Below are positions 1 through 40,892 of a stretch of DNA of 40,892 nucleotides, piece after piece. The stretch's first letter is position 1. Every line of letters starts with the position of its first letter. The stretch lies in NCBI GenBank assembly GCA_020348945.1, contig CP070759.1, positions 1,263,494-1,304,385 of the forward strand, read 5' to 3'. Origin of the DNA: Candidatus Bathyarchaeota archaeon. Lineage in GTDB: Archaea > Thermoproteota > Bathyarchaeia > Bathyarchaeales > Bathyarchaeaceae. The notes under the pieces were generated by a model that worked only from the letters and a program-made list of their open reading frames with translations, was not told the DNA's origin and ran no database searches. A program made the translations under genes and the position numbers.

Positions 1-47
1 TTAAGTATGAGACTGACTAAAGTCAATGAAAGCGTGGTGAAAGCCTA

Positions 48-368
48 ATGGAATACGTACATGCTGCAATACTGCTTCACAGGGCCGGAAAACCCATCAA
101 TGAAAAGAACCTGACCAATGTGTTAAGTGCCGCTGGCATAAAAACAGACCCTATTCGAGTGAAGGCTCTCGTAGCTTCTCTAGCCGAAGTCGACATCGAA
201 GAAGCAATCAAGTCTCCACCAGCGTTCATGACAGCTGCTCCAGCTCCAGCAGCCGCTGCAGCACCAGCTGCAGAGGAGAAACCCGCAGAAGCGAAGAAAA
301 AGACAAAAGAAGAGGAGAAAAAGAAAGAAGAGGCTGCAATTGAGGGCCTTGGAGCCCTATTCGGATGA
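48..368 (+). CDS. rpl12: Ribosomal protein P1/L12 (archaeal stalk protein)
   Basis: This 106-residue protein forms the lateral stalk of the large ribosomal subunit that recruits translation factors. The sequence shows the family layout: a helical N-terminal dimerisation domain (about 1-60), an Ala/Pro-rich hinge (about 62-75), a Lys/Glu-rich stretch, and the conserved C-terminal tail GLGALFG that binds GTPase factors. Length is normal for archaeal P1. The ATG start has a GGTGA ribosome binding site at 36-40. In archaea this gene usually follows rpl10, but the 47 bases upstream are too short to show that gene. The product is certain. Confidence 0.97.
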
Positions 369-424
369 CTCGGTCTCTCCTTTTGCGACGGCTTCATAGA
401 GAAGAGCTCTTAACCAGCTTCAGT

Positions 425-435
425 TATCTTTAAAG
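425..435 (+). promoter_or_regulatory. Possible TATA box of alaS
   Basis: The A/T-rich stretch ATCTTTAAAGC lies about 33-43 bases before the alaS ATG, which would place transcription start only a few bases before the GGAGG (456-460). It is called from composition and position only. Confidence 0.4.
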
Positions 436-467
436 CGCATGGTTTCCTTCTTGATGGAGGATGAGGG

Positions 468-3278
468 ATGAAGCGCTTTCCACAGGATGAGTATCACGTT
501 TCCTTCTTCGACGAGTACGGGTACGTTCGAAAGTTATGTCCAACTTGCAGGGAGTATTTTTGGACGCAGAATCCGGATCAGGAAACTTGTGGAGAGTTAA
601 CCTCGAAAGATTGTGCACCTTACACTTTTATTGATAATTCTCCAACGCGCAAACGCTACAATGTTAGGGAAATGCGGGAGGCTTTTCTCTCTTTCTTTGA
701 GAAGCATGGACATGAGAGAATTAAGCCTTATCCTGTTGTAGCTAGGTGGAGGGACGACCTTTATCTTACCCATGCAAGCATCATCGACTTTCAACCCTAC
801 GTTACGAACGGAATAGCTCCCCCTCCAGCTAACCCCCTCGTCATAAGCCAGCCCTGCATCAGACTTGTAGACGTAGACAACACGGGACTCACCTTCGGTC
901 GACACCTAACTATATTCGAAATGGGAGGCCACCATGCCTTCAACTACCCCGATAAAAAAATCTACTGGAAAGATCAGACTGTGCGGTACCACCACGAGTT
1001 TGTCACTAAAGAACTTGGAATAAAATCAGAAGAAGTAATCTACAAAGAGGACGTTTGGTCTGGCGGTGGAAACGCGGGACCAGATCTTGAAACAATTATT
1101 CGAGGACTAGAACTCGCCACACTGGTGTTCATGAAGTTCAAAGTAGTCAATAACGAGTTCATCGAATCGCCCATACAAACAGTTGACACAGGATACGGAA
1201 TCGAACGGTACACTTGGCTGTCACAAGGGTCAGTAAGCTGCTTCCACGCAGTCTACGGTTCAATCTTAGACGCTGTCTTCAAGATGGCGGGAATAAGTAA
1301 AATCGACAACCAACTGATGATGAGGATTGCGGAACTTTCCGGCGTGATGAGCTTTAGAGAAACAGCCTCTCGAAGAGAAGCTCGGAAAAAGGTGGCTGAA
1401 CACGTCGGAATGAATGTGGAAGAACTAGAGAAAACGTTAATTCCGATTGAAAACGTTTTTGCAGTCGTGGATCACACTAAATGCTTATCATTTATGCTCG
1501 CTGAGGGCGTCGTCCCCTCCAACGTGCGCGAGGGATACCTTACTAGATTGATGCTACGCCGGACTTACCGACTGCTAAGGGCTCTCAACTTGGAGGAGAA
1601 ACTGCTTGACATCATTGACCTACAAATTTCTTTTTGGTCTGAAGATTTCCCGCGCCTAAAGGACATGCGGGACGAGATATTGGAAATCCTCTCGGTGGAG
1701 AGGGACAAGTTTGAGCAAACTCTCAAGAGGGGAGACTCTCTTGTCAAAAGAATTGCTCAGGGACTAAAAGCAAAAGGGGCTTCTGAGATTCCGTTGGAAA
1801 CGCTGACCGAACTCTACGACTCCCATGGACTTCCACCCGAGGTGGTTCAGGAAACAGCTGAAACAGAAGGAATCAGGGTGGGTATTCCTGAAAACTTCTA
1901 CACGATGGTTGCTGGAAGACACGTTCAAGCGCCCCCGCCACGAGAGGAAGAGAAAATAGGGAAACTGGAAGCCGCGGTTTCAGATCTTCCCGAGACAGGG
2001 ATGCTCTATTATGAAGACCCTTATCTCTCCGAATTCGAAGCACGGGTTCTCCGAGTCCTAGACGATCAGCGTGTGATACTGGAAAAAACAGTGTTCTACC
2101 CAGAGGGTGGGGGGCAACCAGCTGATCACGGCTACCTAACGTTTGGTAAGGCACGATCAGAGGTTGTGGATGTTCAAAAAGTTGGAAAAATCATTGTTCA
2201 TGTTGTGAAGGGTCATGTTCCTCGAGAAGGAGAGACTGTCAAGGGAACCATTGATTGGAAACGAAGAAGCAGTTTCATGAAGCATCACACCTCCACCCAC
2301 GTCATCATGGGTGCGGCTAGACGAGTGTTAGGGGAACACGTTTGGCAAGCAGGGTCCCAAAAAGGCGCTGAGAGGTCCCGACTGGACATTTCCCACTTTA
2401 AACGATTGACACAAGAGGAAATTCACGAGATTGAAAGGCTTGCGAACCAAACGGTAATACGAAACATACCCGTTGAAACCTCGTGGCTGTCTCGGGAACA
2501 AGCGGAAAAGCGCCACGGTTTCAGGTTGTATCAGGGAGGCGTTGTGCCGGGAAGAGAAATTCGAGTTGTAAAAACCGGAGACTGGGATGTTGAAGCCTGC
2601 GGTGGAACCCACCTGAAGAACACAGGAGAAATCGGGTTCATTAAAATCGTGCGTACAGAGAGAATTCAGGACGGCGTTGAACGAATCGTGTTCAGCGCTG
2701 GACTTCCAGCCCTGAAGGCCGTTCAAGAAAACGAGAATTTGTTGTGGAAAGTTTCTGAAATAATAAATGCGCCTCTTGAAAAACTAGAAAAGACTACGGA
2801 ACGTCTCGTCAAGGGATGGAAAGAAGCTCGACGTGAAATTAAACGTCTTATTAAAGAATCTGCCGTCAAAGAAGGTCTCATTGACAGACCAGTAGCCCTA
2901 GACGTGCGTGTACACAGGGAAATAATAGAAATTAATGGAATAAAGTTTGTCAAAGAGAAGTTTGAGCCTGTTAATGTTGATCTTATGGTTCAAACAGCCA
3001 GTGAACTAGTTAAAAAGAATCCTGGAGCGGTTGTAGTGTTTCATGGAGTCGAAAGAAAAACCGCGCGAATCGTGGTGATGGCTGGAAAAGAAGCGGTGAA
3101 ACATGGCATAAACTCAAGTGAAATCGCTGGAGAGGCAGCATCTGTGTTAGATGGTGGAGGTAGCGGCAGAACCGACTTTGCTCAAGGAGGCGGAACCTTG
3201 GTTATGAAGATGTCAGATGCGTTGGCGAAGGCAGAGGAGACCGTGAGAAAACAAGTAAAGAAAAAAGCAACAGATTAA
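468..3278 (+). CDS. alaS: Alanyl-tRNA synthetase, archaeal type
   Basis: This 936-residue protein charges tRNA-Ala with alanine in the cytoplasm. The N-terminal class II aminoacylation core is preceded by the archaeal-specific Cys-rich start (CPTCREYFW). The editing domain carries the zinc/active-site motifs HHTSTH (about residue 605) and CGGTH (about 707), which hydrolyse mischarged Ser- and Gly-tRNA. The C-Ala domain ends with the Gly-rich DGGGSGRTDFAQGGG segment. Length matches archaeal AlaRS. The ATG at 468 follows GGAGG at 456-460 with seven bases between. It lies 99 bases after rpl12 and is followed in the same direction by leuS. Confidence 0.97.
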   Translation: MKRFPQDEYHVSFFDEYGYVRKLCPTCREYFWTQNPDQETCGELTSKDCAPYTFIDNSPTRKRYNVREMREAFLSFFEKHGHERIKPYPVVARWRDDLYLTHASIIDFQPYVTNGIAPPPANPLVISQPCIRLVDVDNTGLTFGRHLTIFEMGGHHAFNYPDKKIYWKDQTVRYHHEFVTKELGIKSEEVIYKEDVWSGGGNAGPDLETIIRGLELATLVFMKFKVVNNEFIESPIQTVDTGYGIERYTWLSQGSVSCFHAVYGSILDAVFKMAGISKIDNQLMMRIAELSGVMSFRETASRREARKKVAEHVGMNVEELEKTLIPIENVFAVVDHTKCLSFMLAEGVVPSNVREGYLTRLMLRRTYRLLRALNLEEKLLDIIDLQISFWSEDFPRLKDMRDEILEILSVERDKFEQTLKRGDSLVKRIAQGLKAKGASEIPLETLTELYDSHGLPPEVVQETAETEGIRVGIPENFYTMVAGRHVQAPPPREEEKIGKLEAAVSDLPETGMLYYEDPYLSEFEARVLRVLDDQRVILEKTVFYPEGGGQPADHGYLTFGKARSEVVDVQKVGKIIVHVVKGHVPREGETVKGTIDWKRRSSFMKHHTSTHVIMGAARRVLGEHVWQAGSQKGAERSRLDISHFKRLTQEEIHEIERLANQTVIRNIPVETSWLSREQAEKRHGFRLYQGGVVPGREIRVVKTGDWDVEACGGTHLKNTGEIGFIKIVRTERIQDGVERIVFSAGLPALKAVQENENLLWKVSEIINAPLEKLEKTTERLVKGWKEARREIKRLIKESAVKEGLIDRPVALDVRVHREIIEINGIKFVKEKFEPVNVDLMVQTASELVKKNPGAVVVFHGVERKTARIVVMAGKEAVKHGINSSEIAGEAASVLDGGGSGRTDFAQGGGTLVMKMSDALAKAEETVRKQVKKKATD

Positions 3279-3370
3279 AGCAACTTTGCTCCATTAATTG
3301 GCGGTGCTAAATTTGAGGGATCGTTTTCTCTCCAGAAACTGAAAAAACCTTTAATTCTCAAGACACTCCA

Positions 3371-6262
3371 ATGGCTGTCATGGACGTTTTAAGGCAGATC
3401 GAAGAAAAATGGAGAAAAGCATGGGAAGAAGCTAGAATATTTGAGGCCGATCCAGATCCAAACCGGAAAAAATGCATGGTCACTTTTCCCTTCTCCTACA
3501 TGAATGGTCCTTTACACGTGGGCCATGGCTTCACAGCTACCCGCGTTGACGCCTACGTGCGATTCAAGAGAATGCAAGGCTACAACGTCTTGTTTCCATG
3601 GGCTTGGCACTGGACCGGCGAAACCATAGCCGGAGCAAGCGAGCGAATTAAGGATGGAGATGAAGAATTCATCCACGCCTTAAGAGATATCGACGGTGTT
3701 TCAGAGGAAAATCTGAAAAAATTCGTTGACCCGACTTACATGGCTTCATACTACACAAAGGTGAGCCGAAAAGCCGTAAAGCGAATGGGTTTTTCAATAG
3801 ATTGGAGAAGGGAATTTCACACAACTTCTCTATGTCCAACGTTCAGCAAGTTTATCGAGTGGCAGTGTGAGCGGCTACATGAAAAGGGATACATTGTTCA
3901 AGGAACATATCCTGTGGTTTGGTGTCCCCGCTGTGAAAGTCCCACAGGAGATCATGATCGTCAAGTTGGAGAGGGAGTTGCCCCTGAAGAATATGTGCTC
4001 ATGAAGTTCAAAATGGGAGACGCTTACCTTCCTGCAGCAACTTTCAGGCCTGAAACCATTTACGGCGTGACAAACATGTGGATACACCCTGACGCCGACT
4101 ACGTTAAAGCCCAAGTCAACGGCGAGCAATGGGTCATCAGCGAGATTGCCGCCAACAAACTGGAAGAACAAAAAAGAAAGATAGCGATCATCAGTAAATT
4201 CAAGGGCAGAGAAATCATTGGAAAACATTTTGTAAGTCCGTTAAACAACAGAAAAATGTTGGTCTTGCCAGGATGGTTTGTGAGCCCCTCGAACGCAACT
4301 GGAGTCGTGTACAGTGTCCCCGCCCACGCGCCTTTTGATTGGGTGGCTTTAAGAGACTTGCAGGGAAAGCCTGAGTTGCTGAAGGAGTTTGGTATTGACG
4401 CTGATTCTGTGAAGAAAATACAGCCCATTTCCATGATTCGCGTGGACGGCTTTGGAGAGCATCCTGCCGTAGAAATGGTGGAACGGATGGGAGTAAAGGA
4501 TCAGTATGATCTTAAGGCTGAAGAAGCAACGAAATTGCTTTACAAAAAAGAGTTTCATAGCGGTGTGTTGAAGGACATCTGTGGCGAGCACTCTGGAAAA
4601 ATGGTTTCTGAAATGAAGGAAAGTTTGATTCAAGACTTTAAGGAGAAAGGCTTCGCTGATTCTATGCACGATTTGCCCCAACCAGTTGTTTGTCGATGTT
4701 TAACTCCTTGCGTAGTTAAGATACTTGAGGACCAGTGGTTTCTAAAATACTCAGATGAAGCTTGGAAGGAGAAGGCTAAGGAAGCGCTGAGTAAAGCTTC
4801 CGTCTATCCAAAATCAGCTATACAATGGTTCCTCAATATCATTGACTGGCTGAGAGAGTGGCCTTGCGCAAGAAAAACTGGTTTGGGCACACCTCTGCCT
4901 TGGAGTCCAGGCTGGATTGTTGAAACGTTAACCGACTCAACTGTATACATGGCTTTCTACACTATAAACAAACACATAAAACAATATGACATAAAGGCGG
5001 CGCAGCTGAGCCATGAAGTTTTTGACTATCTGTTTTATGGCAGAGGCGATGTTAAAAAAGTGGCTGAGAAATCGCGTGTGAACCGTCAGGTTTTGGAGTC
5101 GATGCGAAGCGAGTTTCTATATTGGTATCCGTTAGACCTACGAGTCTCAGCTAAAGAATTGGTTCCAAATCATCTGACCTTCTTCCTCTTTCATCATGCA
5201 GCGTTGTTTCCAAAACACCTGCCTAAAGCCATTGGCGTAAACGGCGTTCTAAGTATTGAGGGCAAAAAAATGTCTAAGTCAAAGGGCAACTTCGTAACGT
5301 TGAGAAGCGCCCTTGATCAGTACGGTGCTGACGCCACACGCTGTGCATTGCTGTTGGGTGGGGAAGGAATGGGCGACCCAGATTGGAGAAGCGAAAACGT
5401 TCGTGACGTTAGAGTTAAGCTTAAAGGCTTCTACAACCTAGCCAACGGTGTAATCGAAACGGCAAGAGAAAAGAAAGTTGGGCATTTGGAAGAATGGCTA
5501 ATTAGTGTGTTGCAACATCGAATTAAGAACGTGACAGAAAACATGGAGGTACTGAAGACTAGAACAGCCACAGAGAACGCGCTTTTTGAAGTTTGGAATG
5601 ATTTTCGTTGGTACGCTCGAAGGAAAGGAAAAACTGATTCAAAAGTTCTGAAACATGCTTTAGAAACTTGGGTACGATTGCTAGCTCCCTTTGCGCCTTA
5701 TGTCTGCGAGGAAATCTGGAACAAAATAGAAAGCGACGATTTTGTTTCCTTAGCTGAATGGCCGAGATACGATGAACAGAAGGTCAATTTGAGAGCTGAA
5801 GAGGCTGAAAGTCTAATTAAAAACGTGCTGGAAGACACTTCAAACATACTTCGGGCAACAAAAATGGTGCCAAAGAAAATCTGTTACTATTCCGCCGCGC
5901 CTTGGAAATGGAAAGCCTACCTAACAGCACTGAAAAAATCGACTTCCGCGAAAATCACCTTAAACGACTTAATGAAAGAACTGATGACGCATTCAGACTT
6001 GAAGGAAATGGCGAAAAAAGTTTCGAAATTCGCCCGCCAAATCGTTGATGAAGCTAACCAGATGCCTGACGACAAAAGGAATAGGCTGGTTAAGATAGAA
6101 AGCGTCGATGAACATCAAACGCTGAGGGAGGCAGAAAGCTTTTTCGAAGGAGAATTCAACGCGAAGATCTACGTTTACGGTGAGGAAGACCCGCAGCGCC
6201 ACGATCCTAAGAAAAAGGCTGAACTAGCCAGACCGTACCGCCCCGCCATATACATCGAATAA
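3371..6262 (+). CDS. leuS: Leucyl-tRNA synthetase, archaeal/eukaryotic type
   Basis: This 963-residue class I synthetase attaches leucine to tRNA-Leu. Signatures visible are the HIGH motif as PLHVGHGFT near residue 47, a CP1 editing insertion in the middle third with the motif TFRPETIYGVTN, and KMSKSKGN near residue 635. The C-terminal anticodon-binding helical bundle and the long archaeal C-terminal extension follow. Length fits the archaeal family. The start is ATG 3371, with a second in-frame ATG nine bases later as an alternative. No strong Shine-Dalgarno sequence is visible, and an A/T-rich stretch around 3343-3357 could be a promoter with a short leader. The gene is followed by a seven-T run at 6281-6287. 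Confidence 0.97.
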   Translation: MAVMDVLRQIEEKWRKAWEEARIFEADPDPNRKKCMVTFPFSYMNGPLHVGHGFTATRVDAYVRFKRMQGYNVLFPWAWHWTGETIAGASERIKDGDEEFIHALRDIDGVSEENLKKFVDPTYMASYYTKVSRKAVKRMGFSIDWRREFHTTSLCPTFSKFIEWQCERLHEKGYIVQGTYPVVWCPRCESPTGDHDRQVGEGVAPEEYVLMKFKMGDAYLPAATFRPETIYGVTNMWIHPDADYVKAQVNGEQWVISEIAANKLEEQKRKIAIISKFKGREIIGKHFVSPLNNRKMLVLPGWFVSPSNATGVVYSVPAHAPFDWVALRDLQGKPELLKEFGIDADSVKKIQPISMIRVDGFGEHPAVEMVERMGVKDQYDLKAEEATKLLYKKEFHSGVLKDICGEHSGKMVSEMKESLIQDFKEKGFADSMHDLPQPVVCRCLTPCVVKILEDQWFLKYSDEAWKEKAKEALSKASVYPKSAIQWFLNIIDWLREWPCARKTGLGTPLPWSPGWIVETLTDSTVYMAFYTINKHIKQYDIKAAQLSHEVFDYLFYGRGDVKKVAEKSRVNRQVLESMRSEFLYWYPLDLRVSAKELVPNHLTFFLFHHAALFPKHLPKAIGVNGVLSIEGKKMSKSKGNFVTLRSALDQYGADATRCALLLGGEGMGDPDWRSENVRDVRVKLKGFYNLANGVIETAREKKVGHLEEWLISVLQHRIKNVTENMEVLKTRTATENALFEVWNDFRWYARRKGKTDSKVLKHALETWVRLLAPFAPYVCEEIWNKIESDDFVSLAEWPRYDEQKVNLRAEEAESLIKNVLEDTSNILRATKMVPKKICYYSAAPWKWKAYLTALKKSTSAKITLNDLMKELMTHSDLKEMAKKVSKFARQIVDEANQMPDDKRNRLVKIESVDEHQTLREAESFFEGEFNAKIYVYGEEDPQRHDPKKKAELARPYRPAIYIE

Positions 6263-6280
6263 AAGAAACATGTTAGAGCA

Positions 6281-6287
6281 TTTTTTT
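6281..6287 (+). terminator. Poly-T terminator after leuS
   Basis: A run of seven T residues lies 19 bases after the leuS stop codon, as expected for archaeal intrinsic termination. It lies just outside the left boundary of the inserted island. Confidence 0.55.
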
Positions 6288-6290
6288 ATC

Positions 6291-6404
6291 CTAAAATCTT
6301 GGCGGGCCCGCGGGGATGCCGTCGTTACAGGGGACGAATACTGAACACTTCGTAACCTTGCCATTTTCTGAGTTTTCTGTTTCTATTTTCAGCTCATATA
6401 GCAT
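6291..6404 (-). CDS. Small ORF overlapping the att repeat (possible gene remnant)
   Basis: A 37-codon ORF runs from ATG 6404 to a TAG at 6291-6293, passing straight through the 19-bp att repeat, which encodes its IPAGPP segment. The composition looks protein-like (YELKIETENSENGKVTKCSV), but I recognise no family. It could be the 3' remnant of an element gene fused to the att site, as happens when archaeal integrases are split by integration, but no recombinase motif is visible. It could equally be spurious. Confidence 0.25.
   Translation of the reverse strand: MLYELKIETENSENGKVTKCSVFVPCNDGIPAGPPRF
6299..6317 (-). repeat. Distal att repeat: 19-bp copy of the tRNA-Arg 3' end
   Basis: TTGGCGGGCCCGCGGGGAT is identical to 11435-11453. 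It contains the CCA-encoding triplet, the discriminator base, the 3' acceptor strand and part of the T arm of tRNA-Arg, read on the minus strand. No tRNA body accompanies this copy, so it is a duplicated attachment core and not a second gene. Confidence 0.8.
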
Positions 6405-6487
6405 TTGAATCACGTCACATCAAGAATGGTGGAACTGCATTAATAGTTTTTCATTAGCCTGAACGTCATTCTAAAATCATCCAGGCT

Positions 6488-6497
6488 ATGCATGCAT
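6488..6497. repeat. Palindrome ATGCATGCAT, copy 1
   Basis: A perfect 10-bp palindrome lies about 180 bases upstream of the DUF262 start. Further copies lie at 8505, 9720 and 11166, one in each gap between gene cassettes of the island. Confidence 0.7.
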
Positions 6498-6674
6498 GGA
6501 CTCTCAACGGCACAAAGAACGACTAACTCTTTACAGATCTATCTTCCGTTGAACATTCTCAGGTCAATCTTTTCTTCATTTTCAATGTTATAAGGTCTTT
6601 ATGGGCACACGGTGGTACAGAAAACGTAATAGAGAGCTAGAACTAGAAGAAGAGAGTTAATGAGGAGAAGCCTT

Positions 6675-8477
6675 ATGGAGAAGGGACTATACAAATTTGA
6701 ATCATTGGTCACTCGACGTATACGCCTTCAAGTGCCTTTATATCAGCGCAACTATGCTTGGGATGAAAAGCAATGGGAAGATTTCTGGAATGACCTGTAT
6801 TACCTAGATGCTGATAAGACCCACTTTTTTGGCACAATAATTTTAATGGAAAGAGGTAGACATGAAGAAATGCAAGGATTGCACTTCGAGAAACTCGAAA
6901 TAGTAGATGGGCAACAAAGGATTGCCACAGCACTAATTCTACTATCAGAGATCATAGCTCAAATAGAGCAGATCAGAGGGTTGCCTGAAGAGAACATAAG
7001 GAAGCTCAAAGAAGACTATCTAAGGTTCAAAAGCGTCTACAAACTAGAACTGCTCGGAGACGATAGGGAATTCTTTAGGAGATACGTGATAGATGGCGAG
7101 GAATATCTAGACAAACCGTTAACTCTATCGCAAGAAAGACTGATAAAGGCCAAGAATTTCTTCAAAAAGAGGCTAGAAGAGGTCAAGCCTTCATATCCAC
7201 AAAAATTCAGAGATTTTCTGATTCAGCATAAACAAAAGATGGAGACAATGGAAATAATGGTGTACCCGATAAAAGAAACAGCTGAAGCCGCCCGTATGTT
7301 TGAGTTAGTAAATGACCGAGGAAAGATCTTGACCAATTTGGAGAAAACAAAAAGCTACTTAATGTATATGATATATCTGGCGGCTCCCGCCGAGGAACAA
7401 GAAAGATATCTGAGAGACTTGAATGACCGCTTTGGAAATATCTTCAGATGGATCGTGGAAATACAGGCATCGAGATTTGGACATGATATAGGAGAAGACA
7501 ATATCCAGAGATATCATTTCACAACCTTTGCGACCAAACATATGTTGTCACTGTATCTCTCTAGAGCTGAGGCGTCCTATAGATATATGCAAATTCTTAA
7601 AGATCACATTATGCAAAGATACAGAACTGACAAGAAGAAATGTTTGGAAATAGTATTAGATTACACCAAAGACTTAGAAAAGGCATTTTCCGTTTTGAAG
7701 AACGTCCTAACGTACGATAGGGATAACGAAATAAAGAGCTTCTTGGAAAGAATCTTCCTCTTGGGAAGGGCAGCCAACTTCTATCCGTTGTTAATAGCGT
7801 GCTGGCCAAGGTTCCAGGAAGAAATCGAGAGGCTTAAGGAAATTTTGCGGTTAGTAGAAGTCATAGCGTTTAGAGTATACGCAATAGGCAGACGAAGAGC
7901 AGATACTGGCAGAGGTAGATTATATGATTTAGCTTATGAGGTTCGAGAGGCATTAAGAGATTATGATGGACTAATCAGCGAGTTGAAGTACCTAATCTCA
8001 AGATATGAATGGAACCGTCAATTTGAGACCCACTTGAAAACTGACGACTTTTATGTCAGAGTTGCTGGTCGCGATATAAGATATCTGCTATATCAGTATG
8101 AGAGCCATTTGAGGAAACTCAAAGACGAACCTTTGGAATTCACACTAACCGAGATATTATCACGTGACGACTGGGGAAGACCCAAGTATGAGATAGAGCA
8201 TATATGGCCGCAAGATCCTTCACTTTTGGGACTGAGCAAAGAAGAATTAGAGGAACACGAACAATGTGTGAATAGACTTGGGAACTTAACGCTGGCGGCT
8301 AAGGGATGGAACATACGCATGGGCAAAAAGCCTTTTGATAAAAAGTGCAAAAAGTATGGAAAGTCGATTCTTAGAGTTCAGATTGAACTGACCTCCCACA
8401 AGGAATGGGGAAAGAAACAGATTGATCAAAGAGAGAAAGAGCTGACACAGTTTACCTTAGGAGAATGGAGGGTTTAG
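6675..8477 (+). CDS. DUF262/DUF1524 protein (GmrSD-like type IV restriction)
   Basis: This roughly 600-residue protein resembles the single-chain GmrSD/BrxU group, which cleaves DNA carrying modified bases. The N-terminal DUF262 half shows VPLYQRNYAW (about 20-29), FFGTI, and the nucleotide-binding signature DGQQR (about 78-82). The C-terminal DUF1524 His-Me finger nuclease shows EHIWPQ (about 508-513), NRLGNLTL and the downstream N...KKPFDKK pattern. Both halves look intact. ATG 6675 is preferred over ATG 6660 because GAGGAG (6662-6667) sits just before it. It is the only complete plus-strand gene of the island. Substrate specificity cannot be read from sequence. Confidence 0.85.
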   Translation: MEKGLYKFESLVTRRIRLQVPLYQRNYAWDEKQWEDFWNDLYYLDADKTHFFGTIILMERGRHEEMQGLHFEKLEIVDGQQRIATALILLSEIIAQIEQIRGLPEENIRKLKEDYLRFKSVYKLELLGDDREFFRRYVIDGEEYLDKPLTLSQERLIKAKNFFKKRLEEVKPSYPQKFRDFLIQHKQKMETMEIMVYPIKETAEAARMFELVNDRGKILTNLEKTKSYLMYMIYLAAPAEEQERYLRDLNDRFGNIFRWIVEIQASRFGHDIGEDNIQRYHFTTFATKHMLSLYLSRAEASYRYMQILKDHIMQRYRTDKKKCLEIVLDYTKDLEKAFSVLKNVLTYDRDNEIKSFLERIFLLGRAANFYPLLIACWPRFQEEIERLKEILRLVEVIAFRVYAIGRRRADTGRGRLYDLAYEVREALRDYDGLISELKYLISRYEWNRQFETHLKTDDFYVRVAGRDIRYLLYQYESHLRKLKDEPLEFTLTEILSRDDWGRPKYEIEHIWPQDPSLLGLSKEELEEHEQCVNRLGNLTLAAKGWNIRMGKKPFDKKCKKYGKSILRVQIELTSHKEWGKKQIDQREKELTQFTLGEWRV

Positions 8478-8504
8478 TCCCCTATTCTTACAGAAGTAAA
8501 GAGA

Positions 8505-8514
8505 ATGCATGCAT
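8505..8514. repeat. Palindrome ATGCATGCAT, copy 2
   Basis: This copy extends to TGCATGCATGCA (8506-8517). It sits 28 bases after the DUF262 stop, in the gap between that gene and the convergent nuclease gene. Confidence 0.7.
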
Positions 8515-8563
8515 GCAAGAAGGGCAAGCAACGAATGAAAGGATAACCTCTTGCGCACGCACA

Positions 8564-9145
8564 CTATAATCGGTCGATTGTGTAAAAATCGTATTGATCT
8601 CGCATTAGACCGCTTGATGGGTTTGCCTTTGCTGAGGTATATATACAAGGTCGCAATTCTGGGAGGAAATTCCGGAAAGTTTTGTTTCGTCCCCATGGTT
8701 GAACTTTCATTTCTTGAAGATAACCAATGAATTCTCTATAATAGCGCAAATCGAGTGTTCCCGAATGTTTCTTGCATTCGTATATTGACAGAATTTTCCC
8801 ACTTTTCGTTTCTCTCAATACTATATCGGGAGAATGGTCAACTCCTGACCTGCCTTCAAATTGCCCATTCAAGAACAGGTCGAATGGTGCACCTCTGACG
8901 TCTTTAAACGATATGTACGACGCGGAAAGCGGATTGCTAGGTTTTGAATGAGGAGCAAAAATGCGATTGTGGACATTCTTTAGTAGCGGAGTTTTTCCTC
9001 TCTTGATCAGTTCGTCGACTTTTCTGAAATAGCAGAAGAACTCAAATACCAGTTCATCTCGAGAGCTCGCCACCAAAGGTCTAAGTCCTCCTAAGACCTT
9101 TAGGAAGTTGTTAACGTATTGGAGTCTCTGCCTTTTTGCTATCAT
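8564..9145 (-). CDS. PD-(D/E)XK nuclease-like protein
   Basis: This 193-residue protein carries a restriction-endonuclease-like core: PDIVL (Asp107), then a beta hairpin leading to YECKK (Glu123, Lys125), the D...ExK metal-binding arrangement, followed by a helix with RYYREFIGYL. The N-terminal part is helical. I do not recognise a named family. The ATG overlaps the stop of the upstream 145-residue gene by four bases (ATGA), so the two are translationally coupled and probably act together. It converges on the DUF262 gene. The nuclease fold is fairly well supported; a defence role is inferred from context. Confidence 0.65.
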   Translation of the reverse strand: MIAKRQRLQYVNNFLKVLGGLRPLVASSRDELVFEFFCYFRKVDELIKRGKTPLLKNVHNRIFAPHSKPSNPLSASYISFKDVRGAPFDLFLNGQFEGRSGVDHSPDIVLRETKSGKILSIYECKKHSGTLDLRYYREFIGYLQEMKVQPWGRNKTFRNFLPELRPCIYTSAKANPSSGLMRDQYDFYTIDRL

Positions 9146-9579
9146 TCTCGCCTCCGAACCTGTGAAGAGCTCATATAACGTTCATAGTCTTCCTTAAACT
9201 CGAGTTGCCGCAACAGATCCTCGAAAGCACTCTGGGGTTTGACTTCTCTGAGCTCTTCTCGAAGCTCAAACAAGCGAACATCTTCGTCATTCGCATCTTT
9301 AAAGATTAAATCCTCTATAAAGAGATCTGAATTCTCGGAACTAATGTTCTCTAAGAGTTCTGCGATTCTGCTGACCCACTTCCCAACTCTTATGAACCTT
9401 ACTTCGATGAAGTGAAGCAGACGGAAGAATCGCAATTGGGGGCTGAGTTCTGCAATATTCCGCACGTTCTCACCATATAGCTCCATAAGCAACTGATTTC
9501 TCTCTTCTTCTGACAACCATCTGTATATCAAAGAAGAAGCTTCTTTAAAGAAATCGAAATTTTCATTCTCAATGCTCAA
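9142..9579 (-). CDS. Hypothetical acidic helical protein, partner of the nuclease
   Basis: This 145-residue protein is predicted almost entirely helical, rich in Glu, Leu and Arg, with no membrane segment or catalytic motif that I recognise. It starts with TTG at 9579; no ATG is available in frame and the ribosome binding site is weak. A TATA-like GATATAAC stretch lies just upstream on the minus strand (about 9598-9606), so it may be nearly leaderless. It overlaps the following PD-(D/E)XK gene by four bases, which suggests an inhibitor, antitoxin or specificity subunit; that role is inference only. Confidence 0.6.
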   Translation of the reverse strand: MSIENENFDFFKEASSLIYRWLSEEERNQLLMELYGENVRNIAELSPQLRFFRLLHFIEVRFIRVGKWVSRIAELLENISSENSDLFIEDLIFKDANDEDVRLFELREELREVKPQSAFEDLLRQLEFKEDYERYMSSSQVRRRE

Positions 9580-9719
9580 TTCTTATCGAACGATCTGTTA
9601 TATCTTGAACTTTATTAGCTTTTGTGAAAAAACGAGGTCTGCGGGGAGACGTTGGCACTTGTCAATACATTTAAGAGAATGCCAATAAGAAAACTATCGA
9701 GAGGGTTATTGTGACGTTC

Positions 9720-9729
9720 ATGCATGCAT
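9720..9729. repeat. Palindrome ATGCATGCAT, copy 3
   Basis: This copy extends to CATGCATGCATG (9719-9730). It lies about 140 bases upstream of the minus-strand two-gene cassette and is bracketed by the ATCGAGA(G/A)GGTTAT direct repeat. Confidence 0.7.
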
Positions 9730-9793
9730 GTGGTATGGCATGATGAATCCCATAACATCGAGAAGGTTATGAAGATATTTTAGGTTTTTGCGC

Positions 9794-9866
9794 GCGCTGA
9801 TGGTTCAGTGGCATGAACGCTGCCCTCGCATGGTGAAGGTCACGGGCTCAAATCCCGCCCAGTCCA
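9794..9866 (+). tRNA. tRNA-Ala(CGC)-like sequence, probably decaying
   Basis: The 73 bases fold into a cloverleaf: a perfect 4-bp D stem (GTTC/GAAC), a loop CTCGCAT giving anticodon CGC, a T loop CTCAAAT closed by four pairs, and discriminator A. The acceptor stem has two C-opposed mismatches (positions 2-71 and 7-66), and the anticodon stem is weak, with one mismatch and two G-U pairs. CCA is not encoded. A G3-U70 pair, the classic alanine identity element, is present. It may be a pseudo-tRNA carried or left by the element, or a divergent functional tRNA; I favour the former. Confidence 0.5.
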
Positions 9867-9872
9867 CACGCG

Positions 9873-9899
9873 TTCCGGTAGTATAGTCCGGTTAGAACT
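9873..9899 (+). pseudogene. Fragment resembling the 5' half of a tRNA (Asp/Glu-like D arm)
   Basis: GGTAGTATAGTCCGGTTAG closely resembles the D-arm region of archaeal tRNA-Asp. The following bases do not form an anticodon arm or T arm, so only a 5' remnant is visible. It starts seven bases after the preceding tRNA-like sequence. Confidence 0.35.
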
Positions 9900-9997
9900 G
9901 TCGCAGATGGAGATATCTCCCGACTTTCCCCGCGGCTCTCTCCTTTTTTCGTGAGGCTTTGAATTCGTAGCTTGAATTCTCCCATACCAATATCGTA

Positions 9998-11061
9998 TTA
10001 TTTTTTTCCAGTCCTAGGGATGAGATACTCTAGTAGGTCTCTGTATTCTTGTAGTGTAATCTCTCTTGACCTTTGATAGCAGAAGGCCTCTGTGACAGCG
10101 GACACAAACTCTATTAGCTCTGGTGTATCCTTCAGTTTCTTCATAGAGATGCCAGACCTTAGTGTCTTGATGTGTCTAAATTCAAAAACTCTGTTCCATC
10201 TCCACGCATGGTTTCTCTTCTGGTCTTTAACCCACAGCTGAGTATTTCCTGGAATTTTCTTTCTTTGGCAATATTCGTTCCTACTGTAAATTGTGGAGAC
10301 CAACTCTCCGACGTAGATTTCATCTAGCAACCAATCTTTGGGAGTAGTTCCGCTATGATAGGCGGGTTGGACTTGCTGAGTTGAAGCTCCTCTTGTTTTA
10401 ACAAAGAGAATCCTATCTCCTATTGCTAAATCAAATCCTGACAAATTCTCTATTGGACACCAAATTCCGCTCTCCCGTGCAGGTTTTGTTTCATTGGTTC
10501 CTTTGTTAAAGTTAGGCCCTTGATACATCACCCAGACCTTTGTTTCAGTGTGTTGGCGAATTTGTCGATTCAAGAGTCTCACAAAATTTTCCCGACAAAA
10601 GGCGATGAAGTCAACTTGATCGATCTCATACACATCTATTTGCTGATCTTCTAATCCAGAAGGAATGTAGTCGTGGCTTAGAACTATGATGGCCCTCTAT
10701 GATCTCGGAAAGTCTGGTATTTTGAGACCTCTTTCCTATGATAGTCAAAGAGGGAAGTCGTGAATTTGACTTCAGCTGGGAACTCCCCAGCACCGCCGCT
10801 CAAGCATATCGAATCAACATCTGGAAATGCTGTTCCAACAATTGGTTCCAGCTTGACTACTCTTTTCCATCTCTCCCTTAGCTCCAATTTCCCTGCCTTG
10901 ACTTTTAGTCTCAGACGAAGAGTCTTTTCCAAAAACCTTGCTGACAAATACTCATAGATGACCCATTCGTGTAGAAATGACCATTTGCGTCTAGGCATGA
11001 GAGTGAATTCCGAAGAAGAAATATAATAATTTGATGCTATGATTTCGCGCAAATAAGACAT
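9998..11061 (-). pseudogene. PD-(D/E)XK nuclease with EVE/PUA-like C-terminus, frameshifted
   Basis: Two adjacent minus-strand reading frames make one protein of about 354 residues. The first (ATG 11061, 125 residues) holds a nuclease core with FPDVD (Asp81, Asp83) and AEVK (Glu97, Lys99), then stops at 10684. The other frame continues without a gap as AIIVLSHDYIPSG, the strand expected after this core, and runs to 9998. It shows a GDRILFVKTRG...YVGELVS...W pattern suggestive of an EVE/PUA-like modified-base reader. Adding one C to the CCC run at 10693-10695 joins the frames. The shift could be a real inactivating mutation or a sequencing error. A GTG at 10633 could start the C-terminal part separately. 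Confidence 0.65.
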
Positions 11062-11165
11062 TCGTCAAAGCATCTCTACAATGGAGATATCCCTCGCAAA
11101 CTCCCTTTTTTTACTTCAACTGATCTATTGATTTTGGCCTACAAGGTTGCGTGCGTGTGCTCCTA

Positions 11166-11175
11166 ATGCATGCAT
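11166..11175. repeat. Palindrome ATGCATGCAT, copy 4
   Basis: This copy lies about 105 bases upstream both of the minus-strand nuclease gene (start 11061) and of the plus-strand SIR2-like fragment (start 11280). The G/T-rich GCGTGCGTGTGC just before it resembles, in inverse orientation, a stretch at 8550-8565 near copy 2. Confidence 0.7.
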
Positions 11176-11279
11176 AATCTTGAGAGAAGAGATACGCATC
11201 AGGGATTATGGATACATAGTACTATTAGACGACTAACAAACAATCTTATTAATTACGGTCTAGAAAAAGTGTACTTGAA

Positions 11280-11387
11280 ATGAACTTCATACTTTTCCTT
11301 GGTGCAGGTGCCTCCGCTGAATTCGAAATTCCTTTGTTCAAAGAGATTGCCCTTAATCGAGACGAAAGTCAATTACGAAAATGGTAG
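11280..11387 (+). pseudogene. N-terminal fragment of a SIR2-like gene
   Basis: ATG 11280 opens a 35-codon frame starting MNFILFLGAGASAEFEIPLF. The LGAGAS...IP pattern is the NAD-binding start of SIR2-like domains, common in anti-phage proteins such as ThsA and the DSR systems. The similarity stops after about 24 residues at a TAG, less than 50 bases before the tRNA-Arg gene. The remaining several hundred codons expected are absent, so this is a gene end left by recombination at the attachment site or by deletion. Confidence 0.55.
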
Positions 11388-11434
11388 AAGAATTGTGCGC
11401 TATGGTTTTGCACGCTAGTATCCGCTCACTGTAG

Positions 11435-11453
11435 TTGGCGGGCCCGCGGGGAT
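11435..11453 (-). repeat. tRNA-proximal att repeat (19 bp)
   Basis: This is identical to 6299-6317 and lies within the 3' end of tRNA-Arg: CCA, discriminator, acceptor 3' strand and the T-stem 3' strand. Identity stops inside the T loop, as expected for a crossover in the tRNA 3' half. Confidence 0.8.
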
Positions 11454-11527
11454 TTGAACCCTGGATCTCCGGCTTTCCTCTGTCTATAATAGAAGGCCGG
11501 CGCCTTATCCAACTAGGCCACGGGCCC
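11436..11527 (-). tRNA. tRNA-Arg(TCT) with a 15-nt intron
   Basis: A complete cloverleaf is visible: acceptor GGGCCCG/CGGGCCC, D stem GCCT/AGGC, anticodon stem CCGGC/GCCGG, loop CTTCTA...A giving anticodon TCT, T loop TTCAAAT, discriminator G, and encoded CCA. A 15-nt intron (TTATAGACAGAGGAA) sits at the canonical 37/38 position. Exon bases CTTCT pair with AGAGG of the intron, leaving the AAA bulge and an ATT loop expected for the splicing endonuclease. The T stem has one A-C mismatch (50-64) whose 3' partner lies in the att core. The 3' end is the integration site of the island. Confidence 0.93.
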
Positions 11528-11866
11528 ATTAAAGCTTCATTTCCCATGAGAGGAGAGGAAGCTTTTCTAGTTCTTGAGAACTTTTCGTTACACTCCTTTA
11601 TCTCTTTAACTGTGAGCGCACACTAAGAAAAGGATTATAGAGTGTTCTATTTGGATTCCAATAGTAGTGGAATGTTGAGAACGATATTTTTTCAGAAAAA
11701 CACTTTGTTCTGAAGGGGAAGAGAGTATAAGGGGTGCATTAACAGAGAAAGAAAGAGAATGTTCCACAGAACTTTACAAATGTATACGCAAATTATAAAT
11801 TACCTTAAAACAATACAGTAACCACCACTTAAAATTGCCATGTTAATGTAAAAAGAGATGGAGTAA
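11528..11866. other. Intergenic region upstream of the HTH-PRTase gene
   Basis: This 339-base stretch has no gene that I can support. It holds two stem-loops (ATTCCA/TGGAAT near 11656-11674, and TTCAGAA/TTCTGAA at 11691-11697 and 11708-11714) and A/T-rich stretches near 11788 and 11828 that could be promoter boxes for the next gene. Confidence 0.5.
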
Positions 11867-12595
11867 ATGGGCACCCACGCAGAAGACCTAAAACTTCGGT
11901 TAATGACCATTGAACTACTTAGAACCGCAAAGAAACGATACACCTACCGAGAGTTATCCGCTAAAACCGACCTACCTGTAACTGTTCTGAGCCGATACGC
12001 TAAAGGCCATGTCTTGCCAAACGCTGAAAGAGCTCGCCAACTCTGGAGCACCCTAAAAAAACTCGTTGGCTTACAAACCGAACTGCGCAAAATGGTACAA
12101 TTCAACAACCAAGGGTATTTTAACAACACATGGATCATCGGCGACTTCAACATACTCAGACAAGCCGCCCACCACGCCCTTGCAGCCTATGCTGGGAGAC
12201 GCGTAACAAAAATCTTAACTGCTGCAGTAGATGGCATACCACTGGCAACCATGGTCGCAGACTCCTTAGGCATCAGTTTAGTTATGGCAAAATGGAATAA
12301 AGAAGTGGGAGTTCCAGCGTTTATTGAAGAAACGTACGTGTTGAGCGGCTCCGGCGTAACCCGAACACTGTACTTGCCAAAAGATGCCCTAAAGAGAAGA
12401 GACAGTGTGCTCATCGTGGACGACATGATAAAGAGCGGAGAAACCCAAGCTGCCCTCGTTAACCTCGTTCGCAAAGCAAGGGCAGAAATTTCTGGACTCT
12501 ACTCTCTTATCGCTGTTGGAAACGAGTGGGAAAAGAAACTAAACCTGCCAAAAGGCTGTCTAATTGAAATCGTAACAAGAATTAAGAAAGTGTAG
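11867..12595 (+). CDS. HTH-phosphoribosyltransferase regulator (GfcR/PyrE-like)
   Basis: This 242-residue protein joins an N-terminal helix-turn-helix (about residues 24-60, YRELSAKTDLPVTVLSRYAKG) to a type I phosphoribosyltransferase fold with the PRPP signature VLIVDDMIKSGET at 181-193. The layout matches archaeal DNA-binding PRTase-like proteins such as haloarchaeal GfcR and bacterial PurR, in which a phosphorylated ligand is read by the PRTase domain to control transcription. Enzymatic activity is possible but not shown. ATG 11867 follows a GATGGA sequence. It is monocistronic, lying just beyond the tRNA-Arg integration site. A perfect 15-mer inverted repeat lies 83 bases after its stop. 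Confidence 0.75.
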   Translation: MGTHAEDLKLRLMTIELLRTAKKRYTYRELSAKTDLPVTVLSRYAKGHVLPNAERARQLWSTLKKLVGLQTELRKMVQFNNQGYFNNTWIIGDFNILRQAAHHALAAYAGRRVTKILTAAVDGIPLATMVADSLGISLVMAKWNKEVGVPAFIEETYVLSGSGVTRTLYLPKDALKRRDSVLIVDDMIKSGETQAALVNLVRKARAEISGLYSLIAVGNEWEKKLNLPKGCLIEIVTRIKKV

Positions 12596-12677
12596 CAACC
12601 GAACAGCGCCATCTAAATATGCATTGTTTACATTTTTCTCTTTCTACAGAAGTCTTTGCCGAGCCTAAGCAAAGCGG

Positions 12678-12692
12678 TCGCAAAGTTTGCGA
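12678..12692. promoter_or_regulatory. Perfect inverted repeat TCGCAAAGTTTGCGA
   Basis: Two 7-base arms surround a single central base, about 100 bases before the mtnA TATA box and 83 bases after the HTH-PRTase gene. It could be an operator for the neighbouring regulator or a terminator hairpin (TCTTTTC follows). The sequence does not decide. Confidence 0.35.
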
Positions 12693-12791
12693 AGGTCTTT
12701 TCGCTTATCTCTGACTATCTTTGTCCAAAACTTTAAATCAACAGAATTACAGCTTTCACGAAAATCCTCTTGTTATCATGGTATCTAACTC

Positions 12792-12801
12792 GTTATAAAA
12801 G
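12792..12801 (+). promoter_or_regulatory. TATA box of mtnA
   Basis: GTTATAAAAG lies about 75-80 bases before the mtnA start. The same core GTTATAAAA recurs before the second MtmB-like gene at 37478. Confidence 0.5.
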
Positions 12802-12873
12802 CTGAATATCATCTAGTTCACAACAAAATAAAAATCCATAAACAAGTAATAGAGAAGGTCAACGGTGACGCGC

Positions 12874-13905
12874 ATGAGAACCATAGAGTGGAAAGACGGA
12901 ACAGTTATCACAATAGACCAGACAAAACTACCCAACGAAACGTCCTTTCTGAAAATGAAAAAATGCAGCCAAGTGGCAACCGCTATCAAAGACATGAAGA
13001 TCCGTGGAGCTCCGATCATAGGAGTAGCGGCTGCCTACGGCTTAGCTCTCACCGCTCATCATTCAAAAGCCAGAGAAAAAAGAGAATTAATGAGAGAACT
13101 TAAACAATCAGCTGAAATCTTGAAGAAAACGAGACCTACAGCAGTGAACCTTTTCTGGGCGGTGGATAGAACTGTGAAAAAAGCACAGGAAACCTCTGGA
13201 AGTGCAAAGGCCGTGGCTAAAGCCGTAATCGACGAAGCTCAAAGGATGGCGGATGAGGACGTTCAAGCTAACCGCAAGATTGGTGGACACGGGGCAAAAC
13301 TGATTGAGGATGGAGACACTGTGCTCACCCACTGCAACGCGGGAAAACTAGCCACCGTGGATTATGGCACCGCACTAGGGGTCATACGGGCCGCGTGGGA
13401 ACAGGGCAAACAAATTAAGGTTATAGCAACGGAAACTAGGCCCAAACTTCAAGGTGCCAGACTTACAGCGTACGAGCTAAAAAGCGACGGCATTCCAGTC
13501 ACGCTGATCACGGATAGCATGGTTGGATATGTAATGTCCAAGCGGATGGTGAACAAGGTTGTTGTAGGAGCTGATAGGATAGTTCGAGACGCTGTAGTAA
13601 ACAAGATTGGAACGTTCTCTATTGCTGTGCTAGCCCATGAACACGGAATCCCATTCTATGTTGCCGCTCCCATATCCACCTTCGATTTAACACGGTCCTC
13701 AAAGGACGTAGTTGTTGAAGAGAGAAACCCTGAGGAAGTCACGCATTTTCGTTCCCAAAGAACTGCTCCTATAGGGATGAAGGCTCTAAACCCAGCGTTC
13801 GACATTACCCCAATGAAATACGTGAGCGCCATCATCTGTGAAACCAATGTTCTATCCCCAACTAAACTAAAGGACTTGCAACGTTTGGGAGAGTTTAAAT
13901 CCTAA
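12874..13905 (+). CDS. mtnA: Methylthioribose-1-phosphate isomerase (eIF2B-alpha family)
   Basis: This 343-residue enzyme converts 5-methylthioribose-1-phosphate to methylthioribulose-1-phosphate in methionine salvage. MtnA-type motifs are RGAPIIGVAAAYGLAL, RPTAVNLFWAVDR, THCNAG with the catalytic Cys (about residue 154), ETRPKLQGARLTAYEL and VGADRI with the catalytic Asp (about 234). These favour MtnA over ribose-1,5-bisphosphate isomerase or aIF2B, though the families are close. ATG 12874 gives the typical MRTIEW start and follows GGTGA at 12864-12868. A GTG at 12865 would add three residues. It is followed in the same direction by the endonuclease gene 42 bases later. Confidence 0.88.
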   Translation: MRTIEWKDGTVITIDQTKLPNETSFLKMKKCSQVATAIKDMKIRGAPIIGVAAAYGLALTAHHSKAREKRELMRELKQSAEILKKTRPTAVNLFWAVDRTVKKAQETSGSAKAVAKAVIDEAQRMADEDVQANRKIGGHGAKLIEDGDTVLTHCNAGKLATVDYGTALGVIRAAWEQGKQIKVIATETRPKLQGARLTAYELKSDGIPVTLITDSMVGYVMSKRMVNKVVVGADRIVRDAVVNKIGTFSIAVLAHEHGIPFYVAAPISTFDLTRSSKDVVVEERNPEEVTHFRSQRTAPIGMKALNPAFDITPMKYVSAIICETNVLSPTKLKDLQRLGEFKS

Positions 13906-13947
13906 GCGTGTGTATGACAGCGTTAGACATGGTTGGAGGTTGTGGTT

Positions 13948-14514
13948 TTGAAACAACTGGAGGGTAGGGCTGAGGCGAGTCACGAAGCCGAGTTAAAGAT
14001 AAAAGCTTCATTTGGCGAGAAAGGAGTTCTGGTTTTTCCACCTGAGGACATCGAGGGACTTTCTTCCAGAGGCTACGGAGTGTCTGAAAATGGGAAGGTG
14101 ATGCTCACTTTCTATGAAGCATTGTTTCTGCTAGGTAAGAACATCCTCCAGATTGAGGATGAAAAAACCGGGAAAGATTTAAGCTTTCAAAATCTCCTTA
14201 AGCATTTTCAAATTGTTGAAAAAGACGCTTGGGTCAAGTATCTGATTTACCGAGATTTGAAGAGCCGAGGATACGTAGCGAGAGAAGGTTTCGGACTTAA
14301 TATAGACTTTCGCGTGTATGAGCGAGGCGAGTATGGAAAAGAAACTGCCAAGTATCTCATATTTGGAATTCAGGAGGGACAACCTGTTTCAGTGGAAGAG
14401 TTGGCGCGAGCCCTTAGGTATGTTCAAAGCTTGAAGAAAAAGCTGGTGCTTGCGGTTATAAACAGGAGAGGAGAAGTTGTGTACTATTCCCTCTCACAAC
14501 TGACCTTAAAGTGA
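13948..14514 (+). CDS. endA: tRNA-splicing endonuclease subunit lacking the catalytic His
   Basis: EndA cleaves bulge-helix-bulge introns from tRNA. This roughly 188-residue protein aligns along the whole length with M. jannaschii EndA as I remember it: YLIYRDLKSRGYVAREGF, DFRVYERG with the catalytic Tyr, and SLKKKLVLAV with the catalytic Lys. The third catalytic residue, His125 in KEHSVYLV of M. jannaschii, is replaced by Thr in KETAKYLI. It may therefore be an inactive or structural subunit of a heteromeric enzyme, or use altered chemistry. TTG 13948 is preferred, with GGAGGT at 13935-13940; TTG 13933 and GTG 13942 are alternatives. It is probably cotranscribed with hisS. Confidence 0.85.
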   Translation: MKQLEGRAEASHEAELKIKASFGEKGVLVFPPEDIEGLSSRGYGVSENGKVMLTFYEALFLLGKNILQIEDEKTGKDLSFQNLLKHFQIVEKDAWVKYLIYRDLKSRGYVAREGFGLNIDFRVYERGEYGKETAKYLIFGIQEGQPVSVEELARALRYVQSLKKKLVLAVINRRGEVVYYSLSQLTLK

Positions 14515-14593
14515 AAAACATGGAAAAAATTGTAGGCGCCAAACGACTTATCCGCCCAATAAACCTGTACGGGAATCTTTGGTAGGTGATGGG

Positions 14594-15892
14594 ATGCCGA
14601 AGTTTAAAACTGTTCGGGGAATGAGAGATTTTCTGCCCAAAGACGCGGAGAAAATGAGATATGTGGAGGTGGCTGCGAGAAACATCGCTAGACTCTACGG
14701 ATACGGGGAGGTTATTACACCCATCGTAGAACACTATAATCTATTGACGGCGAAATCTGGTGAGGAAATCCGTAAGCGCATGTACGCTTTCAGAGATATG
14801 GGTGACCGAAGAGTGGCTTTGCGACCCGAGTTCACTGCTTCCATAGCCAGGCTAGTGACTGCTAAAATGAGACAAGAGCCCAAGCCGATGAAACTTTTTT
14901 GCGCTGGAAGCCTCTATCGCTACGATGAACCGCAGTACGGGCGCTTCCGAGAGTTCTGGCAAGCCAACTACGAGCTCATTGGCTCCAGTAAACCTGAAGC
15001 CGACGCGGAAATTCTCACACTCACCTATGACTTAATGGAAAGACTGGGATTCCGCAACTACTGGTTTAAGATTGGACATGTGGGAATTCTTCGGGGAATC
15101 TTGACTCAGGAAACAGTGGCAGAGGAACAACAGAACACAATCGTGCAATTGTTGGACAAAAAAAAGTGGAATGAAGCGTTAACTGCCACACATAAGTTAG
15201 GTGCTTCGCAAAGCTGTGTAGCGGTTCTGAAAAAGCTTCTTGAAACTAGGGGAAAAGACGTTTCCAAGGTTCTTAAAGAAGCGAAACATGTTGTTGAAGG
15301 CTACGAAGGAGCTGTTGCCGCCGTGGAGAATCTGCAGGAAATTCTTGAATTGACGAGAAATAGCGGCATCAAGTTTGAAACGTTGATAGAAGCTGGGTTT
15401 GCTCGAGGACTCGAATACTATACTGGAATGATTTTTGAGTGTTACGTTCCCAACATTGAAGTAGCGCTGGCAGGCGGAGGGCGCTACGATAAGCTGATCG
15501 AACTTTTTGGTGGAGAACCAACCCCCGCGCTGGGAGTTGCCCAAGGAATAGACCGTTTAGTGCTAGCCATGAAGAAGCATGGAGTCACTCCAAAAGTTCC
15601 GGAAAAAACCAAAGTTATGATTATTCCGGTGGACGAAGAACTGAGAACAAAAGCGATTGAACTTTCAATAAATTTGAGAAAGGCAAAGATACCTGCCGAG
15701 GTAGAAGTGATGGGACGCGCAGTTTCTAAGGCTTTGTCCAACGCTGACAGAAGAGAGGTAACACATGCTGTTATTGTGGGTCCTGAGGAACTTAGAGAAG
15801 GAAAGGTGGTTCTGAAGGACATGAAGAATAGGGAGCAGAGAACCGTTGAAATCGCGAATCTTTCTAAAGAAATCTTGGAAGACACCAGCTAG
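14594..15892 (+). CDS. hisS: Histidyl-tRNA synthetase
   Basis: This 432-residue class II synthetase charges tRNA-His. It shows GMRDFLP at the N-terminus, motif 2 around LFCAGSLYRYDEPQYGRFREFWQANYELIG, the histidine-specific motif ARGLEYYTGMIFE, the motif 3 region AGGGRYDKLIELFGGEPTPALGVAQGIDRL, and a C-terminal alpha/beta anticodon-binding domain. ATG 14594 is chosen because GGTGATG precedes it at 14585; a TTG at 14579 would start upstream of this ribosome binding site. It follows endA by 79 bases and converges on the CPBP protease gene with only a 16-base gap. Confidence 0.96.
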   Translation: MPKFKTVRGMRDFLPKDAEKMRYVEVAARNIARLYGYGEVITPIVEHYNLLTAKSGEEIRKRMYAFRDMGDRRVALRPEFTASIARLVTAKMRQEPKPMKLFCAGSLYRYDEPQYGRFREFWQANYELIGSSKPEADAEILTLTYDLMERLGFRNYWFKIGHVGILRGILTQETVAEEQQNTIVQLLDKKKWNEALTATHKLGASQSCVAVLKKLLETRGKDVSKVLKEAKHVVEGYEGAVAAVENLQEILELTRNSGIKFETLIEAGFARGLEYYTGMIFECYVPNIEVALAGGGRYDKLIELFGGEPTPALGVAQGIDRLVLAMKKHGVTPKVPEKTKVMIIPVDEELRTKAIELSINLRKAKIPAEVEVMGRAVSKALSNADRREVTHAVIVGPEELREGKVVLKDMKNREQRTVEIANLSKEILEDTS

Positions 15893-15908
15893 GTCAAAGC
15901 AATACTGG

Positions 15909-17093
15909 TCAAGTTTCCTCTTTTTCCTCTTCCAAAATCTTTCCACAGTGTGGACAGAACTTCATGTCCTCGGACAGCACCCAACCACACTGGCGACAAA
16001 ATTTAATTATTGGCGGTGGCGGCGTTGGCAGTTGGATGGGCGGAGACGGAAGAGAAGCAACATTTCCTTTCCATTTTCTGTAGATCCAAGCACTGAGTAG
16101 AACTGTGAACATTAACAGTCCGAGCATACCTACGATTAGAGTTATGAAGTCAATGAGGAAAACGATGGGAGATAATGTGGGGTAGAAGTCAAGGGCAAGA
16201 TTGAGACTGTTCCAGTAGTAGTTGAGGAACCAGTGTAAAAGTATTGGAGCTTGAGCGCCGTAGAGCAGATACACTAAACCGAAGGCTAACCCGTTTAAAG
16301 TCACCGATATGCTTTTTCCAGGCTCCCAACCGCCGCCTATATGAGCCAACCCAAAAGTCACCGACGTGAAGACGATCATAATCCATTCAGCCAAGCTGAT
16401 GCTTCTAATGCCAAATTCGCGCACCGTTCTCACTCCAAGCAACTCCTTTGCTTTGTCAGGAAACAGCGGTATCAAAAAGAGAACCTTCAAGAGATTTTTC
16501 CTCGACAACGTCGCCATCCTCTCTTTTCCCACCACAAAGAGGTAAACAATTAGAAAGATACCGATCGGACTCAAACGAAAGGCGATTTCTTCAACCAGTG
16601 GGGCGTAAGTTACCCAAAAGAAGTCTTTGAAGGGTTGAAGAGGATCTTCAGATGGCTTAAAGGGACCGGGACCCGTTGGAACGCCCAAAGAAACATGAAT
16701 TATGATGAAGGCTACGAGCAACATGCTCGCTATGATGGGCATAGCGAACAGGTTGTTGTTGAAAAGTTGGCTGAAGGGACGTGAGAAGGCCTTTTCAACA
16801 ACCTCGTGGAGGCTTTCTCTGGATCTCCAAGCACCAACAAAGCAGACAGTGTACACACTTAAGAGAAACAAGAAAACTAGTCCGGCGTTGATTGGCACGG
16901 GAATAGAAAAGTCAAGCACCATGAATAAGTGAATTGGAAGATTTTTCGGGTAAAGCCTGCTAACTTCTAATCCTGGAGGGGTGAAAAAGAACAGTGCCAG
17001 TCCCAAGGGCATCGATAAGAGATATGAGAAAACGAGAAAAAGAACTGCAATGATAAGAGGTACTGTGAAAAGGATTTTAAAAGTTGTTTTCAT
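15909..17093 (-). CDS. CPBP-family membrane metalloprotease with C-terminal zinc ribbon
   Basis: This roughly 394-residue polytopic membrane protein belongs to the CPBP (CAAX protease/Abi) family of intramembrane glutamate proteases. Motif 1 is EEIAFR (Glu-Glu...Arg, about residues 168-173), motif 2 FGLAH (His about 251) and motif 3 HWFLN (His about 287, Asn about 291). About eight hydrophobic segments are visible. The C-terminal tail adds a rubredoxin-like zinc ribbon CRQCGW...CPHCGK, unusual for the bacterial members. ATG 17093 gives an N-terminal membrane segment; a TTG at 17126 is an alternative. It is divergent from the corrinoid protein gene across a short intergenic region. The substrate is unknown. 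Confidence 0.82.
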   Translation of the reverse strand: MKTTFKILFTVPLIIAVLFLVFSYLLSMPLGLALFFFTPPGLEVSRLYPKNLPIHLFMVLDFSIPVPINAGLVFLFLLSVYTVCFVGAWRSRESLHEVVEKAFSRPFSQLFNNNLFAMPIIASMLLVAFIIIHVSLGVPTGPGPFKPSEDPLQPFKDFFWVTYAPLVEEIAFRLSPIGIFLIVYLFVVGKERMATLSRKNLLKVLFLIPLFPDKAKELLGVRTVREFGIRSISLAEWIMIVFTSVTFGLAHIGGGWEPGKSISVTLNGLAFGLVYLLYGAQAPILLHWFLNYYWNSLNLALDFYPTLSPIVFLIDFITLIVGMLGLLMFTVLLSAWIYRKWKGNVASLPSPPIQLPTPPPPIIKFCRQCGWVLSEDMKFCPHCGKILEEEKEET

Positions 17094-17229
17094 CTCGTTC
17101 TGTGCCACCACTAAACGCTCCAACAATCTGATTCAGCGTTCACATTAAGTTCCACGCTTGTTAGTAATTAACTTCAACTACGTCTAATTCTGTTCAGTGA
17201 GAGAATTTATGTTTTATTCGCTTGAAAAA

Positions 17230-17239
17230 CTATATAAAC
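17230..17239 (+). promoter_or_regulatory. TATA box of the corrinoid protein operon
   Basis: CTATATAAAC is a near-consensus archaeal TATA box about 46-55 bases before ATG 17285, preceded by a GAAAA stretch that could serve as a BRE. It predicts a leader of roughly 25 bases with a GGAG at 17277-17280. Confidence 0.7.
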
Positions 17240-17284
17240 AACAATGTTGAGTGTTAATATCTAAGCTTAGGAGAACGGAGACCT

Positions 17285-17929
17285 ATGGCAGAAGATGTTT
17301 TGAAAAGACTTAAGGAAGCTATCATGACCTATGATGTTGAAGGAGCGGTTGAAGCCTCAAAAGAAGTGATCAAAACTGGTTTCGACCCGCTTAAGGCAAT
17401 TGAACAGGGCCTTGGAGAAGGTCTAAAGGTCGTTGGGGAAAAATTTGGAGCTGGCGAAATTTTCCTTCCAATGTTAATGATTGCAGCTCAAGCCATGAAG
17501 GAATCCCTAGCCATACTAGAGCCCACGTTGGCAAAGGGGACTTCCAGAAAGGTTGCGGGTAAAGTTGTCATCGGAACCGTTGAAGGAGACATTCATGACA
17601 TTGGCAAAAGCATTGTTGCCGCAATGCTCACTGCAAACGGCTTCGAAGTACATGACATTGGATGTGACGCTCCAACCTCAAAGTTCGTTGAAAAAGTGAA
17701 GGCAGTCAACCCAGACATCATCGGAATGTCCGCCCTTTTGACAACTACCATGCCAAAGATGACCGAGGTGATTAACGCCCTCAAGAAGGAGGGACTAAGG
17801 GGAAAAGTAAAAATTATCGTAGGAGGCGCCCCAGTCTCAGCTGCGTGGGCCGAACAGATAGGAGCCGATAGTTACGGCGAAGACGCCATGGCAGCTGTTG
17901 ATGTTGTCAAAAAATTGGTTGGCAAATAG
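17285..17929 (+). CDS. Corrinoid protein, MtbC/MttC/MtmC family (copy 1)
   Basis: This 214-residue methyl carrier has the two-domain layout of methylamine corrinoid proteins: an N-terminal four-helix cap (about 1-85) and a B12-binding Rossmann domain. The base-off/His-on motif is DIHDIG with His104 as the cobalt ligand, followed by SALLTTT and GGAP for the nucleotide loop. It would receive a methyl group from a substrate-specific methyltransferase and pass it on, here probably to the MtrH-like protein. It heads the plus-strand set with the MttB-like gene and the activator. It resembles the second corrinoid protein (23986-24636) along its full length, with the same motif positions. Confidence 0.92.
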   Translation: MAEDVLKRLKEAIMTYDVEGAVEASKEVIKTGFDPLKAIEQGLGEGLKVVGEKFGAGEIFLPMLMIAAQAMKESLAILEPTLAKGTSRKVAGKVVIGTVEGDIHDIGKSIVAAMLTANGFEVHDIGCDAPTSKFVEKVKAVNPDIIGMSALLTTTMPKMTEVINALKKEGLRGKVKIIVGGAPVSAAWAEQIGADSYGEDAMAAVDVVKKLVGK

Positions 17930-18035
17930 AAGAACGCTTTTTTCCTCAAAAGATTGGGCAATACATCGGAAAATCAGCTAAAGGAAAATGTTCTAATGAT
18001 AACTGCCAATGGGAGTTAGAGGCTGTTAAACTCGT

Positions 18036-18046
18036 GTTTTTAAAAG
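18036..18046 (+). promoter_or_regulatory. Possible TATA box of the MttB-like gene
   Basis: GTTTTTAAAAG lies 52-62 bases before TTG 18098. A T-run (17938-17943) after the corrinoid gene suggests partial termination, so this gene may have its own promoter. Confidence 0.35.
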
Positions 18047-18097
18047 TCATAGAGCAGAAATGGATGATGTGAAAAGGAAAATTGAGGTAGGCTGAAA

Positions 18098-19531
18098 TTG
18101 GTTAGAGCAAGCTTTAATCTACTATCAAAAACCGAATTAGACACTATCCACAATGCAACATTGGAAATCTTAGAAAATCCTGGACTGCTAGTTCCAAGTG
18201 AACGAGCCTTGAAGATTTTAGATAAGGCTGGAGCCTACGTTGACTACGAAAAAAATCGTGTAACCATTCCCTCGCATGTGGTTGAGGAGGCCCTGAAAAA
18301 GGCTCCGAAAACCATAAAATACTGCGCCAGAAACCCAAAATATGATTTTACGCTTGAAAAAAAGGAAGTACACTTCACAACAGATGGATATGGCGTTTAC
18401 ATAAGAGACTTTGAAACAGGAGAGCGCAGAAAATCAACGTCCGCAGACCTCGCCAAATGGGCTGTGCTGGCAGATTCTCTAAACATGATTCACGTTTTCT
18501 GGCCATCAATTGCACCATCCGACATACCAGACGCCGTGGAGTGGCTCCACTGTCTGATTATCTCTTTAAGCAATACAGAGAAGCATATTGAAAGCGATGC
18601 GTACACCGCTAGAGATGCCCAATACCTAATCGAGGTTGCAGCCGCTGTTGTTGGGGGTAAGGAAGAGTTAAAGAAGAGACCAATCATCTCAGCAGTTCAG
18701 TGTCCAATTGCTCCTCTTGGATATGAGGAAGGATTGATAGAAGCTGTTATAGAGTTCGCTGAGGCTGGTGTTCCCGTTGTTCCATTATCTATGCCTTTAG
18801 CTGGCGAAACAGGACCAGTTACACTAGCAGGAACAATTGTTATCAACAACGCTGAAGTTTTAGGAAGCCTCGTTATCTCTGAGTTTGCCAGCCCTGGAGC
18901 ACCCGTATTGTATGGCGGGTGTCCTGGCAACATAGACTTCAAGACTGGAATGCTTGCTGAATCACCGGAGGGAGGGTTGCTCAACGCATCTCTTGCACAG
19001 TTAGCTCGCTATTACAACTTGCCAAGTGAGGTTTGCGGTAGCTGTTCAGATTCAAAGGTTCTAGACGCCCAAGCTGCTTATGAGAGAACCATTAGCCTTC
19101 TCCCTGTGATGCTTTGTGGTCCAGACATCATCTGCGGTATGGGTGGTTTAGAAGTAGCTAAGACAATGGTGCCAGAGCTTTTGGTCATTGACAACGAGAT
19201 CCTAGAAAGCATGGACCGATTTGTCCGCGGATTCGAGATAAACGATGACACTTTGGCATTAGATGTTATTCGTAAGGTTGGACTTGGCGGCCATTATCTG
19301 GCGGAAAAACACACTCTAACCCATTTTCTGAAGGAACACTGGGTGCCAAAAATCAGCGACCGAAAACCATACGATACATGGGAGAAAGCTGGCTCAAAGG
19401 ACATCGTTAAAGTGGCAAAAGAAAAAGTTAAAGAAATCTTAGCCACCCACAAGCCTGAGCCTATGCCTAAGGATGTTCAGAAAGAAATCTCTCAAATCCT
19501 GAAAAGATATGAAAAAGAAGTCCTAGGGTAA
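18098..19531 (+). CDS. MttB-family methyltransferase without pyrrolysine (MtgB-like)
   Basis: This 477-residue protein belongs to the trimethylamine methyltransferase superfamily (COG5598), whose members transfer a methyl group from quaternary or tertiary amines to a corrinoid protein. Unlike methanogen MttB it is read continuously with no in-frame TAG, so it belongs to the non-pyrrolysine group that includes glycine betaine methyltransferase MtgB. The segment around 314-326 (GSCSDSKVLDAQ) is where I place the pyrrolysine region of MttB, from memory. TTG 18098 follows GAGGT at 18084-18088. The substrate cannot be read from sequence; betaine-like compounds are the closest precedent. Confidence 0.88.
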   Translation: MVRASFNLLSKTELDTIHNATLEILENPGLLVPSERALKILDKAGAYVDYEKNRVTIPSHVVEEALKKAPKTIKYCARNPKYDFTLEKKEVHFTTDGYGVYIRDFETGERRKSTSADLAKWAVLADSLNMIHVFWPSIAPSDIPDAVEWLHCLIISLSNTEKHIESDAYTARDAQYLIEVAAAVVGGKEELKKRPIISAVQCPIAPLGYEEGLIEAVIEFAEAGVPVVPLSMPLAGETGPVTLAGTIVINNAEVLGSLVISEFASPGAPVLYGGCPGNIDFKTGMLAESPEGGLLNASLAQLARYYNLPSEVCGSCSDSKVLDAQAAYERTISLLPVMLCGPDIICGMGGLEVAKTMVPELLVIDNEILESMDRFVRGFEINDDTLALDVIRKVGLGGHYLAEKHTLTHFLKEHWVPKISDRKPYDTWEKAGSKDIVKVAKEKVKEILATHKPEPMPKDVQKEISQILKRYEKEVLG

Positions 19532-19556
19532 AGCTAGGGCAATCGGTTTTGTGATG

Positions 19557-19571
19557 AAACCACTGGATAAC
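19557..19571. repeat. Shared upstream motif AAACCACTGGATAAC
   Basis: This 15-base sequence lies about 120 bases before the corrinoid activator gene. It recurs with one difference at 37438-37452, about 83 bases before the second MtmB-like gene. It could be a shared regulatory site; two copies are weak evidence. Confidence 0.25.
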
Positions 19572-19691
19572 GACGTGTTGCATTAGAAAACGGTACTCTG
19601 CAAACCATAGACATCAAGTTCTCTAGGATAAGCTTCGGCAAGCCTAGCAAGAATTATTATATTAAATCAGAATTCTATTGTGAAGAGAAAA

Positions 19692-21584
19692 ATGGAAAAA
19701 ATAATCACCGTAACGTTTGAACCCGAAGGACGCAGAGTAAGAGTACAGCCAGAAACTAGCATATTTCAAGCGGCAAGGGAAGCTGGCATCGGGATCAGAA
19801 CCGAATGTGGCGGAGACGGAACCTGCGGAAAATGCAGAATCATCGTCAAAAATAAGAGTGTTATAAATGAAGTGACCGACGCTGAGAGGACCCACTTATC
19901 TGAAAAAGAAACTGATTCAGGTTACAGGCTGGCTTGCCGTACAATTCCTAAGCAGAACATTACGGTGATGATTCCTGAGGAAAGCAGAATCGGAGCGCGC
20001 AAAATTCAGATTACTGGTTTAGAAAGGCCCGTGCCGTTGAATCCGTCAGTTAAGAAATTTCACGTTGTGCTACCGAAGCCTACCCTATCTGATGTTAGAC
20101 CAGACTTCAAAAGACTCCTCGATCACCTAGCAGATGCGTATGGTCTTAAATCATTGGAAATTGACTATGAAGTTTTGAAGAAATTGCCTGACATTCTCCG
20201 CGATGCAGATTGGGATTTCACAGTTACAATTTGGGACGGTCACGTTATTATCGCTGTTGAGGCGGGAGACACCGCGGATAAACTCTTTGGGTTAGCCATC
20301 GACATTGGTACGTCGAAAATAGTTGGCTATGTTGTTAACCTAATGACTGGTCAAACTGCGAGTATAGGGTCTATTGAAAACCCACAAATTATGCACGGTG
20401 AGGACGTAATATCGCGGATTACGTTTGCCATGGCTGGTGGTGAAAAACTGAAGGTGCTGCAAAAATTAGCAGTTGAAGGAATAAATGACGTTCTACACGA
20501 AGCGTGCACTCAAGGAAATGTTGACTCGAATGACATTTATGAAGTAACAGTGGCTGGAAACACAGCCATGCATCATTTTCTATTGGCGATTCAACCAAAA
20601 TACCTAGCTCTTTCACCATATACGCCAGCTGTGAAGAAGCCGATAAAAGTTAAAGCCAAAGAATTAGGCATAAAAATCCATCGAAATGGTGCGGTTTATG
20701 TTTTACCAATTATCGCTGGCTTTGTCGGCGCAGACGCTGTTGGAGACGTCTTGTCCAGCGGAATTCACGAGTCCAAGGAGATCTCTTTACTTTTAGACAT
20801 AGGAACAAACACGGAAGTTTTTGTTGGCAACACCGAAGACATCTTGTCTTGCTCTTGTGCCTCAGGTCCAGCTTTTGAAGGAGCCCACATTAAACATGGA
20901 ATGAAAGCTGTAACCGGCGCAATCGAAAAGGTGCGCATCAGCCCAGACACATACGAAGTTGAATACGAAACAATAGGTAATGTTAAGCCAATAGGCCTAT
21001 GTGGGTCTGCAATGGTTGATGTTGTAGCTGAAATGTTAAGAAGCAGAATAATAAATCATCATGGGAGATTCAATCCTAATCTAAAAACATCACGACTAAA
21101 AAAAGTTAATAATATTCCAGAGTTTGTTCTTGCAGGGGAGAACGAAACCGCAACTAGAAAAGAAATTACGGTTACGCAAAAAGACATTAATGAGATACAG
21201 CTGGCCAAGGCTGCAATGTTTACAGGCTGTTCAATTTTGATGAAGAGGAAGAACGTGAAGAGGAAAGACCTTGACCGAGTTTTCATTGCAGGCGCATTTG
21301 GAAATTACATCAACCCCGAAAACGCAAAGTTCATTGGGTTAGTGCCAGATGTGCCAACAGAGAAGATAAATTTTGTTGGCAACACAGCGGTGACTGGTGC
21401 CAAAATGGTTTTGACTTCAAGGGAGGCAAGGGAAACAGCTGAGATTCTTTCACGGAGAGTTCGCTATATTGAGCTTGCGATTGATCCTGATTTTAGTCAA
21501 GAATTTACTCGTGCCCTGTTTATCCCACACAGAGATTTAGACAGATTTCCATCAGTTAAAGAACATTTAGAGAGACTAGAATAG
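19692..21584 (+). CDS. Corrinoid activation protein, RACo/RamA-like ([2Fe-2S] + ASKHA)
   Basis: This roughly 630-residue protein reductively reactivates Co(II) corrinoid to Co(I) at the expense of ATP. An N-terminal plant-type [2Fe-2S] ferredoxin domain carries four Cys (CGGDGTCGKC and LACRT). A linker and an ASKHA ATPase domain follow, with phosphate-binding GLAIDIGTSK (about 199-208), LLDIGTNTE and FIAGAFGNYI. The N-terminal [2Fe-2S] layout is that of acetogen RACo and the DUF4445 group; methanogen RamA instead has a C-terminal 4Fe-4S domain. ATG 19692 is chosen; GTG 19680 is the alternative. The gene may be nearly leaderless, with an A/T-rich box at 19655-19668. It serves the adjacent corrinoid proteins. 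Confidence 0.9.
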   Translation: MEKIITVTFEPEGRRVRVQPETSIFQAAREAGIGIRTECGGDGTCGKCRIIVKNKSVINEVTDAERTHLSEKETDSGYRLACRTIPKQNITVMIPEESRIGARKIQITGLERPVPLNPSVKKFHVVLPKPTLSDVRPDFKRLLDHLADAYGLKSLEIDYEVLKKLPDILRDADWDFTVTIWDGHVIIAVEAGDTADKLFGLAIDIGTSKIVGYVVNLMTGQTASIGSIENPQIMHGEDVISRITFAMAGGEKLKVLQKLAVEGINDVLHEACTQGNVDSNDIYEVTVAGNTAMHHFLLAIQPKYLALSPYTPAVKKPIKVKAKELGIKIHRNGAVYVLPIIAGFVGADAVGDVLSSGIHESKEISLLLDIGTNTEVFVGNTEDILSCSCASGPAFEGAHIKHGMKAVTGAIEKVRISPDTYEVEYETIGNVKPIGLCGSAMVDVVAEMLRSRIINHHGRFNPNLKTSRLKKVNNIPEFVLAGENETATRKEITVTQKDINEIQLAKAAMFTGCSILMKRKNVKRKDLDRVFIAGAFGNYINPENAKFIGLVPDVPTEKINFVGNTAVTGAKMVLTSREARETAEILSRRVRYIELAIDPDFSQEFTRALFIPHRDLDRFPSVKEHLERLE

Positions 21585-21671
21585 AGGCATTAGTGGAAGA
21601 GCTTAGCAAAACTCTCTTTCCACTCTTTCACGAAGAACAGTCGCAACCGTCAGTGTCTCATAACAGCAAAG

Positions 21672-22571
21672 CTACGCTATTCGGTAAAGAGGATGTTTAC
21701 GGTCAAGTGTTATCTTCTTTTCGAAGAGAAGATAACCATAAGCAGCGTCCGTCATTGCGACAACTGGAAAAACATATCCCGCGTCTTCTGCTGGTCCGTA
21801 CATAACGAAGTCTGCTCCAACCGCCGTGGCGACAACGCATGCGGATGCGACAGCTGGCTTTACCGCTTGTTTTCCCATTTTCTTCTTTAAGCCTTTCCAC
21901 AGGCTAACCGCGTTGTGGGCTCCACAGCCAACGGGCAAACCGAATTCGTTCTTCAATTCAAAGGAGGCGCGGCATGCCATTCCCAAACCTGGAATGTCAA
22001 GGACACACGTGTCAAGTAAGGGGCTGTCGATGCCCGCTTCACGAGATACCTCTAGGAGCTGCCTGATAGCCTTGATTCGACCCGCCGTCGTGAACTCTCT
22101 TGGGTTGTAGGCGAGGAGGAGAGCATTCTTTAGACCTACTTCCTTAATTTTCTCAATTTCCTCTTGCTTGTGCTCTGGAATTAGCGAGTTGTAGACAACT
22201 CTATCAATTAACCCAACTTCCTTTGCATATTCTAATCCCGCTTTTTTCGCTTCAAAAGTCGGGCCATCCATTAGAATAGGAACGTCCGTGACGCTTGCCG
22301 TGAACTCGAGGAATTTCTTCATGGTTTCCGGTGAAGCTCCCACCACATCCACCATACAAGGGTTTCCGGTTTTATCGGAAAACTCTTCTTGAACATTTAT
22401 TACGTCCTCTACTTGTTTTCGGTCGAAGTCTCCAGCTTTCTCGTCGCGAAAGACTTTGTGGCCGTGATAGAAAATTGTTCCTATTAGAACTGTGGGGTTT
22501 TGTCCTGGGATTCCCCCCACTTTGACTCCTCCTATGTCGATTACGTGTTGTTTACTCTTGAATTCAAACAT
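21672..22571 (-). CDS. mtrH: MtrH-like corrinoid:tetrahydropterin methyltransferase
   Basis: This 299-residue protein is homologous throughout to subunit H of the methanogen Mtr complex, which moves a methyl group between a corrinoid and tetrahydromethanopterin. Family landmarks are the start FEFKSKQHVIDIGGVKVGG, GTIFYHGHK, and TGNPCMVDVVG, in a TIM-barrel methyltransferase fold. No other mtr gene is present in the window, so it probably acts alone, moving methyl groups from the neighbouring corrinoid proteins to the tetrahydropterin. It follows the MtmB-like gene by 30 bases, with a GGGAG ribosome binding site upstream, as the last gene of the minus-strand operon. Confidence 0.93.
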   Translation of the reverse strand: MFEFKSKQHVIDIGGVKVGGIPGQNPTVLIGTIFYHGHKVFRDEKAGDFDRKQVEDVINVQEEFSDKTGNPCMVDVVGASPETMKKFLEFTASVTDVPILMDGPTFEAKKAGLEYAKEVGLIDRVVYNSLIPEHKQEEIEKIKEVGLKNALLLAYNPREFTTAGRIKAIRQLLEVSREAGIDSPLLDTCVLDIPGLGMACRASFELKNEFGLPVGCGAHNAVSLWKGLKKKMGKQAVKPAVASACVVATAVGADFVMYGPAEDAGYVFPVVAMTDAAYGYLLFEKKITLDRKHPLYRIA

Positions 22572-22601
22572 AACATGTGTCTCCCTTGTTTCCTACTAAC
22601 T

Positions 22602-23984
22602 TCACTCCGTTCTATTCAAATCTAATCCTAAATCTTTTAGCTCCTTCTTAACTCCCTCGTATATATTTAAACATTTTCTTGACGGCTTCCCTGTCTTAAT
22701 GTCGCAACATTCCTGAAATTTCGAGCCTATTGGGGGGTCTACAATCTTATTAACATACTTTGAAGCTAGGTTTTTCACGATGTCGTTAGCGTCTTCTCTT
22801 TTCATCCCAGCAACCGCGTAAGCCACCTCAGCGGCGAATTTTGGTTCTACTGGCGTCAAGTAATCTTCTCGTCTGCCCTTTGCTATTCCTCCTGTTTCAA
22901 TGGAAACACCAGATGTCACGGCAGCTGTATGTTGCGCGGCTATCTCGTATAGGCACATTTCTGTGCATGGTCCTGCAGCTGTATAGTTGTAGTAAAGTGC
23001 CAACAAATGGGTGTTTCTGCTAATGGCTTGGGCGTAAACGCTAGCGACCCACAAGAGTTCTGGCATGCTGCTGGCTATGTGTTTAATGTGGATTGGAAAG
23101 GCGAGGAACCATCCTGCTTGATATACGAGGGCTCCCATCAAGTGGTAGGCAACGGTTGCGACCGCTGTACCCTCTGGTCCGCCGCAGTAGCCGCCGTATA
23201 TGGGTCCAAAGATTGCGGCTGTGGGAAGACCTAGAGATTTCAAAGCACACACTCTGTTGAGGAGGTCGAAGTTTGTTTTGAGCTCTGCAAGGGTGGCAAC
23301 CATGTATCCGTCTGTTGGTCTGAGACCGTATTCTGGGTGGAGTCCTGCGATTAACGCTATTGCTGAATCAGCGGTTGCGATGGAGTTCATAATGGGCAAG
23401 CCTGGTCTGCCCGCTCTTCTTATGGCTTCTCTTCCAAGAACTATTGTTCTTATTGATCCCAAGATCTCTAGAGGTGAATAAGGTCTTATTCTTATTCCGT
23501 TTACTCGGGTCAGAGTCGGCGTGGTTATTGCATTAGCAATGGGGATTTTCGCGTAATTTTCCACCAGCCCCATAAAAACCTCCTCACAGGATACAGCGAC
23601 TCCACCTGCTCCTAGAAAACGCCATGGCAACGTCTTGTCCTCAGGTTTTCTCGGAACCATTGTTCCAGCGTCTACTCCTTCCCCGAAAACAATTTTGGAA
23701 GGAGCATTTTTCAAGCCCTCTTTAATCTCGTTTTCATCGAATTTAATTATCCGCTCCGTGTCGTTGCAGTATGTACCTACTTCACAATAGAAATCAAAGG
23801 CTGCTTTGAAAATATCGTCGGCCAAACTGTTATCAGAGGAGACAAGGTTTTCTGGGTCGAATTTAATATCGTATTCCTTTACTACTTCCCTCAGTTTAGT
23901 GGAAAATATTTTCAGGTCGTAATCTCGCTCAGAACAAGGCTTCCCAGTTAGAGCCTTTTCAATGGCATCCAGGAAGACAACCAT
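22602..23984 (-). CDS. MtmB-family methyltransferase without pyrrolysine (copy 1)
   Basis: This 460-residue protein is clearly homologous to monomethylamine methyltransferase MtmB: the N-terminal GKPCSERDYDL matches GEKCTQDDWDL, IFGPIYGGYCGG matches the MPIFGGYAGG region, AGPCTEMCLYEIAAQ is nearly identical, and the tail FQECCDIKTGKPS...LGL matches. Methanogen MtmB has pyrrolysine 202 in GRPGMGV-O-GPETS; here the site reads GRPGLPI-M-NSIAT, with Met199, and no amber codon occurs. Substrate and catalysis must therefore differ from MtmB or dispense with the pyrrolysine imine. The start is one base from the preceding corrinoid gene stop, so the two are coupled. A close paralogue lies at 37535-38911. 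Confidence 0.93.
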   Translation of the reverse strand: MVVFLDAIEKALTGKPCSERDYDLKIFSTKLREVVKEYDIKFDPENLVSSDNSLADDIFKAAFDFYCEVGTYCNDTERIIKFDENEIKEGLKNAPSKIVFGEGVDAGTMVPRKPEDKTLPWRFLGAGGVAVSCEEVFMGLVENYAKIPIANAITTPTLTRVNGIRIRPYSPLEILGSIRTIVLGREAIRRAGRPGLPIMNSIATADSAIALIAGLHPEYGLRPTDGYMVATLAELKTNFDLLNRVCALKSLGLPTAAIFGPIYGGYCGGPEGTAVATVAYHLMGALVYQAGWFLAFPIHIKHIASSMPELLWVASVYAQAISRNTHLLALYYNYTAAGPCTEMCLYEIAAQHTAAVTSGVSIETGGIAKGRREDYLTPVEPKFAAEVAYAVAGMKREDANDIVKNLASKYVNKIVDPPIGSKFQECCDIKTGKPSRKCLNIYEGVKKELKDLGLDLNRTE

Positions 23985-23985
23985 T

Positions 23986-24636
23986 CTAACTCCTCGTTTT
24001 AATCAGCTCTGAAGCGACCTTTACAGCTTCCGTGGCTGTCTCTGCGTATCCGTCGGCACCAATCTCCTCAGTCCATTCCCGTGTTGTAGGTCCTCCCCCC
24101 ACCATGACGATGAATTCTTCTCTCTTTCCCGTTTCCTTTAGATAATCTATGACATCCTTTTGTCCACCTATAGTTGACGACATGAGCGCTGACAATGCAA
24201 TAACATCAGCTTTAACCTTCTCCGCTTCTTCAATGAACTTTGATGTGGAAACATCTACGCCCAGGTCATGGACGTCAAAGCCGTTGGCGCTAAAAAGAGC
24301 CGCCAGAATGTTTTTTCCTATATCGTGTATATCGCCCTTCACAGTGCCACAGATGACTATTCCTTTTTTCGAAATTTTTCCTTCAGATATTAGAGGAAGC
24401 AGAACATTTAGGCCCGCCTTCATCGCATCCGCTGCCATCATCAAGTCTGTTAAAAAGATTTCCAGTTTATCGAACTTGTCGCCTACTACTATTGCGCCCT
24501 TTGACAGTCCCTTTTCAATCGCCTTGAGGGGGTCTAACTTCTTTTCAATGGCTTGTTGAGCTGCCTTCACCACTGCCTCCCTATCGCAAGAGATGACTGC
24601 TTCACTTAGCTTCCTGAGAAGCTCTTCCTCACTCAT
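23986..24636 (-). CDS. Corrinoid protein, MtmC/MtbC family (copy 2)
   Basis: This roughly 216-residue protein has the helical cap and the B12-binding domain with DIHDIG (His104 as cobalt ligand), SALMSST and GGGP. It is the expected partner of the MtmB-like protein encoded one base downstream, and the donor to the MtrH-like protein at the end of the operon. ATG 24636 is chosen because GGTGA (24642-24646) precedes it by five bases; a TTG at 24648 would lie upstream of that site. An A/T-rich ACTATTAATTA stretch near 24675-24685 could be its own promoter, so it may also be transcribed separately from the dehydrogenase-like gene upstream. Confidence 0.92.
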   Translation of the reverse strand: MSEEELLRKLSEAVISCDREAVVKAAQQAIEKKLDPLKAIEKGLSKGAIVVGDKFDKLEIFLTDLMMAADAMKAGLNVLLPLISEGKISKKGIVICGTVKGDIHDIGKNILAALFSANGFDVHDLGVDVSTSKFIEEAEKVKADVIALSALMSSTIGGQKDVIDYLKETGKREEFIVMVGGGPTTREWTEEIGADGYAETATEAVKVASELIKTRS

Positions 24637-24727
24637 TTTAATCACCAATGTACGCCTAGTAGGGAAAATTCAGTAATTAATAGTTTTTGCCAACTGCAAT
24701 CAAGTAGCGAAGTGTTGACGTTGTCTT

Positions 24728-25945
24728 CTAAGACAATGTCCTCTTCATCTTCTCGTATACTGGCATTTTCATTTCCGTCAGCTTGGACAAAATTACATTC
24801 CTAACTTCCAAGTCTAAGCATTCTGGAGCGATGACACCAGTGGTTTTTATATCTCCTCTTCCAAGCATCCAAGCAAAAATTGCAGCTGGAACACCAGTGC
24901 AATATGACTCTTGAGTTACGCCTGGCATTATCTTGTTGGCTTCACGGATATTCAATGTGGGCCACTCATAGGTGTAGCGTATCGTTTCATCTGCTTTTTC
25001 ACCGGCAACTTCTACTATTGCAAATTCACTGGCGTCAACCAGTATTCCTTCTTTGATTTTTTGCTGTACTTCCTCCATGGCAAGAGGAGGCGGAATCGCA
25101 GAAACGAAAACCTCTCTTGGAACCACCTTTGTCCCTCTGACATCGACAGGCTTTTTACTTAAGAGGCCGATTTGCCAGATTGCCTTTGCAATGTATATGT
25201 CTGGGTCACCCATCTTAAAGTCAGCGTATTTTAATCCTTTTCCTATGAACCTAGATAACGTTACTACTTCTTCGTGATGATGATGAACGAGTTTTTGAGA
25301 GCCGAACGGTTCAGGAAACGGATATACTTCTTCGCCACTGAACGGAGGGACTCTTTTCAACTTTCCGTTCTCGTAAAGAAATGGTTCTTCCGCCATATCA
25401 GCCCACATGGTCTCCGGCGACCAGATTGAGATGAACTCTTTGGTTTCCATGAGACCCGTGTATCTTATCTTTATTTCATCCACTTTGTCAAGTTTATCGG
25501 CGGCGTGTCTCGCAAGTATGTTAGTAACTCCGGGCGACGATCCTGTGTTTATCAAAGCGGTTAATCCTGCGTCTTCGTATTTTGAGCTCCGTTCTATCTG
25601 TTGTGAAATGAATTCATCCATCGGCGTGTCAGTTGGGCCAGACGCAAGGTCTTGATAGTGGGCTCCACCCTTCAAAACCGCATCCATCAATATCAAATTG
25701 TATTTAGGTACAGTTGCGTTTACAACTAAGTCCATTCCCTTCGCGGCACTCGTCAACTCGTCTTGTTTCGTTGCATCAAGTTTCTTAGGTGACACCTTGT
25801 CGCTCTTAAGTCTCTCAACAAGTCGCTTCGCCTTCGCCAAGTTCCTTCCAGCACAAACAACCTCGGAAACCTCAGGTCTTCTTGCCAAATAAGTGCATAT
25901 TACAGAGCCTTGAGCACCGTATCCTCCTACAACCAGTACTTTCAT
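24728..25945 (-). CDS. Saccharopine dehydrogenase-like NAD(P) oxidoreductase
   Basis: This 405-residue protein opens with a Rossmann fold (VVGGYGAQGSVICTYLARR) and has the two-domain layout of the saccharopine/carboxynorspermidine dehydrogenase family, including the SSPGVTN turn after the first domain. These enzymes reduce or oxidise imines of amino compounds with NAD(P). The substrate cannot be assigned. It is first of four minus-strand genes leading to the corrinoid protein, MtmB-like and MtrH-like genes, with a gap of about 90 bases before the next, so it may process the amine substrate or the demethylated product. An alternative role in lysine or polyamine metabolism is possible. Confidence 0.75.
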   Translation of the reverse strand: MKVLVVGGYGAQGSVICTYLARRPEVSEVVCAGRNLAKAKRLVERLKSDKVSPKKLDATKQDELTSAAKGMDLVVNATVPKYNLILMDAVLKGGAHYQDLASGPTDTPMDEFISQQIERSSKYEDAGLTALINTGSSPGVTNILARHAADKLDKVDEIKIRYTGLMETKEFISIWSPETMWADMAEEPFLYENGKLKRVPPFSGEEVYPFPEPFGSQKLVHHHHEEVVTLSRFIGKGLKYADFKMGDPDIYIAKAIWQIGLLSKKPVDVRGTKVVPREVFVSAIPPPLAMEEVQQKIKEGILVDASEFAIVEVAGEKADETIRYTYEWPTLNIREANKIMPGVTQESYCTGVPAAIFAWMLGRGDIKTTGVIAPECLDLEVRNVILSKLTEMKMPVYEKMKRTLS

Positions 25946-26020
25946 GTTTAATCCCGTAGCTAATACTTGTCTAATGGCTTTTAAACTTTAATGATACATA
26001 AATATTTGTTGTTCGAAATT

Positions 26021-26056
26021 CTTTTATGTAAGAAAGTTAATTGTTTAAAGATGAGG
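26021..26056 (+). promoter_or_regulatory. Probable promoter and ribosome binding site of the aromatic operon leader
   Basis: A/T-rich CTTTTATGTAAG (26021-26032) is a plausible TATA box, with AATTGTTTAAAG (26039-26050) as an alternative. GATGAGG (26050-26056) could be the ribosome binding site for the short ORF at 26068. All are called from composition and spacing. Confidence 0.35.
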
Positions 26057-26067
26057 CTCTGGGACCC

Positions 26068-26148
26068 ATGAGAAAGAAAACGGTGATTCAAACGATCAAC
26101 TGTTCAACGGCTTTCTACGCCTACAGCTATAGCTTCCGCTATTTTTGA
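26068..26148 (+). CDS. Tyr/Phe-rich leader peptide of the aromatic operon
   Basis: A 26-codon ORF (ATG 26068, TGA 26146-26148) ends in FYAYSYSFRYF: four Tyr and three Phe in the last 11 residues. It stands 64 bases before the first gene of the aspartate semialdehyde/chorismate/tyrosine operon. Its stop codon abuts a stem-loop (26150-26191) that is followed by TTTT and the aspartokinase ribosome binding site. This is the arrangement of bacterial ribosome-mediated attenuation leaders such as pheL, in which scarcity of the end-product amino acid stalls the ribosome and changes the downstream fold. Nothing shows directly that it is translated; composition and location are the evidence. Confidence 0.55.
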   Translation: MRKKTVIQTINCSTAFYAYSYSFRYF

Positions 26149-26149
26149 G

Positions 26150-26191
26150 GCCCAGTAGCTAGATTTTTGCGTCAATTTTAGCTTCGTGGGC
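26150..26191 (+). promoter_or_regulatory. Stem-loop between leader peptide and aspartokinase (attenuator-like)
   Basis: GCCCA (26150-26154) pairs with TGGGC (26187-26191), and inside it AGCTA (26157-26161) pairs with TAGCT (26179-26183), with a 17-base loop. TTTT (26192-26195) and the GGAGG ribosome binding site (26196-26200) follow directly. Competing pairings exist upstream: CTGGG (26059-26063) with CCCAG (26151-26155), and TAGCT (26130-26134) inside the Tyr/Phe codons with AGCTA (26157-26161). It could control termination or access to the ribosome binding site. Confidence 0.45.
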
Positions 26192-26212
26192 TTTTGGAGG
26201 TTTGATTGGTTT

Positions 26213-27469
26213 ATGAAACCATCTAATGTAAAAAACTGCAAACGAATCGTGGTAAAATATGGAGGAGCTAGCTTAGCTGATCATGAACGAATGTTAAGAG
26301 CTGTTTCGGCTGTTGCTAAAGAAGTAGCAAAAGGCACGCAGATCGCTGTGGTTGTTTCAGCCATGGGAAAAACAACTGATTTGCTTCTTAACGCAGCCAA
26401 GAACGCTTCTAGCGGAAAAGTTGAAAAAGGAGAGTTAGACGACATTCTAGCAATGGGAGAGAGAACCAGCATCAGAATTGTCACCGCAGCTTTAAAAGCA
26501 AAAGGCGTAGAATCCCGTTACTTTGACCCATTAGACCCAGACTGGCCCATCGTAACGGATGGTAACTTCTCTAACGCAAACCCAATTGAGAAACAATGCA
26601 GAAAAAGGATTCAGCAATACGTACTTCCCCTTGTTGAAAAAGGCGTTACACCGGTCATTGCAGGTTTTGTGGGCAGGACACCTGATGGAAAAATAACTAC
26701 GATTGGACGGGGCGGAAGCGATGCAACAGCGTTCATTCTAGCGAAAGCATTAGGAGCCGATGAGATTGTTTTGGTTACTGACGCTCAGGGAATCATGTCT
26801 GCTGACCCAAAGGTTATTCAAAACCCTGAAACAGTTCGAGAGATTGATGTGAACACGCTGGTGGGACTCGCTGATTCAGACACGAAGTTCATTCATAGAA
26901 AGGCCCTAAGATACAAAGACTCGTCAGTCAATGCAAGGGTGATCAGCCATGTTCATGGCGATTTGAATGCAGATGGCACATTAATCACTGGAGGTTCATC
27001 ATCTGAATTAGATGTGGTCGTGGTGAGTCAATCTCCTGCAGTCTCGATAACCGTGGTTGGTCGTGGAGTTTCTGAAAAACCTAAGGTCATCCAAGAGCTA
27101 ACCGAGGTCATTAAAGCTCACGCGTCGTTGTTAGGTTTGTCTGTTGATTCCAATTCTATGATTTTGTACGTGGCAGGAGGGGGAGATTTAAATGCTCTCT
27201 TGGAGAAAGTTCATGAAACAATGCTGAAACACACGGAAACCATCGCAATGTCTGTCAAGGAGCAGTTAGCCTTTCTCAGAGTCAGCGGTGTGGGCCTAGA
27301 GGAAACCCCCGGCATCATAGGAAAAATATCAGAGACTCTGCGGCTAAATGAAATAAACATCTTCGGCATCTTAACAATCACGTCTAGTATCCTTATTTTT
27401 GTGGATTGGAACGAGAGGGAAAAAGCTCTAAAGCTGATTAAAGGCTCATTACGAGGTGATAAAAGATGA
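26213..27469 (+). CDS. lysC: Aspartate kinase
   Basis: This roughly 418-residue enzyme makes aspartyl phosphate from aspartate and ATP. The amino acid kinase domain shows VVKYGGASLA, VVVSAMGKTTD, IGRGGSDATAFILAKALGADEIVLVTDAQGI and a C-terminal regulatory part with ACT-type repeats (VSITVVGRGVSEKP; GVGLEETPGIIGKI). ATG 26213 is chosen, with GGAGG at 26196-26200 (12-base spacing, slightly long). A GTG at 26186 would add nine residues, oddly rich in Phe and Trp, and lies inside the leader stem-loop. It overlaps the next gene by four bases. Here it probably feeds aspartate semialdehyde to aromatic synthesis as well as to the usual Thr/Met/Lys pathways. Confidence 0.93.
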   Translation: MKPSNVKNCKRIVVKYGGASLADHERMLRAVSAVAKEVAKGTQIAVVVSAMGKTTDLLLNAAKNASSGKVEKGELDDILAMGERTSIRIVTAALKAKGVESRYFDPLDPDWPIVTDGNFSNANPIEKQCRKRIQQYVLPLVEKGVTPVIAGFVGRTPDGKITTIGRGGSDATAFILAKALGADEIVLVTDAQGIMSADPKVIQNPETVREIDVNTLVGLADSDTKFIHRKALRYKDSSVNARVISHVHGDLNADGTLITGGSSSELDVVVVSQSPAVSITVVGRGVSEKPKVIQELTEVIKAHASLLGLSVDSNSMILYVAGGGDLNALLEKVHETMLKHTETIAMSVKEQLAFLRVSGVGLEETPGIIGKISETLRLNEINIFGILTITSSILIFVDWNEREKALKLIKGSLRGDKR

Positions 27470-28512
27470 TGAAAGCTGCAGTCTTGGGTGCAACAGGTTC
27501 AGTTGGTCAAATTTTCGTCCATTTGTTGAGTGGGCACCCATGGTTCGAGGTTTCAGTTGTAGCAGCTTCTGAGAGAAGCGCTGGACTGAAATATTCAGAG
27601 GCAGCGAAATGGAGACTTCCAACTCCGATTCCCGAGAACGTTTCCGACCTCGATGTAGTTGACATAGAGCCTAAGGCCGTTAGAAACATTGAAGATGTCG
27701 ACGTGGTTTTCTCCGCGGTGCCCGCTGAGGCGGCTGGCAAGACAGAGGAAAGCTTTGCTGAGGCCGGATACGTCGTGGTGAGCAACGCTTCTTCCCACAG
27801 AATGGACCTAGACGTGCCTCTGGTGAACCCGGAAGTCAACTGTGATCACGTCTGCCTCATCGACGAGCAACGCAGGAGAAGAAAATGGAGCGGGGCAATC
27901 GTTACAAACCCAAACTGCACCACCACAGTTTTGACCCTTTCCCTAAAACCGATATACGATGAATTTGGAGTTGAAAGAATGATAGTTTCCACGATGCAGG
28001 CCATCTCTGGTGCAGGATACCCAGGCGTCGCCTCCCTCGACATCGTAGACAACATTATTCCCTTCATCAGGGAAGAGGAGGAAAAAACGCAAACCGAAAC
28101 TCTAAAGATATTTGGTTCTCCTTCAAAGCCAGCTGACTTCAAGATTTCAGCTAGCTGCCACCGGATTCCAACGTTGGACGGGCATATGATGGCGGTTTTC
28201 GTCGAGCCAAAACGCGAAGCAGACCCTGAATCAGTTATGGCTGCGATGGAAAGGTTTGTTGGGGAACCTCAGAAGCTTGGGCTTCCAACCGCGCCAGCGA
28301 AACCCGTCGTCGTTAAGCATAATGAATATAGACCGCAAACGAGACTGGACAGAATGGAAGGCGGCGGCATGAGCGTTGTGGTTGGCAGAGTTAGAGAAGA
28401 TCCAGCCCTTGGAGGAGTTAAATATGTCGTTCTAGGCCACAACACCATAAGAGGGGCTGCTGGTTGCGGCGTTCTAAACGCCGAATACTTGAAAGCAAAA
28501 AAATACCTTTAG
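27466..28512 (+). CDS. asd: Aspartate-semialdehyde dehydrogenase
   Basis: This 348-residue enzyme reduces aspartyl phosphate to aspartate semialdehyde with NADPH. It shows the N-terminal Rossmann motif GATGSVGQIFVHLL, the catalytic Cys in TNPNCTTT, and downstream SGAGYPG and the conserved His in SASCHRIPTLDGH. It belongs to the archaeal/fungal type by length and the NPNCTTTVL pattern. The ATG overlaps the aspartokinase stop (ATGA). Its product is a substrate of ADH synthase, encoded by the next gene. Confidence 0.95.
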   Translation: MMKAAVLGATGSVGQIFVHLLSGHPWFEVSVVAASERSAGLKYSEAAKWRLPTPIPENVSDLDVVDIEPKAVRNIEDVDVVFSAVPAEAAGKTEESFAEAGYVVVSNASSHRMDLDVPLVNPEVNCDHVCLIDEQRRRRKWSGAIVTNPNCTTTVLTLSLKPIYDEFGVERMIVSTMQAISGAGYPGVASLDIVDNIIPFIREEEEKTQTETLKIFGSPSKPADFKISASCHRIPTLDGHMMAVFVEPKREADPESVMAAMERFVGEPQKLGLPTAPAKPVVVKHNEYRPQTRLDRMEGGGMSVVVGRVREDPALGGVKYVVLGHNTIRGAAGCGVLNAEYLKAKKYL

Positions 28513-28525
28513 GAGATGAACAAGT

Positions 28526-29317
28526 TTGGAACCTGGTAAAAAGAAAAGGTTAAAACGAATCTTCCGTGACGACCAACGAACTGTTATAGTGCCAATGGAC
28601 CACGGCGTAACCGTGGGCCCAATTAAGGGGCTTGTGAATATGCAAACGATCATTGACAAGCTTCTGGAGGGTGAAGCGGACGCGGTTGTAGTGCACAGGG
28701 GAGTGGCGAAACACGTTGACACTGGACAAGCCGGCTTGATAGTACACTTGTCCGCTAGCACAAAGCTTGGCCTTGATCCAAACTACAAGGTTCAAGTGTG
28801 TTCCGTAGACGAAGCCGTAAGAATCGGTGCAGACGCTGTTTCCGTCCACATCAATGTTGGCGCCGAACAGGAAGACAAGATGCTCATGAAACTAGGCAAG
28901 GTTGCGGATGACTGCGACCGATACGGCATGCCCTTGCTAGCCATGATGTACCCAAGAGGTCCGAAGATTAAGAATCAACACGCTGTGGATGTGGTTGCGC
29001 ACGCCGCTCGGTTAGGTGCTGAGCTAGGCGCTGACATTATCAAGACCAACTACACGGGCAGTATTGAATCCTTCAGAGAAGTGGTTCGCGGTTGCCACGT
29101 TCCAGTCATAATCGCTGGCGGTCCTAAGGTGGAAACTGTTCGAGAGATTTTACAGATGGTGCAAGACTCGGTGAAAGCTGGCGGCGCAGGACTCTCCATT
29201 GGTAGAAACGTGTTTCAACACGAAAACCCAACCCTGATAGTTAAGGCGCTCTCAGCAATCGTGCATACTAACGCTTCAGTCGATGAATCCTTAAAAATTA
29301 TTGGTGGGGCTAAGTGA
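28526..29317 (+). CDS. aroA': ADH synthase (2-amino-3,7-dideoxy-D-threo-hept-6-ulosonate synthase)
   Basis: This 263-residue class I aldolase-fold enzyme condenses aspartate semialdehyde with a deoxyketohexose phosphate to give ADH, the archaeal alternative to DAHP (MJ0400 family). It shows VPMDHGVTVGPIKGL at the N-terminus, the TIM-barrel segments MMYPRGPKI and IIKTNYTGS with the Schiff-base Lys, and a terminal IAGGPK and LSIGRNVFQ phosphate-binding region. It starts with TTG 28526 after AGGAGATG (28511-28518). Placement next to asd and dehydroquinate synthase II supports this over fructose-bisphosphate aldolase. Confidence 0.93.
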   Translation: MEPGKKKRLKRIFRDDQRTVIVPMDHGVTVGPIKGLVNMQTIIDKLLEGEADAVVVHRGVAKHVDTGQAGLIVHLSASTKLGLDPNYKVQVCSVDEAVRIGADAVSVHINVGAEQEDKMLMKLGKVADDCDRYGMPLLAMMYPRGPKIKNQHAVDVVAHAARLGAELGADIIKTNYTGSIESFREVVRGCHVPVIIAGGPKVETVREILQMVQDSVKAGGAGLSIGRNVFQHENPTLIVKALSAIVHTNASVDESLKIIGGAK

Positions 29318-30387
29318 AAGAACTCTGGATTGAAATAGACGAGTCATTTCCCGTTAAAGTAAAAAACAGCCTAATGAAATCAGCCCCTAAGTTCTGCGAT
29401 GTCCTTTTAGTTGACTCACGGGATGTAGAAAAAGCTAGAAAGTCTGGAGTCAAAACAGCGGCCAGCTCAGGCGACAGCGACATCAATGTGCTAGAAGTCT
29501 TTGATGAAGGCAAAGCTAAAAAGTTGAAAGAAACGGGGAAAACTGTTGCAGTGAAAGTAAGTATACATGGAAGAGAAGATGAGAAGACTATTGCCCGTGC
29601 CGTGGAATTATCCTACGATTATATAATCCTCGACTGTCCCGACTGGAAAATCATCCCCTTAGAGAACGTAATCGCGATGACGCGTGGGAAAACTAAACTG
29701 CTCGCCGAAGTTCCAAGCGCAAAAGACGCTAAGGTTGCCTTAGAGACTCTAGAGCTGGGGGCTGACGGAGTTGTCCTGAAAACTTATAGCCTTGAAGAAC
29801 TTGCAAAGACAGCAGCTATCACGAACAAGAAAACCTTAAAGATTGAGTTGATGTCCGCCAAAGTCGTGGAGCTGAAACAGATTGGAATGGGAGCCAGAGT
29901 CTGCGTTGACACGTGCGACCTTATGAAGTTGGGGGAAGGAATCCTCGCAGGATGCCAGTCCTCCGGTTTGTTCCTCGTTCAAGCAGAGGTTCATAAAAGT
30001 CCCTACGTGGAAACACGTCCGTTCAGGGTTAACGTGGGACCAGTATCTCTATACGCTCTTTCCTCACTCAGCAAAACTAGATATCTCTCAGAGCTGAAGG
30101 CGGGCGATGAGGTCCTCGTAGTTGATAGGAAAGGAAAGACTAGGTCAACGCATGTAGGGAGGGTAAAGATAGAGTGGAGACCTATGTTGCTTATTGAAGC
30201 TGAATGCAAAGGGAGGAGAATAAAAACAATAGTTCAAAACGCCGAAACTATCAGACTTGTAACCAGAGATGGTTCCAAATCGGTTACTGGTTTAAAAACT
30301 GGCGACGAGGTTCTGGTGTATATAACAAAGGAAGGCGGCAGGCATTTCGGAACCTTGGTGAAAGAGGAGATGGTAATAGAGCGTTGA
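29314..30387 (+). CDS. aroB': 3-Dehydroquinate synthase II
   Basis: This 357-residue enzyme belongs to the MJ1249 family, which oxidatively deaminates and cyclises ADH to 3-dehydroquinate with NAD; it is unrelated to bacterial AroB. Typical features are the start KELWIEI, the middle TRGKTKLLAEV and GADGVVLKT, GMGARVCVDTCDLM, and the C-terminal ETRPFRVNVGPVSLYAL segment. The GTG start overlaps the preceding stop (GTGA), and its own stop overlaps the aroD TTG start, so it is translationally coupled at both ends. Confidence 0.94.
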   Translation: MKELWIEIDESFPVKVKNSLMKSAPKFCDVLLVDSRDVEKARKSGVKTAASSGDSDINVLEVFDEGKAKKLKETGKTVAVKVSIHGREDEKTIARAVELSYDYIILDCPDWKIIPLENVIAMTRGKTKLLAEVPSAKDAKVALETLELGADGVVLKTYSLEELAKTAAITNKKTLKIELMSAKVVELKQIGMGARVCVDTCDLMKLGEGILAGCQSSGLFLVQAEVHKSPYVETRPFRVNVGPVSLYALSSLSKTRYLSELKAGDEVLVVDRKGKTRSTHVGRVKIEWRPMLLIEAECKGRRIKTIVQNAETIRLVTRDGSKSVTGLKTGDEVLVYITKEGGRHFGTLVKEEMVIER

Positions 30388-31067
30388 CCATCAGGATCTG
30401 CGTCTCGGTCCTTCCTGAAACTCTCGCTGAGGCTTTAAAGCTTGTTGAGAAGGCTGAAAACCACAGAGCAGACCTTATTGAAGTCAGATTAGACAACTTT
30501 AGAGAACACGATGAATTATCTGACATCGCAAGTTGTAGTAAGATGCCTCTGATAGCAACGAGCCATTCAATTAAATGTCACGGCAAATTTCGGGGAAGCG
30601 AAACCGAGCGCAAACAAATACTACTGAAGGCCGCTGGAAACGGGTTTGAATACGTCGACATAGAGCTATCCGCATCTGAACTGGAAAATATCGTTAACGA
30701 CGCACATGAAATGGGTGTAAAGTGCATAGTGTCCTTCCACGACTTTAACCAAACTCCAAGTTTGCCGCAGATGAAGGAGGTTCTCCGGAAGGAAATTGCG
30801 AGTGGAGCCGACGTGTGCAAAATTGTAACCACGGCCAAGTCGGTTGAGGACAATTTAACCGTTTTAAACTTCGTGTCCGAAGCCTGCAAAAATGCTAAGA
30901 CTGTTTGTTTTTCCATGGGAGAACTGGGCAAGATTTCTAGGCTTCTGTCGCCATTCTTCGGTGGCTTTTTCACGTTTGCGTCTCTTGAGAAAGGGGGAGA
31001 AACAGCGTCGGGACAGCTGACTATTCAAGAAATGAGGGTCGCGTACGAGGCTTTGGGGCTAGTGTGA
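30384..31067 (+). CDS. aroD: 3-Dehydroquinate dehydratase, type I
   Basis: This 227-residue enzyme dehydrates 3-dehydroquinate to 3-dehydroshikimate through a Schiff base. Family residues are EVRLDNF, the catalytic His in VSFHDFNQTP, and the Schiff-base Lys in VCKIVTTAK; SGQLTI lies near the C-terminus. The open frame extends upstream inside aroB', but the TTG at 30384 overlaps the aroB' stop by four bases, like the neighbouring junctions, and gives the conserved start TIRICVSV. The upstream extension looks non-coding. Confidence 0.94.
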   Translation: MTIRICVSVLPETLAEALKLVEKAENHRADLIEVRLDNFREHDELSDIASCSKMPLIATSHSIKCHGKFRGSETERKQILLKAAGNGFEYVDIELSASELENIVNDAHEMGVKCIVSFHDFNQTPSLPQMKEVLRKEIASGADVCKIVTTAKSVEDNLTVLNFVSEACKNAKTVCFSMGELGKISRLLSPFFGGFFTFASLEKGGETASGQLTIQEMRVAYEALGLV

Positions 31068-31068
31068 A

Positions 31069-31938
31069 ATGGAAATTTCTGGAAGAACAAAGCTTTGCTG
31101 CGTCATTGGAGATCCTGTAGAACACACGTTGAGTCCTGTGATGCACAACGTTGCTTTTGAAGAGTTGAACCTCAATTTTGTTTACCTAGCCTTTAGAGTC
31201 AAAAAAGAAGAATTAAGAGACGCAATACTTGGCGCAAGAAGTTTAAACATTCACGGGTTAAACGTGACTATGCCTCACAAAACAGCCGTCATGGAACACC
31301 TAGACGAAATAGACTCGATGGCAAAGTCTATTGGTGCAGTCAACACTATCCTCAACGCCGGAGGGAAACTTGTAGGCTACGTCACCGACGGTGTTGGTGC
31401 AGTAAGAGCGCTGAAGGAAAACGGTGTAAATCTGGAGGGAAAGAAGGTGCTTCTGCTTGGAGCTGGTGGTGCCGCAAAAGCAATAGCGTTTCATGTAGCA
31501 CAGGAAGTGGAGGAGCTTAAGATTCTCAACAGAACCACTTGGAAAGCTAAGGAGCTGGCAGAAGTTTTAGGTAAAAAATTTAACAAGAAGGTAAGTGGAA
31601 ACTTATGTTCATCTGAATTAGTGAAAAAGGAGTTGGAGGAAGCGGATATACTGATTAACGCAACCTCTGTCGGCATGCACCCAGACGTTAACCGAAGCCT
31701 AGTGGACCCGAACTGGCTGAGACCTGACTTATGCGTTATGGACATAATCTACAACCCACTAGAAACCAAGCTTGCAAAGAACGCGAAGTCCGTGGGAGCT
31801 AAAGTGGTCAGCGGCATTGAAATGCTTGTCCATCAGGGCGCCGCCTCCTTCGGAATATGGACTAACCAACCGGCTCCAGTCAAGGCAATGCGAAAGGCTG
31901 TTTCAAATAAACTTTCAACGCTGGGTGCTCTCAGTTGA
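31069..31938 (+). CDS. aroE: Shikimate dehydrogenase
   Basis: This 289-residue enzyme reduces 3-dehydroshikimate to shikimate with NADPH. It shows the substrate-binding GDPVEHTLSPVMHN and NVTMPHKTAV with the catalytic Lys, GAVNTI, the nucleotide-binding GAGGAAKAIAF and NRTTWKAKEL, and the terminal GIEMLVHQGAASFGIW. The ATG is one base after the aroD stop, and its stop overlaps the next TTG start. Confidence 0.95.
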   Translation: MEISGRTKLCCVIGDPVEHTLSPVMHNVAFEELNLNFVYLAFRVKKEELRDAILGARSLNIHGLNVTMPHKTAVMEHLDEIDSMAKSIGAVNTILNAGGKLVGYVTDGVGAVRALKENGVNLEGKKVLLLGAGGAAKAIAFHVAQEVEELKILNRTTWKAKELAEVLGKKFNKKVSGNLCSSELVKKELEEADILINATSVGMHPDVNRSLVDPNWLRPDLCVMDIIYNPLETKLAKNAKSVGAKVVSGIEMLVHQGAASFGIWTNQPAPVKAMRKAVSNKLSTLGALS

Positions 31939-32807
31939 CGGGAAAAGCTGAAGCTGTGTCCCACGGAGCCGCTACCATCGTTAACGCCATCGCTACTGGT
32001 AAGGGAGCAGCTGTCGGAGTGGATTTGTGGACAAGGGCAAGAGTCCAGTTGACAGACAAACCGAGAGTTATTGAGAGCAATATTATGTCAGATCCCACCG
32101 AAGACACGGTTTTGATTGAAAAAACGGTGGGCAAGGTTCTTGAATATTTTAGTCTTGAGGGAAAGTTCGGTGCGAAGGTTGAAACATGGTCGAACATCCC
32201 TATCGCTAGGGGCTTAAAGAGTAGTAGTGTGGCGGGGAATGCTATAGCCTTGGCAACTGTATCTGCTTTAAACAAAAGTTTAGATGACCTGACGATTTTA
32301 AACCTAGGTGTGGACGGGGCGGTAGAGGCAAAGGTTACGATAACGGGTGCCTTTGACGACGCTTGTGCCTCCTACTTTGGAGGAGTCGTGGTTACTGACA
32401 ACATGAAAAGGAGAATCGTTGAGCGTTTTGAAATAGCTGAGGAACTAGCCGTTTTATTTTATGTTCCAGCAAAAAAAGTGTACACAAGTGGTTCTAACGT
32501 GCAACGAATGAAAGGGGTAGCATCTCTCGTTAAGATAGCCCATGAAGAAGCAGTGAAAGGAAATTTCTGGTCAGCTCTGACCCTCAACGGTTTGATATAC
32601 TCATCGGCGTTAGGATACACCCCCTCCATAGCCGTGGACGCCTTAATGGCTGGAGCGTTAGCCGCAGGGCTGTCTGGCACTGGTCCCGCAGTCACCGCCA
32701 TCGTTCCTGAGGAGAAAATCGATAGTGTCAAAGACGCGTGGCAGACGTACGAGGGTGACATCCTGCAGACTCGCGTAAACCACGAAAAAGCCAAGGTGGT
32801 AGGTTGA
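31935..32807 (+). CDS. aroK: Shikimate kinase, archaeal GHMP type
   Basis: This 290-residue kinase of the GHMP superfamily phosphorylates shikimate and is unrelated to bacterial P-loop AroK. The ATP loop is PIARGLKSSSVAGNAIALA, with the C-terminal GLSGTGPAVTAIVP motif typical of the group. It starts with TTG 31935, overlapping the aroE stop by four bases. Position between aroE and aroA confirms the assignment over homoserine kinase. Confidence 0.95.
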   Translation: MTGKAEAVSHGAATIVNAIATGKGAAVGVDLWTRARVQLTDKPRVIESNIMSDPTEDTVLIEKTVGKVLEYFSLEGKFGAKVETWSNIPIARGLKSSSVAGNAIALATVSALNKSLDDLTILNLGVDGAVEAKVTITGAFDDACASYFGGVVVTDNMKRRIVERFEIAEELAVLFYVPAKKVYTSGSNVQRMKGVASLVKIAHEEAVKGNFWSALTLNGLIYSSALGYTPSIAVDALMAGALAAGLSGTGPAVTAIVPEEKIDSVKDAWQTYEGDILQTRVNHEKAKVVG

Positions 32808-32813
32808 TCAAAG

Positions 32814-34100
32814 TTGACAGATGTCCTGATCAAGAAAAGCGAGAGATTTGGCGGCGAAATCCGCGCTCCTCCGTCCAAAGCTTACACGCACAGGATGATG
32901 ATTGCCGCGTCACTGTCAAGAGGAAGTTCAAAAATACTGAATCCTCTCTCCTCTAACGACACTCAAGCAACGCTGGAGACCATAGAAGCCTTCGGAGCAA
33001 AAGTAGAACTAAAAGAAACCTGTTGGACGATTAAAGGAGCATCCCCCCTTGAAACCCCTAAAAAAACCATAGACTGTGGAGAGTCCGGGTCTACCCTCCG
33101 TTTTATGATACCTGTAGCGGCTCTAGCACCCGGTTCCTCCACTTTCACTCTCGGATTGTCCCTTAGCAGGAGGCCTCTGGAGCCCCTTCTTCAAAGTCTT
33201 AAACAGCTGGGGACAGAATCCAGTCTTCAACGAGGTGAACAAGGTCTGACAATCAGAGTTCATGGCGGAGGGATAAGCGGGGGAAAAACGTCAATAAGGG
33301 GAGATGTAAGCTCCCAGTTCATTTCAGGATTACTGTTTGCGTGTCCAAGGGCGGAGGAAAACACTGAGATTGCAGTCACTACGCCTCTGGAATCCAGAAG
33401 CTATGTTCAAATGACCCTTGAGGTCCTTGAAAAACACGGCATCAAAATATCAGCATCAGATGATCTAAGTCGACTGAAAGTTCCTTCCAACCAGAACTAT
33501 AGCTCGTGTGATCATAAGGTTTCAGGAGACTTCTCGTCTGCATCCTTCCTTCTAGCCGCTGCAGCAATAACATGCTCGAAAATGAGAGTGAAACATCTTG
33601 ATTATCATACGAAGCAGGGAGACAAAGCAATACTGGATATATTGGAGGAAATGGGCTCAAAAGTGAGCGTTGGATATGAATACGTTGAGATTGAAGGAAA
33701 ACAACTCAACGCCGTAGATGTGGATGCAAAAAACATACCCGATCTAGTTCCAGTCTGCGCTACCCTCGCATGTTATTCAAAAGGAACATCCAAATTGTAC
33801 AACGCTAAGAGGCTCAGATACAAAGAGTCTGACAGGCTGTCTTCCCTGCACGCTGAGTTAAAGAAAATGGGCGCCGACATCAACATGAATGAAGACGGTC
33901 TAATCATAAGAGGACCCTGCCAATTGCATGGAGCAACAATCGATCCTCATAACGACCATCGAATTGCCATGGCTTGTGCTGTTGCGGCTCTAGGGGCGAG
34001 TGGCGAGACGAAGATTCAAAACTCTGAGTGTGTTAGAAAATCTTATCCGCACTTCTTTGATGATTTACGTTTGTTAGGAGCGGATGTTGTTGGCGGGTGA
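32814..34100 (+). CDS. aroA: EPSP synthase (3-phosphoshikimate 1-carboxyvinyltransferase)
   Basis: This 428-residue enzyme adds enolpyruvate to shikimate 3-phosphate. It has the two-domain inside-out barrel signatures: KAYTHRMMIAASL, GESGSTLRFMIPVAAL, GDVSSQFISGLLFA, RYKESDRLSSL and NDHRIAMACAVAALG. It starts with TTG 32814 six bases after the shikimate kinase stop. Its 3' end overlaps aroC by 17 bases. Confidence 0.96.
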   Translation: MTDVLIKKSERFGGEIRAPPSKAYTHRMMIAASLSRGSSKILNPLSSNDTQATLETIEAFGAKVELKETCWTIKGASPLETPKKTIDCGESGSTLRFMIPVAALAPGSSTFTLGLSLSRRPLEPLLQSLKQLGTESSLQRGEQGLTIRVHGGGISGGKTSIRGDVSSQFISGLLFACPRAEENTEIAVTTPLESRSYVQMTLEVLEKHGIKISASDDLSRLKVPSNQNYSSCDHKVSGDFSSASFLLAAAAITCSKMRVKHLDYHTKQGDKAILDILEEMGSKVSVGYEYVEIEGKQLNAVDVDAKNIPDLVPVCATLACYSKGTSKLYNAKRLRYKESDRLSSLHAELKKMGADINMNEDGLIIRGPCQLHGATIDPHNDHRIAMACAVAALGASGETKIQNSECVRKSYPHFFDDLRLLGADVVGG

Positions 34101-35196
34101 TGCTATAGGTAAAGAGTTTGTTGTAACCTGTTTCGGTGAAAGTCACGGCAGATGTGTAGGAGTTGTTGTGGACGGTTGCCCAGCTGGTCTCCCACTTTCT
34201 GAACGAGACATTCAAGAAGAAGTGGACAAGAGGATTCCTCTCAAACCCGAGATTGTATCTGCGAGAAGAGAAAAAGATATCGTTGAAGTTCTCTCCGGAA
34301 TCTTCAATGGCTTCACAACCAGCGCCCCCATCTGCACCCTAGTTTGGAACAAAGAAGCGGCTCCTGGAGAATATGATCAAGTTAAGGATACGCCTAGACC
34401 GGGACACGCAGATTACCCTGCTCGAATTAAATACGGAGGCTTTACCGATTATCGTGGAGGAGGAAGGTTTTCGGGCAGAATGACGGTGGCTTTTGTGATG
34501 GCTGGGGCCATAGCTAAGAAGTTGCTAGGTCTTTTCGGTGTCGAAGTTTTGGCTTACGCGATTGAGATAGGTAAAGTTAAAGTTGAGAAGAAACTCAAGC
34601 TTGAGGAGATTCGCAGCAACACGTATAAATGTGCAGTTAGGTGCCCTGACTTGGAACGTGCAAAAGCTATGGAAGAGAGTATCTTGAAGGCTAAAAGTGA
34701 AGGCGACAGCGTGGGCGGTGTCGTTGAGTGTGTTGCTCTGAAGGTTCCGGTGGGAGTCGGCGAACCAATATTTGATTCTCTGGACGCTGACATAGCTAAG
34801 ATGTTGTTTGCTGTTCCAGCAGTCAAGGAAGTTGAATTCGGCGCCGGATTCAAGGCTGCTCAACTGAGAGGATCAGAGAACAATGATGCGTATGCTATAC
34901 GCGGCGGAAAAACTGTGACGTTAACAAACAATGCAGGTGGCGTTTTGGGCGGGATATCCTCTGGGATGCCTATTGTGGTTAGAGCTGCCATAAAACCTAC
35001 TCCTTCCATATCGAAAGAACAGAGGAGCGTTGACCTATCAAGGATGGAGGAAACACTGATTCGAGTTAGGGGCAGACATGACCCGTGCATCGTGCCGAAA
35101 GCGGTTCCTGTTATCGAGTCTGTGGTTGCCATGGTTTTGGCTGATCATATGCTTCGAGCAGGAGTTATACCCAAAGTTTTGCGGGAGGAGAAATAG
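34084..35196 (+). CDS. aroC: Chorismate synthase
   Basis: This 370-residue FMN-dependent enzyme converts EPSP to chorismate. Signatures are FGESHGRCVGVVVDGCPAGLPL at the N-terminus, GGRFSGRMTVAFVMAGAIAK, GGISSGMPIVVRAAIKPTPSI and RGRHDPCIVPKAVPVIESVV at the C-terminus. ATG 34084 lies three bases after GGAG; TTG codons at 34087 and 34090 have better spacing and are possible starts. Confidence 0.96.
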   Translation: MLLAGDAIGKEFVVTCFGESHGRCVGVVVDGCPAGLPLSERDIQEEVDKRIPLKPEIVSARREKDIVEVLSGIFNGFTTSAPICTLVWNKEAAPGEYDQVKDTPRPGHADYPARIKYGGFTDYRGGGRFSGRMTVAFVMAGAIAKKLLGLFGVEVLAYAIEIGKVKVEKKLKLEEIRSNTYKCAVRCPDLERAKAMEESILKAKSEGDSVGGVVECVALKVPVGVGEPIFDSLDADIAKMLFAVPAVKEVEFGAGFKAAQLRGSENNDAYAIRGGKTVTLTNNAGGVLGGISSGMPIVVRAAIKPTPSISKEQRSVDLSRMEETLIRVRGRHDPCIVPKAVPVIESVVAMVLADHMLRAGVIPKVLREEK

Positions 35197-35197
35197 A

Positions 35198-35476
35198 ATG
35201 GAGAAGATTTCATCACTAAGAAAGAAAATTGACGAAATTGATGACCAAATTCTGCGTTTTTTAAAGGAGCGAGTGGATGTCTGTGAAAACATTGGGCTGA
35301 TCAAGCAAGAGCAAGGGATTCCCGTGAAGGACAGTCAAAGAGAAAGCGAGCAGTACACGCGAATCGCAAGAATAGCGTCGAAACTGGGACTTAACCCACA
35401 AGAAGTTAGAGCTGTGTATCAAGAAATAATTGCCATGAGCATACGTGCTCAGGAACGTGAAAGTTACAGAACCTAA
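35198..35476 (+). CDS. aroQ: Chorismate mutase, AroQ class
   Basis: This 92-residue all-helical protein rearranges chorismate to prephenate. The helix-1 pattern KISSLRKKIDEIDDQILRFLKERVDVCENI, the KQEQGIPVKDSQRE turn and the C-terminal YQEIIAMSIRAQE helix are typical AroQ. ATG 35198 follows GGGAGGAG at 35183-35190, one base after the aroC stop. The open frame continues upstream inside aroC, but that extension is an artefact of overlapping frames. It is a stand-alone mutase, not fused to prephenate dehydratase or dehydrogenase. Confidence 0.93.
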   Translation: MEKISSLRKKIDEIDDQILRFLKERVDVCENIGLIKQEQGIPVKDSQRESEQYTRIARIASKLGLNPQEVRAVYQEIIAMSIRAQERESYRT

Positions 35477-35494
35477 AGTAAGTAGTGAAGAAAA

Positions 35495-36568
35495 ATGTTG
35501 TATGAAATAAGTCAAAGAACAATGGAACTTGAAAGTGAAGGAAAGAAAATTATAAAGTTAAATATTGGAGACCCTGACCAACCAACTCCAAAGGAGATAA
35601 TTGAAGCGGCCTTTGAAGCCATGAAACATGGAAAGACAAAATACTCCTTTTATGCTGGTGAGAAGACGCTTAGAACAAAGTTGGCAAGCATCCACAATGT
35701 TTCCGCAGAAAACGTGATAATTATCCCAGGTTCAAAGTGGGCTTTTTTCTCCATAATGTACCTACTGCTGAAAAATGGAGGAAACGCTGTAATTCTAACT
35801 CCATACTGGACCGCTTATGAAATGGCCGCCAAAATTCTTGGAGTGGAAATAAGATTTTTGAAGGCAGAATTTGATTCTAACTGGAAAATTGACATTGAAA
35901 AGTTGAGAAATCTGATTGACCAAAAGACGCGGCTGCTAATACTGAACAATCCTAACAACCCCACCAGCAAAGTCCTAGAGAATAGTTTACTTGAAGAAAT
36001 CGTTGAGGTTGCAAACGATAAGAAAGTCACAATTATGTCTGACGAAGTCTACCGTGATTTAAGCTTCGTTAAGACAAAGAGCACTTTAGACTTCGGTGGC
36101 AGCCAAATACTTGTCAACAGTTTTTCCAAAACATTTGCAATGACGGGATGGCGGATCGGCTACGTTGTCGTGGACAAGGAGCTGGCTGGAAAAATGATGA
36201 AACTGAACCAGATGACCTTCACAAACGTTCCCGTTTTCGTTCAAGAAGCCGCTTTAAAGGCTTTGGAACTGAAAGAGAAAATCGCCGGGGAGATGAAGGC
36301 GATATACCGACGAAGAGCAGATTTGGCCTGCAAGATTCTTTCGGAAACAGAATTAAAATTCACTAAACCCGATGCTCCCTTCTATATCTTTCCAAAGTAC
36401 GCCAATCTAGATTCTGAGAAGTTTGCGTTTGATTTGCTGGACAAGAGAGTCGCCATAACTCCCGGCACCTCTTTTGGAGACTATCGAGAACACTTCAGAA
36501 TAGCGTTAACCATGCCAGAAGAAGAAATCAAGCTGGGATTAGAAAAAATTTGCGAGGCGCTAGAATGA
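35495..36568 (+). CDS. Class I/II aminotransferase (probable aromatic/aspartate type)
   Basis: This 357-residue PLP enzyme is of fold type I. It has KLNIGDPD near the start, the NNPNNPTSK motif, DEVYRDL, and the PLP-lysine in SFSKTFAMTGWRIGY, with the substrate-carboxylate Arg near FRIALTMP at the end. The N-terminus is about 25-30 residues shorter than usual; a stop codon in frame upstream excludes a longer start. Between chorismate mutase and tyrA it most likely transaminates prephenate or 4-hydroxyphenylpyruvate/phenylpyruvate. An aspartate aminotransferase role supplying the operon's aspartate is also possible. Confidence 0.88.
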   Translation: MLYEISQRTMELESEGKKIIKLNIGDPDQPTPKEIIEAAFEAMKHGKTKYSFYAGEKTLRTKLASIHNVSAENVIIIPGSKWAFFSIMYLLLKNGGNAVILTPYWTAYEMAAKILGVEIRFLKAEFDSNWKIDIEKLRNLIDQKTRLLILNNPNNPTSKVLENSLLEEIVEVANDKKVTIMSDEVYRDLSFVKTKSTLDFGGSQILVNSFSKTFAMTGWRIGYVVVDKELAGKMMKLNQMTFTNVPVFVQEAALKALELKEKIAGEMKAIYRRRADLACKILSETELKFTKPDAPFYIFPKYANLDSEKFAFDLLDKRVAITPGTSFGDYREHFRIALTMPEEEIKLGLEKICEALE

Positions 36569-37386
36569 AAGTAGCTATAATTGGCGGCACGGGAAAAATG
36601 GGTCGATGGTTCACAAAGTTTTTCTTGGATGAAGGCATGCAGGTGATAGTTTCGGGTAGAAATAAGGAAAAGTTGTTGAAAATAAAAGATGAGCTTGGAG
36701 TTGAAATCGCTGACAACGTAAATGCAGTCAAAAGTGCTGACAGAATTTTCATATCCGTGCCCATGGAGAACTTCAAAGAAGTCGTAAGGGAGATACGTTC
36801 ACACATACGTCCAGACCAGGTGGTTATGGACATCTGTTCAGTTAAGGAGTTTCCCGTCAAAGTAATGCACGAACACATAGAGACTGGGATAACATTGGGA
36901 ACCCATCCCATGTTTGGTCCTCGCGCAGAGAACATTCAAAACCAAAATTTCATCCTCACCCCAACCAACAACAAAGAAAGAAAATTTGCAGACGATTTTA
37001 AAAGTTGGTTGGAGGAGAGAAAGGTAAATGTGTCCATAATGTCTCCAAGAAAGCATGATGAGCTAATGTCTGCGGTTTTAGGGCTTCCCCACTTTATTGG
37101 TATAGCCATTTGTGACACCTTACTAAATTGTGTTGACCTTGTTGAAACAAGAAAGGCTGCTGGAACCAGCTTCAAGCTGTTGTTGACGCTAGCTGAAACA
37201 GTTGCTTCTCAAGACCCGGAATTTTGCGCAAGCCTTCAAATGAATTTACCCAACGTAGAGAGCGTTGAAAGCTTTTTCTGTGAGAAATCGATAGAATGGC
37301 TGAACACGATCAAACGAAAAGATAAATCAGCATTCGCTGACAAGATGAGAGTTGTTAAAGCGAAATTGGAGAAGATAAGTGTGTGA
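36565..37386 (+). CDS. tyrA: Prephenate dehydrogenase
   Basis: This 273-residue enzyme oxidatively decarboxylates prephenate to 4-hydroxyphenylpyruvate (or arogenate to tyrosine). It shows the N-terminal Rossmann GGTGKMGRWFTKFF, DICSVKEFP, and the conserved THPMFGPRAE with the catalytic His. The ATG overlaps the aminotransferase stop (ATGA); a TTG at 36550 would lie inside the aminotransferase. It is the last gene of the operon. A gene for prephenate dehydratase (the Phe branch) is not in the window. Confidence 0.92.
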   Translation: MKVAIIGGTGKMGRWFTKFFLDEGMQVIVSGRNKEKLLKIKDELGVEIADNVNAVKSADRIFISVPMENFKEVVREIRSHIRPDQVVMDICSVKEFPVKVMHEHIETGITLGTHPMFGPRAENIQNQNFILTPTNNKERKFADDFKSWLEERKVNVSIMSPRKHDELMSAVLGLPHFIGIAICDTLLNCVDLVETRKAAGTSFKLLLTLAETVASQDPEFCASLQMNLPNVESVESFFCEKSIEWLNTIKRKDKSAFADKMRVVKAKLEKISV

Positions 37387-37420
37387 AGGCCAGCGCAAAC
37401 ACGCTAGAAGGTTGAGGCCT
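37387..37420 (+). terminator. Stem-loop after tyrA
   Basis: AGGCC (37387-37391) pairs with GGCCT (37416-37420), and an inner hairpin AGCG/CGCT (37392-37395, 37402-37405) stacks on it. T-rich sequence follows (TTCTTCTTT to 37437). It is placed directly after the operon's last stop codon and may mark its end. Confidence 0.4.
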
Positions 37421-37437
37421 CCACTAAGTTCTTCTTT

Positions 37438-37452
37438 AAACCACTGAATAAC
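37438..37452. repeat. Shared upstream motif AAACCACTGAATAAC
   Basis: This is the second copy of the 15-base sequence found at 19557-19571 before the corrinoid activator, with one base different. It lies about 25 bases upstream of the TATA box of the MtmB-like gene, where a regulator could act. Confidence 0.25.
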
Positions 37453-37477
37453 ACATGAAGCTTGAATAAGGGAAACG

Positions 37478-37487
37478 TTATAAAACA
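37478..37487 (+). promoter_or_regulatory. TATA box of the second MtmB-like gene
   Basis: GTTATAAAAC lies 48-57 bases before TTG 37535, predicting a leader of roughly 25 bases. It resembles the mtnA box. Confidence 0.6.
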
Positions 37488-37534
37488 GTGTCTAATACAA
37501 AATCCATCAACAAAAATTGAAGGGTGAAATTAAA

Positions 37535-38911
37535 TTGCCTACTCTTTTAGACGCCGTAAACAGAGCCTTAACGGGGAAACCCTGTTCAGAAAGAGACTAT
37601 GACCTAAAAATATTTGCGACTAAACTAAGGGAGCTTGTAAAAGATTATGAAATCAAGTATGACCCAGACGTCTCTGTCTCATCAGACGACAGTTTAGCTG
37701 ACGATGTTTTCAAAGCTGCCCTCGACCTCTACCGCGAGGTCGGCACATACTGCAAAGACACAGAGCGGATAATTAAATTCGATGAAAACGAGATTAAAGA
37801 GGGCCTGAAAAACGCTCCTTCCAAAGCCAGCTTCGGAGAAGGGAAGGATGCCAAGATCATGGTTCCGAGAAAACCTGAGGACAAGACGCCGCCATGGTGT
37901 TTCATCGGGGCAGGAGGCGCACCCGTGTCCTCTGAGGAAGTTCTTGCAAGTTTAGTGCAAGGTTATGGATCGATACCTATTGCCGATTCTATAACTACGC
38001 CAGCTCTAACTTCAGTGGATGGAATGAGAATACGATCTAACTCGCCTTTAGAAATCTATGGATCAATAAGAAATGCAATTTTAGCAAGAGCAGCTTTGAG
38101 AAAAGCAGGAAGACCCGGCTTGCCAATCATGAACGCACTCGCAACCGCAGAGTCCGCTCCATCATTGATTGCAGCACTTCATCCGCAATATGGGCTTAGA
38201 CCTTCAGATGGATACCTGATGGCCGCACTAGCAGAGTTGAAAGTAGATTTTGATCGCCTCAACAAAGCCTGCGCTCTGTCAAACCTCGGCGCTCGTATTG
38301 TCGGGGAATCAGGTCCCGTATTCGGTGGCTACTGCGGCGGACCAGAGGGCACAGCCATAACTGCTGCTGCCTATCATATTCTAGGAGTTCTTGTATATCA
38401 AGCAACATGTCACCTAGTTTTTCCAGTTCACATTAATTATAGGTGTAGTACAGCACCGGAACTGTCTTGGGTGATAAGCACTTACGGCCAAGCAATCAGC
38501 CGGAACACCCATTTGTTGTCAATGAACCTAACTTATACCGCAGCTGGACCCTGTACGGAAATGTGCTTGCACGAAATCGCAGCACGCGTTATAACAGCTG
38601 TTGTCTCTGGTCTCTCAATAGAATCTGTGGGAATTGGAAAGGCAATTCACGAGGATTATATGACACCTATAGAACCTCGGTTTGCTGCCGAGGTTGCCCA
38701 TGCAACTGCTGCAGCTGGATTTAAAAGAGAAGACGCTAACGACATCGTGAAACACCTTGAGTCGTTGTACAAGGATAAGCTCGCGAATCCTCCATTAGGT
38801 GTGAAATATCAGGAATGCTTTGACGTAAAGACAGGAAAGCCATCTCGCAAATGTTTGGAGATTTATAACAAGGTTAAAAAAGAACTGGAAGAGCTAGGCC
38901 TAGAGTTTTGA
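37535..38911 (+). CDS. MtmB-family methyltransferase without pyrrolysine (copy 2)
   Basis: This roughly 458-residue paralogue of the protein at 22602-23984 has the same landmarks: ALTGKPCSERDYDLKIF, VFGGYCGGPEGTA, TAAGPCTEMCLHEIAA and YQECFDVKTGKPSRKCL. The pyrrolysine position again reads GRPGLPI-M-NALAT, with no amber codon. TTG 37535 is chosen because it aligns with the start of copy 1 and follows GGGTGA (37522-37527) by seven bases; TTG 37517 would be upstream of that site. It has its own promoter and no corrinoid gene beside it, so it presumably shares the corrinoid proteins encoded 13-20 kb away. Confidence 0.92.
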   Translation: MPTLLDAVNRALTGKPCSERDYDLKIFATKLRELVKDYEIKYDPDVSVSSDDSLADDVFKAALDLYREVGTYCKDTERIIKFDENEIKEGLKNAPSKASFGEGKDAKIMVPRKPEDKTPPWCFIGAGGAPVSSEEVLASLVQGYGSIPIADSITTPALTSVDGMRIRSNSPLEIYGSIRNAILARAALRKAGRPGLPIMNALATAESAPSLIAALHPQYGLRPSDGYLMAALAELKVDFDRLNKACALSNLGARIVGESGPVFGGYCGGPEGTAITAAAYHILGVLVYQATCHLVFPVHINYRCSTAPELSWVISTYGQAISRNTHLLSMNLTYTAAGPCTEMCLHEIAARVITAVVSGLSIESVGIGKAIHEDYMTPIEPRFAAEVAHATAAAGFKREDANDIVKHLESLYKDKLANPPLGVKYQECFDVKTGKPSRKCLEIYNKVKKELEELGLEF

Positions 38912-38947
38912 AGCCACGCGTTGGCGTGCGCGTTAAGTGTTCTGTTT

Positions 38948-39793
38948 TCACTGAAGAATGAAGAAGGCTGTAACTATGAGAGCGGTTCCCACAATGGTTC
39001 TCTGCAAGATTCTGCCTTTCGAACGTACTTCGCGTATTTGACCTGTTTTAATGAAGCCTATGCTTAGGAGTACGCCGAGGAGCAGCACGGGAAACACTAG
39101 ACCGACATTGAATATGGTTACACTAGCTATGGATTGGAGAGGCTGAATTAAGGGGAGAGAAAATAGTAGGGGCAAAGTGCAGCATAGTTTGATGAAAGAA
39201 AACAATACTCCCACTGAAAAATCGAAATACACATTGTTCTGCAGTGATATTTTCTGGATGAGTTTTTTAATGGGTTTCGGGGTTTTGAATAGGGGAACTA
39301 TTGGGTCTCCTCCTGTTCTCCAATTTCCTGTGTAAAAGTCATGAAACACTTCTATGAGATGTGCACCGCCTAGAATTGCTAGGATCGCGGCGAAGGGAAT
39401 TGTGAAGTAAGTGGCGTAGCCAAGCACGGTTGGAGCAGTGATAACGGGGACAATTAGGTATAAAATGATCATTTGTAAGTAGAAAACTCCGCCTGTGATG
39501 ACTATCACTTTCTTTAACGCTCGTTTGGGGCTTCCCCAAGATTGTAGAGTTGCCGCTACGACGAATGAGATTAGCGCTATCAGACATGGACTGAAGCCTG
39601 AGACTGCACCGTAGATGAAGACAAGGGAATAAGACGTAGTGTAGAGGTCAGGGTTCGACTGTCTGGAGCATTTAGGGCATGGGAGGCTTGTGTTAGCCTC
39701 TTCTAGGATTCTTTGTGCATTAAGAAAGCTACCGGCAAGAATTAAGGCTAAAATTGAAGTGAAAAGAGCTGCCTTTATCCGCCGGTTTAACAT
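38948..39793 (-). CDS. CcdA/DsbD-like thiol-disulfide membrane protein
   Basis: This 281-residue membrane protein starts with a signal-anchor helix, then an extracytoplasmic CPKC motif (Cys39, Cys42), and about six membrane helices. Two helices carry the family's redox cysteines, FSPC (Cys70) and KLCCTLP (Cys204-205), in the two-fold arrangement of CcdA/DsbD transporters that move electrons across the membrane to reduce extracytoplasmic disulfides. The extra N-terminal CxxC could be a built-in acceptor. The partner protein is not in the window. It converges on the second MtmB-like gene with a 36-base gap. Confidence 0.75.
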   Translation of the reverse strand: MLNRRIKAALFTSILALILAGSFLNAQRILEEANTSLPCPKCSRQSNPDLYTTSYSLVFIYGAVSGFSPCLIALISFVVAATLQSWGSPKRALKKVIVITGGVFYLQMIILYLIVPVITAPTVLGYATYFTIPFAAILAILGGAHLIEVFHDFYTGNWRTGGDPIVPLFKTPKPIKKLIQKISLQNNVYFDFSVGVLFSFIKLCCTLPLLFSLPLIQPLQSIASVTIFNVGLVFPVLLLGVLLSIGFIKTGQIREVRSKGRILQRTIVGTALIVTAFFILQ

Positions 39794-39869
39794 TGTTGTG
39801 CAACTTAATACAGCGTTATGAGTTCTACCTATAAAAGTTAGTTTAAAAAAAGGGAGGATTCGAAGTGGT

Positions 39870-40892
39870 TTATGTGGTTTTCTTCCTCCGCGTTGCAGCG
39901 TATGCGATTGCTACAATGGCTATGACAGCGATTCCTGCTATGGCAATGATGATTTCTATGGGTATCAGAGGCGGTGGAGACGCTACTGTGACCATGCTTT
40001 CCTTGGTATAGCTTGAAAATTCAGCTTTTACTTTTATTGTACAATTGCCTGCTTCCACGTTTGTGGTGTCCCATGTGAAGGTTAGGTTTGTGGTGTCTCC
40101 AGCGGATAAGGATGTGACCGTTTGTGTTTCTATGGCGGTGGTGTCGTAGTAGGCGGTGACATTGAAGGTCTCTGTCTCGGTTCCCTCATTTGTAACTACG
40201 GCATCGATTGACACGGAGTCGCCAGCTGTCACCGAGGTTTGGGAAGGTGTGACGCTGGTGATGACTATTTGGGTGGTTAGATTATAGTAAAGCTCGATGT
40301 AAGGGACGCCATACTCTGGGAATCCCCACCACCAATCCCAACCGGTCAGGTTTAAGGGGCCCGTATAATTCATAACTCTTTCCACTGAATCGTAGCTGAT
40401 GCTGCTGGGACCTGAGGTGTCAAATCCGTTCCATTCTATAGTTTCTATGTATACGTAACCTAGACTATGTCCCCACATTTCGGTGACGTTCTTGGAAAAC
40501 GTGCTTCCATAGTGCAGGGTTCCGTTGTGCAGATACGCTGGTATGGGAATGAGATCGCCGCTGGGAAACTTGAGTATGAGTTGTTCGCCTTCCTTGAGGT
40601 CCCACCCTATAGGCGTGTAGTCTATTGTCAAATTCGCTTCGCCATACCATCTGTTGCCAGGCCCATAACTCTCGTATGGAGATTTCCAATACTCACCTGT
40701 TGTGGCATTAACGTATAGGTCAAAGTCTGACACGTTGTGCGCCGGAGACGATGCTAGGATATCTCCAAGCACAGCCTCAAAGCCCCAGACAGCCCACTCA
40801 TCACCGTAGTCCAGTGCGTATAGTGCGTAGGCTACTCCAGTGTCCAAGTCCACATCAGCATGGTAAGGCGTGATGGTTGCGTTGAAGTGCAT
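39870..40892 (-). CDS. Surface protein with CARDB-like domain and C-terminal anchor (5' end missing)
   Basis: The visible 340 residues end with the arrangement of archaeal cell-surface proteins: a globular region rich in Trp, Tyr and Asn-X-Ser/Thr sequons (possible N-glycosylation sites), a CARDB-like beta-sandwich (about 210-305: VTAGDSVSIDAVVTNEGTE, AGDTTNLTFTWDT), a Pro-rich linker, one membrane helix (about 312-332) and a short basic tail RRKKTT. A Met codon falls exactly at the window edge, but there is no signal peptide after it, so the gene very likely continues beyond the window. The function of the N-terminal domain is not recognised. Confidence 0.75.
   Translation of the reverse strand: MHFNATITPYHADVDLDTGVAYALYALDYGDEWAVWGFEAVLGDILASSPAHNVSDFDLYVNATTGEYWKSPYESYGPGNRWYGEANLTIDYTPIGWDLKEGEQLILKFPSGDLIPIPAYLHNGTLHYGSTFSKNVTEMWGHSLGYVYIETIEWNGFDTSGPSSISYDSVERVMNYTGPLNLTGWDWWWGFPEYGVPYIELYYNLTTQIVITSVTPSQTSVTAGDSVSIDAVVTNEGTETETFNVTAYYDTTAIETQTVTSLSAGDTTNLTFTWDTTNVEAGNCTIKVKAEFSSYTKESMVTVASPPPLIPIEIIIAIAGIAVIAIVAIAYAATRRKKTT

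Follow-up and report, generated by a model that had tools for sequence, protein, structure and literature searches.

The stretch of DNA analysed here (the window, 40,892 nucleotides) comes from an archaeal genome of 1.72 Mb in a single contig. Its forward strand carries a 12-gene operon (26213–37386) from aspartokinase to prephenate dehydrogenase. According to Pfam, the first six genes encode aspartokinase (26213–27469, start codon ATG at 26213), Asd, a DeoC-type aldolase, DHQ synthase II, AroD and AroE, and the other six a GHMP (shikimate) kinase, EPSP synthase, chorismate synthase, chorismate mutase, an aminotransferase and prephenate dehydrogenase. The route leads from aspartate semialdehyde to chorismate and then through chorismate mutase, aminotransferase and prephenate dehydrogenase. 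All named relatives of the aspartokinase belong to Candidatus Bathyarchaeota, including the MAG BA2. The upstream neighbour (24728–25945, reverse strand) is divergent. Genes of the MtmB methylamine methyltransferase type lie on both sides of the aromatic region, at 37517–38911 on the forward strand and 22602–23984 on the reverse strand; the former, checked by Pfam, is open over its full length without an amber (pyrrolysine) codon.

Between the divergent gene and aspartokinase lies a 26-codon ORF on the forward strand (26068–26148), MRKKTVIQTINCSTAFYAYSYSFRYF, which begins with ATG at 26068, has the C-terminus FYAYSYSFRYF and stops with TGA at 26146–26148. Seven of its last 11 codons (26113–26145), the putative regulatory codons, specify Tyr or Phe. 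Immediately after the stop codon the RNA is predicted to fold into a hairpin (26147–26194, minimum free energy −18.4 kcal/mol), with an outer stem of GCCCA (26150–26154) and TGGGC (26187–26191) and an inner stem of AGCTA (26157–26161) and TAGCT (26179–26183). A single base (26149) separates the TGA from the stem, whose end is 21 nt before the aspartokinase ATG. A short U-run, TTTT (26192–26195), follows, and then the Shine-Dalgarno-like GGAGG of aspartokinase (26196–26200). An earlier note on this DNA had pointed to an operon of 12 genes for chorismate and the tyrosine precursor, to a 26-codon Tyr/Phe-rich frame in front of it, and to a stem-loop one base past the stop of that frame with TTTT and GGAGG behind it; the operon is borne out for all 12 genes by Pfam, and the frame and the coordinates of the stem-loop were confirmed from the sequence. 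Such a frame is rare by chance. On its two strands the window has 1959 stop-terminated frames with 11 or more codons, and the leader alone has at least seven Tyr or Phe in its last 11 residues. When the gap was shuffled 5000 times with dinucleotides preserved, a frame of this kind arose 6 times. A second start codon upstream opens a mini-frame, MRLWDP (26051–26071), which ends in a stop overlapping the ATG of the leader (ATGA); the start of this mini-frame, ATGAGGCTCTGGG, is shared with the two closest relatives only.

A promoter-like box lies ahead of the leader on the forward strand (26014–26028) and combines a BRE-like CGAAA with a TATA-like TTTTATG at 26022–26028. From the position of the latter, the transcript would begin near 26048–26054, just ahead of the leader. 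Of the 79 relatives, 72 have a TATA-like box ahead of the leader, and in 66 it is placed 110–129 nt before the leader stop. The candidate leader thus sits between a putative promoter and the biosynthetic operon whose products its codons specify, as is expected of an attenuator.

Orthologs of the aspartokinase were gathered in the order and the class, and their upstream regions were compared. The 79 regions consist of 70 orthologs of the order, a further three from its family f9 and six from families outside it, and represent about 28 genera and 9 families of Bathyarchaeia, or 42 clusters at 80% identity. A Tyr/Phe-rich leader ORF was identified in all 79, with its stop 24–74 nt before aspartokinase, the leader of each region being taken as the frame with the most Tyr and Phe near the gene, a choice that favours high counts. 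The same procedure applied to 20 paralogous, lysine-type aspartokinase genes gave 0–3 Tyr or Phe, no leader and no hairpin. The C-termini differ by family: the FYSFSYFFYN type is found in f1, the family of the window, the SFDYYFYYYF type in f7, the largest family sampled, NPYYYYYYYCFF in f12 and YPYFYFFYCYYFFEG in f13. The alignment of relatives that the earlier note had proposed as a check therefore came out in its favour, as the ORF, its aromatic codons and the stem are kept across the class with pair-preserving changes. Families f10, f15, f18 and f21 have no Tyr/Phe leader at aspartokinase and carry another element there instead, which is described below. Inspection by eye showed no Phe-rich leader in front of prephenate dehydratase. 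Within f1, a threshold of E ≤ 1e-40 left genera g4 and g7–g11 without any match to this aspartokinase, although some of these genomes are 96–99% complete; such genera have apparently lost the aromatic operon or use another route.

Conservation of a U-rich stretch does not by itself require that it be read as codons. About half of the leader region is U, and the Tyr/Phe stretch could be a protein-binding or termination tract that is in frame by accident. The codons argue strongly otherwise. The last 11 codons of all leaders contain 148 TTT, 94 TTC, 217 TAT and 80 TAC, and neither TTA nor TTG. Of the TTN codons, TTA and TTG thus account for 0 of 242 in the leader frame; the shares are 54 of 152 for frame +1 and 230 of 314 for frame +2. 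The average over the 70 orthologs is 6.9 Tyr or Phe per 11 codons in the leader frame and 1.3 out of frame. Single positions switch between Tyr and Phe, about 93% Tyr or Phe being retained; in f7, most of positions −2 to −8 show this exchange with a sum near 90%. The distance of the start codon is consistent, and the reading frame ends immediately in a stop codon next to the hairpin. Judged from these patterns, the Tyr/Phe bias is a codon-level, coding signal; across the 79 leaders there is codon-level selection for a run of pathway-product codons in an ORF that is presumably translated, and we regard an untranslated tract as exceedingly improbable.

Alternatively, a translated small ORF with hydrophobic residues may encode a functional peptide, for instance in the membrane, unconnected with attenuation. 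What is conserved, however, is only the content of Tyr and Phe near the stop and no particular sequence, and the N-terminal half of the leader drifts. In the upstream regions inspected, the leader was found only before the aromatic operon, and the Tyr codon it uses is the minor one of the gene body, TAT making up 72% of Tyr codons in leaders against 32% in aspartokinase genes. A functional peptide is accordingly a very improbable explanation. Phe is similarly shifted to TTT (55% against 41%), and Trp codons are not enriched in the leaders. The preference for TAT and TTT would be expected if slow codons ending in U are favoured, or if U-richness itself is selected.

The hairpin of the window is by itself only mildly unusual (z −1.6, dinucleotide shuffles), so the case for it rests on the relatives. 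With mononucleotide shuffles, the mean z of the post-stop fold is −3.5 over the 79 regions, 0.0 for the 20 paralog controls and −0.2 for the ORF body. A hairpin occurs at the same place in nearly all 79 regions though its sequence varies by family; the arms are GCCCAGAAC and GUUCUGGGC in most f7 members and quite different in f5, f9, f12, f13, f14, f23 and genus g43. It starts 2–4 nt past the first base of the stop codon in 54 of 58 f1 and f7 sequences, and in most of them its end lies 18–24 nt before the aspartokinase AUG. In f7 the hairpin and a second helix have jointly 98.3% of their cells paired, compared with 23–46% in slid versions; none of 500 shuffles was as high, a figure that overstates independence, since the arms were excised by hand into a gapless alignment that includes close relatives. 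The hairpin is weak or cut off in L036, L041, L052 and L074. The structure 3′ of the leader ORF is thus conserved as a structure, with pair-preserving variation.

The second helix involves RNA in front of the leader. The window has an arm CTGGG upstream of the leader ATG (26059–26063, forward strand), predicted to pair with the post-stop CCCAG; it is kept, or differs by one change, in nearly all f1 relatives, where it is the best upstream partner of the post-stop arm and its position is consistent. In f7, GGUUCGAAGC before the leader ATG pairs instead with AGCUUCGA inside the ORF, with 99% of cells paired. The first arm therefore has the post-stop arm as its partner in f1 and the arm within the ORF in f7, and no switch is common to both. 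The earlier note had proposed alternative pairings upstream, one of them inside the Tyr codons. The sites are consistent within families, and a pairing with Tyr/Phe codons exists in f7; the pairings differ between f1 and f7. We infer that upstream pairing may limit repeated translation of the leader. Three further folds were considered and discarded. A classical antiterminator or antisequestor formed by the 3′ arm of the hairpin and downstream RNA has no conserved partner (z +0.7). A universal upstream competitor of the hairpin reached a mean z of just −0.5 over all families, the site being consistent within families. Folding of the window RNA alone at successive ribosome positions gave a sequence-specific long-range fold and not a pattern seen elsewhere.

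Strong comparative evidence supports a promoter-like box, a translated Tyr/Phe leader and a hairpin fixed in place, and the element is very probably a cis-acting, ribosome-mediated attenuator for Tyr and Phe in an archaeon. That Tyr and Phe are sensed, which way the response goes and which step is the output are what we infer from this arrangement. A short leader transcript would begin just ahead of the mini-ORF, which a ribosome would translate. A shortage of charged Tyr-tRNA or Phe-tRNA would make the ribosome dwell in the Tyr/Phe run; with a plentiful supply, it would reach the stop codon and leave. The position of the ribosome would determine what happens to the RNA that links the leader stop to the aspartokinase start. 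Through this it would set how strongly the chorismate-to-prephenate operon as a whole is expressed, and starvation would most likely raise expression. A ribosome halted early in the run would leave the hairpin uncovered, so it is not obvious which way the effect would go.

The output may lie in transcription. The hairpin, where a U-run follows it, or the U-rich codons and loop could serve as a premature terminator, intrinsic or dependent on FttA (aCPSF1), and a ribosome held on hungry codons would shield the RNA. Archaeal termination depends on U-tracts (U4), together with aCPSF1/FttA (PMC8716108); FttA binds U-rich RNA 30–36 nt behind the 3′ end (PMC11616081), and it has been proposed that coupled ribosomes keep aCPSF1 out (PMC8116511). 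A U4 tract occurs within the Tyr/Phe run in 86% of leaders and between the stop and aspartokinase in 78%. A terminator-like hairpin with T4–T5 is present in the window, in half of f1 (7 of 14 relatives), in f12 and in f9, and the sign would be correct, starvation turning the operon on. Nevertheless, U-richness is an automatic result of Tyr and Phe codons, the positions of the U-tracts are not conserved among relatives, and f7 has at most T2 after the hairpin though the hairpin is its most conserved part. We place termination a shade below an even chance. The same observations bear on the claim of a textbook attenuation layout, of which the leader, its codons and the hairpin hold up; the TTTT after the stem is not a conserved part of it, and the hairpin abuts the stop.

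Alternatively, initiation at aspartokinase may be governed by the hairpin, which lies between the stop of the leader and the Shine-Dalgarno sequence. Slow ribosomes near the leader's end would keep it open; otherwise it would close and limit the translation of aspartokinase. Unlike the U-runs, the hairpin is fixed at both ends, 0–1 nt past the stop and 18–24 nt before the AUG. The Tyr/Phe codons extend to codon −2 or −1, and a ribosome there would overlap the 5′ arm. Sequestration of the Shine-Dalgarno sequence by the hairpin is not predicted, however: the fold leaves that sequence free, and masking of the arm by a ribosome leaves its predicted access unchanged. Control of aspartokinase alone would reach 12 genes only via coupling. 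Control of initiation is a serious possibility, on which our judgement falls more to the side of doubt.

A second leader-like element was found in Bathyarchaeia. The upstream regions of trpE and hisG in relatives have no runs of Trp or His codons; instead they carry a motif of approximately GG-N-GAY-N3-NTT followed by a pathway codon, usually just after a start codon. The codon is TGG before trpE (L152–L179) and CAY before hisG (L190–L206), where two tandem copies 19 nt apart in different frames are often present. Before aspartokinase (L092–L120, L130–L131) it is TTC with TAY in f15, f18 and f21 and TAC in f10, the families without the Tyr/Phe leader. The genome of the window has the motif before trpE (L160) as ATGAGGAATCGCGTTTGG and over the presumed hisZ start as AGGAATGGTGTTCAT. 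On the reverse strand of L219 (G000:C1:964500-979500), the sequence ATGACAAGTCGGAGGAATGGTGTTCAT (M T S R R N G V H) runs in a different frame across the presumed start of hisZ, ATGGTGTTCATAAG, in the same way as the trp leader overlaps the trpE start. The GGNGAY part is similar to a Shine-Dalgarno sequence, and the element has no match in Rfam. The element may act as a leader in which a single test codon pauses the ribosome, or as an RNA presenting a codon. A near-identical frame, MGGHLYWHKPAPETLIQV, which contains Tyr-Trp-His, lies 55 nt before the aligned aspartokinase start in f10 (L100–L106, L109, L130, L131).

A broader proposal, offered tentatively and at somewhat less than even confidence, is that leader-peptide regulation is a general device of amino-acid operons in Bathyarchaeia, comprising two unrelated types with an archaeal output (shielding from FttA, or a switch of stop codon, hairpin and Shine-Dalgarno sequence) in place of the terminator used in bacteria, and that it would be the first attenuation system in archaea and of independent origin. 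If so, the first type would be the Tyr/Phe run and the second the cognate codon after GGNGAY-N3-NUU before trp, his and some aro operons. Should the attenuator be real, archaeal coupling of transcription and translation would serve regulation, a defined cis-element would be available for studying archaeal termination or translation control, and the archaeal aspartokinase route to chorismate would have a feedback-regulated entry point. Since this conserved leader has dozens of natural variants, the question can be tested straight away. No Rfam family matched the leader region at threshold. The literature agrees with the earlier statement that no Tyr/Phe leader peptide is established in archaea: no case of archaeal leader-peptide attenuation was found in the open-licence literature, and according to a paper of 2021, archaea are not known to use transcription attenuation (PMC8448881).

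The element resembles T-box riboswitches in that amino-acid supply would control a biosynthetic operon through leader RNA, but it was rejected as one, having no match to the T-box covariance model; a T-box uses one specifier codon, whereas here a run of codons is presumably translated. Closer likenesses are with bacterial leader peptides. At tnaC a stalled ribosome keeps Rho off the RNA, and the present element would be similar if a ribosome shields U-rich RNA from FttA. However, tnaC answers an excess of Trp through its nascent peptide; here many hungry codons would be involved, with FttA proposed in place of Rho. The trpL leader RNA inhibits itself by pairing back on the ribosome-binding site of the leader, and the predicted pairing of pre-ATG RNA with the ORF in f7 or with the post-stop arm in f1 is comparable. 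In pheL, trpL and hisL of E. coli, a run of pathway-product codons ends one to two codons before the stop and a hairpin lies downstream; the short leader ORF, the downstream hairpin and the place at the head of a biosynthetic operon are alike. The differences are that the gene is archaeal, the hairpin abuts the stop codon, the U-run is not conserved and no conserved 2:3 antiterminator was found, and that Tyr and Phe would be sensed together before a chorismate operon that begins with aspartokinase. Leader-peptide attenuation is known in bacteria; as far as we have found, its occurrence in an archaeon and the placement of the hairpin would be new.
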